Assembly: GCF_020551945.1 (NCBI RefSeq)
Contig: NZ_JAJBZH010000003.1
Location: 311,294 to 375,293 of the forward strand
Reading direction: 5' to 3'
From: Cellulosimicrobium marinum
GTDB taxonomy: Bacteria > Actinomycetota > Actinomycetes > Actinomycetales > Cellulomonadaceae
Length of the DNA stretch: 64,000 nucleotides
The notes beneath the pieces were generated by a model. That model did no database searches. It was not told where the DNA came from and was given only the letters and a program-made list of their open reading frames with translations. Positions within the stretch are counted from its first letter, which is position 1; the number at the start of each line of letters is the position of its first letter. This document shows, in pieces, positions 1-64,000 of this stretch. Both the position numbers and the translations under genes were made by a program.

Positions 1-2504
1 CGCAGCAGGTTGAGCTCGGTCGAGACCGTCGGGTTGGAGTCGAAGTTGTTCTGCACCTGGCCCGGGCCCGGCACGGTCGAGTTGCGCGGCAGCTCGAGCA
101 GCCGCAGCGTGCCGTAGTCCTCCGAGCGCACCCCGTCCTCGTCGCCCGGCTCCGCGTCGACCGCGAGGAACCCGGTGAGGATGTTGCGGTCGCTCTGACC
201 GCCCGGGATGAACGTTGACATGAGGGAGAACGTCGGGTCGTCCTGGCTCGGCATCTGCAGCGTGAGGTAGTACGGGGGCTGCAGCGGCGTGGTGCCCCCG
301 GTCGTGGACGCCGTCGGGTCCTCCGGCGTGCGCCAGAAGTCCTGCTGGGAGAAGAACTGGCGCGCGTCGTCCACGTGGTACGCCGCGAGCAGGGTGCGCT
401 GCACCTTGAACAGGTCCTCCGGGTACCGCAGGTGGCTCATGAGGTCGCCGCTGATCTCCGTGATCGGCTGCACCGAGCTCGGGAACACCTGCGTCCACGC
501 CTGCAGCACCGGGTCCTCGGCGTCCCACGCGTACAGGTCGACGGAGCCGTCGTACGCGTCGACCGTCGCCTTGACGGAGTTGCGGATGTAGTTGACCTCC
601 TGCGGGGCGAGAGCCTCGACCGAGTTCGCGGCGACGAGGGAGTCCGCCGTCGACTCGTCGAGCGACTCCGACGTGGAGTACGGGTACGCGTTGCTCGTGG
701 TGTACCCGTCGACGATCCACTTGACGCGCCCGTCGACGACCGCCGGGTACACGCGCCCGTCGAGGGTGAGGTACGGCGCGACCTTCGCCACGCGGTCACG
801 CGGGCTGCGGTCGTAGAGGATCTGCGAGTCCTCCGTCACGCGGTCGGAGAAGAGGATCTGCTCGGACCCGAACTTCAGCGCGTACAGCACCTTGTTCATG
901 AACGACCCGACGCTCGGCCCGGCCGCGATGTCCTGCGTGGGGAACGTGTTGTTCACCTGGCCGCCCGACTCGTCGTCGGGGTAGTCCAGCTCCCAGGGGT
1001 CCGTGCCCTCGGGGGCGCCGACGATCGAGTACTGCGGCGCCTCGGGCGAGAAGTAGATGCGGGGCTCGTACCCGCCCGCGTCCGTGAACGCGCCCGTCGA
1101 GGGAATCGACCCCTCGTAGAACGCGGGGCGGCCGTCGGGGCCGATCTGGTTGCCGTAGGCCGCGACGACGCCGAACCCGTGGGTGTAGACGGTGTGGTCG
1201 TTGACCCAGTTGCGCGCGTCGGCGCCGAGGCCCTCCTGGTTGAGCTCGCGCACGGCGATGACCGTGTCGCGGCTCTCCTCGTCGATCGTGTAGCGGTCGA
1301 CGGACAGCGAGTCGGAGAACTGGTAGTACTGCTTGTTCTGCTGGAGCTGGCTGAACGACGGGCTGACGATCTCCGGGTCGAGCAGGCGGATCGACGCGGT
1401 CGTGTCGGCATCCTCCCGCAGCGCGCCCGCCTCGGCCTGCGTGCTCGCGTTGTACGGCTCCGTCTGCACGTCGTCGATGCCGTACGCGGCCTTCGTCGCG
1501 TCGATGTTGCGCTGGATGTACGGCTCCTCGAAGTCCTGCGCGTTCGGCGTGACCTGGAAGCGCTGCACGACCGACGGGTAGATCCCGCCGATGGCGATCG
1601 CCGAGACGACCATGAGGCCCACGCCGATCGCGGGGAGGCGCCAGTCGCCGCGGACCGCGGTGACGACGAACAGCGCGGCGACGAGCAGCGCCACGACCGT
1701 GAGGATCGCCTTCGACGGGATGACGGCGTGCACGTCGGAGTACGACGCGCCGTCGAACCGGTCACCGGCGGACGTGAGGATCGAGTACCGGTCGAGCCAG
1801 TAGTTCGCGCCGATGAGCAGCATGAGGATCGCCGCCGTGACGGAGAGCTGCACGCGTGCCGCGGTCGTGGTGCGCGGCCCGGCGTCGGCGCCCCCGCCGA
1901 TGCGCACGCCGCCGTACAGGTAGTGCGTGGCGAGCGCGGCGATGCCGGAGATGATGACGACCGCCATGAGGAAGCTCACGACGAAGCGCAGCATCGGGAG
2001 CGTGAAGACGTAGAACGACAGGTCGATGCCCCACTGCGGGTCGTTCGTCCCGAAGGGCACCGAGTTCAGCGCGAGCAGCACGGTCTGCCACTGGGACGCC
2101 GCGGCCGCGCCCGCGAAGAAGCCGACGAGCGCCGGCGCGACGATCATGACGACCTTGCGCAGCGGCTCGACCGCCTCGCGGTACTGGTCGAGCGTCGCCT
2201 GCTCGGGCGTCGACGGCGCGTAGATCGGCCGTGACCGGTAGGCGAGGGAGAACGACAGGAAGACGAGCCCGCCCATGACGAGGAACCCGGCGACGAACAG
2301 CGCGATGCGCGTGCCCCACTGCGTCCACAGCACGCTCTCGAAGTCGAGCTGGGTGAACCACAGGACCTCGGTCCAGAACTGGGCGAGCAGCAGGAGCAGG
2401 ACCACGAGGACGCCGACGACGGCGATCGCGATCCCGATAGGACTCCGGCGCCGGGCGGGCCGCGCCCCGGAGGACGGCCGGCGGGGCGCTGCGGCGAATG
2501 ACAC
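1..2504 (-). CDS. UPF0182 family membrane protein (3' end outside window)
   Basis: Large integral membrane protein of the actinobacterial UPF0182 family; molecular function unknown. About 834 codons are visible and the reading frame runs off the left edge, so the C-terminus is missing. A GTG start at 2504 gives an N-terminus MSFAAAPRRPSSGARPARRR, followed by about seven hydrophobic segments in the first 330 residues and then a long soluble, probably extracytoplasmic part. An AAGAGG ribosome binding site lies about 10 nt upstream. The pairing with a PDZ-Lon protein and a PPA1309-like protein next door is the conserved arrangement of Rv3193c-Rv3194c in mycobacteria (from memory). Family assignment is firm; role is unknown. 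Confidence 0.93.
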   Translation of the reverse strand, partial: MSFAAAPRRPSSGARPARRRSPIGIAIAVVGVLVVLLLLLAQFWTEVLWFTQLDFESVLWTQWGTRIALFVAGFLVMGGLVFLSFSLAYRSRPIYAPSTPEQATLDQYREAVEPLRKVVMIVAPALVGFFAGAAAASQWQTVLLALNSVPFGTNDPQWGIDLSFYVFTLPMLRFVVSFLMAVVIISGIAALATHYLYGGVRIGGGADAGPRTTTAARVQLSVTAAILMLLIGANYWLDRYSILTSAGDRFDGASYSDVHAVIPSKAILTVVALLVAALFVVTAVRGDWRLPAIGVGLMVVSAIAIGGIYPSVVQRFQVTPNAQDFEEPYIQRNIDATKAAYGIDDVQTEPYNASTQAEAGALREDADTTASIRLLDPEIVSPSFSQLQQNKQYYQFSDSLSVDRYTIDEESRDTVIAVRELNQEGLGADARNWVNDHTVYTHGFGVVAAYGNQIGPDGRPAFYEGSIPSTGAFTDAGGYEPRIYFSPEAPQYSIVGAPEGTDPWELDYPDDESGGQVNNTFPTQDIAAGPSVGSFMNKVLYALKFGSEQILFSDRVTEDSQILYDRSPRDRVAKVAPYLTLDGRVYPAVVDGRVKWIVDGYTTSNAYPYSTSESLDESTADSLVAANSVEALAPQEVNYIRNSVKATVDAYDGSVDLYAWDAEDPVLQAWTQVFPSSVQPITEISGDLMSHLRYPEDLFKVQRTLLAAYHVDDARQFFSQQDFWRTPEDPTASTTGGTTPLQPPYYLTLQMPSQDDPTFSLMSTFIPGGQSDRNILTGFLAVDAEPGDEDGVRSEDYGTLRLLELPRNSTVPGPGQVQNNFDSNPTVSTELNLL

Positions 2505-2675
2505 GGTGCGTGTACCTCTTTGCGTCGAGACTCGGACGTGCTGGGCGGTCGGCCGTCGGTCGGCCGTCGGTCATCGCAGACGTGCCCACCGGGTCAACGC
2601 CTGCACGTCCTCCTAGGTTCCCACGTCCACGCGCCGGACGGGGTGGTCGGCACGGGCCTCTGCGACGATGGGCCC

Positions 2676-3296
2676 ATGACCCGCCCCGACGACGCCCCGT
2701 CCGCCTCCTCCCCCGGCGACCCGGCGACCCCCGACGACCCGGCGACCCGGCCGCCCCTGCCCGCCGCGCAGCGCTCCCTCGCCCTGTCCGTGCACGAGAT
2801 CGAGAACCACGCCGCGGACGCCGGCTGGGACGCCCCGCCCCGCCTGTTCGCGCTCGTGAGCACCGCCCGTGCGCTCGCGGAGGACCCGTCGCTCGCCGGG
2901 CGGCTCCCGGCCGACGTCGTCGCCGCAGCGGCCGCCGACCCGCACCACCTGCTCTCGGTGGAGCAGGAGGGGTTCGGCGTGGACGGCGACCTCGAGGAGG
3001 CGCTCGCGCGGGTCGCGTGGCCTGCGACGGTCGACGGCACCGCCCTCGTCGTCGAGCGCATCGTCCTGCCGCCCGCCGCCGAGGAGGGCGTGCCGGACGA
3101 CCCCGAGGCCGCGCTCGACCACCTCGTGAACCACCCCGACCGGCAGGACGTGCGCGTCGCCGTCGGGGTGCTGCGCACGGGCGAGGCGTGGTGCGCCGTG
3201 CGCTCGCGCGCGCACGACACCTCCGCGGACGTCGCCTCCGGCCCGGACCTCGTCCCGGGACTCGTCGGCGGGCTGGCCGCGACGCTCGAGGACTGA
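2676..3296 (+). CDS. PPA1309-like conserved protein
   Basis: A 206-residue acidic soluble protein with no signal peptide or membrane segment. The body (LALSVHEIENHAADAGWD, then LVNHPDRQDVRVAVGVLRTG) resembles the PPA1309 family found between UPF0182 and ylbL genes in actinobacteria; function is not known. The first 28 residues are proline, aspartate and alanine rich and probably disordered. The ATG at 2676 was chosen because the conserved part starts soon after it; a GACGAT box 6 nt upstream and no Shine-Dalgarno suggest a leaderless message. It is divergent from UPF0182 and convergent with the PDZ-Lon gene, whose stop is 4 bases away. Confidence 0.8.
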   Translation: MTRPDDAPSASSPGDPATPDDPATRPPLPAAQRSLALSVHEIENHAADAGWDAPPRLFALVSTARALAEDPSLAGRLPADVVAAAAADPHHLLSVEQEGFGVDGDLEEALARVAWPATVDGTALVVERIVLPPAAEEGVPDDPEAALDHLVNHPDRQDVRVAVGVLRTGEAWCAVRSRAHDTSADVASGPDLVPGLVGGLAATLED

Positions 3297-3299
3297 TCC

Positions 3300-4403
3300 T
3301 CAGCCCCGCGCCTCGCACGTGGGCAGGGTCGAGCCCTCCCCCGCGCCGATCGCCGTCATCGCCGCACGGGCGTCCGCGAGGGTCGACACCGCGGCGACCT
3401 GCAGGCCGTCCGGGACGTTGCCGACGACCTCGGGGCAGTTCTCCTGCGGCGCGAGGAACCACGTCGACCCGTCGCGCACCGCGCCGTACAGCTTCTGCTG
3501 GATGCCGCCGATCGGCCCGACGTCGCCCTCGACGCTCATGGTCCCCGTGCCCGCGATCGAGACGCCGTCCGCCTCGTCCTCGGGCGTGAGCTGGTCCACG
3601 ATGCCGAGCGCGAACATCATCCCCGCGCTCGGGCCGCCGATGTCGTCGATCTGGATGGTGACGTCCACCGGGAAGTCGAACGCCGGGTCGATGAAGACCC
3701 CGAGCACGGCCGTGTCGCCGCCGTCGCTCGTCGTCACCGTGACGTCCGTGCGGTCCCCGTCCCGCACCACCCCCAGGGACACGTCGTCGCCCGGCGTCAC
3801 CGCGGCGAGCCCGTCGATGAGGTCCTGGTACGTGGGCACGGGCGCGCCGTCGAGCGCCACGATGACGTCGCCCTCCTCGACCACGCCCGCCGCACCCGTG
3901 CCCGGGCTCGTGCCCTGCACGGTGAGCGTCGCCGGGACGTCGTACCCGAGCTCGGTGAGCGCGGCGACCGTCGCGTTCTCCTGCGAGGAGATCATCTCGG
4001 CCTGCCCCTGCTCCTCCGTCTCCTCCTTGGTCCGGTCGGCGGGGAACACCTCCTCCACGGGCCGCACGGACCGCGAGCCGTCGAACCATCCCTGCACGAC
4101 CTGGGCGAGGTTCACCGGGTAGCCCGGCCCGCCCGCGACCGACACGGTCGTCAGGCGCAGCTCGCCCGTCGAGTCGTACGTCTGCGCGCCCGTGACCGAG
4201 ATGAGCGGCGTCCCGTCCTGCGACCCGAGGGTGTCCTCGGTCGGCCCGGGCGAGCGCACCGCGTACGGCGCGGGGAGCACGGCGAGCCCCGCGACGAGCA
4301 GGGTCGTGGCGAGCAGGGAGATGCCGAAGGTCACGGACCGGCGGGTGACGGGCGGGGCCTCGTCCTCGGTGAGGAGGTCGTCGAAGGAGGGCGTGTCGCT
4401 CAC
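3300..4403 (-). CDS. YlbL family PDZ-Lon (S16) serine protease
   Basis: Membrane-anchored protease, 367 residues. One transmembrane segment (about 27-46) is followed by an extracytoplasmic region, a PDZ domain (about 165-235, with GDVIVALDG) and a C-terminal Lon-type S16 protease domain. The catalytic serine is in GGPSAGMM and the paired lysine is in GGIQQKLYGA, so the Ser-Lys dyad is intact. Relatives in Bacillus (YlbL) and mycobacteria (Rv3194c) are linked to envelope proteolysis and DNA-damage recovery; substrates here are unknown. It sits beside UPF0182 as in other actinobacteria. The start is ATG at 4403. Confidence 0.92.
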   Translation of the reverse strand: MSDTPSFDDLLTEDEAPPVTRRSVTFGISLLATTLLVAGLAVLPAPYAVRSPGPTEDTLGSQDGTPLISVTGAQTYDSTGELRLTTVSVAGGPGYPVNLAQVVQGWFDGSRSVRPVEEVFPADRTKEETEEQGQAEMISSQENATVAALTELGYDVPATLTVQGTSPGTGAAGVVEEGDVIVALDGAPVPTYQDLIDGLAAVTPGDDVSLGVVRDGDRTDVTVTTSDGGDTAVLGVFIDPAFDFPVDVTIQIDDIGGPSAGMMFALGIVDQLTPEDEADGVSIAGTGTMSVEGDVGPIGGIQQKLYGAVRDGSTWFLAPQENCPEVVGNVPDGLQVAAVSTLADARAAMTAIGAGEGSTLPTCEARG

Positions 4404-4482
4404 CGGGCCATCATCCCCGAGATTCCTGGGACGGTGCTCCAGGTGCCCGACGCCGCCCGGTCGCCCGTCCTGGGCGCACCGG

Positions 4483-5499
4483 TCAGCGGCGGGGCCGGGC
4501 CTGGCGCCACACGGCCGCCGTGGCGACCACGGCGACGGCCGCCCCCGCCGCGCCCAGGGCCGCGGCGTCGCGGCCGCCGAAGCGGCGACCGCCCACCCCG
4601 ACCCGCCCCCGGACCTGGTCCACGAGCACCTCGAGCGCGGCCGCGCTCGACCACGCGGGCGACCACCCGGCGTCGTGCAACCGCCGCGCGGTCACCGTCC
4701 ACGGGTACACGACGAGGGCGAGGTCGCTCGCGGGCGACGGGAGCACGCCCACCCGGTGCAGGCGCTCGGCGACGCCGAACGCCGTGTGCGCGGGCAGCGA
4801 CACCGTCCGCAGGCCTGCGACCGCGGCGACCGTCTCGGAGTCCAGCGTGTCCGGGGCGCCACCGCGCAGCGCCCCGGCCGTGAGGGCCCCCTCCAGGCGC
4901 TGCTCCAGGACGACCCGCACCGCCGCGACCAGGTCCTCCACGTGGAGGAGCTGCCACGTGCGGTCCCCGCCGCGCACCGTGAGCAGGCGCGGGGCCTCGA
5001 AGTGTCGGGTGAGGACCGTGTCGACGCCGGGCCCCACGAGGACCGCGGGGCGCACGACCGCGAACGGCACGGGGCCGCACGCGCCCCGGGCGGCCTCCTC
5101 CGCCGTGGCGAGGTCGGCCGCGAGGCCCGACGCCGCCGGGTCGACCGGGTCGTCGTCGTCCACGAGGCGGCCCGGGGCGGCGCCGTGCACCGCCGCCGAC
5201 GTCACGAGGACGACGTGCTCCGCGCCGTGCGCGACCGCCGCGGCGACGACCCGCCGCACGTCGTCGGGGTCCGGTGCCGGCGGACCGAACTCGCCCGCCG
5301 GGACGACGAGCACGAGCCGACGCACCGCGTCCGTCCACGTCCCGTCCGAGCCGGGACGCGTCGTCGTGCCGCGTGCTCCCAGCCCGGAACGCACCGCCTC
5401 GGCGACCGCGCCCGCCCCCACCACGACCGTCTCGCCGGGCTCGTCGCCCGGACCGGGCCCGTCGGCGCTGCGCCGTGAGCGAACCGCACCCTCGGACAT
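4483..5499 (-). CDS. NAD-dependent epimerase/SDR-like protein with C-terminal membrane anchor
   Basis: A 338-residue Rossmann-type protein of the extended SDR/epimerase class. The N-terminal dinucleotide loop is degenerate (VVVGAGAVAEAV). The strand LVLVVPAGEF, the VLVTSAAVHG segment and VRPAVLVGPGVDT follow the order of sugar-nucleotide epimerases, but there is no YxxxK motif, so catalysis is uncertain. The last 25 residues form a hydrophobic helix ending WRQARPRR, consistent with a membrane tail. It is divergent from the Zincin_2 gene, sharing about 70 bp of upstream DNA. Substrate unknown; it may be a non-catalytic cofactor binder. Confidence 0.75.
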   Translation of the reverse strand: MSEGAVRSRRSADGPGPGDEPGETVVVGAGAVAEAVRSGLGARGTTTRPGSDGTWTDAVRRLVLVVPAGEFGPPAPDPDDVRRVVAAAVAHGAEHVVLVTSAAVHGAAPGRLVDDDDPVDPAASGLAADLATAEEAARGACGPVPFAVVRPAVLVGPGVDTVLTRHFEAPRLLTVRGGDRTWQLLHVEDLVAAVRVVLEQRLEGALTAGALRGGAPDTLDSETVAAVAGLRTVSLPAHTAFGVAERLHRVGVLPSPASDLALVVYPWTVTARRLHDAGWSPAWSSAAALEVLVDQVRGRVGVGGRRFGGRDAAALGAAGAAVAVVATAAVWRQARPRR

Positions 5500-5570
5500 G
5501 GGCCTGCCCCCGTTCTGCGCGCGCGATCGTGGTTACGGTGAGTCCCGACGCTACCGTGAGGAGTCCCGGC

Positions 5571-7079
5571 ATGAGCAGCCTTCCCCCCGACCGCACCCCC
5601 GGCCCCGACGACGAGGGGGCGGACCGCGGCTTCGAGGAGCTCCTGCGCTCGATGCTCGGCCCGGGCGCGGACGACGCGCTGCGCGAGTTGCGCGCCCGCG
5701 GGTTCGACCCGCAGGCGCTCGCCGCCACCGGGGGCGCCGCACCGGACCCGCAGCTCCTCCAGCACGTCATGGCCCAGGTGCAGCGCCTTCTCGCGACGCC
5801 GACCGACGGCCCCGTGAACACCGAGGTCGCGCACGACGTCGCGCGGCAGGTCTCCGTCGCCGAGGGCGACCCGTCCGTGACGGGCGCGCAGCAGCGCGAC
5901 GTCGTCCAGGCCCTGTCCGTCGCCGAGCTGTGGCTCGACGCCGTGACCGACCTCCCGCCCGCCGGCGGGCGCAGCCACGCCTGGAGCCGGTCCGAGTGGG
6001 TCGAGGCGACCCTGCCGGCGTGGAACACGCTCGTCGCGCCGGTGGCGTCGTCCGTGGCCGACGCCCTCGCGACCGTGCTCCGCGACCAGCTCGGCGACCG
6101 GTTCGGGGACCTCTCCGGCCCCGAGGACGCCGCACCCGGCATCGGGTTCCGGCTCCCGGGCCTGCCCGACGGCGGGCCGGCGGGCGGGCTCGGAGGGCTG
6201 GGGAGCGACCCGACGGCCCTCATGCAGCGCCTCGGGTCCGCGGTGTTCGGCATGCAGATCGGCCAGGCCGCGGGCACGCTGTCGCGCGAGGTCTTCGGCG
6301 CGACCGACGTCGGGCTGCCGCTCCTCGACCGGCCCGCCACCGTCCTGGTGCCCGCCAACGTCGCCGCGTTCTCGGAGGGCCTCGACGCCCCCGCGGACGA
6401 GGTGCGCCTGTTCCTCGCGCTGCGCGAAGCCGCGCACGCCCGGCTCTTCACGCACGTCTCCTGGCTGCGCGGCCACCTCCTCGGCCTCGTCGACGCCTAC
6501 GCGCGCGGCATCACCATCGACCTCGACGCGCTGGAGTCCGGGCTCGCCGACGTCGACCTCACCGACACCGGCGCGATCCAGGCCGCGTTGTCGGGCGGGG
6601 TCTTCGGCCTGCAGAACACGCCGGAGCAGCAGACGACCCTGCTCCGCCTCGAGACCACCCTCGCCCTCGTCGAGGGCTGGGTGGACGAGGTGACGGCGAC
6701 CGCCGCGCTCCCCCACCTGCCGCACGCCGTGCCCCTGCGCGAGATGCTGCGCCGACGCCGCGCGGCCGGCGGCCCCGCCGAGCACACCTTCGCCTCGCTC
6801 GTCGGCCTCGAGCTGCGGCCCCGACGCTCGCGCGACGCCGCCGCGCTCTGGGCGCTCATCACCACGCGCTCCGGTCCGGCCGGCCGGGACGCCGTGTGGG
6901 ACCACCCCGACCTGCTGCCCGGCGCGACCGACCTCGACGACCCCGCGGGCTACTCCGGCCGCCGCGACGCCGCACGCGAGGAGGTCGCCGACGTCGACAA
7001 GGCGCTGGAGGAGATCTTCCGGACCGCGGAGCCCGGCGACACCCCGCCCGAGAGCCCCGAGGGGCCGGACGTCAGGTGA
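5571..7079 (+). CDS. Zinc-dependent metalloprotease-like protein (DUF2342/Zincin_2)
   Basis: A 502-residue cytoplasmic protein of the DUF2342/Zincin_2 family, the counterpart of Rv3195 in the same neighbourhood (from memory). The zincin helix reads LREAAHARLFTHVSWLRGHL around residue 285: E and the second H of a HExxH-type motif are present, while the first position is Arg, so classical HExxH zinc binding is not evident. A GAGGAG ribosome binding site lies 7 nt before the ATG at 5571. The last 8 bases overlap the convergent YgjP-like gene. Proteolytic activity is a family-level prediction only. Confidence 0.88.
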   Translation: MSSLPPDRTPGPDDEGADRGFEELLRSMLGPGADDALRELRARGFDPQALAATGGAAPDPQLLQHVMAQVQRLLATPTDGPVNTEVAHDVARQVSVAEGDPSVTGAQQRDVVQALSVAELWLDAVTDLPPAGGRSHAWSRSEWVEATLPAWNTLVAPVASSVADALATVLRDQLGDRFGDLSGPEDAAPGIGFRLPGLPDGGPAGGLGGLGSDPTALMQRLGSAVFGMQIGQAAGTLSREVFGATDVGLPLLDRPATVLVPANVAAFSEGLDAPADEVRLFLALREAAHARLFTHVSWLRGHLLGLVDAYARGITIDLDALESGLADVDLTDTGAIQAALSGGVFGLQNTPEQQTTLLRLETTLALVEGWVDEVTATAALPHLPHAVPLREMLRRRRAAGGPAEHTFASLVGLELRPRRSRDAAALWALITTRSGPAGRDAVWDHPDLLPGATDLDDPAGYSGRRDAAREEVADVDKALEEIFRTAEPGDTPPESPEGPDVR

Positions 7080-7677
7080 CCGCCGGCTCGTCGTCGGCGG
7101 GCTGGTCCTCGGAAGGCTCGTCGTCGGCGGGTTCGTCGGCCCCCGGCTCGTCGTCCGCCGGGGAGCCCGGCGCCGCCGCGTCGCGCGCGAACGAGTAGCC
7201 CTCGAGGAAGCCGCGCGCACGGTCGGTGCGCGGGTAGGCGTCGAGGAGCCGCCAGAACCCCGGCCCGTGCCCCGCGTGCAGCAGGTGCGCGAGCTCGTGC
7301 AGGAGCACGTAGTCGAGCACCCAGCCCGGCATCCCCCGCACCCGCGTCGAGATGCGGATCGAGCCGTCGATGAGCGTGCACGACCCCCACCGGCGGTCCT
7401 GGTTCTCCGCCCACCGGACGCTCGTGGGCCGTGCGCGGCCGTCGAGGTACTTCGCGGAGAGCTCGACGGCCCGACGCTCCAGCTCGTCGTCGGACGGGCG
7501 GCGGCGGCGTTCGGAGTCCGCGAGGCGGCCGAGCATGCGCTGCACCCACTCGCGCTCCTGCTCGCGCGTGAACCGCGCCGGGATCGCGACGATCGTCCGG
7601 TCGCCGTCGCGGTAGGCGCTCACGGTGCTCTTGCGCCGGCGGCTTCGCCGGACCTCCACGACCGTCTCTCGGACCAC
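7072..7677 (-). CDS. YgjP/WLM-type metallopeptidase domain protein
   Basis: A 201-residue protein with a SprT/WLM-like (DUF45, YgjP) zinc peptidase domain. The catalytic helix is LLHELAHLLHAGHGPGFW (HExxH plus downstream His), preceded by the typical RWGSCTLIDGSIRISTRVR segment. The N-terminus is strongly basic (VRRSRRRKSTV) and the C-terminus is an Asp/Glu/Pro-rich tail with repeated ADDEP units, probably disordered. GTG at 7677 is the best start, but the frame stays open upstream, so the start is uncertain. Such proteins are often near nucleic-acid repair genes; the substrate is unknown. Confidence 0.85.
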   Translation of the reverse strand: MVRETVVEVRRSRRRKSTVSAYRDGDRTIVAIPARFTREQEREWVQRMLGRLADSERRRRPSDDELERRAVELSAKYLDGRARPTSVRWAENQDRRWGSCTLIDGSIRISTRVRGMPGWVLDYVLLHELAHLLHAGHGPGFWRLLDAYPRTDRARGFLEGYSFARDAAAPGSPADDEPGADEPADDEPSEDQPADDEPAVT

Positions 7678-7915
7678 GCCACGACCGTAGTGGTTCTCGC
7701 CATGAAATGGCAGGGTCCACGCCGTGCGCCGCGGCACGGGCCCGGCGGTCGGCCGGGTCCGGGTCAAACGTTCACCAGCACACCGGCGCCGACCCGCCAC
7801 GCGCGGGCCCGCTGGCGACACGGTCCCCGGGCCTGTGGACGACGCCCGCCGACACGTCGCGACGTGCGAGCCTGGCGTCCCGGCCGCCCGGCCGGTCGAC
7901 CGACTGGAGCGTCCC
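7678..7915. other. Divergent intergenic region with a short palindrome
   Basis: This 238-bp gap separates the YgjP-like and ThiF-like genes. It contains the palindrome GCCAT-GAA-ATGGC at 7699-7711, close to the start of the leftward gene, which could be an operator. The rest is GC-rich without recognisable coding potential; a GGAG ribosome binding site at 7906-7909 serves the rightward gene. Confidence 0.4.
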
Positions 7916-9070
7916 GTGCCCCGACCGCGCGTCCTGCGCCCGTCCACCCCCGTCCTGCGCCGCGCCCCCGGCGAGGTGCAGCTCGGCACCGACCCGCGAT
8001 GGGCGGTGCGGCTGGTCGGGCTCGCCGAGGAGGACGAACAGCTCGTCCTCGCCCTGGGCGCCGCGGCCGGCGCCGCGCGGCACCTCCCGGACCTGCCCAC
8101 CGAGCGCGGCGCACGCCTGGAACGGCTCCTCGGGGACGCGAACGTGCTCGTCCCGCGCCCGGTACGGCGCGTCCGGAGCCCCGCACCCGGCGCCGGTGCC
8201 GCCGACCTGGCCGTGCTGGGGGCGCTGCGGCCCGACGGCGCCGGGCACCGCACGCTCGCGACGCGCGCGCGGTCCACCGTCGCCGTCGTGGGGCTCGGCA
8301 GGATCGGCGCCACGGTCGCGGTGACGCTCGCGAGCGCCGGCGTCGGGGCCGTGACCCTCCACGACCCCGCGCCCGTCCTCGTCACCGACGTCGGCGCCGG
8401 ACCGTACCGCCTGCGGGACGTCGGCACTCCCCGCGAACGTGCCCTCGCGCGCACGGTCGCGGAGGTCTCCCCCGACGTCAGGACGGCTGCGGGGACGGGG
8501 ACGAGTGCGGGAGCAGGACCGGGCTCGGCGGACGCGACGGGGACCGTGACCGGGTCGGGGACGGGGACGGGCGGGAGCGGGGTCGAGCCGCCGGACGTCG
8601 TCGTGGTCGTCGAGCACGGGTGCGCCGACCCGCAGCGCGTGCGCGAGCTCGTCGGGGACGGCGTGGCGCACCTGTCGGTCGTGGTCCGGGAGGCGGACGT
8701 CGTCGTCGGCCCGTTCGTCCGTCCCGGGACCGACCCGTGCCTCACGTGCGCGGACCTCGCCCGCGCCGAGGTGGACCCGTGCTGGCCGCAGGTCGCCCGG
8801 CAGCTGCGCGAGCAGGCGGGTGCCGGGAGCGAGGAGTCCGTCCTCGCGGCCGTCGCGGGCGCGGTCGCCGCGGGTCAGGTGCTCGCGGCGCTCGACGGGT
8901 CGACGCCGCGGACGTGCGGCGCGTTCCTCGAGGTCCCGGCCCCGGACGGCGTTCCGCGGGTGCGCGACCTCGACCGGCACCCGCGCTGCGGGTGCGGCGG
9001 GCTGACCACCGCACCCCCGGACGGGACGCGCCTCGTCCGAGGGGTGCGGCGGTCAGGCGGCGGTGGCTGA
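7916..9070 (+). CDS. ThiF/E1-like protein (TOMM leader-binding-like)
   Basis: A 384-residue protein with an N-terminal region resembling the leader-peptide-binding (RRE-like) part of TOMM cyclodehydratase partners and a central Rossmann fold of the ThiF/E1 superfamily (STVAVVGLGRIGATVAVTLA). CLTCADL and HPRCGCGG near the C-terminus look like the CxxC...CxC zinc ligands of that family. I see no ATP-adenylation Arg/Asp signature, so enzyme activity is doubtful. A Gly/Thr/Ser/Ala-rich linker (about 8,485-8,590) interrupts the fold. No azole peptide precursor or cyclodehydratase is nearby. The GTG start at 7916 is supported by GGAG 6 nt upstream. The 3' end overlaps whiB7 by 18 bases. Confidence 0.75.
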   Translation: MPRPRVLRPSTPVLRRAPGEVQLGTDPRWAVRLVGLAEEDEQLVLALGAAAGAARHLPDLPTERGARLERLLGDANVLVPRPVRRVRSPAPGAGAADLAVLGALRPDGAGHRTLATRARSTVAVVGLGRIGATVAVTLASAGVGAVTLHDPAPVLVTDVGAGPYRLRDVGTPRERALARTVAEVSPDVRTAAGTGTSAGAGPGSADATGTVTGSGTGTGGSGVEPPDVVVVVEHGCADPQRVRELVGDGVAHLSVVVREADVVVGPFVRPGTDPCLTCADLARAEVDPCWPQVARQLREQAGAGSEESVLAAVAGAVAAGQVLAALDGSTPRTCGAFLEVPAPDGVPRVRDLDRHPRCGCGGLTTAPPDGTRLVRGVRRSGGGG

Positions 9071-9475
9071 GGCGTCGGCCTGCTGCCGGGCCTCCTCCTC
9101 CTGGCGGGCGAGCACCTCGGCCTTGCTCGGGCGGCCGCGGCCCCGCTTGCGGGCGACGACGACGCCGTCCACGAAGACCTCGCCGCCCCAGACGCCCCAG
9201 GGCTCGCGACGGTCCACGGCCCCGGCGAGGCAACCCTCGACGAGCGGGCACGTGCGGCACAGCGCCTTGGCCTGCTCGACCTCGGCGGTGCGCTCCGCGA
9301 ACCACAGCTCGGGGTCGTTGCTGCGGCACGGCAGGAGACCGGCCAGGAGCCGGTCGAACTCGGCGGCGTCGTTCGCCCCCAGCGGGGCGGCGGTCGGTCG
9401 ATGAGGTGGGTGGGGTGCCCAGGGGCCGGATCCGCCCTGGGCCGTGATGTTGTCGAGCAGCGCGGTGAGCCGCAC
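9053..9475 (-). CDS. whiB7: WhiB7-type iron-sulfur transcription factor
   Basis: A 140-residue WhiB protein that activates intrinsic antibiotic-resistance genes together with the primary sigma factor. The four iron-sulfur ligands are Cys50, Cys73, Cys76 and Cys82 (CRTCPLVEGC), followed by the GVWGG turn that contacts sigma. The C-terminal basic segment KRGRGRPSK is an AT-hook, the feature that separates WhiB7 from other WhiB proteins. The neighbour uvrD2 and wider synteny match mycobacterial whiB7. The GTG start at 9475 has a GGAGG site 5 nt upstream. The 477-bp leader with uORF and terminator upstream is the expected antibiotic-sensing attenuator. The N-terminal extension before Cys50 is long. 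Confidence 0.93.
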   Translation of the reverse strand: MRLTALLDNITAQGGSGPWAPHPPHRPTAAPLGANDAAEFDRLLAGLLPCRSNDPELWFAERTAEVEQAKALCRTCPLVEGCLAGAVDRREPWGVWGGEVFVDGVVVARKRGRGRPSKAEVLARQEEEARQQADASATAA

Positions 9476-9541
9476 GATGTCCTCCAGTGATGTCCTGTCG
9501 TGGGTGTGAACGTCGTCGTCACAGGACCCTGAGGACAGCGG

Positions 9542-9560
9542 TCCCGTCCGGTGGACGGGA
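9542..9560 (-). other. Hairpin in the whiB7 leader near the start codon
   Basis: A perfect 8-bp stem (TCCCGTCC at 9560-9553, GGACGGGA at 9549-9542) with a 3-nt loop lies between the leader terminator and whiB7. A second helix can form between GTCCTGT (9527-9521) and ACAGGAC (9498-9492), just before the GGAGG site at 9485-9481. These may affect ribosome access or alternative folding; their role is inferred. Confidence 0.5.
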
Positions 9561-9596
9561 ATCGCGGGTGATCCTCATCGACAGTCGTGCTCCGGG

Positions 9597-9637
9597 AGGA
9601 ACACGAAGGCCGCGGGTCCGAGAGGGACTCCGCGGCC
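9597..9637 (-). terminator. Intrinsic terminator (attenuator) in the whiB7 leader
   Basis: GGCCGCG (9637-9631) pairs with CGCGGCC (9614-9608) and GTCC (9628-9625) with GGAC (9619-9616), around a CTCTC loop with a small bulge. A T-rich run, TTCGTGTTCCT, follows at 9607-9597. It starts 18 nt after the uORF stop and ends 120 nt before whiB7, the right place for a terminator whose formation depends on uORF translation. Confidence 0.75.
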
Positions 9638-9654
9638 TGGGAGGCGCCGGTCGG

Positions 9655-9810
9655 TCAGACCGGAGACGTCCTGGAGGCGGAGTCGGGAGCGGGGCGGGTG
9701 ACGAAGGTGCCGCCGCCATGTGCGGCTGCACGCGGACGGAGCCCTCCTGGCGTGCCCGCGTTCGCGGTCGCGAGATCCAGCAGGTGCACCATGGCGATCT
9801 GGTTCTTCAT
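9655..9810 (-). CDS. Upstream regulatory ORF (leader peptide) of whiB7
   Basis: A 51-codon ORF starting ATG at 9810 with a GGGAGAG ribosome binding site 6-7 nt upstream and ending TGA at 9657-9655. The peptide begins MKNQIAMVHLLDLATANAG and ends RTSPV. It lies between the predicted promoter and the leader terminator. In mycobacteria and Streptomyces the whiB7/wblC leader carries such a uORF, and its slowed translation under ribosome-targeting antibiotics prevents termination (established for those genera). The same mechanism is inferred here from the layout. Confidence 0.75.
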   Translation of the reverse strand: MKNQIAMVHLLDLATANAGTPGGLRPRAAAHGGGTFVTRPAPDSASRTSPV

Positions 9811-9880
9811 CAGCTCTCCCACCCCCTCTCTCCGTCGGGAGCCCGCCTCTCGGCGCGCCCCTCTCCATCAGGACTCGTCG

Positions 9881-9921
9881 ACCATATGCCGCCCCGGGAA
9901 GGGCGCACAACTTATTTCCGA
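9881..9921 (-). promoter_or_regulatory. whiB7 promoter with WhiB7-type AT-rich box
   Basis: On the minus strand an AT-rich AAATAAG directly precedes a -35 TTGTGC (9910-9905), followed after 18 nt by a -10 TATGGT (9886-9881). An AT-rich patch next to the -35 is the hallmark of WhiB7-activated promoters, read by the AT-hook, and implies autoregulation. Transcription would begin near 9874, leaving a leader of about 400 nt. Confidence 0.7.
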
Positions 9922-9952
9922 GATTTCTTTCGAGAAGTTCTCGGCGGCGCCG

Positions 9953-12010
9953 TCAGCCGTCCGCGCGGGCCACGATCTCGAGGAGCGTGGCGCCGTAGCG
10001 CTCGATCTTCGCGGGCCCCAGGCCGTTGATGCGCGCGAGCTCCGCGACGGTGCTCGGCCGGGTCTCCGCAACCGCGGCGAGCGTCGCGTCCACGAGCACC
10101 GTGAACGCCGGCTTGTCCGTCTCCTGCGCCACCTGGAGCCGCCACTCGCGCAGCCGGTCGAAGAGCGCGCGGTCGTACTCGCCCGTGAGCTGCACCCGTG
10201 CCTGGCCCGAGCGAGCGCGCCGGCCCCGCGGCGCGGCCGGGTCGTCCGGCCACAGCCCGTCCAGGAAGCGCGTCCGACGCCGCGTGGCCCGCCCGCCCGG
10301 GTTCCGCGAGCGCGCGAACGACACCTCCAGGTGCTCGCGCGCACGGGTGATCCCGACGTACAGCAGCCGACGCTCCTCGGCGACGGCCTCGTCCGTCTCC
10401 GCCAGCGAGATCGGCATGAGGCCCTCGCTCATCCCCGCGAGGAACACCGCGTCCCACTCCAGGCCCTTCGCGGCGTGCAGCGACGCGAGCGTCACGCCCT
10501 CGACCGTCGGCGCGTGCTGCGCGGCGGACCGCTCCTCCAGCTCCGCGACGAAGGACGCCACCGACGGCGGCTCCCCGCCCGCGGACGCGGCGAACGCGGC
10601 GAGGTCGTCCGCGAGCGCCACGAGGGCCTGCATCGACTCCCAGCGCTCGCGGGCGGCGCCCCGGGCGGCCGGGGGCTGCGGCGCCCAGCCCGCGGCGGCC
10701 AGCACGTCGCGCACGGAGTCCGCCATCGGCACCTCCGGGTCGGCGGACCGCGCGGCGCCGCGCAGCAGCACGACGGCGTCCCGCACCTCCTTGCGCTGGA
10801 AGAACCGTTCCCCGCCGCGTACGAGGTACCCGACGCCCGCGTCGGCGAGCGCGGCCTCGAACGCCTCGGACTGCGCGTTGGTGCGGTAGAGCACGGCGAT
10901 CTCGCTCGCGCGGGTGCCCGCGGCGAGGAGCCGCCCGACGCGTGCGGCGATCCCCGCCGCCTCGGCCTCGTCGTCGTCGTACGCGGTGTAGGACACGGGA
11001 GGGCCGGCGGGGCGCTGGGCCACGAGCTCGAGGGCCTGGTGGGCGCCGCCCGCCCGGCCCGCCCGGGCGAGGAGCTGGTTGGCGAGGTGGACCACCTGCG
11101 GCGTGGAGCGGTAGTCGCGCACGAGCCGGACGACCGTCGCGCCGGGATGGGTGCGGGAGAACGTGAGGAGGTGGTGCGGCGTCGCGCCCGTGAAGGAGTA
11201 GATGGTCTGGGACGGGTCGCCGACGACGCACAGCTCGTCGCGCCCGCCCAGCCACTGGTCGAGGACGAACTGCTGGAGCGGGGAGACGTCCTGGTACTCG
11301 TCGACGACGAAGTGGCGGTACTGGCGGCGGACCTGGTCGGCGACCGCACCCTGCGTGGCGAGCATGTCGCCGAGCATGAGGAGCACGTCCTCGAAGTCGA
11401 TGACGGAGCGTTCCGTCTTGACGTCCTCGTAGGCCGAGATGAGACGGGCCACGGTCTGGTGGTCGTACCCGGCGGGCGCGTCGCGGCCGATCGCGTCGCA
11501 GGCGCGCACGTAGTCGTCGGCCGTGACGAGCGAGACCTTCGCCCACTCCACCTCCGACGACAGGTCCCGCACCGCGACGCGGTCGACGCCCACCCCGAGC
11601 CGTCGGGCCGCCTCGGCGACCGCGGAGGCCTTGTGCTCGAGGATGCGGGGCGGCGCGCCGCCCACGACCTTCGGCCAGAAGTACCCGAGCTGGCGCAGCG
11701 CAGCCGCGTGGAACGTGCGGGCCTGCACGCCCGTCGCCCCGAGCTCGCGCAGCCGCGTGCGCATCTCCCCCGCGGCCCGCGCCGTGAACGTCACGGCGAG
11801 GACCGACGTCGGGCTGTACGCCCCGGTGCGCACGCCGTAGGCGATGCGGTGGGTGATCGCGCGCGTCTTGCCCGTGCCCGCGCCCGCGAGGACGCAGACC
11901 GGTCCGCGCAGCGCGAGGGCCACGTCGCGCTGGTCGGGGTCGAGCGCGTCGAGGATCGCGTCGGCGCTCGGGAGGACGGCGGGGCCCGGGGCGGTCGGTG
12001 CGGAAGACAT
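9953..12010 (-). CDS. uvrD2: UvrD2-type ATP-dependent DNA helicase with HRDC domain
   Basis: A 685-residue superfamily 1A helicase. Walker A AGAGTGKT is at about residue 43, motif II VVDEYQDVSPLQQ near 237, the QTIYSFTGA motif III region follows, and the C-terminal motifs V/VI (GLEWDAVFLAGMSEG, LLYVGITRA) are intact. The C-terminus is an HRDC domain (about 607-683) ending ARINGLGPAKIERYG. Mycobacterial UvrD2 joins motor and HRDC by a tetracysteine zinc motif; no cysteine is visible in the linker here. The ATG at 12010 precedes the conserved motor. It is divergent from mrx1 and upstream of whiB7, as in mycobacteria. Confidence 0.93.
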   Translation of the reverse strand: MSSAPTAPGPAVLPSADAILDALDPDQRDVALALRGPVCVLAGAGTGKTRAITHRIAYGVRTGAYSPTSVLAVTFTARAAGEMRTRLRELGATGVQARTFHAAALRQLGYFWPKVVGGAPPRILEHKASAVAEAARRLGVGVDRVAVRDLSSEVEWAKVSLVTADDYVRACDAIGRDAPAGYDHQTVARLISAYEDVKTERSVIDFEDVLLMLGDMLATQGAVADQVRRQYRHFVVDEYQDVSPLQQFVLDQWLGGRDELCVVGDPSQTIYSFTGATPHHLLTFSRTHPGATVVRLVRDYRSTPQVVHLANQLLARAGRAGGAHQALELVAQRPAGPPVSYTAYDDDEAEAAGIAARVGRLLAAGTRASEIAVLYRTNAQSEAFEAALADAGVGYLVRGGERFFQRKEVRDAVVLLRGAARSADPEVPMADSVRDVLAAAGWAPQPPAARGAARERWESMQALVALADDLAAFAASAGGEPPSVASFVAELEERSAAQHAPTVEGVTLASLHAAKGLEWDAVFLAGMSEGLMPISLAETDEAVAEERRLLYVGITRAREHLEVSFARSRNPGGRATRRRTRFLDGLWPDDPAAPRGRRARSGQARVQLTGEYDRALFDRLREWRLQVAQETDKPAFTVLVDATLAAVAETRPSTVAELARINGLGPAKIERYGATLLEIVARADG

Positions 12011-12060
12011 CACCGGCGATTGTCGCAGCCGCCGCCGACACCGGTCGCACGGAGCCGTCC

Positions 12061-12087
12061 GGGAACACCGGGACGGTCCGCGACGTT
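12061..12087 (+). promoter_or_regulatory. SigH/SigR-type promoter upstream of mrx1
   Basis: GGGAACA (12061-12067) and CGTT (12084-12087) are separated by 16 nt, matching the consensus of actinobacterial oxidative-stress sigma factors SigH/SigR. It points toward mrx1, whose start lies about 80 nt after the predicted transcription start. Thiol-stress induction of a mycoredoxin fits this promoter class. Confidence 0.6.
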
Positions 12088-12174
12088 GTCCCGACCGCAC
12101 GACCCCGCACCACCCGCACCACCCGCGCACCCGCACCATCCGAACCGCAGCCCGACCCGAGGAGACGCACCGCG

Positions 12175-12441
12175 ATGCCGACCGCCCCGACCACCCCCGC
12201 CGCAGGCTCCGTCGTCATGTACTCGACGAGCTGGTGCGGCTACTGCCGCCGGCTCAAGACGCAGCTCGAGTCCGAGGGCATCGGGTACACCGAGGTGAAC
12301 ATCGAGGAGCACCCCGAGACGGCCGCGTTCGTCGAGGAGGTCAACGGGGGGAACCAGACCGTCCCGACCGTCGTGTTCCCCGACGGCTCCGCCGCGACCA
12401 ACCCGTCCCTCGCCGAGGTCAAGCAGCGCCTCGCGGCCTGA
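12175..12441 (+). CDS. mrx1: Mycoredoxin-1 (glutaredoxin-fold mycothiol oxidoreductase)
   Basis: An 88-residue glutaredoxin-like protein that reduces mycothiol-mixed disulfides in the cytoplasm. The active site is Cys21-Gly-Tyr-Cys24 in MYSTSWCGYCRRLK; the NGGNQTVPTVVF segment contains the cis-proline loop and GSAATNPS completes the fold, all close to mycobacterial Mrx1 (Rv3198A, recalled). A GAGGAG ribosome binding site is about 10 nt before the ATG at 12175. A SigH/SigR-type promoter lies upstream. It is divergent from uvrD2 and convergent with nudC, with five 15-bp tandem repeats starting at its stop codon. Confidence 0.95.
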   Translation: MPTAPTTPAAGSVVMYSTSWCGYCRRLKTQLESEGIGYTEVNIEEHPETAAFVEEVNGGNQTVPTVVFPDGSAATNPSLAEVKQRLAA

Positions 12442-12515
12442 CCTCCCGCACCAGCACCTCCCGTGTCGGTGCCTCCCGCACCGGCACCTCCCGCACCGGC
12501 ACCTCCCGCACCGGT
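12441..12515. repeat. 15-bp tandem repeat, five units, between mrx1 and nudC
   Basis: Five consecutive 15-bp units of the form ACCTCCCGCACCGGC fill the whole gap between the stop codons of convergent mrx1 and nudC (units start at 12441, 12456, 12471, 12486 and 12501). Units three and four differ by one base and unit two is the most diverged. No stem-loop terminator is visible in this gap. Confidence 0.9.
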
Positions 12516-13573
12516 CACACGCCGGGGAGCTCCCCGCCGAACCAGTCCTCCACGAGGGACCGCGCGATCGACCCGCGGCCCGGCAGCAGGACCTCCCCGG
12601 CGTCCACCGCCCGCCGCAGCGCCGCGCGGGTGAACCAGCGCGCGTCGGTGAGCTCCACGCCGTCGGGCCGCAGGTCGGTCGTGAGCGCCCGGGCGACGAA
12701 CCCGAGCATGAGGGACGCGGGGAAGGGCCACGGCTGGCTGCCCCGGTAGGCGACCTCGCCCACCTCGACCCCCACCTCCTCGCGGACCTCGCGCCGCACC
12801 GCGTGCTCCAGCGACTCGCCCGGCTCGACGTAGCCCGCGAGGGTGGAGAAGCGGCGGTCCGGCCAGTGCGCCGCGTGCCCGAGCAGGAGCCGCTCGTCCT
12901 CCGGGTCCTCGGCCTCGTGCACGACGGCCATGATCACGGCCGGGTCGGTGCGCGGGTACAGCTCGACACCCTGCGCGGGGCACCGGCGCGTCCACCCGGC
13001 CGAGCCGACGACGGTCGGCTCCCCGCACCGCGGGCACCGCTCGTGCGCGGCGTGCCACGCGGCGAGCGCCACGGCCTCCGTCGCGAGCGACGCCGGGGCG
13101 GGCGCGAGCACCGCCGTGAGCTCGCGCAGCCCCGACCACGCGTGCGAGCGCGCGAGGACCGCGAGCGGGTCCGCGGGGTCGACGCCCTCGATGTCGACCT
13201 CCTCCGCGTCGGCGTCGTCCGGCAGGACGAGCGCCAGGTAGGACGCCGGCCGCGCCCCCGCGGCCGGGACGTCCTCGCCGAGGAAGAGCCACCGGTGGCG
13301 CCCCTGCCCCTCGTACCGCTCCTGCCCCTCGTACCCCGCACGCGGCTCGTGCCCGTCGTGTCCCAGGCCCTCCAGCGACGGCCCCGGGAGCAGCGCCAGG
13401 CCGCCGCCGGGGTCCACCGCGAGCCGCCCTCGGTGCACCAGCAGGACCCGCGTCGCGGGTTCCGCGAGGAGCCTCCGGACCAGGTCGGGCTCGGTGCGGC
13501 GGTGCGCCGCCCGGTCCACCGGGGCGGCGTCGAGCGGCTGGGGCAACGGGGTCGGCAGGGGAACGGTGCTCAC
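12515..13573 (-). CDS. nudC: NAD(+) diphosphatase NudC (Nudix hydrolase)
   Basis: A 352-residue Nudix enzyme cleaving NAD(H) to NMN(H) and AMP; relatives also remove NAD caps from RNA. The Nudix box GYVEPGESLEHAVRREVREE is complete and is followed by SQPWPFPASLML, the NudC family signature. The zinc ribbon has CPRC and then RRCPAQG, so only three of the usual four cysteines are visible. A Glu/Gly/Tyr/Arg-rich insertion (YEGQERYEGQ) lies in the N-terminal domain. GTG at 13573 was chosen as start because upstream codons are unrelated to the family. It occupies the nudC position of the mycobacterial block. Confidence 0.9.
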   Translation of the reverse strand: MSTVPLPTPLPQPLDAAPVDRAAHRRTEPDLVRRLLAEPATRVLLVHRGRLAVDPGGGLALLPGPSLEGLGHDGHEPRAGYEGQERYEGQGRHRWLFLGEDVPAAGARPASYLALVLPDDADAEEVDIEGVDPADPLAVLARSHAWSGLRELTAVLAPAPASLATEAVALAAWHAAHERCPRCGEPTVVGSAGWTRRCPAQGVELYPRTDPAVIMAVVHEAEDPEDERLLLGHAAHWPDRRFSTLAGYVEPGESLEHAVRREVREEVGVEVGEVAYRGSQPWPFPASLMLGFVARALTTDLRPDGVELTDARWFTRAALRRAVDAGEVLLPGRGSIARSLVEDWFGGELPGV

Positions 13574-13663
13574 GCACCGACCGTAGGCGACGGCGGGGCC
13601 GTCGGCGACGGTGCGACGGCGTGGGTCCCGCCGCGGGGTCACCGCGCCGACTACCGTGGTCGG

Positions 13664-14587
13664 GTGCCCCGCTCAGCGCTGACCCTCGCCGCCCTCGCGA
13701 CCGCGGCCGTACCCGGCCTCGACGCGCGGACGGCACGACCCGTCGAGGACCCGGGCGACTACGACACCGCGGTCGTCACGGACGCCGACGGCACGCGCTG
13801 GACGGTCCGCGCACCCCGCACCCTCCAGGCCGGGGCGGCGCTCGAGGCCGAGACCGAGCTCCTCGCGTCGCTCCAGCACTTCGCCGAGTCCGGCGTGCTG
13901 TCGTTCACCGTGCCGCGCGTGAGCGGCACCGCCGTCCTGCCCGAGGGCGGGCGCGCCGTCGTGCACCGAACCGTGGAGGGCGTCCCGCTCGACGTCGACG
14001 CCCTGACACCCGGCCCCGGGCTCGCCGCCGACCTCGGTCGCGTCGTGGCGTCGGTCCACGAGCTCCCCCGCGCGATCGTCGACGACGCCGGGCTGCCGTC
14101 CTACGACGCCGAGGAGTACCGGCAGCGCCGCATGGCCGAGCTCGACGAGGCCGCGGCCACCGGGAAGGTCCCCACGGCGCTGCTGCGCCGCTGGGAGAAG
14201 GCCCTGGAGGACGTCGCGCTGTGGCGCTTTCGACCGGTCGTCGTGCACGGCGACCTCGGGCCCGAGCAGGTGCTCGTCACGCGCGGTCGCGTCACGGCCG
14301 TGACCGGGTGGTCCGACGCGCGGGTCGCCGACCCCGCGGACGACCTCGCCTGGCTCCTCGTGTCCGCACCGCCGGAGGCCGTCGACTCCGTCATGGAGGC
14401 GTACCAGCTGCGCCGGACCGAGCTCACCGACTCCCACCTCGCCGACCGGGCGCTGCTCGTGGGCGAGCTCGCCGTCGCCCGGTGGCTCCTGCACGGCGTC
14501 CGCCACGGTCTCGACGACGTCGTCGCCGACGCCCTCGACATGCTCGCCGACCTCGAGGACGCCACCCGCGCGGACGACCAGGACTGA
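13664..14587 (+). CDS. Aminoglycoside phosphotransferase-fold protein, probably catalytically degenerate
   Basis: A 307-residue protein of the APH/choline-kinase fold. The Brenner motif reads VVHGDLGPEQVLV, with Gln where the metal-binding Asn is expected, and the following segment reads VTAVTGWSDARVADPADD, with Gly replacing the Asp of the usual I/V-D-W metal site. The catalytic Asp of HGD is kept. It may therefore be a pseudokinase or have altered chemistry. Similar degenerate proteins seem usual beside nudC and adnB in actinobacteria (recalled). A TACCGT box (13652-13657) 6 nt before the GTG at 13664, with no Shine-Dalgarno, suggests a leaderless message. Confidence 0.8.
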   Translation: MPRSALTLAALATAAVPGLDARTARPVEDPGDYDTAVVTDADGTRWTVRAPRTLQAGAALEAETELLASLQHFAESGVLSFTVPRVSGTAVLPEGGRAVVHRTVEGVPLDVDALTPGPGLAADLGRVVASVHELPRAIVDDAGLPSYDAEEYRQRRMAELDEAAATGKVPTALLRRWEKALEDVALWRFRPVVVHGDLGPEQVLVTRGRVTAVTGWSDARVADPADDLAWLLVSAPPEAVDSVMEAYQLRRTELTDSHLADRALLVGELAVARWLLHGVRHGLDDVVADALDMLADLEDATRADDQD

Positions 14588-14630
14588 GGGGCCCCACCTC
14601 CCGCGCGGCCCCGCTCCCGAGGCGCCCGCC

Positions 14631-17600
14631 TCAGCCGCGCAGCAACGCCTCGATCTCCGCCTCGTCGAGCAGGCGCTCGGGCCGGACCGTCTCGTCGGAC
14701 GCCACGTGGTAGAACGCCGCGTTCACCTTCTCCAGCGGTAGGCCGGACCATCGCGACCACGCGAGCCGGTACACGGCGAGCTGGACCTCCCGGTGACGGC
14801 GCGCCGTCGGGTCCGACGGCGCCCGGCCCGTCTTCCAGTCGACCACCACGACGGCGTCGTCCGCGCCGCCGGCGTCCTGCGGCAGCTCGGGGAACACCGC
14901 GTCGATCCGCGAGCGCAGGACCGTGCCGCCCACGGGCGTCTCGACGTCGACCTCGACCGCGAGGGGCGTCCGCGCGGCCCACGACGACGCGAGGAACCGA
15001 CGCCGCAGCGCGTCGAGGTCCAGGTCCGGGTCGAGGCCCGAGTCGTCCGCGCCCGGCAGGTCCTCCACGTCGAGCAGCGACGCGCTCGTGAAGTAGCGCT
15101 CCGCCCACAGGTGGAAGCTCGTCCCGCGCCGCGCGTGCACGGTCGGCTCGCTCGGCACCGGCCGGCGCAGGTGCAGCGCGAACTCCTCGCGGTCGCTCGC
15201 GAGCCGGACCAGGCCCGACGCCGAGAGGTGGGGCGGCAGCGCGACGGCGCCGCCGGTGCGGTCGGCCCGCTCCGCGAGCAGCACGCGCGCGGTCGCGACG
15301 AGGTCGCGCCCGTCCTCGTCGTGCAGGTGCCCCTCGGGCGCGGTGAGGAGGGCGGGCCCACCGGTGTCGTCGGCGACCGACGTGCCGACCCGCGCGGCGG
15401 CGCGCTCGGCCGCGGCACGCCCGACCCGCTCCGCCGTCGCCCGCAGCACCGCGCGGGCGCTGCCCGGCGCCGCGTCGTCGGGCGCCGGCCACGTGGCCGT
15501 GACCTCGACGTCCTCCAGCGGGTTCGTCGCGCCCGCCTCCGGCGGGGCCGCCCACCCGTCCGTGCGCACCGCCCCCGCCTCGACCAGCTCCAGGAGGAAC
15601 GGGGACAGCGCGCGCGGCGTCGACCCCGTCTGCCACCACGACGCGCTGAGGAACAGCTCGTGGCGCGCCCGCGTGAACGCGACGTACGCGAGGCGCCGCT
15701 CCTCCGCGAGCAGGTGCTCCCCGCACGCCTGGCGGAACTCGTCCCGGCGTGCCACGAGGTCCTTGGTGTCGCCCGCGAGGTCGTAGCGGAACGCGGGCAG
15801 GTCCGCCGCGTCACCGCGCAGCGGGTACGGCAGCTGCGAGACGTCCGTGAGCCACCCGCTGTCCGCCCGCGTGCCGGACGCCGAGCGCGCCACGGTCGGG
15901 AACACCCCGTCCACGAGGCCCGGCACCGCGACCACGTCCCACTCCAGGCCCTTCGCGGCGTGCGCCGTGACGACCTGCACGGCGTCCGGGTCCGGCTCCC
16001 GCACCGGCAGGTCGAGCCCGTTCTCGCGCGACGCCGCGACGCCGAGCCACGCGAGGAACGCGCCCAGGGTCGCGACGTCCGCCGTCTGGGCGAACGTCGC
16101 CGCGACGTCGCGGAACGCGTCGAGGTGCTCGCGGGCACGGTCGCTCACCGCGTCCGGGTCCACGACGCGGCCGGGCGCGAGCAGGGACGCCGTCGTGACG
16201 GCCTCGACGTCGAGGCCGAGAGCCCGTTCGGCCTCCACGACCAGCTCGGGCAGGGACAGGTACGTCAGGCTGCGCAGCGCGCGCAGCGTCCCCGCCAGCA
16301 CGCCGAGGCGGTTCCGCGCGGCCGGGCTGAGGACCCGGCCGTCGGTCGCCGCGGCACCCGGCTCGGGAAGGTCGTCGAGCGCGTCCACGACCGACCGGTG
16401 GTCCACGACGTCGCCCTCCACGACCGCGGACGCCGCGCCGTGCGGGCGACCCGACGGACCGCCGTCGCGCCGCGCGAGGTCGGCCGCGTGCGACCCGAGC
16501 GCGTGCAGGTCCGCCGCCCCGAGGTTCACCCGCGGGCCGGTGAGGAGACGGACGAGCGCGTCACCGCGCGAGGGGTCGTGCACGGCCTCCAGCAGCGAGA
16601 CGACGTCCACGATCTCCGGCGTGGTGAGCAGCCCGCCGAGGCCCACGACCTCCACGGGCAGGCCGCGGCGCCGCAACGCCACCTCGATCGCGGGGAACTG
16701 GCTCCGCTTGCGGCACAGCACCGCGGCCGTGACACGCCCGCCGGGGGCCCCCGCCGGGCGCCAGCGGCTCGCGACGAGCTCGGCGACCGCCGCCGCCTCC
16801 TCCTCGGCCGTCGTCGCCACGTGCGCGCGCACGACACCCGGCCCCGCGTCCTGGCGCAGCGCGAGCGGCGGCACGACGACCGACGTGCCCGTGCCCGGCT
16901 CCCGCAACGGCGCGGACGTCACGTTCGCCGCGTCGAGCACGGCGGCGTCGTTGCGCCACGACGTCGACAGCAGGTGCACGGCGGACCGTCCGCCGTCGCG
17001 GTGGTGGAACCGCTCCGGGAAGCGCGCGAGCCCGCCGGCGCTCGCGCCGCGCCAGCCGTAGATCGACTGGTGGGGGTCGCCCACGGCCGTGACGGGGTGC
17101 CCGTCGCCGAACAGCCCCGCGAGGAGCTCGACCTGCGCGTGCGACGTGTCCTGGTACTCGTCGAGCAGGACGACGCGGTACCGCGACCGCTCCGTCGTCC
17201 CGACCACCGGGACCTCCCGCGCGAGCCGCGCCGCGAGCGCCACCTGGTCGCCGAAGTCCAGGGAGTCCGTCGCACGCTTGCGACGGCGGTACTCCGCCAC
17301 GACGTCGAGCAACCGGACGCGTTCCGCGACGTCGCCGACGAGCTTCGTGACCTCCTTCGTCCGCGCCCGTTGCCGCGGCCCGAGGGGCAGCCCGTCGAGC
17401 GTGGCGACGATGTCCGCGAGCCGCTCGCGCGCGGCGTCGGGCTCCAGGAGGTGCTCGCCGAGCGCCCCGGACAGGCCGAGGACGGCCGCGACGACGGTGC
17501 TCACCGCCCGGTCGGTCCCGAGGTCGTCGTCCCAGCTCTCGACGACCTCCGACGCGAGCTGCCACTGCTGCGCCTCGCCGAGCAGCCGCGCCCCGGGCTC

Positions 17601-18101
17601 GACGCCGACGCGCAGCCCGTGGTCCGCGACGAGCGAGGCGGCGTAGGCGTTGTACGTCGCGACGGTGGGCCGGTCGAGGAGGGACAGCGCGGACGCCGCG
17701 GTGCCGCGCGCCCGCGCGAGCTGGGCGAGACGGACCTGCACGCGCTCGGCGAGCTCGCCCGCGGCCTTGCGCGTGAACGTCAGGCCGAGCACCGCGTCGG
17801 GCGCCACGAGCCCGTTGGCGATGAGCCACACGACGCGCGCGGCCATCGTCTCCGTCTTGCCCGACCCGGCGCCCGCGACGACGAGCGCGGGCTCGAGCGG
17901 CGCCTCGATGACGGCGACCTGCTCCGTCGTGGGCCGCGGGCGTCCCAGGAGGTCCGCGATCTGCGTCGCGGAAAGCCGGGGCGTCCCGGTGCCGGGTGCC
18001 CCACGCTCCCCCGCGGCACCGTCCCCGGCGGTGCCGGGCGACGCGACCGCGACCGGCCGCGGCCGCGGTGTCTCCGGCAGCTCGAACAGCTCCCCGCTCA
18101 T
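14631..18101 (-). CDS. adnB: AdnB-like helicase-nuclease subunit
   Basis: A 1,156-residue UvrD-type helicase fused to a C-terminal RecB-type nuclease, one subunit of the AdnAB motor-nuclease that resects double-strand breaks. Walker A GAGSGKT lies near residue 77, motif II LLDEYQDTSHAQ near 315, motif III HQSIYGWRGA follows, and GLEWDVVAVPGLVDGVFP plus RRLAYVAFTRAR are the late motifs. The nuclease core is VVVDWKTGRAP near 1087 with an upstream Asp. The motor looks intact, consistent with the lead motor role of AdnB. Its ATG overlaps the adnA stop (ATGA), indicating translational coupling. Confidence 0.9.
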   Translation of the reverse strand: MSGELFELPETPRPRPVAVASPGTAGDGAAGERGAPGTGTPRLSATQIADLLGRPRPTTEQVAVIEAPLEPALVVAGAGSGKTETMAARVVWLIANGLVAPDAVLGLTFTRKAAGELAERVQVRLAQLARARGTAASALSLLDRPTVATYNAYAASLVADHGLRVGVEPGARLLGEAQQWQLASEVVESWDDDLGTDRAVSTVVAAVLGLSGALGEHLLEPDAARERLADIVATLDGLPLGPRQRARTKEVTKLVGDVAERVRLLDVVAEYRRRKRATDSLDFGDQVALAARLAREVPVVGTTERSRYRVVLLDEYQDTSHAQVELLAGLFGDGHPVTAVGDPHQSIYGWRGASAGGLARFPERFHHRDGGRSAVHLLSTSWRNDAAVLDAANVTSAPLREPGTGTSVVVPPLALRQDAGPGVVRAHVATTAEEEAAAVAELVASRWRPAGAPGGRVTAAVLCRKRSQFPAIEVALRRRGLPVEVVGLGGLLTTPEIVDVVSLLEAVHDPSRGDALVRLLTGPRVNLGAADLHALGSHAADLARRDGGPSGRPHGAASAVVEGDVVDHRSVVDALDDLPEPGAAATDGRVLSPAARNRLGVLAGTLRALRSLTYLSLPELVVEAERALGLDVEAVTTASLLAPGRVVDPDAVSDRAREHLDAFRDVAATFAQTADVATLGAFLAWLGVAASRENGLDLPVREPDPDAVQVVTAHAAKGLEWDVVAVPGLVDGVFPTVARSASGTRADSGWLTDVSQLPYPLRGDAADLPAFRYDLAGDTKDLVARRDEFRQACGEHLLAEERRLAYVAFTRARHELFLSASWWQTGSTPRALSPFLLELVEAGAVRTDGWAAPPEAGATNPLEDVEVTATWPAPDDAAPGSARAVLRATAERVGRAAAERAAARVGTSVADDTGGPALLTAPEGHLHDEDGRDLVATARVLLAERADRTGGAVALPPHLSASGLVRLASDREEFALHLRRPVPSEPTVHARRGTSFHLWAERYFTSASLLDVEDLPGADDSGLDPDLDLDALRRRFLASSWAARTPLAVEVDVETPVGGTVLRSRIDAVFPELPQDAGGADDAVVVVDWKTGRAPSDPTARRHREVQLAVYRLAWSRWSGLPLEKVNAAFYHVASDETVRPERLLDEAEIEALLRG

Positions 18102-21100
18102 GCGACGACCTTCCGTCCCTCGGGCTGCACCGGGCAGGACCGCCGCACGGGGCACACCTCGCACAGACCGTTCTGCCGCGCCGTGAAGGTCGCCGCGGAC
18201 ATCGTCCCGGCGGCGTCCTCGACGACGTCGCGCGCCCAGCTCGACCCGTCCGGCCCGGGGTCGAGGGCCGGCTGCGCGACGACCGCGTGGCCCACGTGGG
18301 TGCTCCCGACGTAGACCAGCTGGGCGCCGGCGCTGCGCGTGCCCTCCGGCAGGTCGAGACCGCCCTCCTCGACGGCGAGCTGGTACGCGCCGAGCTGCGG
18401 GTGCTCCGCCCCCTCGGCCTTCGTGGCCGTGCGCCGGCCCGTCTTGAGGTCGACGACGCGCACCGCGCCGTCCCCGGCGTCCTCGACCCGGTCGATCGTC
18501 CCGCGCAGGCGGGCGCGCCCGACCGTGACGTCGAACGACGGCTCGACGAGCAGCGCCTCGCCCGCCCCGGCAAGGTACTCCGCGAGCTTGACGACCATCC
18601 GGTCGGCGCGCCGCCGCAGCTGGCGCGAGGGCCACCCGTCGGGCAGCGCGAGCTCCGGCCAGCGCCGGTCGAGCTCCGCGCGCAGCTGCGCGAGCGAGCC
18701 GCCGGGGGCCGACTCGGCGATGGAGTGCACGAGCGTGCCGAGGTTCTGGTGCGCGGCGTCGGGGGCCGTGCCGCCCGCCGCCTCGAGCGACCACCGCAGC
18801 GGGCAGGTGGTGGCCGTCTCCACCTTCGACGGCGACACCGTGACGGTCTCCTCGGGGGCGCGCAGCGGCGTCGTGCTCGACACGCCGGCGACGCCGTACC
18901 AGGACTCCGGCCGCGCCTCGCGCACGTCGAGCGCGGCGAGGTCCGCGAGCAGGGCCGCCGCGGCCGTGGCCGCCGGGTCCTCGGTGTGCGTCGGCGCCGC
19001 GGAGGCGGGAGCAGCACCGGGTCCGGCCGTCGTGGGAGCCGAGCGCGCGGCGTCGGCGACGAGCACGGACCGGGCGGCGGCGACCACGCCGCGCAGGTCG
19101 AGCGGCGCGCCGACCCGCACACGACGGCGCACCCCGGCGGGAGCGCCGGACAGGCCGGACCCGCCGCCCGGCACGCCGTCGGGGTCCGGGTCCGGGCAGC
19201 CCGGCCCGTCCTGCGGTGGGACGACGAGGTCGCAGAACACCGACGGCACGTCCTCGGTGTCCTCCACGGCGGTGACGACGAGCCGGCGCGTCGCGCGCGA
19301 CGTCGCCACGACGAACGCGCGCAGCTCGTCGGCGAGCACCTGCGCCCGCGCCTGCGGACCGACGCCGCGCGCGTCGTCGGTCCGGCCGGCGAGCAGCTCG
19401 ACGAGCGCCTGGGAGCCCAGGAGCGAGTCGCGCAGGCGCAGGTCCGGCCAGACGCCGTCCTGGACGCCCGCGACGACGACGACGTCCCACTCCCCGCCCG
19501 CGGCGCCCGCCGGGGTGAGCGCCGCGACCGCCCCGGCGCCGCTCGCCCGCGCGGCGAGCGAGTCCGCGGGCAGGTCCTGGGACGCGAGGTAGTCGACGAA
19601 CGCGGCGACCGGCGCACCGGGCATGCGGTCCACGAAGGTCTCCGCCGCCCGGAACAGCGCGAGCACGGCGTCCAGGTCGCGGTCGGCGCGCGCACCCGCG
19701 GGACCGCCGTCGAGCGCGGCACCGCGCCACCGCTCGGCCAGCCCGGTCGCGGCCCACACCGCCCAGAGCACCGTCTGCGCGGTCGCGCCCCGCTCGCCCG
19801 CCGCCTCCCGGCCGGCCGCGAGCGCGCGGGCGACCGCGACCGGCCCGCGACGCACCGTCGCGGGCAGCGTCGCCGCCCGCGCGGGGTCCGCGAGCACCTC
19901 GACGAGCAGCGCGTCGGAGGACCGGCCGCCGCCGCCGTCGAGCTCCTCGGCGCGCAGGGCGCGGCGCAGCCTGCGCAGCGTCACCACGTCGAGGCCACCG
20001 AGCGGGGACGTGAGCAGCAGCGCCGCCGTCGCCGGGTCGAGAGCGTCCTCGTCGGGCTCCGCGACGCTCACGCGGACCGCGGCGAGCAGGGGCGCGACCG
20101 CCGGCTCGTCCCGCAGCGGGACGTCCGAGCCCAGGAGCGTCACCGGCACCGAGGCGGCGACGAGCTCGCGCCGCAGCGCGGCCAGCCGCCCCCCGGACCG
20201 CGACACGACCGCCATCCGCTGCCACGGCGTCCCGTGCAGGAGGTGCTCCGCCCGCAGCTCGCGGGCCACGTACGCCGCCTCCTGCGCCGGTCCCGCGAGC
20301 ACGGCGACCTCGACGGCCGGGGCGTCGCCGTCCCGCCCGGCGCCCGGGGCGGGGACGTCCTCGGCGTCGCCGGGGCGCGCGGCCGCACCGCGGTGCACCG
20401 CACCGGACAGCGTCCCGACCTGCTGGGAGACCCGCCGCGTGACGTCCCGCAGCGCCGCGGGCTGGCGCCACGCCGTCCCGAGCACGGCGACGCGCGCGTC
20501 GAGCTCGCCCCGACCCGGTGCACCCCGGCGGCGCGGGGCCGACGCCCGCCCGACGAGCCCGGGGCTCGCCCCCCGGAACCCCTGGACCGCGGAGTCCGGG
20601 TCGGCGAGCAGCACGAGCCGGGCGCCGTCGTCGGCAAGCACCTGCAGGAGGCGCGCCGTCGCGACCGTCGCCTCCTGGTAGTCGTCCACGACGACGAGGT
20701 CCCACCCGGGCCGCGGCACGTGCGGCACCTCGTCGGTCCACGCGAGGAGCGCCTCCGCGGCCTCGTCGACGACGACCGCCGGGTCGAGGCGCGCCCCGGC
20801 GTCCGGTGTGCTGCCGCGCAGGGCGGTGACGTCGAGGTACTCCCCGTACAGGGCGGCGCCCAGCAGCCACTCCGGCCGCTCGTGCCGGCGCCCGAGGTCC
20901 TCGAGGTCACCCGGCGTCAGACCACGCTCCGCGGCGCGCATGAGCAGGTCCCGCAGCTCCTGCCGCAGCCCGCGCAGGCCCAGGACCTCGGCGGGAAGAC
21001 CGGGCGGAAGCTCCAGCCGCGCACCGCCCTCCGCGGCGTGCCCCTCCAGCAGCTCGGCGAGCACGAGGTCCTGCTCGGGCCCCGAGACGAGGGTCGGGGC

Positions 21101-21466
21101 GGGCTCCCCGAGTGCCGCCGCGCGCTCGCGCAGGACGGCGAACGCCGCCGACGCTGCCGTGCGGACCATGGGCGCGCCGACCGTCCGGCGCGCACGCGCC
21201 GACAGGCGGTCCCGTGCCGCCGCGGCGGCACGGCGCGACGCCGCGAGCAGGAGCACCCGGCCCGGGTCCGTCCCGCCGTCGAGGGCCGCGAGCACGACCT
21301 CCTGCGCGACGAGCGACTTGCCCGTGCCCGGAGCGCCGACGACGAGCGTCGCGCCGGGGTGCGACGCCGCCTCCACCGCGGCCCGCTGCGCGTCGTCGAG
21401 CACGACCGGGGCCTCGGTGTCGAGAGCCGGCACGACGAGACGGGGGGCAGCGGTCCGGAGCACCAC
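18098..21466 (-). CDS. adnA: AdnA-like helicase-nuclease subunit
   Basis: A 1,122-residue partner of AdnB. Walker A GAPGTGKS lies near residue 44; motif II is VVVDDYQEATVA near 260, with Asp-Asp instead of Asp-Glu, so this motor may be weaker. The C-terminal nuclease has SPSKVETATTCPLRWSLEA, VRVVDLKTGR near 1005 and CEVCPVRRSC near 1105; the Cys of TTCPLRW plus the last three match the four ligands of an AddB-type iron-sulfur cluster. The start is uncertain: tandem GTG codons at 21466 and 21463 without a good Shine-Dalgarno. The gene is 53 bp after the DUF3152 gene and overlaps adnB by 4 bases. Confidence 0.88.
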   Translation of the reverse strand: MVLRTAAPRLVVPALDTEAPVVLDDAQRAAVEAASHPGATLVVGAPGTGKSLVAQEVVLAALDGGTDPGRVLLLAASRRAAAAARDRLSARARRTVGAPMVRTAASAAFAVLRERAAALGEPAPTLVSGPEQDLVLAELLEGHAAEGGARLELPPGLPAEVLGLRGLRQELRDLLMRAAERGLTPGDLEDLGRRHERPEWLLGAALYGEYLDVTALRGSTPDAGARLDPAVVVDEAAEALLAWTDEVPHVPRPGWDLVVVDDYQEATVATARLLQVLADDGARLVLLADPDSAVQGFRGASPGLVGRASAPRRRGAPGRGELDARVAVLGTAWRQPAALRDVTRRVSQQVGTLSGAVHRGAAARPGDAEDVPAPGAGRDGDAPAVEVAVLAGPAQEAAYVARELRAEHLLHGTPWQRMAVVSRSGGRLAALRRELVAASVPVTLLGSDVPLRDEPAVAPLLAAVRVSVAEPDEDALDPATAALLLTSPLGGLDVVTLRRLRRALRAEELDGGGGRSSDALLVEVLADPARAATLPATVRRGPVAVARALAAGREAAGERGATAQTVLWAVWAATGLAERWRGAALDGGPAGARADRDLDAVLALFRAAETFVDRMPGAPVAAFVDYLASQDLPADSLAARASGAGAVAALTPAGAAGGEWDVVVVAGVQDGVWPDLRLRDSLLGSQALVELLAGRTDDARGVGPQARAQVLADELRAFVVATSRATRRLVVTAVEDTEDVPSVFCDLVVPPQDGPGCPDPDPDGVPGGGSGLSGAPAGVRRRVRVGAPLDLRGVVAAARSVLVADAARSAPTTAGPGAAPASAAPTHTEDPAATAAAALLADLAALDVREARPESWYGVAGVSSTTPLRAPEETVTVSPSKVETATTCPLRWSLEAAGGTAPDAAHQNLGTLVHSIAESAPGGSLAQLRAELDRRWPELALPDGWPSRQLRRRADRMVVKLAEYLAGAGEALLVEPSFDVTVGRARLRGTIDRVEDAGDGAVRVVDLKTGRRTATKAEGAEHPQLGAYQLAVEEGGLDLPEGTRSAGAQLVYVGSTHVGHAVVAQPALDPGPDGSSWARDVVEDAAGTMSAATFTARQNGLCEVCPVRRSCPVQPEGRKVVA

Positions 21467-21519
21467 GTGATCGAACCACGGGCCACCGACACGGGTCGGG
21501 CGGCGCCCGGCGACGGACC

Positions 21520-22497
21520 CTAGGGCGCCGGCCAGCCGTTGGGCAGGCAGCCCTCGGTGCTGATCGACTGCTGCACCATCACCGGAGCGACCTCGCCCTC
21601 CCCCGGGCACGACTCGTGCCCGTGCCCCAGCACGTGGCCCACCTCGTGGTTGACGAGGTACTGCCGGTAGGTCGCGACGTCGTCGCCGAAGTCCGGCGCG
21701 CCGAGGACCCAGCGCTCGAAGTTGAGGACGGCGACGCCGGTCGCCGCATTGCCGCACGAGTACGTCCCCTCGGTCTGCAGCGGCGCGCAGAGCCGGTCCG
21801 TCGTCGCGGGGCTGGCGAGCACGACCCGGATCGACGGCTCGTCGCCCCCCGTCCGGGAGAAGGTCACGCCGTCCGTCGCGCCCCAGCCGCGCGCGTCGTT
21901 GAGCGTGGTGAGCACGGCCTCCGCGAGGACCTCGCCGTCGACGGGCAGCCCGTCCTCGACCTCGACGCGCACCGAGCGCACCGTGCCCTCGCCCGGCGCG
22001 TCCACCTCGCCCGGCACCGGTACGAGGACGCCCCCCAGGTCCGGCTCGACCTCGGTCCCGAGGAGGCCCGAGCCCGGTTCCGCGACGGGCTCTGCCGGGG
22101 CCGGTGCGGGCGTCGGCGGCACCTCGGGCGCCGTCGGGACGGGCACCGGGGGCTCGACCGGCTCCGGAGGGCGGACCGGGGCGAGCGGCGCGAGGGCGTC
22201 GGGCAGGGGGAGCGCCCCGACGGCCGAGCGCGTCTCCTCGCTGCGGCTCGTGACGCGCGGTCCGGCGTCGCGCGCGTCCACGCGCGACGCGGGCGCGGCC
22301 TCCTCGACGGTGGGGTCCGGCTCCGCGGCGACGGGAGCGGGCGTCGGCACCGTGCTGCCGGGGACCTCGACGACCTCCGCGGTCGCCGCACCGGCGCCGA
22401 ACCCGAGACCCAGGCTGGCCACCACGGCGACGAAGGGCGGCCACCCGGTCCGGACGACGTCGCGCGGGCGGTGGGTCGGGACGGCAGGGTCGGGCAC
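21520..22497 (-). CDS. DUF3152 zinc-metalloprotease-like exported protein
   Basis: A 325-residue protein with an N-terminal hydrophobic segment (VAVVASLGLGFGAGAATAE) that should act as a signal or anchor, a Pro/Glu/Ala/Val-rich linker (about 45-180) and a C-terminal DUF3152 domain. The domain contains NHEVGHVLGHGHESC, an HExxHxxxxxH zinc motif, and two or three likely disulfide cysteines. It is the counterpart of Rv3207c (from memory). A GTG at 22497 is the likely start. It is divergent from the TetR gene and precedes adnAB. Substrate unknown. Confidence 0.88.
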   Translation of the reverse strand: MPDPAVPTHRPRDVVRTGWPPFVAVVASLGLGFGAGAATAEVVEVPGSTVPTPAPVAAEPDPTVEEAAPASRVDARDAGPRVTSRSEETRSAVGALPLPDALAPLAPVRPPEPVEPPVPVPTAPEVPPTPAPAPAEPVAEPGSGLLGTEVEPDLGGVLVPVPGEVDAPGEGTVRSVRVEVEDGLPVDGEVLAEAVLTTLNDARGWGATDGVTFSRTGGDEPSIRVVLASPATTDRLCAPLQTEGTYSCGNAATGVAVLNFERWVLGAPDFGDDVATYRQYLVNHEVGHVLGHGHESCPGEGEVAPVMVQQSISTEGCLPNGWPAP

Positions 22498-22563
22498 GCG
22501 CCCATCGTCCCACTCCTCGACGCGGCGGTCGACCACGGCCGCGGTGCCCGTATCCTCGGCGCC

Positions 22564-23280
22564 ATGGCGGACGGCACGGCCCCCGGAACCCGCGCGGTCG
22601 ACGCGGGGCCGGTCCGCACGCGCATGCCGCGGACGGAGCGCCGCGCGCAGCTCCTCGCGATCGGCGAAGAGCTCTTCGCGACGGACGGCTACCACCACAT
22701 CTCCATGGACGACATCGCCGACCGCGCGGGCGTCGGCAAGCCGGTCCTGTACCGGCACTTCCCGTCCAAGCTCGACCTCTACCTCGCGATCGTCGACGAG
22801 CAGGGCGAGCGGCTCGTGCGGTCGGTGCAGGCCGTCCTCGACCCGTTCCGCGACCCCGCGCCCGGCACCGGGCCCGAGGACCTCGACGCGCTCGCCGTGG
22901 ACGGGCTCGCCGTGCTCGAGGGGATCGTGCGCGCCTACGTCGCGTACGCGCGCACAGCCGGCCGCAGCGCCGCGCTCCTCTTCGAGTCCGACGTCATGCG
23001 CGACCCGGCGGTGCGCGCCCGCGTGCTCGCGCCCGACACGCGGATCGCGGGGGCGTTCGCGGACGTCCTGGGCCGCATCACCGACCTCGACCCCGCCGAG
23101 GCGCTCGTCGTCGCCCGCACCTGCACCGCCGTCGGGCGGGCCGCCGCCACGGAGGCGGTGCGACCCGACGGGACCACGACGGCGGACGACGTCGTGCGCC
23201 TCGTGCCCCGCCTCGTGTGGCGCGGCGTCCACGGGATGCTGCGTCGCCCGTCGGCGGGCGCGCCCGCCGACGGAATCTGA
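22564..23280 (+). CDS. TetR family transcriptional regulator
   Basis: A 238-residue repressor. The N-terminal helix-turn-helix is canonical (ISMDDIADRAGVGKPVLYRH, then FPSKLDLYLAIVD), followed by a ligand/dimer domain of the TetR_C type. The position matches Rv3208 in mycobacteria (recalled). A TATCCT box at 22551-22556 ends 7 nt before the ATG and there is no Shine-Dalgarno, so the message is probably leaderless. Targets could include the divergent DUF3152 gene, but no clear operator palindrome was found in the 66-bp gap. Ligand unknown. Confidence 0.92.
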   Translation: MADGTAPGTRAVDAGPVRTRMPRTERRAQLLAIGEELFATDGYHHISMDDIADRAGVGKPVLYRHFPSKLDLYLAIVDEQGERLVRSVQAVLDPFRDPAPGTGPEDLDALAVDGLAVLEGIVRAYVAYARTAGRSAALLFESDVMRDPAVRARVLAPDTRIAGAFADVLGRITDLDPAEALVVARTCTAVGRAAATEAVRPDGTTTADDVVRLVPRLVWRGVHGMLRRPSAGAPADGI

Positions 23281-23362
23281 CTACTATCGACGACGTCGCG
23301 GCGGGTCCACCGCCCGCGACCCGTCGAACCGCCGCCACCCGCGGCCGCTGTGAGGAGATCCC

Positions 23363-23587
23363 GTGGAAGTCACGATCGGTGTGCAGAACCTGGCCCGCGA
23401 GCTCGTGGTCGACACGGACCAGTCCGCGCAGGACGTCGCCCAGGCCGTCGCGGACGCCCTGGCCGGCGCCCCCGCGCTCGAGCTCACGGACTCGCGCGGA
23501 CGCCGTGTCATCATCCCCTCCGCGTCGCTCGGCTACGTCGAGATCGGCACGGAGGAGCAGCGCAAGGTCGGCTTCGGCTCGCTCTGA
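23363..23587 (+). CDS. DUF3107 small protein (TB9.4-like)
   Basis: A 74-residue protein of family DUF3107, related to mycobacterial TB9.4 (Rv3208A, from memory). The sequence MEVTIGVQNLARELVVDT, the central LELTDSRGRRVIIPSASLGY and the terminal RKVGFGSL are typical. No signal peptide or membrane segment. A GAGGAG ribosome binding site lies 6 nt before the GTG at 23363. It follows the TetR gene by 82 bp and ends in a strong stem-loop. Function unknown. Confidence 0.9.
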   Translation: MEVTIGVQNLARELVVDTDQSAQDVAQAVADALAGAPALELTDSRGRRVIIPSASLGYVEIGTEEQRKVGFGSL

Positions 23588-23598
23588 CCGCCCGGCCC

Positions 23599-23644
23599 GA
23601 CGGCCGCCGCCCGGGACCTCCGCGTCCCCGGGACGGCGGCCGTC
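23599..23644. terminator. Long stem-loop between convergent DUF3107 and ferritin-like genes
   Basis: GACGGCCGCCG (23599-23609) pairs perfectly with CGGCGGCCGTC (23634-23644); an inner CCCGGG/CCCGGG helix extends the stem. There is no T-run, as is usual for terminators in very GC-rich genomes. It could serve the rightward gene and possibly both. Confidence 0.65.
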
Positions 23645-23736
23645 CGCGTTCCCGGACGGTGCTCCCGGCGCCCGAGCCTCGTGACCCCGGGAGCAGAGAC
23701 TCTCGGCCTGGGGGCCGGGGGCTCGGGCGGCGCGTC

Positions 23737-24438
23737 TCAGGCGGCGAGGCCCAGGCGGTCCATGCGCCGCGTGTGCTCGGCCGTGAGGTGCGCGAAGACC
23801 GCCGAGCGCGTCTCGTCCGCGCTCGCGCGCCGGTCGACCCCGCCCTCGGCGATCGCGTCGGCCACGAGACGCTCCAGCGCGGGGTGCTCGGTGAGGACGA
23901 CGCCCACGACGCCGAGCGCCTCGCCGACGAGCCGACGGCCCCACAGGGCAAGGCGCGACGCGAGCACACCGTCGGCGGCGGCGGCTTCAGCGATCACGGG
24001 TGCCGTGCGGTCCGCGGGCGCGTCCTGCGTGAGCGACCCGACGACGACGTCGCGCGAGCGGTCGTCGAGCCCGCCCGCGGTGAGCAGGCAGAAGTCGTCG
24101 GCGACCCCCTGCCCGACGTACCCCTTGAGGATGCCCTCCCACCACGTGCTCGGGCGGGTGCGCGCGTCGAAGTCGTCGAAGAGCCCGTCGAACGTCGCCA
24201 TGCACGACTCGGGGTCGCCACCGAGCTCGGCGACGCGCTCGAGCACCGTGCCCTGCCGCTCCAGCAGGGACGCCGCCATCCGGGACAGGGTCTGCCGCTG
24301 CCGCAGCGTCGGCGCGTGCGCGGCGTCGCCGGCGAGTCGCCCGAAGCTTGCGAGCTCGGTGTAGGCGACGAGACCGAGGAGCTCGATCGCGTCGGCCGTC
24401 GACGTGGACGTCCGGGCGTGCGGGGCGGCGTCGGTCAT
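23737..24438 (-). CDS. Ferritin-like fold protein (MiaE-like)
   Basis: A 233-residue helical protein of the ferritin-like superfamily, corresponding in position to Rv3210c (recalled). Segments such as LLGLVAYTELASFGRLAGDA, QTLSRMAASLLERQ and VFAHLTAEHTRRMDRL carry spaced Glu/His residues compatible with a di-iron four-helix bundle, but a complete EXXH pair is not certain. The ATG at 24438 begins MTDAAPHARTSTSTADAIEL. It is convergent with DUF3107 and divergent from rhlE. Exact substrate unknown; tRNA hydroxylation is only one possibility. Confidence 0.78.
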   Translation of the reverse strand: MTDAAPHARTSTSTADAIELLGLVAYTELASFGRLAGDAAHAPTLRQRQTLSRMAASLLERQGTVLERVAELGGDPESCMATFDGLFDDFDARTRPSTWWEGILKGYVGQGVADDFCLLTAGGLDDRSRDVVVGSLTQDAPADRTAPVIAEAAAADGVLASRLALWGRRLVGEALGVVGVVLTEHPALERLVADAIAEGGVDRRASADETRSAVFAHLTAEHTRRMDRLGLAA

Positions 24439-24459
24439 CCGGCCAGGATAGTGGTGCGG

Positions 24460-24492
24460 CGTGCTTCCACCGTGCTTCCACCGTGCTTCCAC
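24460..24492. repeat. Three 11-bp direct repeats upstream of rhlE
   Basis: CGTGCTTCCAC occurs three times without interruption at 24460, 24471 and 24482. The 11-bp period places each unit about one helical turn apart, just upstream of a TACCAT -10 candidate (24514-24519). This looks like a phased binding site for the promoter of rhlE or of the divergent ferritin-like gene. Confidence 0.85.
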
Positions 24493-24513
24493 CGTGATGG
24501 CCGCGGTGTCCGA

Positions 24514-24769
24514 TACCATGGCCGGGTACATCGGTTGCCCGGTCGTCCCGACCTCACGCGCCCGTCCCGGCCCCGGCCGGCACGCAGGGCGACGCCCGTC
24601 CTCGTGCGGCGACGGCAGGAGCGGCCCCGTCCCACGGGTCCGCGCCACGACATCCACGATCGGCTGCCGGCCACGAAGCGCTCACGACCGAACGGCCCAC
24701 CGGGCCGCGGGACCGTCACGACGGCGGCCCGCCCCGAGGTCGCGTGCGCCGCACGAGACAGAGGCACCA
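24514..24769 (+). other. Predicted long 5' leader of rhlE
   Basis: About 250 nt separate the candidate -10 box (TACCAT, 24514-24519) from the GTG start of rhlE. The rhlE frame stays open across this stretch from ATG 24518, but the translation is Arg/Pro/Gly/Ser-rich without family similarity, so I read it as untranslated leader. Long leaders are common for DEAD-box helicase genes controlled at the RNA level. Apart from GC-rich inverted segments I see no known riboswitch. Confidence 0.45.
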
Positions 24770-26446
24770 GTGACCACCACAGACGCGACCACCACCGAGA
24801 CCACGCCCGACGTGAGCGCCGACGCGCGCGCCGTCGCCGCGAGCGTGCAGGCCGACGACACGTCGTTCGCCGACTTCGGCGTCCGCCCGGAGATCGTCGA
24901 CGCGCTCGCCGACGCGGGCATCACCCACCCCTTCCCCATCCAGGCGATGACGCTGCCCGTCGCGATGTCGGCGCACGACATCATCGGCCAGGCGAAGACC
25001 GGCACCGGCAAGACGTTCGGCTTCGGCGTCCCGCTGCTGCACCGCGTCGTCGCCCCCGGCGAGGACGGCTTCGACGCCCTCCCCTCCCCCGGCAAGCCGC
25101 AGGCCCTCGTCGTCGTGCCGACCCGCGAGCTCGCCGTGCAGGTCGCCAAGGACCTCGAGACCGCGTCCCGCCGCCGCAGCGTGCGCATCGTCCAGCTCTA
25201 CGGTGGCCGGGCGTACGAGCCGCAGGTCGAGGCGCTGCAGCGCGGCGTCGAGGTCGTCGTCGGCACGCCGGGCCGCATGATCGACCTCATGAACCAGGGG
25301 CACCTCAACCTCACGCGCGCGAACACGGTCGTGCTCGACGAGGCCGACGAGATGCTCGACCTCGGCTTCCTGCCCGACGTGGAGAAGATCCTCGCCCGCA
25401 CGCCCGCGCAGCGGCACACGATGCTGTTCTCCGCGACGATGCCGGGCGCCGTCGTCTCGATGGCGCGCCGCTACATGAAGCAGCCCACGCACATCCGCGC
25501 GATCGACCCGGACGACGACGGCCGCCAGACGGTGAAGAACATCGCCCAGGTGGTCTACCGGGCGCACGCGCTCGACAAGGTCGAGGTGCTCGCCCGGATC
25601 CTGCAGGCCGAGGGCCGGGGCCGCACGATCGTCTTCGCCCGGACCAAGCGCACGGCCGCGAAGGTCGCGGACGAGCTCGCGGACCGCGGGTTCGCGTCCG
25701 GCGCGATCCACGGCGACCTCGGGCAGGGCGCCCGCGAGCAGGCGCTGCGCGCGTTCCGCAACGGCAAGATCGACGTGCTCGTCGCGACCGACGTCGCCGC
25801 GCGCGGCATCGACGTCGAGGACGTCACGCACGTCGTGAACTACCAGTGCCCCGAGGACGAGAAGACGTACCTGCACCGCACGGGGCGCACCGGTCGCGCG
25901 GGCAACACGGGCACCGCGGTCACGTTCGTCGACTGGGACGACGTGCCGCGCTGGTCGCTCATCGACAAGGCGCTGGGCCTCGGCATCCCCGAGCCGGTCG
26001 AGACGTACTCGACGTCTCCGCACCTGTACACCGACCTGTCGATCCCCGCGGGCACGAAGGGGCGTCTCCCGAAGGAGAAGCGCACCCTCGCCGGGCTGGA
26101 CGCCGAGGAGGTCGAGGACCTCGGGGAGACCGGCAAGCGCCACACCCCGACGCGCTCGGACCGTGACGGAGGGCGTGGCGGCTCCCGCGATGGGGGGCGC
26201 GGCGGCGACCGGTCGGGTCGTGGCGGTCGGGGCGGCAGCGGTCGTGGTCGTGGCGACCAGGGCCAGGGCGGCCGGGACACCGCGCGCGAGGCGCGCCAGG
26301 GCGGCGAGCGGGCCGACGGCGAGCGGGCCGCGGGCGAGAACGCGGCGGCCGAGGGCGGCGAGCGTCGTCGTCGGTCGCGCAACCGTCGCCGCACCCGCGG
26401 CGGCAAGCCGGTGGAGCAGCAGGGCGGCGCGCCCGCCGCGGAGTAG
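24770..26446 (+). CDS. rhlE: DEAD-box RNA helicase RhlE-like
   Basis: A 558-residue RNA helicase. The Q motif (FADFGVRPEIVDALADAGIT, then HPFPIQ) starts near residue 37, Walker A AKTGTGKT is near 77, DEAD (VLDEADEMLDLGF) near 190, SAT (LFSATMPG) follows, and the second RecA domain has VATDVAARGIDVEDV and HRTGRTGRAG. From about residue 465 the tail is rich in Gly/Arg/Asp (GGRGGSRDGGRGGDRSG), an RGG-type RNA-binding extension. It likely acts in ribosome assembly or mRNA turnover. The GTG at 24770 fits the family start with AGAGG just upstream. Position matches Rv3211 (recalled). Confidence 0.93.
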   Translation: MTTTDATTTETTPDVSADARAVAASVQADDTSFADFGVRPEIVDALADAGITHPFPIQAMTLPVAMSAHDIIGQAKTGTGKTFGFGVPLLHRVVAPGEDGFDALPSPGKPQALVVVPTRELAVQVAKDLETASRRRSVRIVQLYGGRAYEPQVEALQRGVEVVVGTPGRMIDLMNQGHLNLTRANTVVLDEADEMLDLGFLPDVEKILARTPAQRHTMLFSATMPGAVVSMARRYMKQPTHIRAIDPDDDGRQTVKNIAQVVYRAHALDKVEVLARILQAEGRGRTIVFARTKRTAAKVADELADRGFASGAIHGDLGQGAREQALRAFRNGKIDVLVATDVAARGIDVEDVTHVVNYQCPEDEKTYLHRTGRTGRAGNTGTAVTFVDWDDVPRWSLIDKALGLGIPEPVETYSTSPHLYTDLSIPAGTKGRLPKEKRTLAGLDAEEVEDLGETGKRHTPTRSDRDGGRGGSRDGGRGGDRSGRGGRGGSGRGRGDQGQGGRDTAREARQGGERADGERAAGENAAAEGGERRRRSRNRRRTRGGKPVEQQGGAPAAE

Positions 26447-26486
26447 CCGGGAGCGGTCCCGGGGCGGTTCCCCGGAGGGCTCCTCG

Positions 26487-26543
26487 GACGGCGGCCCCGG
26501 GCCGGCACGACCCCACGGTCGGTGCTGGTCCGGGGCCGCCGTC
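26487..26543 (+). terminator. rhlE terminator stem-loop
   Basis: GACGGCGGCCCCGG (26487-26500) pairs perfectly with CCGGGGCCGCCGTC (26530-26543). A nested GCACGACC/GGTCGGTGC helix occupies the loop. It begins 40 bp after the rhlE stop and could also act on the opposite strand for the convergent transporter gene. Confidence 0.7.
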
Positions 26544-26554
26544 GTGCACGGGGT

Positions 26555-26622
26555 CCCTGCACGGGTGCCTGCACCGGGTGTCCTGCGCCGGACGTCCTGC
26601 GCCGGGCGCCCTGCCCGGGCGT
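26555..26622. repeat. Degenerate 13-14-bp tandem repeat between rhlE and the MFS gene
   Basis: Five imperfect units (starts about 26555, 26568, 26582, 26596, 26610) of the type CCTGCGCCGGGCGC abut the stop codon of the MFS gene. The arrangement is like the 15-bp array between mrx1 and nudC: a short GC-rich tandem array at the junction of two convergent genes. Confidence 0.7.
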
Positions 26623-26623
26623 C

Positions 26624-27814
26624 TCAGCGCACGTGCGCGTCGCGCCCCGCGAACCACACCGCGACGCCCTGGGCGGCGGCGGCGACCACGAGGAGCAGGA
26701 GGGGCAGGGTCCAGCCCCCGCTCGCGTCGTGGGCGAGCCCGACCCCGAGCGGGCCGCACGCGGCCAGCCCGTACCCGGCGCACTGCGCCATGCCGGACAG
26801 CTCGCTCGTGTGCGCGGCGTCGCGGGCGCGCAGCGCCATGAGCATGAGCGCGAGGCTGATGCCGCCGCCCTGACCGAGCCCCAGCAGCACGACCCAGAGC
26901 ACCGCCGCTCCCGGGGCGAGCGCGAGGCCGAGCATCGCGCCGCCGACGAGCGTGACCAGCACGAGGCCGATGCCGCGCTGGCGGGGCATCCGCCCGGCGA
27001 GGACGGGGGTGACGAACGAGCCGAGGATGCCGACGAGGTTGCACAGCGCGAGGAGCCACCCGCCGGCCTCGGGCGTGCGGCCCTGGTCGACCGCGATCTC
27101 CGGCAGCCACGCGTTCGTCGCGTAGAACGAGAGCGACTGCGTCCCCATGAACGCGGTCACGGCCCACGCGAGGGGGCTGCGCCAGACGGAGTCCCGACCG
27201 GCCGACGGCACCCCCGCCCCGGTGAGCCCGGTCCGTCCGGGCAGGGTGGCGCGCGCGGCCCGCGGCACCCAGACGAGCGCCCCCGCGACGGCGAGGAGTC
27301 CCCACGTCGCGAGCGCCCCGCGCCAGTCGAGGCCCGCCGCGGCCGCGACCGGGAGAGTGAGCCCGGCCGCGAGCGCGGCGCCGCCGGCGAGCGACATCGA
27401 GTACAGGCCGGTCATGAGGCCGACGCGGTCGGCGAAGTCGCGCTTGACGAGGGCGGGCAACAGCACGTTGCCGACGCCGATCCCGCACCCCGCGACGAGC
27501 GTCCCGGCGAACAGCGCCCACGTGTCGGGGACGAGGCGCAGGGCGAACCCGACCGAGAGCACGAGGAGGCTCGCGAGGAGCACCCGCTCCAGCCCCCAGC
27601 GCCGGGCGAGCACCGGGGCGACGGGCGCCAGGGCGCCGAAGCACAGGACCGGCAGCGTGGTGAGCATCCCGGCAGCACCGGCACTCAGGCCCAGGTCGGC
27701 ACGGATCTCGCCGAGGACGGGCGAGATCGCGACGACGGCGGGCCGCAGGTTGAGCGCGGCGAGGACGATGGCGACGACGGCGGCGACGCCGAGCGGCCGG
27801 CGTCCGACGCTCAC
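26624..27814 (-). CDS. MFS transporter, CynX/NimT-like
   Basis: A 396-residue major facilitator with 12 hydrophobic segments, e.g. VAAVVAIVLAALNLRPAVVA and VVLLGLGQGGGISLALMLMA. The early LNLRPAVVAISPVLGEI and later MTGLYSMSLAGGAALAAGLT segments are typical of the CynX/NimT (cyanate, 2-nitroimidazole) branch; the real substrate is unknown. The GTG at 27814 overlaps the stop of the upstream GntR gene by four bases (GTGA), so both are translated from one message and the regulator probably controls the transporter. Confidence 0.88.
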   Translation of the reverse strand: MSVGRRPLGVAAVVAIVLAALNLRPAVVAISPVLGEIRADLGLSAGAAGMLTTLPVLCFGALAPVAPVLARRWGLERVLLASLLVLSVGFALRLVPDTWALFAGTLVAGCGIGVGNVLLPALVKRDFADRVGLMTGLYSMSLAGGAALAAGLTLPVAAAAGLDWRGALATWGLLAVAGALVWVPRAARATLPGRTGLTGAGVPSAGRDSVWRSPLAWAVTAFMGTQSLSFYATNAWLPEIAVDQGRTPEAGGWLLALCNLVGILGSFVTPVLAGRMPRQRGIGLVLVTLVGGAMLGLALAPGAAVLWVVLLGLGQGGGISLALMLMALRARDAAHTSELSGMAQCAGYGLAACGPLGVGLAHDASGGWTLPLLLLVVAAAAQGVAVWFAGRDAHVR

Positions 27815-28536
27815 GCCGGTGCCCCGTCCGCGGACCCCCCGGACGTCCCCTCGGCGGCGGCGAGCGCGGCGACGACGTGCTCGCGCACGGCGGCGATGGT
27901 CGTGTCGACAGCGCGCTCGGCCGCCTCGGGGTCCTGCGCGGCGACGGAGGCGACGACCTCCTCGTGGCCCGGGACGTCGCGGTGGTGCGGTCGTGCGGCG
28001 CCGGACGCGAGCGCACGGACGAGACCGTGGTCGAGGCCGTCGTAGATCTCGGCGAGCAGCGGGTTGCCCGCGGCGCGGACGAGCTCGGCGTGGAACGCGA
28101 CGTCGGCGGCCTGGAACGCGGCGTCGTCGGCTCCTCGCGCGGCGACCTGCGCGGCGAGCGCGGACTCCAGTCGGGCGAGCGCTCCGGGCGTGCGGCGCGT
28201 CGCCGCGAGCCGGGCGGCCCCGCGCTCGAGGACGGCCCGCGCCTCGAGGACGTCGAGCGCGTCGGCCGTGCGGGCGCGTCGCCCGAGGGCGGCGTCGAGC
28301 CCGTTCGCGGCGCGCACGTACGTGCCGTCGCCGCGGCGCGGTTCGAGGATGCCGGCGTGCTCCAGCGCGCGGACCGCCTCGCGCACCGTGTTGCGCCCCA
28401 CGCCGAGCTGCGTCACGAGCTCCGGCTCCGGCGGGATGCGGCTGCCCACCGGCCACTCGCCGCGCTCGACGAGCCCGGCGAGCTGCTCGACGACGAGCTG
28501 GGAGACCGTGCGAGGCGGGGTGATCGGCTGCGGCAC
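27811..28536 (-). CDS. FadR-subfamily GntR transcriptional regulator
   Basis: A 241-residue regulator with an N-terminal winged helix (PPEPELVTQLGVGRNTVREA, then VRALEHAGILEPRRGDGTYV) and a C-terminal all-helical FCD domain, where HAELVRAAGNPLLAEIYDGL and HHRDVPGHEEVVASV carry the conserved metal-site histidines. A TAGGGT box (28548-28543) ends 6 nt before the GTG, with a CCGACG -35-like element 17 nt further upstream and no Shine-Dalgarno, so translation is probably leaderless. It is divergent from the chitinase gene and translationally coupled to the MFS gene. Confidence 0.92.
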   Translation of the reverse strand: MPQPITPPRTVSQLVVEQLAGLVERGEWPVGSRIPPEPELVTQLGVGRNTVREAVRALEHAGILEPRRGDGTYVRAANGLDAALGRRARTADALDVLEARAVLERGAARLAATRRTPGALARLESALAAQVAARGADDAAFQAADVAFHAELVRAAGNPLLAEIYDGLDHGLVRALASGAARPHHRDVPGHEEVVASVAAQDPEAAERAVDTTIAAVREHVVAALAAAEGTSGGSADGAPA

Positions 28537-28573
28537 CGAAAGACCCTAACATCCCCTGTTTGAGTCGTCGGGG

Positions 28574-28623
28574 CGAGATCGGCGAACCTGGCCGACGTCG
28601 GCGGGTCGGGTTCGCCGATCTCG
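28574..28623. promoter_or_regulatory. 15-bp perfect inverted repeat between GntR and chitinase genes
   Basis: CGAGATCGGCGAACC (28574-28588) and GGTTCGCCGATCTCG (28609-28623) are perfect inverted repeats separated by 20 bp that contain a small palindrome GCCGACGTCGGC. A third partial copy, TGCCGATCTCGGGG, follows at 28632-28645. The site touches the CCGACG -35-like element of the GntR gene, suggesting an operator for the GntR protein or a chitinase regulator. Confidence 0.6.
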
Positions 28624-28737
28624 GCCGGGTCTGCCGATCTCGGGGCGTACGGGGTCCCTCGTACGGGTGTTGACCACCACGGCGCACCGGGAGGACGTTG
28701 CGCTGGACCGCTCACCAAGGACGGAAGCGAGACGACC

Positions 28738-30573
28738 ATGAGACGCACCTCCCCACCGCGCCGCCGGATCACCCGGCTCCTCGCCCTGGTCGCCTCGGCG
28801 GCCCTCGCCGGCTCGCTCCTCGGCCCCGGCTCGCCCGCGAGCGCCGCCGACGGCGAGCTCGCGACCAACGGCGGGTTCGAGTCGGGGCTGGCCGGCTGGA
28901 CCTGCGCGGGCGGCACCGGCCAGGTCGTCACGACACCGGCCCGCACGGGCACCGGCGCGCTGCGCGCCACGCCCGCGGGCAGCAGCAACGCGCGGTGCGC
29001 GCAGACCGTCGCCGTGCGGCCGTCGTCCACGTACACGCTCACCGCATGGGTGCAGGGCTCGTACGTGTACCTGGGGGCGAGCGGCGCGACCGCGCAGGAC
29101 GTCAGCACCTGGACGCCGTCCGCGTCGACGTGGCAGAAGCTCTCCCTGACGTTCACGACCACGGCGACGGCGACGTCGGCCACGGTCTTCCTGCACGGCT
29201 GGTACGGCCAGCCCGCGTACCACGCCGACGACGTGAGCCTGGTCGGGCCCGGCGGCGGCACCGGGACGCCGCAGACGCCGCCCGCACCGGCCCGCCCGCT
29301 GCAGACCGGCGCCACCGACACGTCCGTCTCCCTCGCCTGGAACACCGTCGCGGGCGCGACCGGCTACGCCGTGTACCGCGACGGCGCGCGCGTCGCCACG
29401 GTCGCGACCCCCGCCGCGACCGTCACGGGCCTGGCCCCCGCGACGGAGTACGGGTTCGAGGTGACGGCGAGCAACGCCGCCGGGGAGTCCGGCCGGTCGC
29501 CCGCGCTGCGCGCCCGCACCACCGGCGACGACACGCCGCCGCCCCCGCCGGGCGGCGGGCTGCCCGAGCACGCGCTCGTCGGGTACCTGCACACGTCGTT
29601 CGCGAACGGCTCGGGGTACACGCGCCTCGCCGACGTCCCGGCGAGCTGGGACGTCATCAACCTCGCGTTCGGCGAGCCGACGTCCGTGACGTCGGGCGAC
29701 ATCCGGTTCAGCCTGTGCCCGCGGACCGAGTGCCCGAACGTCGAGTCGGTCGCGGAGTTCAAGGCCGCGATCGCCGCGAAGCAGGCCGCCGGGAAGAAGG
29801 TCCTGCTGTCCATCGGCGGGCAGAACGGACAGGTGCGGCTCACCACGCCGGCGGCGCGCGACGCGTTCGTCGCCTCGGTGAGCTCGATCATCGACACGTA
29901 CGGGCTCGACGGCGTCGACATCGACTTCGAGGGCCACTCGCTGTCCCTCGACACCGGCGACACGGACTTCCGCAACCCGACCACGCCCGTCGTCGTCCAC
30001 CTCATCGCGGCGCTCGAGACGCTCACCGCACGGTACGGCGACGACTTCGTCCTCACCATGGCGCCGGAGACGTTCTTCGTGCAGATGGGGTACCAGTTCT
30101 ACGGGTCGGGCCCGTGGGGCGGCCAGGACCCGCGGTGCGGCGCCTACCTGCCCGTGATCCACGCCCTGCGCGACGAGCTGACGCTCCTGCACGTCCAGGA
30201 CTACAACTCCGGCCCGATCATGGGCCTCGACGACCAGTACCACACCATGGGCGGCGCGGACTTCCACATCGCGATGACGGACATGCTCCTCACCGGGTTC
30301 CCCGTCGCGAAGAACCCGTCGCGCGTGTTCCCCGCCCTGCGGCCCGAGCAGGTCGCCATCGGCCTGCCCGCGAGCACGCAGGCGGGCAACGGGCACACGT
30401 CGCCCGCGCAGGTCACCCAGGCGCTGGACTGCCTGACGAAGGGCACGGGGTGCGGGTCGTACCAGACCCACGGGCGCTGGCCCGCGCTGCGCGGCCTCAT
30501 GACGTGGTCGATCAACTGGGACCGCTACAACGCCTGGGAGTTCTCGCGGAACTTCGACGCCTACTGGCCGTGA
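28738..30573 (+). CDS. Secreted GH18 chitinase with carbohydrate-binding and FnIII modules
   Basis: A 611-residue exported endo-type chitinase. A signal peptide (about 1-37, LLALVASAALAGSLLGPGSP then ASAA) precedes a CBM4/9-like beta-sandwich (about 40-175, beginning ELATNGGFESGLAGWTCAGG), a fibronectin type III domain (about 188-262), a Pro/Gly linker and a GH18 barrel (about 278-611). The catalytic signature is DGVDIDFE, with the acid Glu intact; LLSIGGQNG is the second conserved strand and LMTWSINWD closes the barrel. It degrades chitin outside the cell. The ATG has only a weak ribosome site (GGACGGAAG). A TTGACC -35-like element lies at 28670-28675. Confidence 0.95.
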   Translation: MRRTSPPRRRITRLLALVASAALAGSLLGPGSPASAADGELATNGGFESGLAGWTCAGGTGQVVTTPARTGTGALRATPAGSSNARCAQTVAVRPSSTYTLTAWVQGSYVYLGASGATAQDVSTWTPSASTWQKLSLTFTTTATATSATVFLHGWYGQPAYHADDVSLVGPGGGTGTPQTPPAPARPLQTGATDTSVSLAWNTVAGATGYAVYRDGARVATVATPAATVTGLAPATEYGFEVTASNAAGESGRSPALRARTTGDDTPPPPPGGGLPEHALVGYLHTSFANGSGYTRLADVPASWDVINLAFGEPTSVTSGDIRFSLCPRTECPNVESVAEFKAAIAAKQAAGKKVLLSIGGQNGQVRLTTPAARDAFVASVSSIIDTYGLDGVDIDFEGHSLSLDTGDTDFRNPTTPVVVHLIAALETLTARYGDDFVLTMAPETFFVQMGYQFYGSGPWGGQDPRCGAYLPVIHALRDELTLLHVQDYNSGPIMGLDDQYHTMGGADFHIAMTDMLLTGFPVAKNPSRVFPALRPEQVAIGLPASTQAGNGHTSPAQVTQALDCLTKGTGCGSYQTHGRWPALRGLMTWSINWDRYNAWEFSRNFDAYWP

Positions 30574-30627
30574 GACCGCGGTGCCCGGGGGCCGCGCCGC
30601 CCCCGGGCACCGGCCGGGCCCGCGGTC
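30574..30627. terminator. Bidirectional terminator stem-loop after chitinase and marC
   Basis: GTGCCCGGGGGC (30581-30592) pairs perfectly with GCCCCCGGGCAC (30599-30610) around a 6-nt loop; outer arms GACCGCG (30574-30580) and CGCGGTC (30621-30627) close the structure. It fills the gap between two convergent genes and reaches the stop codon of marC. Confidence 0.8.
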
Positions 30628-31258
30628 AGGCCGTCTGCACGAACTCCGTGACGGCGTCGGCCACGAGCTGCACCGCGATCGCCGCGAGGAGCAGCCCCGC
30701 GATGCGCGTGACGAGGATCGTGCCCGAGTCGCCGAGAACCCGGTTGATGACGTTCGCGAACCGCATCGCCAGCCACAGGCACAGGTGCACGGCGACGACG
30801 CCCGCGGCGATCGCGACCCACTCGGCCACGCCGCCGCCCTGCTGCTGCGCGCGCTGCACGAACACCATCGTCGCGACGATCGCGCCGGGGCCGGCGAGCA
30901 GCGGCGTGCCGAGCGGCACGAGCGCGACGTTCACCCCCGCCTTGCCCGACGGCTGCGGCTCCTCCATCTTCCCGGTGAGCAGCTCCATCGCGACGAGCAG
31001 CAGGAGCAGGCCGCCCGCCGTCTGGAGCGCGGGCAGCGAGATGTGCATGTAGCTGAGGATCTGCTGGCCGAACGCGGCGAACGCCACGATGACGCCGAAC
31101 GCCACGAGGATCGCCGTCCGCGCCGCCTGGTTGCGCTGCTTGGCGCCCATCGCGCTCGTCAGGCCGAGGAACACCGGCACCGTCCCGGGCGGGTCCATGA
31201 TGACGAACAGCGTGACGAACACCTCGGTGAAGAGCCGGACGTCCAGGACGTCGCTCAT
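30626..31258 (-). CDS. MarC family integral membrane protein
   Basis: A 210-residue membrane protein of the MarC family with six predicted helices; physiological role unknown despite the historical antibiotic-resistance name. Hallmarks include VIMDPPGTVPVFLGL in the first repeat and VALVPLGTPLLAGPGAIVAT in the second, the paired Pro/Gly motifs of the family. The ATG at 31258 gives MSDVLDVRLFTEVFVTLFV. The PHP phosphoesterase gene lies 37 bp upstream on the same strand, so the two may be co-transcribed. Confidence 0.93.
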   Translation of the reverse strand: MSDVLDVRLFTEVFVTLFVIMDPPGTVPVFLGLTSAMGAKQRNQAARTAILVAFGVIVAFAAFGQQILSYMHISLPALQTAGGLLLLLVAMELLTGKMEEPQPSGKAGVNVALVPLGTPLLAGPGAIVATMVFVQRAQQQGGGVAEWVAIAAGVVAVHLCLWLAMRFANVINRVLGDSGTILVTRIAGLLLAAIAVQLVADAVTEFVQTA

Positions 31259-31295
31259 CGTCCGCCCCCCGTGCTCGCCCCACGCGTGCGCCCGG

Positions 31296-32135
31296 TCACC
31301 GGATCACGTCCAACAGTCCCAGCTCCTCGATCTGCTCCAGCACGGTCGGTGCCGTCGTGTTCTCCCCGAGCCGGTTCGGTTTGCCGGCCCCGTGGTAGTC
31401 GCTCGACCCGGTGACGAACAGGCCCAGGGTGCGGGCCATGCCGTCGAGCCGGGTGCGCTGCCGCTCGTCGTGGTCGCGGTGGTGCACCTCGAGCCCCGCG
31501 AGCCCCGCCGCGGCCATCTCCTCGATCACCACGTCCGCGACGACCCGGCCGCGCCCGTCCGCGCCCGGGTGGGCGAAGACGGGGACGCCGCCCGCCGCAC
31601 GCACGCCCCGCACCGCGTCGACCGCGCCGGGGGCGTAGTGCGGCACGTAGTACGGCGTGCCGGGCGCGAGGATCGTCGCGAACGCCGCGGAGCGGTCGGT
31701 CACGTGCCCGGCCGCGACGAGCGCGTCCGCGATGTGCGGTCGCCCGATCGTCGTGCCCTCGGCGGTCTGCGCGAGCACATCTTCCCACGTGATCGCGTAG
31801 TCCTCGCCGACGAGGTCGACCATCCGCCGCGCCCGCGACGTGCGGGCCTCGCGCGTCCGCTCCAGCTCGTCCAGCAGGGCCACGTGCGCCGGGTCGTGCA
31901 GGTAGGACAGGACGTGCACGCTGATCCCGCCGGAGCGCGCGGAGATCTCCGCGCCGCGCACCAGCGCGACCCCCGTGCGCAGCGCGGCGTCCGTCGCCTG
32001 CGCCCAGCCCGCCGTCGTGTCGTGGTCCGTGAGCGCGACGACGTCGAGCCCCGCCGCCGCGGCCGCCTCCACCACCGCCCCCGGCGCGTCCGTGCCGTCG
32101 GACGCCGTCGAGTGGGTGTGGAGGTCGATGCGCAC
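31296..32135 (-). CDS. PHP-domain phosphoesterase (3',5'-nucleoside bisphosphate phosphatase-like)
   Basis: A 279-residue metal-dependent phosphoesterase. RIDLHTHSTASDGTDAP gives the HxH plus His ligands, VALTDHDTTAGW the next His-Asp pair, GRPHIADALVAAGHV is the family helix, PVFAHPGA carries a further His, and VTGSSDYHGAGKPNRLG closes the metal site. It is closest in pattern to RNase AM/YciV-type enzymes acting on pAp or short RNA 5' ends. A TATCCT box (32146-32141) precedes the GTG by 5 nt without a ribosome site, so the transcript is probably leaderless. Confidence 0.9.
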   Translation of the reverse strand: MRIDLHTHSTASDGTDAPGAVVEAAAAAGLDVVALTDHDTTAGWAQATDAALRTGVALVRGAEISARSGGISVHVLSYLHDPAHVALLDELERTREARTSRARRMVDLVGEDYAITWEDVLAQTAEGTTIGRPHIADALVAAGHVTDRSAAFATILAPGTPYYVPHYAPGAVDAVRGVRAAGGVPVFAHPGADGRGRVVADVVIEEMAAAGLAGLEVHHRDHDERQRTRLDGMARTLGLFVTGSSDYHGAGKPNRLGENTTAPTVLEQIEELGLLDVIR

Positions 32136-32244
32136 CCGCCCAGGATAGTGAGACCGTCCCGGCGCGGGCACCGGACCCGCACACGATGTCCACCCCGGCC
32201 ACCGTCCCCCACCACCCGGCTCCCAGGCACAGGTGCGAGGGTCG

Positions 32245-33129
32245 ATGGCGATGACCTCCACCGCCCCGAGCGCCCCCACGCCCCCGCCCGCCGCGCATCC
32301 CCGCACCGAGCACGTCGCCGACGAGCACCCGCCCGCCGTCGTCTTCGTCCACGGGATGCGCACGTCCGGCGCGATCTGGGACCGGCAGCTCGAGCACGTG
32401 CGCGGGCTCGGCCACCCCGCCGTCGCCGTCGACCTCCCCGGGCACGGGACCCGCGCGCACGAGCGCTTCACCCTCGACCGCGCCTTCGACGTCGTGGACG
32501 ACGCCGTCGCGTCCTTCGGTCCCGGTCGTCGCGTCGCGCTCGTCGGGCTCTCGCTCGGCGGCTACACGTCGCTCGCGTGGGCCGCGCGCCGCCCCGCGAA
32601 CCTCGCGGGCGTCGTCGCCGCGGCCTGCACCTCCGACCCCAAGGGCAAGCCCGTCGCGCTCTACCGCGACGTCGCCCGCCTCGTCGTCGCCGGGGGCGGG
32701 GCCGTCGGTCGCGGCGCCCGCTGGGCCGCCCGCACGACCGGCGCCGCCTGGGCGGGGATGACCCGCGCGGGCCGCTCCCTGCCGGCCGGCGCCGCGGCGT
32801 CGTACGCGCTGCGCACCCCCGCCGGGGAGCCGACGACGCCGCGACCCGGGTGGGGCATCGTCACGGACGCGCTCACCGAGCTCGCGGGACGGTCGTGGCT
32901 CGCCCACGTGCGCGACGTCGACGTCCCCGTGTGGCTCGTCAACGGTGCGCGCGACCACCTGCGGCTCGACGAGCAGCGCTACCTCGCCGCCGCCGCCGAC
33001 GCCGCGCTCGTCGTCGTGCCGCGCGCCGGCCACGACGTGAACAGCGAGGCGCCCGACGTCTTCAACCGTGTGCTCTCGCGGGCGCTGGCGGACTTCGGCC
33101 GCCCCCGCGGTGCGACACTGGGGGCATGA
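32245..33129 (+). CDS. Alpha/beta hydrolase
   Basis: A 294-residue alpha/beta-fold hydrolase. VVFVHGMRTSGAIWDRQLEH is the oxyanion segment, LVGLSLGGYTSLAWA carries the nucleophile Ser, WLVNGARDHLRL the catalytic Asp and VVVPRAGHDVNSEAPDVFN the His. Substrate is not deducible; such proteins are often esterases or lactonases. ATG 32245 was chosen; ATG 32251 and GTG 32233 are alternatives. Its TGA overlaps the ATG of the aminopeptidase P gene (ATGA), so the two are translationally coupled. Confidence 0.88.
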   Translation: MAMTSTAPSAPTPPPAAHPRTEHVADEHPPAVVFVHGMRTSGAIWDRQLEHVRGLGHPAVAVDLPGHGTRAHERFTLDRAFDVVDDAVASFGPGRRVALVGLSLGGYTSLAWAARRPANLAGVVAAACTSDPKGKPVALYRDVARLVVAGGGAVGRGARWAARTTGAAWAGMTRAGRSLPAGAAASYALRTPAGEPTTPRPGWGIVTDALTELAGRSWLAHVRDVDVPVWLVNGARDHLRLDEQRYLAAAADAALVVVPRAGHDVNSEAPDVFNRVLSRALADFGRPRGATLGA

Positions 33130-34793
33130 CCGACGCCACCCCCGTCACCCCCGAGACCACCCCGCCCGAGACCGCCCGCGCCGGTGACCCCGTCGCCGCG
33201 GGCACGGCCCAGGACGTGTCGGCGCGCGGCAGCAACCGCTCGCAGCGTCCGGACTCCGCCGCGTTCAAGGCTTTCATCACGAGCGGCTGGGCGCCGCGCG
33301 CCGCGCTCGACGTCGAGCCCTCGCCCGCCGCGCCGTTCGCCGCCGCCCGGCGTGCCACGCTCTCCGCGCGCTTCCCCGGGTCGCGCCTCGTGGTCCCCGC
33401 GGGCCCGCTCAAGGTCCGTTCGAACGACACCGACTACCGCTTCCGCCCCCACTCCGCGTACGCGCACCTCACCGGGACCGGCTGGGACACCGACCCGGAC
33501 GCCGTGCTCGTGCTGCACCCCGTCGAGGCCGGCACGGGCGACCTCGCCGACGACGGCACCCGCACCGGGCACCGCGCCGTGCTGTACGTGCGCCCGCTGG
33601 CGGACCGCGACACGGAGGAGTTCTACGCCGACGCGCGCTACGGCGAGTTCTGGGTCGGCGCCCGCCCGTCGCTCGACGACGTGACGACCCGCACGGGCGT
33701 CGACGCGCAGCACGTCGACGGGCTGCGCGACGCGCTCGCGAAGGACGTCGGTCCCGGCGGGGTGGTGCTGCTCGTCGTCACCGGTGCCGACGAGGGCGTG
33801 GAGGCGCTCGTCGACGCGATCCGCGCCGAGGCCGGTGTCGACGCCGCATCGGCCGAGGACGTCGCCGCGGGCGAGACCCTCACGGACGCCGAGTGGGTCG
33901 AGCGCGCCGAGGCCGCCTACCGCCGTACCGACGCCGCGCTCGTCGAGGCCGTCTCCGAGCTGCGTCTCGTCAAGGACTCCCACGAGGTCGAGCAGATGCG
34001 CGCCGCGGTCGACGCGACGATCGCCGGTTTCGAGGAGGTCGTGCGGAACCTGCCCCGCGCCCTGGCGCACCGGCGCGGCGAGCGGGTCGTCGAGACGACG
34101 TTCGACGCGCACGCCCGCCTGGAGGGCAACACCGTCGGCTACGAGACCATCGCGGCGGCGGGCGAGCACGCGACGACGCTGCACTGGATCCGCAACGACG
34201 GCGCCGTGCGCGCGGGCGAGCTCGTGCTGCTCGACGCCGGGGTCGAGGTCGACTCGCTGTACACCGCCGACGTCACGCGGACGCTGCCGGTCGACGGGAC
34301 GTACACCGACGTGCAGCGCCGCGTCTACCAGGCGGTGCTCGACGCCGCCGACGCCGCGTTCGCCGTCGCCGTGCCGGGCGCGCGCTTCCGCGACGTGCAC
34401 GCCGCCGCGATGGAGGTGATCGCCGCCCGCCTGGAGGAGTGGGGCCTGCTGCCCGTCTCGGCCGCCGAGTCGCTGTCGCCCGAGGGCCAGCAGCACCGCC
34501 GCTGGATGGTGCACGGCACGAGCCACCACCTCGGCCTCGACGTGCACGACTGCGCGCAGGCGCGCCGCGAGCTCTACCTCGACGGCGTGATCGAGCCCGG
34601 CATGGTGTTCACCATCGAGCCCGGCCTGTACTTCAAGGCGGACGACCTCGCGGTCCCGGCGGAGTACCGCGGCCTCGGCGTGCGGATCGAGGACGACGTC
34701 CTCGTCACCGCCGACGGCAACGAGAACCTGTCCGCAGCGCTCCCCCGGCGCCCGGAGGACGTCGAGGCGTGGATGGCGTCGCTGCGCGGCTGA
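33126..34793 (+). CDS. pepP: Xaa-Pro aminopeptidase (aminopeptidase P family, M24)
   Basis: A 555-residue metalloaminopeptidase releasing N-terminal residues before proline. The N-terminal creatinase-type domain (NDTDYRFRPHSAYAHLTG) precedes the pita-bread domain. Metal ligands are visible: Asp in LLDAGVEVDSLYTADVTRT (both Asp), His in GTSHHLGLDVHD, Glu in MVFTIEPGLYF and Glu in GVRIEDDVLVT. The first 60 residues are Thr/Pro/Glu rich and probably disordered. The gene is coupled to the alpha/beta hydrolase by a four-base overlap and is convergent with the stress-protein gene, leaving 16 bp. Confidence 0.93.
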   Translation: MTDATPVTPETTPPETARAGDPVAAGTAQDVSARGSNRSQRPDSAAFKAFITSGWAPRAALDVEPSPAAPFAAARRATLSARFPGSRLVVPAGPLKVRSNDTDYRFRPHSAYAHLTGTGWDTDPDAVLVLHPVEAGTGDLADDGTRTGHRAVLYVRPLADRDTEEFYADARYGEFWVGARPSLDDVTTRTGVDAQHVDGLRDALAKDVGPGGVVLLVVTGADEGVEALVDAIRAEAGVDAASAEDVAAGETLTDAEWVERAEAAYRRTDAALVEAVSELRLVKDSHEVEQMRAAVDATIAGFEEVVRNLPRALAHRRGERVVETTFDAHARLEGNTVGYETIAAAGEHATTLHWIRNDGAVRAGELVLLDAGVEVDSLYTADVTRTLPVDGTYTDVQRRVYQAVLDAADAAFAVAVPGARFRDVHAAAMEVIAARLEEWGLLPVSAAESLSPEGQQHRRWMVHGTSHHLGLDVHDCAQARRELYLDGVIEPGMVFTIEPGLYFKADDLAVPAEYRGLGVRIEDDVLVTADGNENLSAALPRRPEDVEAWMASLRG

Positions 34794-34809
34794 CCCGCGC
34801 GCCCTCGGG

Positions 34810-35622
34810 TCAGGCGGGGGTGTCGGGCCGCGACGAGGGCTCGGCCGGGGGCTCCGGCGGCGTCTGCTCGGCGGGGGCGTCCGCGGTGCCCGACGTCGGG
34901 CGCATCGCCCCGTAGCGCGGCTCGCCGGAGGGCGTGGTCCACCGGGGGTCCGGCGTGCGCGTCGGCGGTGCGGGCTGCGGCGCCGGGGGCTGCGCCGCGC
35001 CCGAGCCACCCGCGGGCGGTGCGGGTGCGGGCTGCGACGGCGGGGCGGGCTGCCCGGGGTAGGGCGGCTGCCCGGGCTGTGCAGGCGGCTGCGCGCTGCC
35101 CCACGCGGGGTTCGCCGGGGCGGCGGGCCCGCGGACCCCGCCCGCGCCGTCGGGCATGCGGGCCAGCATCTGGCGCGCGTCCTCCGCCCGCTCGGGCGCG
35201 CAGAGGATCGCGTACGCCGACGCGACGATCTGGCTCTGCGACGTGAAGTCGCGCCGCCCCTGCGTCAGCGCGTACGACAGCACGGAGAACAGCAGGCCGA
35301 ACCCGGCGCCGATCGCGATGCCGGTGAGGACGTACCCGCCCGACCCGCCGAACAGGAAGAGCAGCAGGCCGACGAACAGGCCGAACCACGCGCCCGACGC
35401 CGCGCCCGCGAGCGCCACGCGCCCGTAGGTCAGGCGCCCCGTGACCCGCTCGACCATGCGCAGGTCCGTGCCGACGATGGTGACGTACTCGACGGCGAAC
35501 CGGTTGTCGGACAGGTAGTCGACGGCCTTCTGCGCCTCGAGGTACGTCGCGTAGGACGCGACCGGCTCGCCGCGCGGAGGGGTGGGCACTCGGGGGATCG
35601 CGTTCGGCCGCGTCATGCTCAT
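34810..35622 (-). CDS. General stress protein-like membrane protein with Pro-rich tail
   Basis: A 270-residue protein. Residues 15-70 resemble the YflT/general stress protein 17M fold (VASYATYLEAQKAVDYLSDN, then EYVTIVGTDLRMVERVTGRL). Two glycine-rich membrane segments follow (about 77-97 and 103-123, with a GxG zipper), then a short conserved region and a long Pro/Ala/Gln/Gly-rich C-terminus (about 165-270). ATG 35622 gives MSMTRPNAIPRVP. It is divergent from the MgtE-like gene, an arrangement that I recall near Rv1232c-Rv1233c in mycobacteria. Function unknown. Confidence 0.8.
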   Translation of the reverse strand: MSMTRPNAIPRVPTPPRGEPVASYATYLEAQKAVDYLSDNRFAVEYVTIVGTDLRMVERVTGRLTYGRVALAGAASGAWFGLFVGLLLFLFGGSGGYVLTGIAIGAGFGLLFSVLSYALTQGRRDFTSQSQIVASAYAILCAPERAEDARQMLARMPDGAGGVRGPAAPANPAWGSAQPPAQPGQPPYPGQPAPPSQPAPAPPAGGSGAAQPPAPQPAPPTRTPDPRWTTPSGEPRYGAMRPTSGTADAPAEQTPPEPPAEPSSRPDTPA

Positions 35623-35740
35623 TCGCCCAGTCTGTCCTACTCCGCGGCACGGCGCTACGCCGCGAGCCGCCGCCCTGCGCCGTCCCTCCCGCCGGAGCTG
35701 CCCGGCGTGCCGCCGGGCGCTCGGTGCGTAGGCTTGCGGC

Positions 35741-37057
35741 GTGAGCGCAGCCACCACCGTCTACGTCGCACGCCTCGCCGGCACCACCGTGTTCGACCCG
35801 ATCGGCGACCAGGTCGGCCGGGTGCGCGACGTCGTCGTCCTCCTGCGGCCCAAGGGCGCCCCGCGTGCCGTCGGGCTCGTCGTCGAGGTCCCGGGCCGCC
35901 GTCGCGTGTTCCTGCCCCTCACGCGCGTGACCAGCATCGACGCGGGCCAGGTCATCTCCACCGGGCTCGTCAACATGCGCCGGTTCGAGCAGCGCGCCAT
36001 GGAGACCCTCGCCGTCGGGGAGCTGCTCGAACGCACGGTCGAGCTCACCGACGGCTCCGGCACCGGGACGGTCGAGGACCTCGCGATCGAGCGTCAGCGC
36101 ACGGGCGACTGGCTCGTCACCAAGCTGTACGTGCGCCGCACCGCGGCGCACAAGGGCACGCTGAGGCTGCGGCGTCGTGGCGACGCCGTCGTCGTCGACG
36201 TCGACGCCGTCACGGGTCTCGCCGGGAGCAGCGCCGCCCAGGGCGCCACGATGCTCCTCGCCGCCTACGACGACCTCAAGCCGGCCGACCTCGCCGACGT
36301 CATCCACGACCTCGCCGACACACGACGCCTCGAGGTCGCGGGCGCGCTCGACAACGAACGGCTCGCGGACGTCCTCGAGGAGCTCCCCGAGGACGACCAG
36401 GTCGCGATCCTCTCCGGCCTCGACACCGACCGCGCCGCCGACGTCCTCGAGGCGATGCAGCCCGACGACGCCGCCGACCTCCTGCACGAGCTCCCCGAGG
36501 CGCAGGCCGCCCAGCTGCTCGAGCTCATGGAGCCCGACGAGGCGCGCGACGTGCGCCGTCTCCTCGCCTACGACGAGGACACCGCGGGCGGTCTCATGAC
36601 GACCGAGCCGGTCGTGCTCGGTCCCGAGACCACCATCGCCACGGCTCTCGCGCAGATCCGGCGCAAGGACCTCGCGCCCGCGCTCGCGTCGATGGTCTTC
36701 GTCGTCCGGCCGCCGCTGGAGACGCCCACGGGCCGCTTCCTCGGCGTCGCGCACTTCCAGCGCCTGCTGCGCGAACCTCCCCACGCGGCCGTCGGGTCCG
36801 TGCTCGACACCGACGTCGAGGGGGTCGCTCCCGACGCCCCCCTGGGCCGGGTGACACGCATCCTCGCGACCTACGACCTGCTGTGCGTGCCCGTGCTCGA
36901 CACCGAGCGGAGACTGCTCGGCGCGATCAGCGTCGACGACGTGCTCGACCACATGCTGCCCGAGGACTGGCGCGAGACGGACCACCTCGAGGTGGAACGA
37001 CGGCCCGAGGACCCGCGCACCGGCACCCCGGCACGGACGGAGGTGTCCCGTGGCTGA
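35741..37057 (+). CDS. Membrane-less MgtE-like protein: PRC-barrel, MgtE_N and CBS domains
   Basis: A 438-residue soluble protein. It has two N-terminal beta-rich PRC-barrel-like regions (about 1-170), an MgtE intracellular N-domain of short helical repeats (about 175-290; VIHDLADTRRLEVAGALDNE, LEELPEDDQVAILSGLD) and paired CBS domains (about 300-415). The membrane domain of the MgtE magnesium channel is absent. It may be a magnesium or nucleotide sensor for a partner; the downstream DUF1003 membrane protein, whose start overlaps by 8 bases, is the obvious candidate. TAGGCT (35729-35734) ends 6 nt before the GTG, consistent with a leaderless transcript. Confidence 0.85.
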   Translation: MSAATTVYVARLAGTTVFDPIGDQVGRVRDVVVLLRPKGAPRAVGLVVEVPGRRRVFLPLTRVTSIDAGQVISTGLVNMRRFEQRAMETLAVGELLERTVELTDGSGTGTVEDLAIERQRTGDWLVTKLYVRRTAAHKGTLRLRRRGDAVVVDVDAVTGLAGSSAAQGATMLLAAYDDLKPADLADVIHDLADTRRLEVAGALDNERLADVLEELPEDDQVAILSGLDTDRAADVLEAMQPDDAADLLHELPEAQAAQLLELMEPDEARDVRRLLAYDEDTAGGLMTTEPVVLGPETTIATALAQIRRKDLAPALASMVFVVRPPLETPTGRFLGVAHFQRLLREPPHAAVGSVLDTDVEGVAPDAPLGRVTRILATYDLLCVPVLDTERRLLGAISVDDVLDHMLPEDWRETDHLEVERRPEDPRTGTPARTEVSRG

Positions 37058-37562
37058 CGGTCTCGACACCCCGAAGTCCGCGCGCCGCAGCCTGTGGCCG
37101 CGGGTGCGCGTCGACCAGGACGCGGTGGGCCGCTCGACGGAGGGCATCGCGCGGTTCCTCGGCACGCCGAGGTTCCTCATCTACCTGACGATCTTCTGCG
37201 CGCTGTGGATCGCGTGGAACTCGTGGGGCCCGGAGGGGCTGCGGTTCGACTCGGCCGAGTTCGGGTTCACGGCCCTGACGCTCATGCTCTCGCTCCAGGC
37301 GTCGTACGCCGCGCCGCTGATCCTCCTGGCCCAGAACCGGCAGGACGACCGCGACCGCGTCACCGCGGAGCAGGACCGCCAGCGCGCGGAGCGCAACCTC
37401 GCGGACACCGAGTACCTGGCGCGCGAGATGGCGGCGCTGCGGCTCGCCCTCAACGAGGTGGCGACGCGCGACTTCGTGCGCTCGGAGATCCGCAACCTCC
37501 TCGAGGAGCTGGAGGAGAAGTCGGCCCGCACGGCGAGCGAGGACGAGGCCGCGCGCGACTGA
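37050..37562 (+). CDS. DUF1003 membrane protein
   Basis: A 170-residue protein of family DUF1003 with two transmembrane helices (FLIYLTIFCALWIAWNSWG and a second around FTALTLMLSLQASYAAPLIL) and a charged C-terminal coiled coil (about 100-160). Family function is unknown. The GTG at 37050 lies inside the end of the MgtE-like gene with CGGAGG about 7 nt upstream, so the pair is translated together. The constant pairing suggests one complex. Confidence 0.88.
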   Translation: MADGLDTPKSARRSLWPRVRVDQDAVGRSTEGIARFLGTPRFLIYLTIFCALWIAWNSWGPEGLRFDSAEFGFTALTLMLSLQASYAAPLILLAQNRQDDRDRVTAEQDRQRAERNLADTEYLAREMAALRLALNEVATRDFVRSEIRNLLEELEEKSARTASEDEAARD

Positions 37563-37606
37563 GGTCCCGTGGCGCCCGGCGTCGGGCACCCGGCGTCCGG
37601 ACAGAC

Positions 37607-38404
37607 CTACTGCATGCCCTGGGCGGCGACGCGCCGCAGCCGGTCGGCGACGGTCGGGTCTCCCGCGACGTCGAGGCCGTCGGCGCCGCCCCGGCCCCAG
37701 AGCCACAGGTCGAGCGCCCAGGCCGGTCCCCCGACCTGGGCGGTCGTCGGGCCGTCGAGGTCCACGAGCCGGGCCGCGTCCAGGTCGTAGACGGTGCCCG
37801 ACTCCGGCCCGGTGCCGGCGAAGCGCCCCAGCGCGAGCCGCCGGACGCGAGGGGGCACGTCCGGGTCGTCGACGACGACGGACACGGTCGTGCCGTCGGG
37901 CGTGAAGACCCCCCAGCCCGGCGCGGCGTCGACGAGGACCGTGAGGGCCTCGTCCACGCCGTCCGCCGCCACGGCCGGGTCGGCGGGCGTGACGTCGCGC
38001 CCCGCGGTCAGCTCGGCGTCCACCCGGTGGATCAGCGCCTCGTGGGCCTGGCGGCGCAGCACCCACCCGACGCGGCCGCCGTCGGCGTGCCACGACCAGC
38101 ACGGCTCGTGCGGATCACGCCCGCGCAGGGCCGCGACGAGCGCGCTCGTTGACCGCTGGAGGAGGGCGGGGAGCTCGGCGTCGGACGCCGGACGGGCGAG
38201 GAGCGTCACGTCCGGGCCGGCGACGCCGCGGCCCGGCGCGGGGCCGACGACGCGCGCCCAGAAGTCCTGCACCTCCGCGAGGTGGTAGACCAGGTCGGCG
38301 CCCACCCACGCGGGGCACGACGGGACGCGCGCGTCCGGCGGCGCGCCGCGGGCCGCGTCGCCGAACAGCTCGCTGTCGCGCACCAGGGACTCCAGGGCCT
38401 CCAT
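37607..38404 (-). CDS. Maleylpyruvate isomerase-fold (DinB/TIGR03083-like) protein
   Basis: A 265-residue protein of the mycothiol-dependent maleylpyruvate isomerase/TIGR03083 superfamily. The N-terminal DinB-like helical bundle begins PSCPAWVGADLVYHLAEVQD and contains HEALIHRVDAELTAG, supplying the spaced His residues of the metal site. The C-terminal domain (GPAWALDLWLWGRGG) is typical. Mycothiol is expected in this organism given mrx1, but the reaction is unknown. ATG 38404 was chosen; an in-frame GTG lies 9 bases upstream. Divergent from mrp. Confidence 0.82.
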   Translation of the reverse strand: MEALESLVRDSELFGDAARGAPPDARVPSCPAWVGADLVYHLAEVQDFWARVVGPAPGRGVAGPDVTLLARPASDAELPALLQRSTSALVAALRGRDPHEPCWSWHADGGRVGWVLRRQAHEALIHRVDAELTAGRDVTPADPAVAADGVDEALTVLVDAAPGWGVFTPDGTTVSVVVDDPDVPPRVRRLALGRFAGTGPESGTVYDLDAARLVDLDGPTTAQVGGPAWALDLWLWGRGGADGLDVAGDPTVADRLRRVAAQGMQ

Positions 38405-38455
38405 GCCGTGCACGCTAGTACGGGGCGCGGCGCCCCGCCCGCCTACGATGGGGCC

Positions 38456-39604
38456 ATGCCCGACGCCCTTGCCGCCCCCGACGAGCAGGCCGTGCGCGCG
38501 GCCCTCGCGACCGTCCTCGACCCCGAGATCCGCCGCCCCGTCACCGAGCTCGGCATGGTGCGGTCGGTCGACGTGGCGCCGGGCCCGGACGGCGCGGTCG
38601 TGACCGTCGGGGTGGACCTCACCGTCGCGACGTGCCCGATGCGCGACACGCTCGTGCGGGACGTCGACGCCGCCGTGCGCGGCGTCGTGGGGGTCGCGGA
38701 CGCCCGGGTCGACCTCGGCGTCATGAGCGCCGAGCAGCGGGCCGAGCTGCGCACCATGCTGCGCGGCGGCGTCGGCGAGCCGGTCATCCCGTTCGCCCAG
38801 CCCGGGTCGCTCACCCGGGTGTACGCGATCGCCTCCGGCAAGGGCGGCGTCGGCAAGTCGTCGGTGACGGCGAACCTCGCCGTCGCGCTCGCCGCGGACG
38901 GGCTGTCCGTCGGCGTGGTCGACGCCGACATCTACGGCTTCTCCATCCCCCGCATGCTCGGCGTGGACCGCCAGCCCACGCGCGTCGACTCGATGCTGCT
39001 GCCGCCCGTGGCCCACGGCGTCAAGGTCGTCTCCATCGGGATGTTCGTCCCCGCGGGGCAACCGGTGGTGTGGCGCGGCCCGATGCTGCACCGCGCGCTG
39101 CAGCAGTTCCTCGCCGACGTGTACTGGGGCGACCTCGACGTGCTCCTCCTCGACCTGCCCCCGGGCACGGGGGACATCGCGATCTCCGTGGCCCAGCTCC
39201 TGCCGGGCAGCGAGATCGTCGTCGTCACGACGCCGCAGGTCGCGGCCGCGGAGGTCGCGGAGCGGGCGGGGTCGGTCGCGACGCAGACCCAGCAGGGCGT
39301 CGTCGGGGTGGTGGAGAACATGTCGTGGCTCGTGCAGCCCGACGGCTCGCGCCTGGAGGTGTTCGGGTCGGGCGGCGGTGAGCGCGTGGCACGCAACCTC
39401 TCGGCGGCCACCAGCACCGACGTCCCGCTCCTCGGGCAGGTGCCGCTCGACGTCACGCTGCGCGAGGCCGGGGACACCGGCACCCCGGTCGTGCTCGCGG
39501 ACCCGGGGGCTGCAGCGGCGGTCGCCCTGCACGACGTCGCGCGGAGCCTCGCGCGCCGGCCGCGCGGCCTGGCGGGACGGTCGCTCGGGGTCACGGTCGT
39601 CTGA
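38456..39604 (+). CDS. mrp: Mrp/ApbC iron-sulfur cluster carrier ATPase
   Basis: A 382-residue P-loop ATPase that carries and delivers iron-sulfur clusters. An N-terminal MIP18/DUF59 domain (about 10-95) is fused to the ATPase domain with a deviant Walker A ASGKGGVGKSSV near residue 131, DADIYGFSIPRMLG (switch I) and LLLDLPPGTGDIAIS (Mrp signature). The canonical CxxC near the C-terminus seen in many bacteria is not visible. TACGAT (38444-38449) ends 6 nt before the ATG without a ribosome site, suggesting a leaderless transcript. Confidence 0.93.
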   Translation: MPDALAAPDEQAVRAALATVLDPEIRRPVTELGMVRSVDVAPGPDGAVVTVGVDLTVATCPMRDTLVRDVDAAVRGVVGVADARVDLGVMSAEQRAELRTMLRGGVGEPVIPFAQPGSLTRVYAIASGKGGVGKSSVTANLAVALAADGLSVGVVDADIYGFSIPRMLGVDRQPTRVDSMLLPPVAHGVKVVSIGMFVPAGQPVVWRGPMLHRALQQFLADVYWGDLDVLLLDLPPGTGDIAISVAQLLPGSEIVVVTTPQVAAAEVAERAGSVATQTQQGVVGVVENMSWLVQPDGSRLEVFGSGGGERVARNLSAATSTDVPLLGQVPLDVTLREAGDTGTPVVLADPGAAAAVALHDVARSLARRPRGLAGRSLGVTVV

Positions 39605-39628
39605 CCCCTGGCGACCGCCGAGGGCGAC

Positions 39629-39680
39629 GTGTTCATTAGTGTTCGATCGTGTTGGTTTTCCCGCGCGGTTGGACAATACT
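39629..39680 (+). promoter_or_regulatory. galR promoter with three 10-bp-phased operator hexamers
   Basis: GTGTTC, GTGTTC and GTGTTG occur at 39629, 39639 and 39649, exactly one helical turn apart, in a locally AT-richer stretch. A -35 TTGGTT (39652-39657) and -10 AATACT (39675-39680) with 17-nt spacing place the transcription start at or next to the ATG at 39688. The third hexamer overlaps the -35, so DeoR-protein binding would block the promoter. Confidence 0.65.
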
Positions 39681-39687
39681 GTGACCC

Positions 39688-40461
39688 ATGCTCGCCTCGC
39701 AGCGCCACGAGCGCATCCTCGCCCAGGTCCGTGACGCCGGTGCGGTCCGGATCGGGGACCTGACCCGGGACCTCGGCGTCTCGGACATGACCGTCCGGCG
39801 CGACCTGCTCGAGCTCGCCGAGCAGGGCCTGGTCCGCAAGGTGCACGGCGGCGCCGTCGCGCCGCACACGACGTCGCACGAGCCCGGGTTCGCGGCGAAG
39901 AGCACACGCGAGGCCGACGAGAAGCGCGCCATCGCCGAGGCCGCGGCCCGGCTCATCGCGCCGGGCTCGTCCGTCGCGCTGTCAGCAGGGACCACGACGC
40001 ACCTGCTGGCCGCCCAGATCGCCACCTCGGCGACGCTGCGCCCGCTCACGGTCGTCACGAACTCCCTGCCCGTCGCCGAGACGCTGCACCGGGCGAACGA
40101 CCCGCGCCTCGAGGTCATCCTCACGGGGGGTTCGCGCACGCCGTCCGACGCGCTCGTCGGGCCCCTCGCGGAGTCCGCGCTGTCCGGGCTGCGCGTCGAC
40201 CAGACGTTCCTCGGGACGCACGGCATCGACGTCGAGGTCGGGCTCACGACGCCGAACCTCGACGAGGCGGCGACCAACCGGGCGCTCATCGACGCGGCAG
40301 GGCGCACGGTCGTCCTCGCCGACCACACGAAGTGGCACACCACGGGCCTGCGGGTGTTCGCGTCGTTCGCGGACGTCGACGTGCTCGTCACGGACGCCGC
40401 GCTGCCCACCGACGAGCAGGAGCGCGTCCGCGAGCTCGTCGAGCAGCTCGTCGTCGCCTGA
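39688..40461 (+). CDS. DeoR family regulator of the galactose operon
   Basis: A 257-residue DeoR-family repressor: N-terminal helix-turn-helix (IGDLTRDLGVSDMTVRRDLL, then VRKVHGGA) and a sugar-phosphate isomerase-like sensor domain (SVALSAGTTTHLLA, LEVILTGGSRTPSDALVGPL, FLGTHGIDVEVGLTTPN). The effector is probably a galactose-derived sugar phosphate, inferred from the galTK gene 48 bp downstream. No Shine-Dalgarno precedes the ATG and the promoter predicts a leaderless transcript. Autoregulation through the phased hexamers is likely. Confidence 0.92.
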   Translation: MLASQRHERILAQVRDAGAVRIGDLTRDLGVSDMTVRRDLLELAEQGLVRKVHGGAVAPHTTSHEPGFAAKSTREADEKRAIAEAAARLIAPGSSVALSAGTTTHLLAAQIATSATLRPLTVVTNSLPVAETLHRANDPRLEVILTGGSRTPSDALVGPLAESALSGLRVDQTFLGTHGIDVEVGLTTPNLDEAATNRALIDAAGRTVVLADHTKWHTTGLRVFASFADVDVLVTDAALPTDEQERVRELVEQLVVA

Positions 40462-40509
40462 CCCGCCGCTCCCCGCGCGACCCGCACCACGATCGGAAGC
40501 CCCCGCACC

Positions 40510-43023
40510 ATGAACCAGCACCTGCGACGCACCGCGACGCACCTCGCCGACGGCCGCGACCTCGTCTACTTCGACGACTCCCCCGAGTTCGTCTCCGGCG
40601 AGCGCACCCGGCGCCTCCACGACCCGCGCCCGCTGCCGGACCGCTACGCCCCGGTCCCGGGGCCGGACGGCGAGCCCCATCCGTACACGGGCCCGGAGAT
40701 GCGCCTCGACCCGCTCACGGGCGACTGGGTGCCGATGGCCGCGCACCGCATGAACCGCACCTTCCTGCCCGCCGCGGACTCGTGCCCGCTGTGCCCGGCA
40801 CGTCCCGGCAGCGCGTACTCCGACGGCGAGGTCCCCGACACCGACTACGACGTCGTCGTGTTCGAGAACCGCTTCCCGTCGCTCCAGCGTGTCCCGGGGA
40901 TCGGCGACGAGCGCGTCCAGGACGCGCCGCTGCAGGTCCACGGGCCGGCCGCGGGGCGCTGCGAGGTCGTGTGCTTCTCCAGCGACCACACCACGTCGTT
41001 CGGGGCGCTGCCCCCGCAGCGCGTCCGCACCATCATCGACGCCTGGGCGGACCGCACGGCCGCGCTCGGCGAGGTGCCCGGCGTCGAGCAGGTGTTCTGC
41101 TTCGAGAACCGGGGCCAGGAGATCGGCGTCACCCTGCACCACCCGCACGGGCAGATCTACGGCTACCCGTACGTCACGCCGCGCACGCGCCAGATGCTCG
41201 CCCAGGCGCGGGCGCACCACGAGCGCACGGGGCGCAACCTGCTGCGCGACCTCCTCGACTCCGAGCTCGCGGACGGGCGCCGGGTGGTGCTGGAGACGGA
41301 GCACTGGGTGGCGTACGTGCCGTACGCGGCGCGCTGGCCCGTCGAGGTGCACCTCGCGCCGCGCCGCGACGTCCCCGACCTGCCTGCGCTCACGGACGCC
41401 GAGCGGGACGACCTCGCCACGACCTATCTCGAGCTGCTGCGCCGCCTCGACCGGTTCTTCGAGACGGCCGACGGCGACCCCATCCCCCTGCCGTACATCG
41501 CGGCGTGGCACCAGGCGCCCGCGCACCAGGGCCGCTCCGTCGCGGACGGAGGCACGGACGACGTCACGCTGGCACGCCTGCACCTGCAGGTGTTCTCCGT
41601 GCTCCGCGCCCCGGGCAAGCTCAAGTACCTCGCGGGGTCCGAGTCGGGGATGGGCGCCTGGATCAGCGACACGACGCCGGAGCGCGTCGCAGCCCGCCTC
41701 CAGGAGCTCGCCCCCGCCGGGACGGCGCGGGGCTGGGTGCCCGCGTGGACGCCCGAGGAGGGCGCCCGCCGTGCGCGGGCGGTGTTCGCCGAGGCGTTCG
41801 GCGGCGTGTCCGACGCCGGTGCCGCGGCAGGGTCCGGCGAAGGCGCGCCCCGCGTGTGGAGCGCACCGGGCCGGGTCAACCTCATCGGCGAGCACACGGA
41901 CTACAACGCGGGCCTGTGCCTTCCGGTCGCGCTGCCGCACCGCACGTACGTGGCGCTGCGGCCCCGCACGGACGGCGTCGTGCGGCTCGTATCCGCGCAG
42001 GCGCTCGGCGAGGTGTGGGAGGCGCGGCTCGACGACGTCGCCCCCGGCACGGTCGCGGGCTGGGGCACGTACGCGGCGGGTGTCGCGTGGGCGCTGCGCG
42101 AGCACCTCGCGGCGACCGGGGACGACGCCGAGCGCGTCCCGGGGTTCGACGCGGCGGTGGACTCGTGCGTCCCGTTCGGCGCGGGGCTGTCCTCGTCGGC
42201 GGCGCTGGAGTGCGCCGTCGCGGTCGCGCTCGACGACGTCGCAGGCCTCGGCCTCTCCGCGACCGACACCGGCCGCGCGACCCTCGCCGCGGTGTGCGTG
42301 CGGGCGGAGAACGAGGTCGCGGGCGCGCCGACCGGCGGCATGGACCAGTCCGCCGCGCTGCGGGCCACGCTCGGCCACGCCCTGCTGCTCGACTGCCGGC
42401 TCGGCCTCGACCCCGACGACTCGGCCGAGCAGGAGCCGTTCGACCTCGCGGCCGCGGGGCTCGCCGTCCTCGTCATGGACACCCGGGCGGAGCACCGCCT
42501 CGTGGACGGCCAGTACGCGCAGCGCCGGGACACCTGCGAGGCCGCGGCCCTGACCCTCGGTCTCGCGCACCTGCGCGAGCTCGCGGACGCCGTCGCCACG
42601 TCCGACGACCCGACCGGCACCCTCGACGTGGCGCTCGACAAGCTGCCCGACGACGTCTCCCGCCGCCGGGTGCGCCACGTCGTCACGGAGATCGGCCGGG
42701 TCCGCGACCTCGTCGCGCTCCTGCAGGACGGCCGCGTGACGGAGGTCGGCCCGCTCCTCACCGCGTCCCACGCGTCGCTGCGCGACGACTACGAGGTGTC
42801 GAGCGTCGAGCTCGACGTCGCCGTGGACGCCGCCCGCGTCGCCGGCGCGCTCGGCGCCCGCATGACGGGTGGCGGTTTCGGCGGCTCGGCCATCGCCCTC
42901 GTCCCCGCCGACCGCGCCGAGGCCGTGGCCGATGCGGTCCGCACCGCGTTCGAGCGCGAGGGCTTCGGCGCCCCCGGCTTCCTCCTCGCCACTCCCTCCG
43001 CCGCGGCCGGCCCGACCGCCTGA
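40510..43023 (+). CDS. galTK: GalT-GalK fusion: galactose-1-phosphate uridylyltransferase plus galactokinase
   Basis: One uninterrupted 837-codon frame encodes two Leloir enzymes. Residues about 1-405 are GalT, with zinc-site CPLCP and the catalytic HHPHGQIYGYPY near 210. Residues about 412-837 are galactokinase: WSAPGRVNLIGEHTDYN near 450, VPFGAGLSSSAALECAV near 560 (GHMP ATP loop) and MTGGGFGGSAIALV near 787. Both parts look complete, and the junction (PAGTARGWVPAWTPEEGARR) lacks a stop codon. An internal GTG at 41737 in the same frame could start GalK alone, but its upstream sequence is a poor ribosome site. In most actinobacteria galT and galK are separate adjacent genes. galE is not in the window. 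Confidence 0.92.
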   Translation: MNQHLRRTATHLADGRDLVYFDDSPEFVSGERTRRLHDPRPLPDRYAPVPGPDGEPHPYTGPEMRLDPLTGDWVPMAAHRMNRTFLPAADSCPLCPARPGSAYSDGEVPDTDYDVVVFENRFPSLQRVPGIGDERVQDAPLQVHGPAAGRCEVVCFSSDHTTSFGALPPQRVRTIIDAWADRTAALGEVPGVEQVFCFENRGQEIGVTLHHPHGQIYGYPYVTPRTRQMLAQARAHHERTGRNLLRDLLDSELADGRRVVLETEHWVAYVPYAARWPVEVHLAPRRDVPDLPALTDAERDDLATTYLELLRRLDRFFETADGDPIPLPYIAAWHQAPAHQGRSVADGGTDDVTLARLHLQVFSVLRAPGKLKYLAGSESGMGAWISDTTPERVAARLQELAPAGTARGWVPAWTPEEGARRARAVFAEAFGGVSDAGAAAGSGEGAPRVWSAPGRVNLIGEHTDYNAGLCLPVALPHRTYVALRPRTDGVVRLVSAQALGEVWEARLDDVAPGTVAGWGTYAAGVAWALREHLAATGDDAERVPGFDAAVDSCVPFGAGLSSSAALECAVAVALDDVAGLGLSATDTGRATLAAVCVRAENEVAGAPTGGMDQSAALRATLGHALLLDCRLGLDPDDSAEQEPFDLAAAGLAVLVMDTRAEHRLVDGQYAQRRDTCEAAALTLGLAHLRELADAVATSDDPTGTLDVALDKLPDDVSRRRVRHVVTEIGRVRDLVALLQDGRVTEVGPLLTASHASLRDDYEVSSVELDVAVDAARVAGALGARMTGGGFGGSAIALVPADRAEAVADAVRTAFEREGFGAPGFLLATPSAAAGPTA

Positions 43024-43122
43024 CCGAACGGCCCGACCAGGTCCGCGGAGAGTCGGAGAGCGAAGGACCGCCGTCCGACCGAGGTGGGCGGCAAGGCCGG
43101 GGGTGCGAACTACCGCCCGGAA

Positions 43123-43229
43123 GGCGGGCGGAGGGGCGGCCGTGCCGGGTCGTGGCGGGTCTGGCGGGAGCGACGCGAGGAACGAGCGGCGCGGATGGCA
43201 GACCCGGCGCGGCCGCCCCTCCGCCCACC
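43123..43229. repeat. Variable-stem/conserved-core element, copy 1
   Basis: The core (43147-43205, 59 bp) starts GGGTCGTGGCGGGTCTGGCG and ends GGATGG-CA-GACCC. It is flanked by arms 43123-43146 and 43206-43229 that pair at 22 of 24 positions, and the core contains an inner hairpin with a GAGGAACGA loop. The core is nearly identical to copies at 45129 and 61051, while the arms are unrelated. It lies between the stop codons of convergent galTK and xth. Confidence 0.9.
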
Positions 43230-43271
43230 GGACCGCACCGACCCGACGACCGCGACCGGACCCGCCCGACG

Positions 43272-44075
43272 TCAGAGGTCGTACGTCACGACGAGCGGCG
43301 CGTGGTCGCTCCAGCGCTCGGCGTGCGACGGCGCCCGGTCGACCTCGACCTTCACCGCGTGCTCCGCGAGCGCGGGGGTCGCGAGCTGGTAGTCGATGCG
43401 CCACCCGGAGTCGTTGTCGAACGCGCGTCCGCGCCAGGACCACCAGGTGAACGGGCCGGGGCCGTCGCCGCCGTGGACGCGTCCGAGGTCGACGAGGCCG
43501 ACGTCGTCGAGCCACGTGTCGACGTACGCACGTTCCTCGGGGAGGAACCCGGCGCTCTTGAGGTTGCCCTTCCAGTTCTTGATGTCGGCGTTCGTGTGCG
43601 CGATGTTGAGGTCGCCGGCGAGGACGGCGCGGCGTCCGTCGGTGGTGAGCTCGCGCAGGCGTGCGGTGACCTTCTCCAGGTAGGCGTACTTGGCGACCAT
43701 GGTCTCGGGCTGGGCGACGGTGCCGGAGTGGATGTAGGCGGAGACGACGGTGACGGTCCCGCCGTCGGGCAGCTCGACGTCGGCCTCGACCCAGCGGCCG
43801 GTGTCGACGGGCGGTTCGGGTTCGCCCGCTCCGAGGCCGACCCGCACGGCGGTCAGGGGCAGGCGGGAGGCGACGGCGACGCCGGCGCGGCCCTTGAGGT
43901 CGCACGCCTGGTGGGCGACGTGCCACCCGTCGAGGAGGTCGCGCGCGACGGTGTCGGGTGCGCGGACCTCCTGCAGCAGCAGGACGTCGGGGGTGCGGTC
44001 GGCGATCCAGGTGTCCATCCCTCGGCGGACGGCGGCGCGGATGCCGTTGACGTTGGCGGTGGCGATGGTCAGCAC
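43272..44075 (-). CDS. xth: Exodeoxyribonuclease III / AP endonuclease
   Basis: A 267-residue member of the exonuclease-endonuclease-phosphatase family that cleaves at abasic sites and trims 3' ends. Catalytic motifs are intact: IATANVNGIRAA (Asn), LLLQEVRA (Glu metal ligand), VSAYIHSG (Tyr), AGDLNIAHTNADIKNWKGN (Asp/Asn), RIDYQLATP and WSDHAPLVV (Asp-His). The length is normal. GTG at 44075 is the likely start. It is convergent with galTK across repeat copy 1 and downstream of folD on the same strand with an 80-bp gap. Confidence 0.95.
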   Translation of the reverse strand: MLTIATANVNGIRAAVRRGMDTWIADRTPDVLLLQEVRAPDTVARDLLDGWHVAHQACDLKGRAGVAVASRLPLTAVRVGLGAGEPEPPVDTGRWVEADVELPDGGTVTVVSAYIHSGTVAQPETMVAKYAYLEKVTARLRELTTDGRRAVLAGDLNIAHTNADIKNWKGNLKSAGFLPEERAYVDTWLDDVGLVDLGRVHGGDGPGPFTWWSWRGRAFDNDSGWRIDYQLATPALAEHAVKVEVDRAPSHAERWSDHAPLVVTYDL

Positions 44076-44155
44076 CGGGACATCCCATCACGGACGGCCG
44101 CCGACGCGGTCACCGGGGCGTGGTGGTCCCGCTCACGTCGTGCGGGGTCGTGTGG

Positions 44156-45037
44156 TCAGGCGAAGGCGCGCTCGGCGGTGTCGACGACGTTGGCGAGGAG
44201 CATCGCGCGGGTCATGGGGCCGACACCGCCCGGGTTGGGCGAGAGCCACCCGGCGACCTCGGCGACGCCGGGGTCGACGTCGCCGCGCAGGCGCGCCTTG
44301 CCGGTCTCGGGCTCGACGACGCGGCTGACGCCGACGTCGAGCACGACGGCGCCGCGCTTGACGTGCGCGGGCTTGACGAACCCGGCGACGCCGGCGGCGG
44401 CGATGACGACGTCGGCGCCCTGCAGGTGGGCGACGACGTCGCGCGTGCCGGTGTGGGTGAGGGTGACGGTCGCGTTGATCTCGCGGCGGGTGAGGAGGAG
44501 GCCGATGGAGCGCCCGACGGTGGTGCCGCGCCCGACGACGACGACGTCCTTGCCGGCCAGCTCGATGCCGTGGCGGCGCACGAGCTCGATGATGCCCGCG
44601 GGGGTGCAGGGCAGGGGCGAGGTGACGGGTTCGTTGACGCGCAGCACGAGGCGCCCGAGGTTCGTGGGGTGGAGGCCGTCGGCGTCCTTGTCGGGGTCGA
44701 TCCGCTCGAGCACGGCGTTGGTGTCGACGCCCTTCGGCAGGGGGAGCTGCACGATGTACCCGGTGCACGCCGGGTCGGCGTTGAGCCGGTCGATCGCGGC
44801 CTCGACGTCGGCCTGCGTCGCGTCGGCGGGAAGGTCCTCACGGATGGACGCGATGCCGACCTCGGCGCAGTCGCGGTGCTTGCCCGCGACGTACGAGACG
44901 GAGCCGGGGTCCTCGCCCACGAGCACGGTCCCGAGGCCGGGCACGACCCCCCGGTCCCGCAGCGCGGCGACGCGGGACCTGAGCTCGGACTTGATGGTGG
45001 CGGCGGTGGCCTTGCCGTCGAGGATCTGTGCGGTCAT
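44156..45037 (-). CDS. folD: Bifunctional methylenetetrahydrofolate dehydrogenase/cyclohydrolase
   Basis: A 293-residue FolD enzyme interconverting 5,10-methylene-THF, methenyl-THF and 10-formyl-THF. [14 protein letters not shown] carries the catalytic lysine, [13 protein letters not shown] and [11 protein letters not shown] are signatures, [18 protein letters not shown] is the NADP loop, and [14 protein letters not shown] ends the active site. The canonical YxxxK reads [16 protein letters not shown] ribosome site lies 5 nt before the ATG at 45037. glyA lies upstream on the same strand, separated by 209 bp holding repeat copy 2, so it may share the ZTP-controlled transcript. Confidence 0.96.
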
Positions 45038-45128
45038 GGGTGGACCTCCGGGTGGCGTGCGGCGGGTGTGACGACGCGGGGACGGACGAGGACGGGTGCG
45101 GCGGGGGCGTGCGGCCGGTGACCGCGGG

Positions 45129-45231
45129 CCGGGGTCGGGCGTCTCGTCGCGGGTCGTGGCGGGTCTGGCGGGAGCACCGCGAGGAACGAGCGGTGCGGAT
45201 GGTCGACCCGCGACGAGACGCCCGTCCCCGG
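45129..45231. repeat. Variable-stem/conserved-core element, copy 2
   Basis: The core (45151-45209) matches copy 1 at 53 of 59 positions by eye. Arms 45129-45150 and 45210-45231 pair at 21 of 22 positions but share no sequence with the other copies. The inner hairpin is GCACCGC/GCGGTGC with a GAGGAACGA loop. The element sits 15 bp after the glyA stop and before folD, so both genes read through it on the minus strand if they form an operon. Confidence 0.9.
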
Positions 45232-45246
45232 GCCTCGCGCAGAGGA

Positions 45247-46548
45247 CTACTGCTGCAGGTCCGGGTACAGCGGGAAGTCGGCCGTGAGCGTCGCGACGCG
45301 TCCGCGCAGCGCCTCGGCGTCGGCCGCGCTGCCCTCGCGCAGGGCGGTGGCGATGATCTCGGCGACCTCGGTGAACTCGGCGTCGCCGAACCCGCGGGTC
45401 GCGAGGGCGGGCGTGCCGATGCGCAGGCCGGACGTGACGCGCGGGGGGCGCGGGTCGAACGGCACGGCGTTGCGGTTCACGGTGATGCCGACCTCGTGGA
45501 GGAGGTCCTCGGCCTGCTGGCCGTCGAGCGCGCTGTGGCGCAGGTCGACGAGCACGAGGTGCACGTCGGTGCCGCCGGTGAGGACGGAGACGCCGGCCTG
45601 CGCGACGTCGGGCTGGGCGAGGCGGTCGGCGATGATGCTGGCGCCGCGCAGGGTGCGCTCCTGGCGGTCCTTGAAGTCGTCGGACGCGGCGACCTTGAAC
45701 GACACGGCCTTGGCGGCGACGACGTGCATGAGCGGGCCGCCCTGCTGGCCGGGGAACACGGCGGAGTCGATCTTCTTGGCGTACTCCTCCTTGCTGAGGA
45801 TGAAGCCGGAGCGGGGGCCGCCGATCGTCTTGTGGACGGTCGAGGAGACGACGTCGGCGTAGGGCACCGGGGAGGGGTGCAGGCCGGCGGCGACGAGGCC
45901 GGCGAAGTGCGCCATGTCGACCCAGAGCTTGGCGCCGACCTCGTCCGCGATCTCGCGGAACGCCGCGAAGTCGAGGTGGCGGGGGTAGGCGGACCAGCCG
46001 CCGATGATGACGTCGGGGCGGGTCTCGAGGGCCTGCTTGCGGACCTCGTCCATCTCGACGCGGTAGGACTGCGGGTCGACGCCGTACGCGGAGACGTCGT
46101 AGAGCTTGCCGGAGAAGTTGATCTTCATGCCGTGCGTGAGGTGGCCGCCGTGGGCGAGCTCGAGGCCGAGGATCTTGTCGCCCTTGTTGATGAGGGCGTG
46201 CAGGACGGCGGCGTTCGCCTGGGCGCCGGAGTGGGGCTGGACGTTGACGTGCTCGGCCCCGAAGAGCTCCTTGGCGCGGGAGATGGCGAGGTTCTCGGCG
46301 ATGTCGACCTGTTCGCAGCCGCCGTAGTAGCGGCGACCGGGGTAGCCCTCGGCGTACTTGTTGGTAAGGACGCTGCCCTGGGCCTGCAGGACGGCGCGGG
46401 GGACGAAGTTCTCCGACGCGATCATCTCGAGGGTGTCGCGCTGGCGGGCGAGCTCCCCGTCGAGGACGGCGGCGATCTCGGGGTCGAGCTCGGCGAGCGG
46501 GGCGTCGAGGACGTTCTGTGCGGGGCGGTGTACGGGCTGGGCGCTCAT
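45247..46548 (-). CDS. glyA: Serine hydroxymethyltransferase
   Basis: A 433-residue PLP enzyme converting serine and THF to glycine and methylene-THF. [50 protein letters not shown] and [19 protein letters not shown] (PLP lysine in TVHKT) are all present; length is normal. ATG at 46548 has GAGGAG about 6 nt upstream. A ZTP riboswitch fills the leader. It supplies one-carbon units with folD (downstream) and complements purU across the GNAT gene. Confidence 0.97.
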
Positions 46549-46643
46549 GGCGTCTCCTCGCGGTCTGGGCAGTGGTCGGGGTCCGGGCCGGTTGCGGTCC
46601 GGGGGCTGGTGCGGGCTCACGTCCGGGCACGCACCACCGAGGG

Positions 46644-46752
46644 GGTGACCCGGGGCCCAGGCGAACGACCCGTCGTCTGCACAGCTCGTCGCTCCCCGGT
46701 GGTGATCCACCCTGCCCGGTCCGTGGAGGACGGGCGCGCCAGTCGCGACGGC
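46644..46752 (-). promoter_or_regulatory. ZTP (pfl) riboswitch in the glyA leader
   Basis: Read on the minus strand, GTCGCGACTGGCG (from about 46749) matches the conserved 5' half of the ZTP aptamer, ACCACCGGGGAGCGAC (about 46703-46688) the middle segment, and CGCCTGGGCCCCGG (about 46662-46649) the conserved 3' pseudoknot element. ZTP riboswitches sense the purine intermediate ZMP/ZTP and commonly precede glyA and folD (established). About 100 nt separate the aptamer from the glyA start; I see no T-run terminator, so control of translation or Rho access is likely. Confidence 0.85.
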
Positions 46753-46756
46753 CTCG

Positions 46757-46785
46757 ATCCTAGCGCACGGCCCCGGAGGCGTCGG
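46757..46785 (-). promoter_or_regulatory. Predicted glyA promoter overlapping the GNAT stop codon
   Basis: A -10 box TAGGAT (46762-46757) includes the TAG stop codon of the upstream GNAT gene; a CCGACG -35-like element (46785-46780) lies 17 nt upstream. Transcription would start near 46750, exactly at the 5' end of the ZTP aptamer, which supports the assignment. Confidence 0.55.
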
Positions 46786-47284
46786 CCCCGCCGTCGCGCA
46801 CCTCGGCGGCACCGAGGATGCGGCGCAGGTAGGTGTAGGTGAGGTCGCCGGCGGCCTTGTCGTACTGCTCCTCGTACCCGTGCTTGGTGTACATGGCGAG
46901 GTTCTGCTTGGAGTCCTTGCCGGTGAAGACCCAGATCTCGGAGGTCTGCTCGGGCAGGTACGGCAGGACCTCGAAGAGCATCTGGGTGCCGATCCCCCGG
47001 CCCTGCATGTCGGGGGCGACGGCGAGACGACCGAGGGTGGCCCTGGTGTCCTCGATCTCGACGCGCACCGACCCGACGAGGCGGTGGCCCAGCCAGGCGC
47101 CGACGGTGACGACGTCCTCGCGGGCGAGGTCGTCGCGCAGCTCGTGCAGCGTCTGGGTGAGCGGCGGGATGTTCGGGTCGCCGTAGAGCTGGGCCTCGGT
47201 GACGAACGCGGCCCGGCGCAGCGTGAGGAGCTCGCCGGCCTCGGCGTCGGTGACGAGGCGGGTGGTGGTCTGCGCGTCGGTCAT
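46760..47284 (-). CDS. GNAT family N-acetyltransferase
   Basis: A 174-residue acyl-CoA-dependent acetyltransferase. The central strand and acetyl-CoA loop read [20 protein letters not shown] (Q/RxxGxG/A type), followed by [20 protein letters not shown], the typical motif B. The substrate cannot be told from sequence. It starts ATG at 47284, is divergent from purU, and its stop codon forms part of the glyA -10 box. Confidence 0.9.
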
Positions 47285-47409
47285 GTCCTCATCGTGTCAG
47301 AGATGGGCCTGGCTCACGTCCGGTGTCCGGGTGATGTCGGTGGGGGGCGGGGTGTCCGCCGGGGGGACGACGGCGCCCCGGCCCCGGGTCCGCGGCTACC
47401 CTCTGAGGG

Positions 47410-48273
47410 GTGTCCACGACAGCGCCGCCCCCCACCCACTGGGTCCTGACCCTCTCGTGCCCGGACGGGCCCGGGATCGTGCACGCCGTGGCGGGCGCGA
47501 TCGCGGGGCTCGGCGGCAACATCACGGAGTCGCAGCAGTTCGGCGACCCGCTGTCGGGCCTGTTCTTCATGCGGGTCCAGGTGGAGGCCGACGTCCCGCG
47601 GGAGGCGCTGGAGCAGGCGCTCGTGCCGGTGACGGAGCGGTTCGGGATGTCGTGGGACCTCGACGTCGTCGGGCGGCGCGTGCGCACCCTGCTCATGGTC
47701 TCCAAGGCGCCGCACTGCCTCGTCGACCTGCTGTACCGCGAGCGGTCCCAGGCGATGCCGATCGACGTGGTGGGCGTCGTCGGGAACCACCGCGACCTGG
47801 AGGACATCGCGACGTTCTACGGCAAGCCGTTCCACCACGTGCCCGTCACGCGCGACACGAAACCGGGCGCGGAGGCGCGGCTGCGCGAGCTCGTGGCCGA
47901 GCTCGACGTCGAGCTCGTGGTCCTCGCCCGGTACATGCAGATCCTCTCGGACGACCTGTGCCGCGAGATGCCGGGCCGGATCATCAACATCCACCACTCG
48001 TTCCTGCCGAGCTTCAAGGGCGCGCGCCCGTACGCGCAGGCGCACGACCGCGGCGTGAAGCTCATCGGTGCGACGTCGCACTACGTGACGGGCGACCTCG
48101 ACGAGGGCCCGATCATCGAGCAGGACGTCGAGCGCGTGGACCACTCGCGCCGCGTCGAGGACCTCGTCGCGATCGGCGAGGACGTCGAGCGCCAGACACT
48201 CGCCCGCGCTGTCCGGTGGCACGCCGAGCACCGCGTGCTGCTCGACGGCCACCGCACGGTCGTCTTCCGCTGA
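47410..48273 (+). CDS. purU: Formyltetrahydrofolate deformylase
   Basis: A 287-residue PurU that hydrolyses 10-formyl-THF to formate and THF, balancing the one-carbon pool. An N-terminal ACT domain (LTLSCPDGPGIVHAVAGAIA, NITESQQFGD) is joined to the formyltransferase-type domain with the catalytic Asn/His/Asp set: INIHHSFLPSFKGARPYAQA, GVKLIGATSHYVTGDLDEGP (Asp). TACCCT (47397-47402) ends 7 nt before the GTG; GAGGGG within that gap could be a ribosome site only if transcription starts further upstream. It is divergent from the GNAT-glyA-folD group. Confidence 0.95.
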   Translation: MSTTAPPPTHWVLTLSCPDGPGIVHAVAGAIAGLGGNITESQQFGDPLSGLFFMRVQVEADVPREALEQALVPVTERFGMSWDLDVVGRRVRTLLMVSKAPHCLVDLLYRERSQAMPIDVVGVVGNHRDLEDIATFYGKPFHHVPVTRDTKPGAEARLRELVAELDVELVVLARYMQILSDDLCREMPGRIINIHHSFLPSFKGARPYAQAHDRGVKLIGATSHYVTGDLDEGPIIEQDVERVDHSRRVEDLVAIGEDVERQTLARAVRWHAEHRVLLDGHRTVVFR

Positions 48274-48298
48274 CCCCGGTCCCTTCGCGCGCTCGCGT

Positions 48299-48368
48299 GA
48301 GGGCGCATGCCGCACGAGATGGGGCCCTGGTCGGCGACCGGGGCCCCACCTCGCGGAGCAGCGCCCTC
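48299..48368. terminator. Bidirectional terminator between purU and the amylopullulanase
   Basis: Outer arms GAGGGCGC (48299-48306) and GCGCCCTC (48361-48368) enclose a second hairpin built on TGGGGCCC/GGGGCCCCA (about 48320-48349). The two genes converge here and the structure occupies most of the 103-bp gap. Confidence 0.75.
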
Positions 48369-48376
48369 CCCCGGCG

Positions 48377-54544
<6,168 letters not shown>

Positions 54545-54649
54545 GGGGACTCCCTCGTCCGGGTCGGTGCGTGCGGCGCACGCCCGCCCGGCCCCAGCGC
54601 CCGCCGTCGGACACCGTCGACCGCGACGACTGCGCGTGCGATGAGAGCG

Positions 54650-54679
54650 ACTGTACCGATTGCAGAAACTTGCAGCAAG
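54650..54679 (-). promoter_or_regulatory. Amylopullulanase promoter with MalR-like operator
   Basis: On the minus strand -35 TTGCTG (54678-54673) and -10 TACAGT (54655-54650) have a 17-nt spacer. The palindrome CTTGCAGCAAG (54669-54679) and a second TTGCAG (54660-54665) cover the -35 and spacer. CTTGCAG direct repeats are the operator of LacI-type maltose regulators (MalR/AglR-like) in Streptomyces amylase promoters, so maltose-dependent repression is inferred. The 5' leader would be about 100 nt. Confidence 0.75.
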
Positions 54680-54744
54680 GGGATTCAGGGTGTCTCGGGA
54701 CGCCGACGCGCCCGCGACGCCGGACCCCTCTAGCATCGTGCGTC

Positions 54745-56055
54745 ATGAGGGTGCTGTGGCGCCGAGCGGTCGAGTCGTTCTGGTTCTTCCCCGCCGTGCT
54801 GTCGCTGGTCGCGGTCGCGCTCGCCGAGGTCCTGGTCAGGGTCGAGCGCGGCCTCGCACCCGGAGCCGTCGAGTCGGTGGCGCTGCTGTCGGGGCTCGGC
54901 GCGAGCGGCAGCCGCGCCCTCCTCGGAGCCATCGCCACGTCAGTCCTCACCGTCACCGGCACGACGTTCTCGATCACGATCTCCGTGCTCGCGACGACGA
55001 CCTCGAGCTACGGCCCGCGCCTCGTCCGCAACTTCATGACGGACCGCGGCAACCAGCTCGTGCTCGCGGTGTTCACCGCGTCGTTCCTGTACTCGCTCGT
55101 CGTCCTGAGGTCCGTCCGGAGCGAGACCGACGACGGCGCCGCGTTCGTCCCCACGATCGCGGTCAACGGCGCGATGCTGCTCGCCGTCCTCTGCGTCGGG
55201 GTGCTCGTCTACTTCATCCACCACATCGCCGACTCGGTCCAGGTCTCCACGCTGCAGCGCCGCGTCCGCGACGACCTCGACGCCGTCGTCGAGCTGCTCG
55301 TGCCGGACGATCCCCCGGACGGCACGGTCGGTCCGCCACAGACCGCGGCCGACCGGCTCCCGCCCGAGCACGGCGTCGTCCGCTCCCCCTCGACCGGCTA
55401 CGTGCAGTGGGTCGACGTCGAGGCCCTCGTCCACGCCGCCGAGCGGGCCGACGGGCTCGCCGAGGCCGTCGTCGGGCCGGGTGACCACGTCGTCGCCGGC
55501 GACCCGGTCCTGACCCTGCGCGGCCCGGCGGCATGGTCCGACGACGCCGCCGACCAGGCGCGGCGCACGGTCGTCGTCGGTGACGAACGAACCCCCCACC
55601 AGGACCTCGCGTTCGCCGCCCAGCAGCTCACCGAGATGGCGGTGCGCGCGCTCTCGCCCGGCACGAACGACCCGTACACCGCCGCCTCGGCGTTCGACGC
55701 GCTCGGCGACGGCCTCGTCCGCCTGGCGGGGCGCGACCCCGCTCGCCCGGGCGCCGTCGGCGGGGACGGCGAGCTGCGCGCCGTCGTGCGGTGGCCGACC
55801 GCCGAGGAGGTGGTGTCGGAGGTGCTCGTCGCCGTCCGCACCTACGCCCTCGGGTCACCCGTCGCCCTGCGCTCCGCGGTCCGCCTCGTCGAGCGCCTGG
55901 AGAGGGCGAGCCGACGTCCCCCGGTCCGGGAGAGCCTGCGCGCGGAGGTCACCGTCCTGCGGGAGGCGGTCGCGACGTCGGCGCTCCCCGAGCACGACCG
56001 GACGCCGGTCGTGCGCCGGCTCGACGTCGTCCTCGCCGCCCTCGCGCCTGCCTGA
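54745..56055 (+). CDS. DUF2254 membrane protein
   Basis: A 436-residue protein of family DUF2254. Four hydrophobic segments occupy the first 160 residues (WFFPAVLSLVAVALAEVLV, LLGAIATSVLTVTGTTFSIT, FTASFLYSLVVLRSVRS region, AMLLAVLCVGVLVYFIHHIA), and GTTFSITISVLATTTSSYGP RL is the family core. The rest is a cytoplasmic domain with ALSPGTNDPYTAASAFDALG. Function unknown. TAGCAT (54731-54736) ends 8 nt before the ATG, with no ribosome site, suggesting a leaderless message. It is divergent from the amylopullulanase gene. Confidence 0.9.
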   Translation: MRVLWRRAVESFWFFPAVLSLVAVALAEVLVRVERGLAPGAVESVALLSGLGASGSRALLGAIATSVLTVTGTTFSITISVLATTTSSYGPRLVRNFMTDRGNQLVLAVFTASFLYSLVVLRSVRSETDDGAAFVPTIAVNGAMLLAVLCVGVLVYFIHHIADSVQVSTLQRRVRDDLDAVVELLVPDDPPDGTVGPPQTAADRLPPEHGVVRSPSTGYVQWVDVEALVHAAERADGLAEAVVGPGDHVVAGDPVLTLRGPAAWSDDAADQARRTVVVGDERTPHQDLAFAAQQLTEMAVRALSPGTNDPYTAASAFDALGDGLVRLAGRDPARPGAVGGDGELRAVVRWPTAEEVVSEVLVAVRTYALGSPVALRSAVRLVERLERASRRPPVRESLRAEVTVLREAVATSALPEHDRTPVVRRLDVVLAALAPA

Positions 56056-56081
56056 CCCGCGGCAGCGCGCGCCGGGAGCGG

Positions 56082-59000
56082 TCACCCCGCGAGGTGGCCC
56101 CAGCGCGGGGCGAGCTCGTCCCACGGCCCGACGGCGACCACGGCGCCCTCGTCGAGCACGACGACCCGGTCGGCGCGTGCGAGCGCGGCGCGCTTGGACG
56201 ACGACCCGACGACCGTCGTGCCGCGGTCGCGCAGCGAGGACCACAGCTCGATCTCGGTGGCGGCGTCGAGGGCGCTGGACACGTCGTCGGCGAGCAGCAG
56301 CTCGGCGTCGGTCGCGAGGGCGCGCGCGAGCGCGAGCCGCTGGACCTGCCCGCCGGACAGCCGGACCCCCCGGTGCCCGACGAGCGCCTCGTGGCCGCCG
56401 GCCTCCGCGACGTCCTGGTCGAGCCGGGCCGCCGCGACGGGACCGTCGAGCCCGCGCTCGTACCCGAGCCGCACGTTGTCGCCGAAGGTGCCGGAGAGCA
56501 CGCGGGGTACCTGCGCGACGTACGACACCTGCCCGGGACGCAGGAACGTCTGGGCGTCGACGACGTCCGTGCCGTTCCAGCGGATGCGACCGGTGTGCTC
56601 CATGAGCCCGGCGAGCGCGCCGAGCAGGCTGGACTTGCCGGAGCCGACCTGGCCGAGCAGGAGGACGAGCTCGCCGCGCCGCACCGTGAGGTCCACGTCC
56701 TGCACGCCGATCGTGCCGTCGTCGTGCACCGCGGTCATGCCCTCGAGGTCGAGGCGGTCGAGGCTCTGCCGCGGGCCGGCCACCGGGACGGGGGCCTCGC
56801 CCGTGAGGAGGTCGACGCCGTCGGGCAGGTCCATGAGGTCCGCGCCGCCGGCGAATCGGCTCGTCGCGACCTGCCAGGAGCGCGTGCCGGGCGCCTCGGT
56901 GACGACGGCTCCCGCGACGACCCCGAACCAGCCGAAGCCGTTCACCGCGTTGGCGACGAGGAGCGCCGTGGCGAGGTCCCACGTGCCGGCGAGGAGACCG
57001 GCCCACGCCGCGACGACGCCGAGCTGGATCATGACGAGGGGCACGCCGTCGAGCGCGGCCTGCACGCGGTGCTCGAACACCGCCGCCTGCACGCGTCCCC
57101 CGTCGACCTGCCGCAGGTGGGCGTGCACCTGGGGGGTGCGCGCGGCGAGCTTGACCGTGCGGGCGGCGTCGAGCGCCGAGACGAGCGAGCGACCGAACCG
57201 GGCCCGTGCGGCCGAGGACCTGGTCGCCGAACGTCCCGCGACCGGCCGGCCCAGCGCGGACGCCGCGGCCGAGACCACCATGACGGCGAGCAGCACCGCG
57301 CCCGCGAGCCACGACCCGCTGATCAGCGCGGTGACGCCCGCGATGAGCAGACCGTTGACGAAGTCGACCCACCGGTCCGCGTACCGCACGAACCGGTCCG
57401 CGTCCATGGCGCGGGCGACGACCTCGCCGGGCGGGCTGGCGGCGAGCCGGTGCTGACGCGTCTGGCCGACCATGACGGCCATGCGGACCCGCAGCAGCGC
57501 CTCGATCCACCAGCGCGGGTACACGTAGAGGGCCCGCGCGAGGCACAGCGGCGCGACGAGGAGCAGCACGGCGAAGGGGACGAGCAGCAGGGTCGGGAAC
57601 CCGTCGTCGACCCCCTGCACGGCGTGCCCCCACAGGAACCCCGTGATCGCTCCCTGCGCGGAGACGAGGCTCGCGACGAGGAACAGCACCGCCCCGACGA
57701 CGCCCCACGCGGGCCGCACGACGAGCGCGTGCAGCACCCCTCGGGCCAGGCTGGGCCCGTCGCCCGGGTCGGGTCGCTGGGGCGGGGCGCCGCGCCGACG
57801 TCGCGCGCCCACGGACTCGTCCGCGCTGGCCGTGCCCGACGGCGCGGGCACGCCCGTCCCGTCGACGGTGTCGCCGCGGGCGGCGCTCGCGTCGAGCAGC
57901 GCGCGGTACGGGCCGGGGACGCGCGCGAGCTCGGCGCGCAGGCCCTGCTGGACGACGCGCCCGTGGTCGAGCACGGCGACGAGACCGGCGCGCTCGATCG
58001 TCGTCAGGCGGTGCGCGACGAGCACGCCCGTGCGGCCCGCGAGGAGCCGGTCGGCGGCGGCGACCACGCGGGACTCGGTGAGCGGGTCCATGCGGGCGGT
58101 CGCCTCGTCGAGGACGACGACCTGGACGTCGCGCACGAGCAGCCGCGCGAACGCGACGAGCTGCTGCTCGCCCGCGGACAGCGTGGTGCCGCCCGGCCCG
58201 AGCACCGTGTCGAGGCCGTCGGGCAGTCCCGCGACCCAGTCGTCGAGGCGCAGCTCGCGCACCGCGGACTCGACGTCCGCGCGCGGCACGTCGGCGAACA
58301 GGGTGATGTTCTCCGCGAGCGTCCCCGCGAGGATCTCGGTGCGCTGCGTGACGACGCCCACGGCGGCGCGCAGGGCCTGCAGGTCGAGGTCGAGCACGTC
58401 GACCCCGCCGAGGAACACGGTCCCCGGCTCCGGGTCGACGGCGCGGGACAGCAGCGACGCGAGCGTCGACTTGCCCGAACCGGTCCGTCCGACGAGCGCG
58501 ACCGTCTGCCCGGCGGGGACGCGCAGGTCGACGCCGCGCAGCGCGAACGTGCCCTCGGCGTAGGAGAAGTGCAGGTCGCGGAGCTCGACGCCGACCGGCC
58601 CCTCCGGGACGTCGCGGCCGCCCTCCGGCTCCGGCTCGACCGACAGCATCTGGCGCAGGCGCGTGAGCGCACCGAGGCCCTCCTGGATGTCCGGGAGGTG
58701 GTGCACCAGCTGGTCGGTCTGCCCGACGAACATGGCCGTGACGAGGAACAGGGTGACGAGCCGGTCGACGGGCAGCGCGCCGTCGGCCGCGAACGCGGTC
58801 CCCGCGACGGCGACCCCCACGAGGAGCGACGCGAGCACGAGGCCCGCGCGGCGCAGCATGCGCGCCTCGACGGACAGCACCGCCTCGAACCGGCGGTGGA
58901 CGAGCGCCGAGCGCTCGGCGAGGCGCCGCACCGCGAACGACTGCCCGAGGCTGGTGCGCAGGTCGTCCCGCGCGGCGACGGACTCCTCGAACGCGGCGGC

Positions 59001-59621
59001 GTGGTCCGTCCACGCCATCTCCTCGATCACCTTGCGGCGGGCGATCTCACCGAGCATCGGCCGCACGAGCACAGCGGCCAGCGCGCCGAGCAGCGGGAAG
59101 AGGAGCCACGCCGGCCACCACGTCAGCCCGGCGACCACCCACATCGGGACGACGCCGACCACGGTGCGCCCCGCACCCCAGAGCTGGCGGCGCACGAGCG
59201 TGCCGACGGCGTGCGTGTCGTCGTCGACCCGGTCGAGCACCTCGCCGACCGCCTGCTCCGTCAGGGTGGCGAGCGGCTGGTGCAGCGCGGCCGTGAGCAG
59301 GTCCTCGCGCAGCCGCCCCTCGGCGCGGTCCACGACGCCCGCCCACACGACCTGGCCGCCCGTGTCGAGCAGCGCCGCACCCACCACGCACACCGCGAGG
59401 AGGGCGAGCGCCGTCGTCGTCGGGTCCTCCGCGAGCCAGCCGGCGACGACGGTGCCGAGCGCCGCCCCGACCGCGCCGAGCGTCAGCGCGACGAGCGCGA
59501 CGGCGGCGAGGGGTCGGCGCAGGCGCCGCCAGTCGAGGCGGCGGGACGGGTCGGCGGGCACGCGCGGAGCGGCGGGCGACGGGGCGTCGTCCGTGGTCAC
59601 GGGGCTGGGAGCGTCGATCAT
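56082..59621 (-). CDS. Fused double ABC exporter (TMD-NBD-TMD-NBD) with a degenerate second ATPase
   Basis: A 1,179-residue full-length ABC exporter. TMD1 (about 35-320) is followed by NBD1 with Walker A GRTGSGKST near 380, Q-loop VVTQRTEI, signature LSAGEQQL near 480, Walker B VVVLDEATARMD near 505 and H-loop VAHRLT. TMD2 (about 625-900) precedes NBD2 with Walker A GQVGSGKSS near 994, signature LSGGQVQR near 1087 and LLLADDVSSALD near 1110. In NBD2 the catalytic Glu is Asp and the H-loop His is replaced (VVGSSSKRAAL), so one site is probably non-hydrolytic. A Gly/Ser/Pro/Arg linker (about 575-620) joins the halves. Substrate unknown; peptide, siderophore or drug export are possible. Convergent with DUF2254. 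Confidence 0.9.
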   Translation of the reverse strand: MIDAPSPVTTDDAPSPAAPRVPADPSRRLDWRRLRRPLAAVALVALTLGAVGAALGTVVAGWLAEDPTTTALALLAVCVVGAALLDTGGQVVWAGVVDRAEGRLREDLLTAALHQPLATLTEQAVGEVLDRVDDDTHAVGTLVRRQLWGAGRTVVGVVPMWVVAGLTWWPAWLLFPLLGALAAVLVRPMLGEIARRKVIEEMAWTDHAAAFEESVAARDDLRTSLGQSFAVRRLAERSALVHRRFEAVLSVEARMLRRAGLVLASLLVGVAVAGTAFAADGALPVDRLVTLFLVTAMFVGQTDQLVHHLPDIQEGLGALTRLRQMLSVEPEPEGGRDVPEGPVGVELRDLHFSYAEGTFALRGVDLRVPAGQTVALVGRTGSGKSTLASLLSRAVDPEPGTVFLGGVDVLDLDLQALRAAVGVVTQRTEILAGTLAENITLFADVPRADVESAVRELRLDDWVAGLPDGLDTVLGPGGTTLSAGEQQLVAFARLLVRDVQVVVLDEATARMDPLTESRVVAAADRLLAGRTGVLVAHRLTTIERAGLVAVLDHGRVVQQGLRAELARVPGPYRALLDASAARGDTVDGTGVPAPSGTASADESVGARRRRGAPPQRPDPGDGPSLARGVLHALVVRPAWGVVGAVLFLVASLVSAQGAITGFLWGHAVQGVDDGFPTLLLVPFAVLLLVAPLCLARALYVYPRWWIEALLRVRMAVMVGQTRQHRLAASPPGEVVARAMDADRFVRYADRWVDFVNGLLIAGVTALISGSWLAGAVLLAVMVVSAAASALGRPVAGRSATRSSAARARFGRSLVSALDAARTVKLAARTPQVHAHLRQVDGGRVQAAVFEHRVQAALDGVPLVMIQLGVVAAWAGLLAGTWDLATALLVANAVNGFGWFGVVAGAVVTEAPGTRSWQVATSRFAGGADLMDLPDGVDLLTGEAPVPVAGPRQSLDRLDLEGMTAVHDDGTIGVQDVDLTVRRGELVLLLGQVGSGKSSLLGALAGLMEHTGRIRWNGTDVVDAQTFLRPGQVSYVAQVPRVLSGTFGDNVRLGYERGLDGPVAAARLDQDVAEAGGHEALVGHRGVRLSGGQVQRLALARALATDAELLLADDVSSALDAATEIELWSSLRDRGTTVVGSSSKRAALARADRVVVLDEGAVVAVGPWDELAPRWGHLAG

Positions 59622-59669
59622 GGCTCCACGACCCTACGGCGCAGGGCCCACGGCGGCGCAGCGCTTTTC

Positions 59670-59699
59670 CGTCCCCGCCCGGTGCGCCGGGCGGGGACG
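59670..59699 (-). terminator. Perfect 13-bp stem-loop between mdh and the ABC exporter
   Basis: CGTCCCCGCCCGG (59670-59682) and CCGGGCGGGGACG (59687-59699) pair without mismatch around a 4-nt loop, 14 bp after the mdh stop. A TTTT run lies on the plus-strand 5' side, so on the minus strand it reads as AAAA after the stem; it is a strong hairpin but not a textbook intrinsic terminator. Confidence 0.6.
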
Positions 59700-59713
59700 G
59701 GTCGACCGAGGGC

Positions 59714-60790
<1,077 letters not shown>

Positions 60791-60941
60791 TCACGTGCTC
60801 GGGCTGCCGCGCCGTCACCGTGACCTCTCGGCTCGCCTTCTCGCGCGCGGCTCGACGCCCTTCGCACGTCACCCGCCACGCCCGGTACGACGTCACCTCG
60901 GTCGGCGCTCGCCACGGGGCTTGCCGTCCCTGGGACGCGCA

Positions 60942-61058
60942 CGAGGCGACCGGACCGGGAACGGGGTCCGCGAGGCGACGGCACCAGGAGCGGGGTCCAC
61001 GAGGCGACCGCACCAGGAGCGGGGTCCACGAGGCGACGGGCACCGGGAGCGGGGTCGG
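60942..61058. repeat. 29-bp tandem repeat, four units, abutting element copy 3
   Basis: Four units start with CGAGGCGAC at 60942, 60971, 61000 and 61029; units two and three differ at a single base, the outer units are more diverged. Typical unit: CGAGGCGACGGCACCAGGAG followed by CGGGGTCCA. There are no spacers between units, so this is a minisatellite rather than a CRISPR array. The last unit runs into the left arm of the copy 3 hairpin. Confidence 0.88.
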
Positions 61059-61155
61059 GGTGGACGACGGCGCGGGTCGTGGCGGGTCTGGCGGGAGCGC
61101 CGCGAGGGACGAGCGGTGCGGATGGGAGACCCGCGCCGTCGTCCACCCCGGCCCC
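61051..61155. repeat. Variable-stem/conserved-core element, copy 3
   Basis: The core (61074-61132) differs from copy 2 at only five positions by eye. Arms 61051-61073 and 61133-61155 pair at 22 of 23 positions and are unrelated to the arms of copies 1 and 2. The inner hairpin GCGCCGC/GCGGTGC keeps pairing through a G-T wobble and has the loop GAGGGACGA. It lies about 100 bp after the icd stop. Confidence 0.9.
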
Positions 61156-61202
61156 GCGGAGGCGACCCCGACCCCGCCACGCGCGCACCGCCCGGGAGAC
61201 GC

Positions 61203-61240
61203 CGAACGGCGACGCCCCCGTTCGGGGACGCCGCCGTTCG
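61203..61240 (-). terminator. Stem-loop after icd
   Basis: CGAACGGCG (61203-61211) pairs with CGCCGTTCG (61232-61240), with a further CCCC/GGGG inner helix and a GTTC loop. It starts 17 bp after the icd stop on the minus strand. No T-run follows. Confidence 0.6.
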
Positions 61241-61256
61241 AGCGAGGAGCGAGGGC

Positions 61257-62474
61257 TCAGCCCAGGCGCGCCTTGAGGTTCTCGTCGAGGGCCGCGAGGA
61301 AGTCCTCGGTCGTCAGCCACTCCTGCTCCGGGCCGATGAGGAGCGCGAGGTCCTTCGTCATCTTGCCGGACTCGACCGTCTTCACGACGACGTCCTCGAG
61401 GGTCTGCGCGAACTCGGTGACCTCGGGCGTGCCGTCGAGCTTGCCGCGGTGCATGAGGCCGCGGGTCCAGGCGAAGATCGACGCGATGGGGTTGGTCGAC
61501 GTCGGCTTGCCCTGCTGGTGCTGGCGGTAGTGGCGCGTGACGGTGCCGTGCGCGGCCTCGGCCTCGACGGTCTGGCCGTCGGGCGTCATGAGGACGGACG
61601 TCATGAGGCCGAGCGAGCCGAAGCCCTGCGCGACGGTGTCGGACTGGACGTCGCCGTCGTAGTTCTTGCAGGCCCAGACGTAGCCGCCCTCCCACTTCAT
61701 GGCCGAGGCGACCATGTCGTCGATGAGGCGGTGCTCGTAGGTGAGGCCGGCGGCCTCGAACTGGTCCTTGAACTCGGCGTCGAAGACCTCCTGGAACAGG
61801 TCCTTGAACTGGCCGTCGTAGGCCTTGAGGATCGTGTTCTTCGTGGAGAGGTAGACGGGGTAGCTCCGCTGCAGGCCGTAGGCGAACGAGGCGCGCGCGA
61901 AGTCGCGGATCGACTCGTTGAAGTTGTACATGCCCATCGCGACGCCGCCCTCCTCGGGCATGGTCACGACCTCGAACGTCTGCGGCTCGGAGCCGTCGGC
62001 CGGCTCGAACGACATCGTGATCTTCCCGGGGCCGGGGACCTTGAAGTTCGTCGACTTGTACTGGTCGCCGTGGGCGTGGCGGCCGATGATGATCGGCTTG
62101 TTCCAGCCCGGCACGAGGCGCGGGATGTTGGAGATGATGATCGGCTCGCGGAAGACGACGCCGCCGAGGATGTTGCGGATGGTCCCGTTCGGGGAGACCC
62201 ACATCTTCTTGAGGCCGAACTCCTCGACGCGCGCCTCGTCGGGCGTGATCGTCGCGCACTTGACGCCGACGTTGTACTGCTTGATCGCGTGGGCCGCGTC
62301 GACCGTGACCTGGTCGTCGGTGGCGTCGCGGTTCTGGATCGACAGGTCGTAGTACTTGAGGTCGACGTCGAGGTACGGGTGGATGAGGCGGTCCTTGATG
62401 AACTGCCAGATGATGCGCGTCATCTCGTCGCCGTCGAGCTCGACGACCGGGTTGACGACCTTGATCTTGCCCAT
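61257..62474 (-). CDS. icd: NADP-dependent isocitrate dehydrogenase (eukaryote-like, type II)
   Basis: A 405-residue homodimeric-type isocitrate dehydrogenase that makes 2-oxoglutarate and [25 protein letters not shown] is the family start, [20 protein letters not shown] carries substrate Ser/Asn/Arg, [20 protein letters not shown] the catalytic Lys, [20 protein letters not shown] and [10 protein letters not shown] the Asp and NADP region, and [14 protein letters not shown] the cofactor site. The ATG at 62474 fits the family; the frame is open further upstream but unrelated. A GACGTC-centred palindrome lies about 130 bp upstream. mdh follows downstream. Confidence 0.97.
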
Positions 62475-62866
62475 GCGCAGATCGCTCCAACTGTCGTGGA
62501 CTGGTGCCCTCGGCAGGTCGGACGGCGCCTGGCGGGCCGCCCGTGCGGGCTCCCGGCCGTCGCGCACGAGGGCGGTGTGCTGACCGTCGTCCAGAGTACT
62601 CGACTTCTCGACGTCAAGATACTTCGCCCCGAGGGTCCCCGCTCCGGTGGGGCACAGGTCGACCGGGCCCCCGGGTGGACAGGAGAGTCCACGGTATGAG
62701 ATTCGGCGGTGTTTCTCAGGTCCGGTGCGGGCGATCTCCACCCGGCGCACGGACAACAGTGGCAGGATGCGCACAGATGCCGGGTTCGCCGGTGTCGTGC
62801 CGTCGTCCCGGCCCGCTCGCGCGGCGCGCGTGCCACCGGGACCCCACCGAAGCAGACAGGAACATC
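62475..62866. other. Divergent regulatory region between icd and the aquaporin gene
   Basis: A 392-bp gap with a locally lower GC part at 62595-62635 and 62690-62720. It contains the 14-bp near-palindrome described separately and should hold promoters for both genes. Two candidates on the minus strand are TTGACG (within the palindrome) and TACTCT (about 62600), but their spacing is short, so the icd promoter is not resolved. No small gene is evident. Confidence 0.5.
62606..62619. promoter_or_regulatory. TCTCGACGTCAAGA near-palindrome upstream of icd
   Basis: The site is symmetric around GACGTC with one mismatched pair and reads TCTTGACGTCGAGA on the icd strand. It lies in an AT-richer patch where the icd promoter should be and overlaps a TTGACG hexamer, so it is a good operator candidate for a dimeric regulator. 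The regulator is unknown. Confidence 0.5.
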
Positions 62867-63958
62867 ATGTCCCAGGACACACCCGCTGCCGCCGTCGAGG
62901 ACGTCGCCGTCGCACGGACCGAGTCCGTCGACGTCGTCCAGCCCGGCCTGCTCTCGCGCTTGGGCGCCGAGGTCTTCGGCACGTTCTTCCTCGTCCTCGC
63001 CATCGTCGGCGTCGCGATGTGGGCGCGCTTCTTCAACCAGAACCTCGTACTGGCCGTCGCCCTCGCGGGCGGCATCGCGCTCCTGGCCGCGGTCGCCGCC
63101 GTCGGGCACGTCTCCGGCGGCCACTTCAACCCGGCGGTGACGCTGGGTGCCGCGATCGGCGGCCGCACCGCGTGGCGCGACGTCCTGCCGTACTGGGTCG
63201 CGCAGGTCGTCGGCGCCGTCCTCGCGGGTCTCGTCCTCCTCGCGACGATCCCGCGCACGAGCCTCGAGGTGCTGCAGCAAAACACGCTCATCGACGAGGC
63301 GACGACCGCGGCGCTGTTCCGCACGACGGCCAACGGGTTCGACGAGCACTCGCCGCTCGCCGCGACGTTCGCCGCTGCCGGTGTCGAGGTCACCGTCGGT
63401 CTAGCGGCGGCGCTGCTCGTCGAGGTCGTCGTGACCGCCGTCTTCGTCGGCGTGATCCTCGGCGTCACGGACAACCGCGCGCGCAGCACGATCGCCCCGA
63501 TCGCGATCGGCCTCGCGCTCGCCTCGCTCCTGCTCGTCGCGGCGCCGTTCACGAACGCCTCCCTCAACCCGGCCCGCTCCACGGTGTCGGCCGTGTTCGG
63601 TGGCGACTGGGCGCTGAGCCAGCTGTGGCTCTTCTGGGTCGCGCCGCTGCTCGGCGCCGCCATCGCGGGCCTGTTCTACCGCGCGTTCGCGTTCGCCCCG
63701 GCGCAGGACGACCTGCTCGGCGAGGACCAGGTCGTCGTGACGGACGAGGAGGTCGAGGTGCCGGTCGCCGCCGCCGCGGCGGCACCCGCGACCGCGGTCG
63801 TCGAGACCGAGGTCGTGGAGGACACGGAGGAGGTCGCGCCGACGCCGGACGCGTCCGCTGAGCCTGTCACGGCGGAGCCCGCCGCCGACGGGTCCGTCGC
63901 CGGTGACGACAGCACCGACGAGCGGGGCGACGGCACGGGATCGGCGCCGCGCGCCTGA
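62867..63958 (+). CDS. Aquaporin/MIP family channel with long acidic tail
   Basis: A 363-residue major intrinsic protein with six membrane helices. Both pore half-helices have intact motifs, GHFNPAVTLGAAIGG and ASLNPARSTVSAVFGGDW, the latter with the selectivity-filter Arg. Water or small neutral solute transport is expected; whether it conducts glycerol cannot be told. The loop between helices 3 and 4 is enlarged (about 125-165). The C-terminal 90 residues are cytoplasmic, Glu/Asp/Val/Ala/Pro-rich and probably disordered, longer than typical MIPs. The ATG at 62867 is preceded by ACAGGAA about 6 nt upstream. Confidence 0.92.
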   Translation: MSQDTPAAAVEDVAVARTESVDVVQPGLLSRLGAEVFGTFFLVLAIVGVAMWARFFNQNLVLAVALAGGIALLAAVAAVGHVSGGHFNPAVTLGAAIGGRTAWRDVLPYWVAQVVGAVLAGLVLLATIPRTSLEVLQQNTLIDEATTAALFRTTANGFDEHSPLAATFAAAGVEVTVGLAAALLVEVVVTAVFVGVILGVTDNRARSTIAPIAIGLALASLLLVAAPFTNASLNPARSTVSAVFGGDWALSQLWLFWVAPLLGAAIAGLFYRAFAFAPAQDDLLGEDQVVVTDEEVEVPVAAAAAAPATAVVETEVVEDTEEVAPTPDASAEPVTAEPAADGSVAGDDSTDERGDGTGSAPRA

Positions 63959-63981
63959 CCTCGCCGCACCCGACGAGGCCC

Positions 63982-64000
63982 GCCCCGCCACCGGCGGGGC
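63982..64000 (+). terminator. Stem-loop after the aquaporin gene (at window edge)
   Basis: GCCCCGCC (63982-63989) pairs perfectly with GGCGGGGC (63993-64000) around a 3-nt loop, 23 bp after the stop codon. The sequence ends here, so a following T-run cannot be checked. Confidence 0.6.

Follow-up and report, generated by a model that had tools for sequence, protein, structure and literature searches.

A probable ribosome-sensing transcription attenuator in the whiB7 leader of Cellulosimicrobium marinum

Introduction

In actinobacteria, intrinsic resistance to antibiotics that target the ribosome is under the control of a master switch, WhiB7. On the minus strand of Cellulosimicrobium marinum, a helicase gene of the uvrD type, which includes an HRDC domain, comes to its end at 9953 and whiB7 starts at position 9475. 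What does the leader between the two genes do, and how? Coordinates throughout are those of the window, the whole stretch of 64,000 nucleotides that was analysed. The leader anatomy claimed in a preliminary description of this DNA proved real, with coordinates right within a few bases.

A mechanism for whiB7/wblC attenuation has been published for mycobacteria and Streptomyces (PMC11550727, PMC10727445, PMC4128351, PMC13393426), and sensing of general translation trouble is described for whiB7/wblC in PMC11550727, PMC10727445, PMC9618640 and PMC13393426. A literature search found no paper on Cellulosimicrobium together with whiB7.

Methods

Among named genomes, a scan located 80 loci, most of them in Cellulosimicrobium, Oerskovia, Promicromonospora, Cellulomonas, Isoptericola, Myceligenerans and Sanguibacter, which together with the window make 81 leaders of related genera. 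Excluding three whose terminator arm was not matched by pattern (L064, L077 and L081) left 78; merging identical rows gave 74 distinct leaders for pairing counts and 67 for the stop-hairpin test. These three leaders without the common-pattern arm come from Sanguibacter hominis (L064), an uncultured member of the Cellulomonadaceae (L077) and Flavimobilis (L081), and the attenuator may possibly have been lost or replaced in them. Two record names are probably wrong: the leader recorded as Sphaerisporangium cinnabarinum ATCC 31213 (L005) is nearly identical to that of Cellulosimicrobium funkei (L006), and the leader recorded as Cellulosimicrobium cellulans DE0111 (L024) resembles Cellulomonas hominis.

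The first distant set consisted of 40 leaders belonging to other families in the class, 36 of which had a terminator arm by pattern (L118, L122, L123 and L125 were dropped). A second set of 40 fresh leaders gave 36 usable ones; of those dropped (L167, L179, L180 and L190), three have hairpins of variant sequence. The 65-leader swap test combined 29 hand-chosen related leaders, the window included, with the 36 distant ones, and the 23-family test used one hand-chosen leader per family.

Results

The gene downstream of the leader is a WhiB7 orthologue, as judged from Pfam, best matches and its motif. It is one of four WhiB-type genes in the genome and, among them, the best match to 200 of 200 family genomes; identity to orthologues in near relatives reaches 88-89%. 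The protein contains RGRGRP by direct reading, which we take to be the AT-hook that is a hallmark of WhiB7.

A WhiB7-type promoter with an AT-rich box had been claimed for this leader, and it was found, with the same layout in 71 of the 81 leaders and an 18-nt spacer in 68 of these 71. It reads GGAAAT-AAG-TTGTGC-18-TATGGT, and its box matches the published GAAAWY only partly. Across the whole genome, AAATNNGTTGNNN-N18-TANNNT has a single match, at the whiB7 leader. In published WhiB7 promoters the AT-rich box lies 3 bp upstream of the -35 element and the spacer is 16-19 (PMC7157823), and the box of WhiB7/WblC targets is described at the position that it has in the window (PMC7157823, PMC10727445). 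The box of the window is thus a likely site of WhiB7 autoregulation (Table 1).

The claimed uORF of 51 codons is likewise present with a ribosome site of its own, as expected of a whiB7/wblC attenuator with its SD-led uORF in a long leader; the corresponding sites of relatives are stronger and resemble AGGAGGTG. A terminator hairpin after the uORF had also been proposed. The hairpin is there, although it stands 16 nt, not 18, past the stop codon and its tail is only moderately T-rich; a strict T-run terminator scan found no match in the leader. Its fold is strong (z -4.8, none of 200 shuffles as good). Terminator pairs were kept in 96.3% of cells across 74 distinct leaders, compared to 34-52% for slid partners, and compensatory change was seen in seven cells among related genera (0 of 500 shuffles). 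Both fold and conservation therefore indicate a Rho-independent terminator just past the uORF. The uORF stop lies just ahead of the terminator arm in 78 of the 81 leaders, and this layout recurs in most of the 80 leaders sampled in the other families of the class.

Table 1. Features of the whiB7 leader in the window, in order of transcription
Feature	Position	Strand	Remarks
AT-rich box GGAAAT, candidate WhiB7 autoregulation site	9914..9919	-	3 nt 5' of -35
-35 element TTGTGC	9905..9910	-	TTGNNN + TANNNT in 71/81 leaders
-10 element TATGGT	9881..9886	-	18-nt spacer from -35
uORF ribosome site, purine-rich	9814..9830	-	GGGAG 9820-9816, direct reading
uORF, 51 aa	9655..9810	-	ATG 9810 to TGA 9655; frame kept open in relatives
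Candidate RNA-polymerase pause element GGG CTC CGT CCG	9733..9744	-	codons 23-26; weak for the window
Antiterminator strand GACTCCGC inside uORF	9677..9684	-	exact complement of GCGGAGTC 9633-9626
Hairpin CCGGTC-TGACC-GACCGG, uORF TGA in loop	9647..9663	-	fold and swap covariation
Terminator stem-loop	9607..9638	-	-26.5 kcal/mol; 5' arm 9633-9626 (GCGGAGTC) is the antiterminator 3' strand
Terminator tail TCGTGTTCCTC, moderately T-rich	9596..9606	-	direct reading
Clade-specific element GGGTCCTG..ACGTTCA..CAGGAC	9492..9529	-	adjoins whiB7 ribosome site
whiB7	9053..9475	-	GTG start 9475; ribosome site GGAGG 9485-9481; Pfam Whib E 2.7e-15

The promoter, the uORF, the terminator and whiB7 are each present and relatives share their arrangement, which makes an attenuator by far the best reading. 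The proposal that the leader follows the whiB7/wblC plan is thus borne out, and we conclude that it is very probably a ribosome-sensing transcription attenuator of this type.

A sequence-blind hairpin search found the GGCCGCGG stem in 31 of 40 and 33 of 40 leaders of the two other-family sets. Across these (L115-L194) the stem is more uniform than pairing alone needs, and its GGCC lies outside the antiterminator. We considered GGCCGCGG as a genome-wide or trans-acting signal and rejected it: its two-arm pattern occurred at 6 sites in the organism's own genome against 8 for the reversed control, and a longer-gap pattern at 4-26 against 2-20 in 12 other genomes. As these counts are near those of the controls, the hairpin as such is not special.

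Of the switch itself, the earlier reading described the terminator only and mentioned neither an antiterminator nor a stop-codon hairpin. A comparison of uORF ends placed GACTCC at 27-33 nt ahead of the stop, and the terminator 5' arm contained GGAGTC. Since GACTCCGC in the uORF is the exact complement of that arm, the antiterminator and the terminator are mutually exclusive, and the leader thus has an antiterminator made from overlapping uORF and terminator sequence. Folded up to the terminator loop, without the 3' arm, the RNA formed the antiterminator over the stop-codon hairpin (-32.3 kcal/mol). Once the 3' arm was added, the best fold flipped to terminator plus stop hairpin (-43.2 kcal/mol), and forcing the antiterminator gave -38.6 kcal/mol, a cost of 4.6. 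The probability of the antiterminator was 0.95 before the 3' arm, and that of the terminator 0.99 after it. Because equilibrium favours the terminator, the switch must be kinetic, decided during transcription.

Is this complementarity more than chance? Taken by itself, the 8-bp complement of the window is unremarkable, equalled by 14 of 300 shuffles of the uORF end. Across 74 leaders, antiterminator pairs were kept in 94.4% of cells, compared to 28-49% for slid partners. Covariation within the related genera was weak (both sides changed in three cells; 15 of 500 shuffles) because the antiterminator is nearly invariant there. When arms were swapped among 65 leaders, own arms gave a mean of -14.23 kcal/mol and swapped ones -12.53 (0 of 5000), with 1 of 5000 for the 36 distant leaders and 87 of 5000 for the 29 related ones. 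Swaps ignore relatedness within families, a concern that is lessened, not removed, by taking one leader for each of 23 families (3 of 10000). The fresh set of 36 leaders gave 0 of 5000. Matching rewired pairs of arm and uORF in other families include GCGGAAC/GTTCCGC, CACGGAC/GTCCGTG, GGACTCC/GGAGTCC and GGACCCCA with TGGGGTCC; while the window pairs GCGGAGTC with GACTCCGC, most other families have the arm GCGGAACC with other partners. Some leaders lacked a good antiterminator by the shuffle and pairing method, for example L041, L058, L074 and L076. The parts of the switch, their conservation, mutual exclusion and covariation are all computed.

A second hairpin encloses the uORF stop codon. Its arms differ among leaders (TCTGGTC/GACCAGA, GGTCATC/GATGACC, CCGGTA/TACCGG, CCGGTG/CACCGG and others). 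In the swap test on 67 related leaders, own arms gave a mean score of 8.91 compared to 7.40 for swapped ones, the highest swapped mean in 300 being 7.99; the 23 families gave 0 of 10000 and the fresh 36 leaders 0 of 5000. Were a ribosome to reach the stop codon, it would open this hairpin and come to lie between the two antiterminator strands.

How a ribosome would set the switch was modelled by its position, folding downstream RNA only, with the terminator 3' arm absent and a footprint of +15. The antiterminator had a probability of 0.85-1.0 for an A site at codons 1-37, which fell to 0.83 at codon 38, 0.31 at codon 39 and 0 at codons 40-52. In this model, therefore, read-through follows when the ribosome stalls at any codon up to about the 38th or never starts, and termination when it reaches the end of the uORF. 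Such behaviour fits a sensor of general translation trouble.

We infer a transcription start near 9875, at a promoter which WhiB7 probably activates. A ribosome that fully translates the uORF would cover GACTCCGC and then the stop hairpin; the terminator (9638-9607) would fold and transcription would stop near 9600. If translation fails to initiate, or stalls in roughly the first 38 codons through antibiotic or starvation, GACTCCGC would stay free and pair with GCGGAGTC as this emerges, in a helix stacked on the stop-codon hairpin. The antiterminator would thereby remove the terminator 5' arm, the polymerase would continue into whiB7, and the WhiB7 made would boost its own promoter. The kinetics, the drug response, the autoregulation by WhiB7 and the link between a stalled ribosome and whiB7 induction in C. 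marinum are all inferred. As any stall in about 38 codons would suffice, no drug-specific peptide would be needed, and one uORF could serve for many drugs and for starvation.

The preliminary description had further proposed hairpins between the terminator and the whiB7 ribosome site, which proved correct only in part. The stretch past the terminator varies overall, but its last block (9529-9492) is very well kept in near relatives, with 79-100% identity to the window in seven of them compared to 59-79% for the post-terminator stretch before it. By pattern, the element occurs in 45 of the 81 leaders and in a single copy in the genome. Carriers belong to Cellulosimicrobium, Oerskovia, Promicromonospora, Isoptericola, Myceligenerans and Antribacter; the pattern had no match in Cellulomonas or in 36 other-family leaders. 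In Promicromonospora leaders GACGTTCA is present in two copies. The element might add a layer that controls translation or mRNA life, which is compatible with the attenuator and which we consider possible but rather unlikely. It is the best-kept piece of the leader and has inverted ends (GTCCTG/CAGGAC), yet its hairpin in the window is no better than shuffles (z -0.3 and z -0.2), compensatory change is almost nil, and the ribosome site is unmasked in the window fold. Isoptericola L069 folds well there (z -5.2), though the segment folded was longer. With regard to a translation attenuator, which would mask the SD of whiB7 in the off state, the fold of the last 129 nt ahead of whiB7 was somewhat better than shuffled sequence (z -2.2) and touches the SD, while a 77-nt fold gave z -0.2 and left the SD untouched. 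Its absence from Cellulomonas and the 36 others shows that the element is not part of the common attenuator, and it could equally be a DNA site.

Returning to the attenuator, what is selected in its uORF? Conservation of the uORF codons among relatives had been suggested as a check. The frame is kept, whereas peptide and codons are not. In the last 120 nt, frame 0 is open in 78 of 78 leaders, partly by construction as the uORF is defined by its stop, while stops occur in frame +1 in 22 of 78 and in frame +2 in 16 of 78. In nine close uORFs (window, L005-L011 and L022), pN/pS was 0.99 for codons 2-40 and 0.94 for codons 41-51. A GACTCC-like element was at the expected place in 68 of 78 leaders, with none by pattern in the other 10. 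It lies in frame 0 in 61 of the 68, in frame 1 in six and, as a variant, in frame 2 in one. The six frame-1 leaders (L032, L033, L048, L049, L051 and L060) are all labelled Cellulomonas and read the element as R-L-R. Given this change of frame and a pN/pS close to 1, RNA pairing rather than the peptide appears to be under selection, and the uORF seems to be selected for translation itself and for carrying RNA elements.

These results bear on the possibility of an ErmCL-like arrest peptide, in which a specific nascent chain plus drug would stall the ribosome at one fixed codon. The uORF end of near relatives reads RPAPDSA-RT-PV, and APDS-like endings occur in 49 of the 81 leaders. However, the codons for APDS fall on the very nucleotides of the antiterminator strand (TCC in 49 of 49, GAC in 47 of 49). 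Because the nucleotides are those of this strand and their frame shifts in six leaders, APDS was dropped as an arrest motif. No conserved nascent peptide of the kind expected of an ErmCL-type arrest leader was found in these uORFs; their length, moreover, varies from about 40 to more than 100 codons, and with pN/pS near 1 throughout we consider an arrest peptide very improbable.

It is hardly credible that the hairpin is a passive terminator insulating whiB7 from read-through of the uvrD-type gene, with induction by WhiB7 autoactivation only. No other single element is as strong as the terminator and the promoter, and the neighbour immediately upstream, in the same orientation, is the helicase gene; but the hairpin stands about 270 nt 3' of the promoter rather than between that gene and the promoter, and insulation needs neither the uORF frame nor the antiterminator strand nor the stop-codon hairpin, all of which are kept.

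Alongside the parts of the attenuator, some uORFs carry a nucleotide motif near their middle, CAG GGG NNN NNT NTG YCC, seen among L024-L083 and L116-L155 (for example in L082) and twice in tandem in L083. A first nucleotide pattern (23 of 114 leaders) was too loose and was discarded. A locator using amino acids only, Q-G-x-x-[LVM]-[SPRAH], matched 28 of 114 leaders. The fourth locator codon ended in T in 27 of these 28, compared to a third-position background of 12.8%, and encoded A, G, T, S or R; taking one leader per family (f1, f4, f6, f8, f12, f13, f17 and f25), T was found in 7 of 8. The locator does not match the window uORF, and many families are without the motif.

The kept letters GG-N6-T-N-T-G agree with a pause consensus of RNA polymerase, of which we take G-11 and T-3 to be part as well. 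The consensus is given as G-10 Y-1 G+1 in PMC12288461. In the fresh set the strict locator matched 3 of 36 leaders, all with T and one of them elsewhere, near the uORF end; a looser locator added matches mostly from one family. In a post hoc codon-shuffle test, GGNNNNNNTSYG occurred in 9 of 23 families compared to 2.4 expected (0 of 200); there was some enrichment of a control motif, CCNNNNNNTNYG, too (20 of 114 in the full set, 1 of 200). Inspected by eye for a hairpin or an anti-antiterminator, the motif showed no consistent pairing. We hypothesise that it is a pause site.

Discussion

On every feature that sequence can test, the whiB7 leader belongs to the published whiB7/wblC attenuator family. 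It shares with the systems described in PMC11550727, PMC10727445, PMC9618640, PMC13393426 and PMC13236596 a WhiB7-type promoter, a long leader and an SD-led uORF, together with a Rho-independent terminator and an antiterminator from overlapping uORF and terminator sequence, and differs in coming from a new group of organisms, Cellulosimicrobium and its relatives, and in the rewired sequence of its switch. An overlapping-sequence antiterminator is already stated in PMC10727445, so the principle is not new, and a class-wide antiterminator may already be found in Lee, Lee and Roe 2022 (Mol Microbiol 117:179). The stop-codon hairpin, the change of frame and the lack of peptide selection are documented in the present leaders. 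The leader is of interest mainly for the evidence of covariation, for its lack of peptide selection and for two extra elements.

The account of Mycobacterium whiB7 by Dinan et al. 2014 (PMC4128351) describes a uORF about 10 nt past the SD, a start about 350 nt upstream of whiB7 and a stem-loop with a T-rich tail past the uORF, all of which the window shares. Peptide and length of the uORF differ, and the loss of transcription after the uORF was measured there, while for the window it is predicted. For Bacillus subtilis vmlR and tlrB, PMC12288461 describes sensing of ribosome-targeting drugs by a uORF with transcription attenuation. The genes and sequences are unrelated, and the pause motif is a T-rich NusG one rather than GG-N6-TNYG-like as in whiB7 leaders. 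There a pause buys time for uORF translation, which is a hypothesis only for whiB7, and an added translation attenuation has no counterpart shown in the window leader. In Mycobacterium tuberculosis ilvB1, as presented in PMC13236596, ribosome position also selects between terminator and antiterminator; fixed codons for one set of amino acids do the sensing there, in contrast to a stretch of about 38 codons, none of them conserved, in the window.

Could the whole class Actinomycetes share one such device? Tentatively, and with somewhat less than even confidence, we suggest an ancient, frame-independent RNA device in which the peptide drifts while RNA elements co-evolve: a pair of antiterminator and terminator rewired several times through matching changes, a hairpin that always encloses the stop and, in some families, a mid-uORF pause at which the polymerase would await the ribosome. 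The pause is the boldest and least certain part, as its motif was picked out post hoc and the second set of distant leaders contributed few independent cases. Separable predictions follow from the hairpin around the stop, from the repeatedly rewired antiterminator and from the possible pause site.

The kept leader elements make the switch findable in any actinobacterial genome. Rfam holds no family for the whiB7 leader, and nothing relevant was found there even at a relaxed threshold. Elsewhere in the window, at 46648-46756 on the minus strand, Rfam identified a ZMP/ZTP riboswitch (RF01750; 49.2 bits, above the gathering score).

Follow-up and report, generated by a model that had tools for sequence, protein, structure and literature searches.

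REP sequences have stems that are themselves conserved, and they are mobilised by Y1 transposases. Most MITE-type repeats are recognised by conserved terminal inverted repeats and by target-site duplications (PMC2229807). The Rickettsia palindromic elements (RPEs) are palindromes of ~100-150 bp that occur both between genes and in frame within unrelated genes, and whose mobilising enzyme is unknown (PMC10969869, PMC2229807); they have inverted repeats at their termini (PMC2229807) and code for a conserved peptide (PMC10969869). Conserved ends are in general the feature by which known small bacterial repeats are recognised; the element described here reverses that design, with free stems and a fixed unpaired core.

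Three copies lie in the window, which is the whole 64,000-nucleotide stretch of Cellulosimicrobium marinum DNA analysed here, within contig 8 of the 3.83-Mb own genome (G000). They had been noticed in an earlier note on this sequence, and a re-reading of the sequence confirmed all three at the places given there; the string GGGTCNNGGCGGGTCTGGCGGGAGC has exactly three occurrences in the window, against 0.01 expected by chance. The copies and their neighbours are as follows.

43126..43226, + strand: element copy 1, with a 24-bp stem around the core (match of the covariance model R1 in the own genome, G000:C8:354426-354512)
43153..43170, + strand: conserved 5' internal-loop strand of copy 1, TGGCGGGTCTGGCGGGAG (position-wise conservation over 247 elements)
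43170..43192, + strand: inner hairpin P2 of copy 1, a variable 7-bp stem with an A.G mismatch
43177-43185, + strand: closing loop of P2 in copy 1, GAGGAACGA
43193..43198, + strand: conserved 3' internal-loop strand of copy 1, GGATGG
45129..45231, + strand: element copy 2, with a 26-bp stem; the site is empty in the 15 other genomes compared
45157..45202, + strand: core of copy 2, TGGCGGGTCTGGCGGGAG / P2 GCACCGC-GAGGAACGA-GCGGTGC / GGATGG
61049..61157, + strand: element copy 3, with a 28-bp stem; the site is also filled in the relatives G003 and G010
61080..61125, + strand: core of copy 3, TGGCGGGTCTGGCGGGAG / P2 GCGCCGC-GAGGGACGA-GCGGTGC / GGATGG
43272..44075, - strand: xth, exodeoxyribonuclease III, whose 3' end adjoins copy 1 (TIGR00633, 179 bits, above cut-off)
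45247..46548, - strand: glyA, serine hydroxymethyltransferase, whose 3' end adjoins copy 2 (NF000586)
44156..45037, - strand: folD, downstream of glyA past copy 2 (NF010789)
61257..62474, - strand: icd, NADP isocitrate dehydrogenase, whose 3' end is near copy 3 (NF006156)

The placement of all three copies immediately 3' of metabolic genes, as first described, stands; to this can be added their orientation, antisense in each case to the gene concerned (xth, glyA or icd). Copy 1 occupies the gap between xth and a convergent galT-galK-like ORF, copy 2 the glyA-folD gap, where it is antisense to both genes, and copy 3 the region between icd and malate dehydrogenase, with a separate terminator-like hairpin between the icd stop codon and the element. 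Folding z-scores of the three copies range from -6.7 to -7.8, and a stem of at least 14 bp is found in just two of the 29 other intergenic gaps of the window (gaps >30 nt). Other features of these neighbourhoods are a single 837-aa ORF (40510-43023, + strand), which by eye from its translation is a galactose-1-phosphate uridylyltransferase-galactokinase fusion, a ZMP/ZTP riboswitch directly upstream of glyA (46648-46756, - strand; Rfam RF01750, 49.2 bits), and three tandem 29-bp repeats (CACGAGGCGACCG...GGGGTC) at 60940-61039, beside copy 3.

Each element consists, in order, of a P1 arm, a G, TGGCGGGTCTGGCGGGAG, the 5' strand of P2, GAGGRACGA, the 3' strand of P2, GGATGG, two bases (usually TA) and the second P1 arm. 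P1 is a variable stem of 16-40 bp, and P2 is a variable stem of 3-7 bp. The core had been described as a continuous conserved stretch of 59 bp; the inner stem is in fact freely variable, and what is conserved is a set of 33 unpaired bases in three pieces, namely internal-loop strands of 18 nt and 6 nt and the 9-nt hairpin loop. Over 247 elements these unpaired positions are 91-100% conserved, with the exception of loop-strand positions 4 and 8 and hairpin-loop position 5, and the stems have no fixed sequence. The outer arms are unrelated from copy to copy, and even members of a subfamily, which have ~15 bp of inner arm in common, carry outer arms that are unrelated yet paired. One such group, the P1 GAA/GA internal-loop subfamily (GAAGGGC...GCCCGAG; L235, L238, L030, L230 and Actinomyces copies), predominates in Actinomyces and, together with a near variant, accounts for every one of the best-supported sense-oriented in-gene copies in the own genome. 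Conservation of four G tracts in the 247 elements is compatible with the G-quadruplex suggested earlier, but positions with C, T and A are equally conserved, which leaves the suggestion without specific support.

The pairing of the stems is well supported by covariation. In an unedited, gap-poor alignment of 30 own-genome copies, changes on both sides are seen in 22 of the 26 stem pairs, which bears out the earlier proposal of a structured element with a generic stem and a constrained core. Of the cells in this alignment 93.6% are paired; column shuffles give 71.6% and slid controls 36-48%, and none of 500 shuffles matched the real alignment on any of five measures. A cross-genus alignment of 59 distinct sequences has double changes in 25 of the 26 pairs and a covariation score of 0.719, compared with 0.163 when shuffled. 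Compensatory helix changes are thus combined with conserved loops, as in structured RNA.

The three copies of the window are part of a set of about 85 in the whole genome. A BLAST search with copy 1 finds 45 places, and the covariance model with flanks that the earlier note had called for (R1) finds 86 matches at E<=0.1, with 83 hairpin copies from a motif finder, so that the many hairpin-flanked copies per genome predicted there do occur. The element is present in 17 of 17 genomes of the genus Cellulosimicrobium, with 12 to 74 matches per genus genome, and the other relatives searched gave matches in two more genera of the family and in two genomes elsewhere in the order. There are 14 and 40 matches in two Luteimicrobium genomes and 2 to 10 in each of seven Actinomyces genomes. 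A sample of the order gave matches in at least 18 of 396 genomes, at least nine of 110 genera and at least five families, counts that are lower bounds since ~11 candidates were scored per genome. The distribution across the order is patchy, and the counted copies are partly kin by descent, so that the counts are not independent.

Many copies in several species have an equal score (95.3 bits, 83 nt); the 20 of these that were fetched are identical over the element, and they also have in common ~50-70 bp of flanking sequence and a neighbouring tandem array of a 21-22 nt unit. Identical copies are found both within and between species. A second dispersed repeat of the genus, often beside the element (right flanks of L089-L108, FabG4 linkers of L356-L363, and L002, L004 and L020), is a tandem array whose 21-22 nt unit resembles CGACCAGGGTTCTACCTCGGC; such arrays also lie in frame within genes, where they encode DQGSTSA repeats. 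Contigs of the own genome end inside or next to a copy at C2:68141, C5:3, C9:463730 and C12:170000, and poly-G/N gaps adjoin other copies (with N runs in L222 and L236); the element therefore probably breaks assemblies and is undercounted. A phage or plasmid origin was rejected, with no match in 50,697 phage records, 72,556 plasmid records or, in a pattern search, IMG/VR.

Orthologous sites differ widely in whether they are filled. The glyA site is filled in 1 of 16 genomes (the own genome only), the xth site in 2 of 17 and the icd site in 3 of 17, where the arms in G003 and G010 differ yet pair; the element also occupies the nrdE-nrdF site, in 6 of 16 genus genomes and in three further genera. 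This turnover of presence and absence indicates that the element is mobile. Fetched loci of close strains gave no usable clean filled/empty pairs, the matches being mostly tandem self-matches. Head-to-tail duplications of part or all of an element, with a period of 57-126 nt (L007, L025, L236, L320, L338), suggest polymerase slippage at the hairpin. The C. cellulans group has a further long hairpin, GCCGAACACGACATGAGGGTCG / CGACCCTCATGTCGTGTTCGGC, at its xth site (L283, L285-L287, L289, L292, L293).

At least ten copies lie in frame within genes, those for DnaE2, PcrA, FabG4 and ModBC among them, and use several reading frames and both orientations. The linker of a FabG4-like 3-oxoacyl-ACP reductase contains an intact in-frame copy in the own genome and a decayed one in G003, and is element-free in 13 others; orthologs that lack the element lack both arms as well. 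A DnaE2-like polymerase has three copies within its open frame, with a coding score that is strongly positive on both sides and negative inside, and its NCBIfam and Pfam matches are split around the copies. In this DnaE2-like gene (L240:403-4362), two inverted copies make up part of a ~180-aa insert, and a third is near the C-terminal HHH region. Other hosts include PcrA and an NHL/thioredoxin-like protein, both identified by eye, and a ModB-ModC fusion. Antisense copies outnumber sense copies within genes by 19:6 in automatic calls, which may include some falsely extended genes; the core has no stop codon in any frame of its reverse strand, which may partly account for this excess.

Copies at old sites preserve their cores. 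Comparisons limited to intact copies show that orthologous copies in different genera differ at 0-4 of the 33 core bases, most of these pairs having 3 to 9 compensatory double changes in P1, whereas at a distance of 35-100 nt identity is close to that of shuffled DNA; in the same pairs, the host genes are 67-80% identical at third codon positions. The PcrA copies of Cellulosimicrobium and Luteimicrobium have no differences in 33 core bases and 1 to 4 compensatory changes in P1, with flanks 35-100 nt away that are 55-62% identical (48-57% when shuffled) and third codon positions that are 67-68% identical. At nrdE-nrdF, the arms are almost wholly different across genera yet paired, and the core differs by 0-4 bases. 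A GGGCCT core variant common to the six genus nrdEF copies is found in just 20 of 83 own copies, and its locus-specificity argues for vertical descent; the keeping of such variants is not expected from simple re-insertion or genome-wide homogenisation. Cores kept across genera beside unalignable flanks indicate that the core is constrained in place at old sites.

The orientation of the element follows a rule, judged from gene calls by a home-made codon model for which the window and own-genome loci were the training set. Where genes converge, the element is closer to the one it is antisense to (42:8, p about 1e-6), and in tandem gaps antisense copies outnumber sense copies by 49 to 29. Divergent promoter gaps are nearly free of copies (5), and the median distance from stop codons is about 80 nt. 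There are nine genuine close inverted pairs, all (-,+) and pointing away from each other, and none is (+,-), two "+-" entries in the list of close pairs being spurious motif matches. Stem mismatches on the forward strand are G.T in 44 cases and A.C in 16 (p=4e-4), and the ratio is 25:6 where the forward strand is antisense to the mRNA (16:5 in tandem gaps, 9:1 in genes). This excess indicates that the strand that folds is the forward strand of the element, and not the adjoining mRNA; transcription-linked deamination would bias mismatches the opposite way. Targeting by replication strand was rejected, as 40 copies counted by eye in the complete Luteimicrobium genome show no overall strand bias between its halves.

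The element may best be understood as a small non-autonomous mobile palindrome, in which the stems are generic and the unpaired core would be the part that counts. When single-stranded, its forward strand is predicted to fold into P1, an asymmetric G-rich internal loop, P2 and the GAGGRACGA loop, and a putative trans factor common to the carriers would bind this folded strand, both spreading the element and making intact copies worth keeping. We consider it rather probable that the element is mobile and structured with a core recognised in trans by such a factor. Recognition of single-stranded DNA during transposition would account for the spread and not for the constraint in place, and recognition of an antisense RNA would account for the constraint and the placement; we favour the two routes combined. 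Since most copies have their forward strand antisense to the neighbouring gene, the likeliest role in place would be that of a one-way signal on RNA that would otherwise enter the gene through its 3' end; it would be silent during transcription of the gene itself and would serve as a barrier or processing site against antisense read-through. An antisense-barrier role of this kind, on a predicted antisense RNA, is offered tentatively. The fullest version, in which the element would be a mobile, order-wide one-way signal on antisense RNA, with copies just past gene 3' ends, the fold facing read-through and selection keeping cores intact, is more doubtful. The orientation rule could stem from target choice, or from selection against the forward fold in mRNA, and not from an antisense function.

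It is also conceivable, though we think it rather unlikely, that the element is a purely selfish, RPE-like mobile palindrome with no function for its host or locus, its core being kept for a transposase and its positions at 3' ends and in linkers representing the insertions that survived. The turnover between genomes, the in-gene copies with the decayed FabG4 copy of G003, the near-absence from divergent promoter regions and the identical copies within and between species would all be expected of such an element. However, a dead insertion should decay, and the cross-genus copies keep 29-33 of 33 core bases beside flanks that can no longer be aligned; the orientation to the neighbouring gene and the (-,+) pairs would moreover require an extra rule.

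A structured RNA that works on the sense transcript of its neighbouring gene, from within the 3' UTR or the intercistronic mRNA, as a terminator, stabiliser or ligand-binding element would fit the proximity to stop codons, the positions between nrdE and nrdF and between glyA and folD, and the very stable fold. The mRNA would, however, hold the reverse complement of the core, and the G.T excess is on the other strand. A T-tract (at least 5 T in the 10 nt after the hairpin) is present in none of the measured own copies on either strand, nor did a separate scan detect one, and an intrinsic terminator was rejected on these grounds; some copies are within coding genes, and icd has its own hairpin ahead of the element. 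The related suggestion in the earlier note, an RNA 3' element with a generic stem and a binding core, agrees with the constraint, but as an ordinary 3' UTR element it is at odds with a fold that is mostly antisense to the adjoining mRNA and with the copies inside coding genes. A role on the sense transcript is therefore regarded as quite improbable.

The same note had also proposed a mobile palindrome whose targets are the loops of terminator hairpins already in place. The mobile part of this agrees with the turnover, but insertion of a core into pre-existing loops, with the target supplying the outer arms, now appears very unlikely. It would explain why members of a subfamily are alike in ~15 bp of inner arm only, and the plain hairpins predicted at empty sites are indeed present at some of them (at glyA in G013 and G005, at xth in G003, and at both xth and nrdEF in the C. 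cellulans group). The nrdE-nrdF gap is recognisable and element-free in eight genus genomes, and seven of these have a short hairpin, but its 9-12 bp arms are unlike those at the filled sites. Long stems are scarce in the other gaps of the window, the glyA-folD gap is mostly about 5-15 nt in relatives, the empty FabG4 orthologs are armless, and P1 changes pairwise at sites that stay filled. Equally hard to sustain is the view that the pairing of P1 and P2 is a mutational by-product, template switching perfecting palindromes so that covariation says nothing of function: the partial tandem copies of the 5' half with a 57-63 nt period (L007, L236) do look like slippage at a stalled hairpin, and P1 covariation could come partly from template-switch correction of quasi-palindromes and not from selection, but the conservation of the non-palindromic core and the one-strand G.T excess are left unexplained.

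A mobile structured element with a trans-recognised core, which we prefer to these alternatives, can be set against the described systems. The earlier note knew of no described family with this design, and none was found in Rfam or in the open-access literature, where no published description of this element family was met. At gathering cut-offs, no Rfam 15 family matches the element, the one match in the window being the ZTP riboswitch elsewhere; nothing was found in eight pieces of Actinomyces/Luteimicrobium DNA or, at E<=10, over 43100-43250, and a known RNA family was rejected. Predicted structured RNAs (candidate riboswitches and motif RNAs) resemble the element in their variable stems, conserved loops and strong covariation, but the element occurs tens of times in a genome, mostly in antisense orientation, both at the 3' ends of genes and within them. 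REP/BIME sequences are likewise dispersed, mostly intergenic 3' hairpins in high copy number. They differ in having conserved stems and a Y1 transposase, while the stems of the element vary freely and its core is conserved instead; Y1 (PF01797) was detected in none of 50 genomes, 28 of them carriers, and in 5 of 14 control genomes, and a REP/RAYT assignment was rejected. MITE-type repeats (ERIC, Correia/NEMIS, RUP, YPAL, CIR) are also small and non-autonomous, and their transcripts fold into long hairpins, but the ends of the element are its least conserved part, and no target-site duplication was seen in comparisons without clean filled/empty pairs.

The behaviour of the element appears nearest to that of the RPEs, as judged by their descriptions, since both are palindromes scattered through intergenic regions and also found in frame within unrelated protein genes. 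By the same descriptions it differs in that conservation is confined to the unpaired core, with stems unrelated from copy to copy, in belonging to Actinomycetales and not Rickettsia, in its antisense placement, and in its use of several frames and both orientations. With varying ends and a fixed unpaired centre, it would be a small mobile palindrome of a new sort, in no named family. This reversed design is seen in several families of one order, in intergenic positions as well as within important genes, and the enzyme or binding protein behind it is a concrete target. The set of elements is a large natural collection of compensatory mutations, comes with an annotation-ready covariance model, and allows a direct test of whether dispersed hairpins shield genes from antisense read-through.
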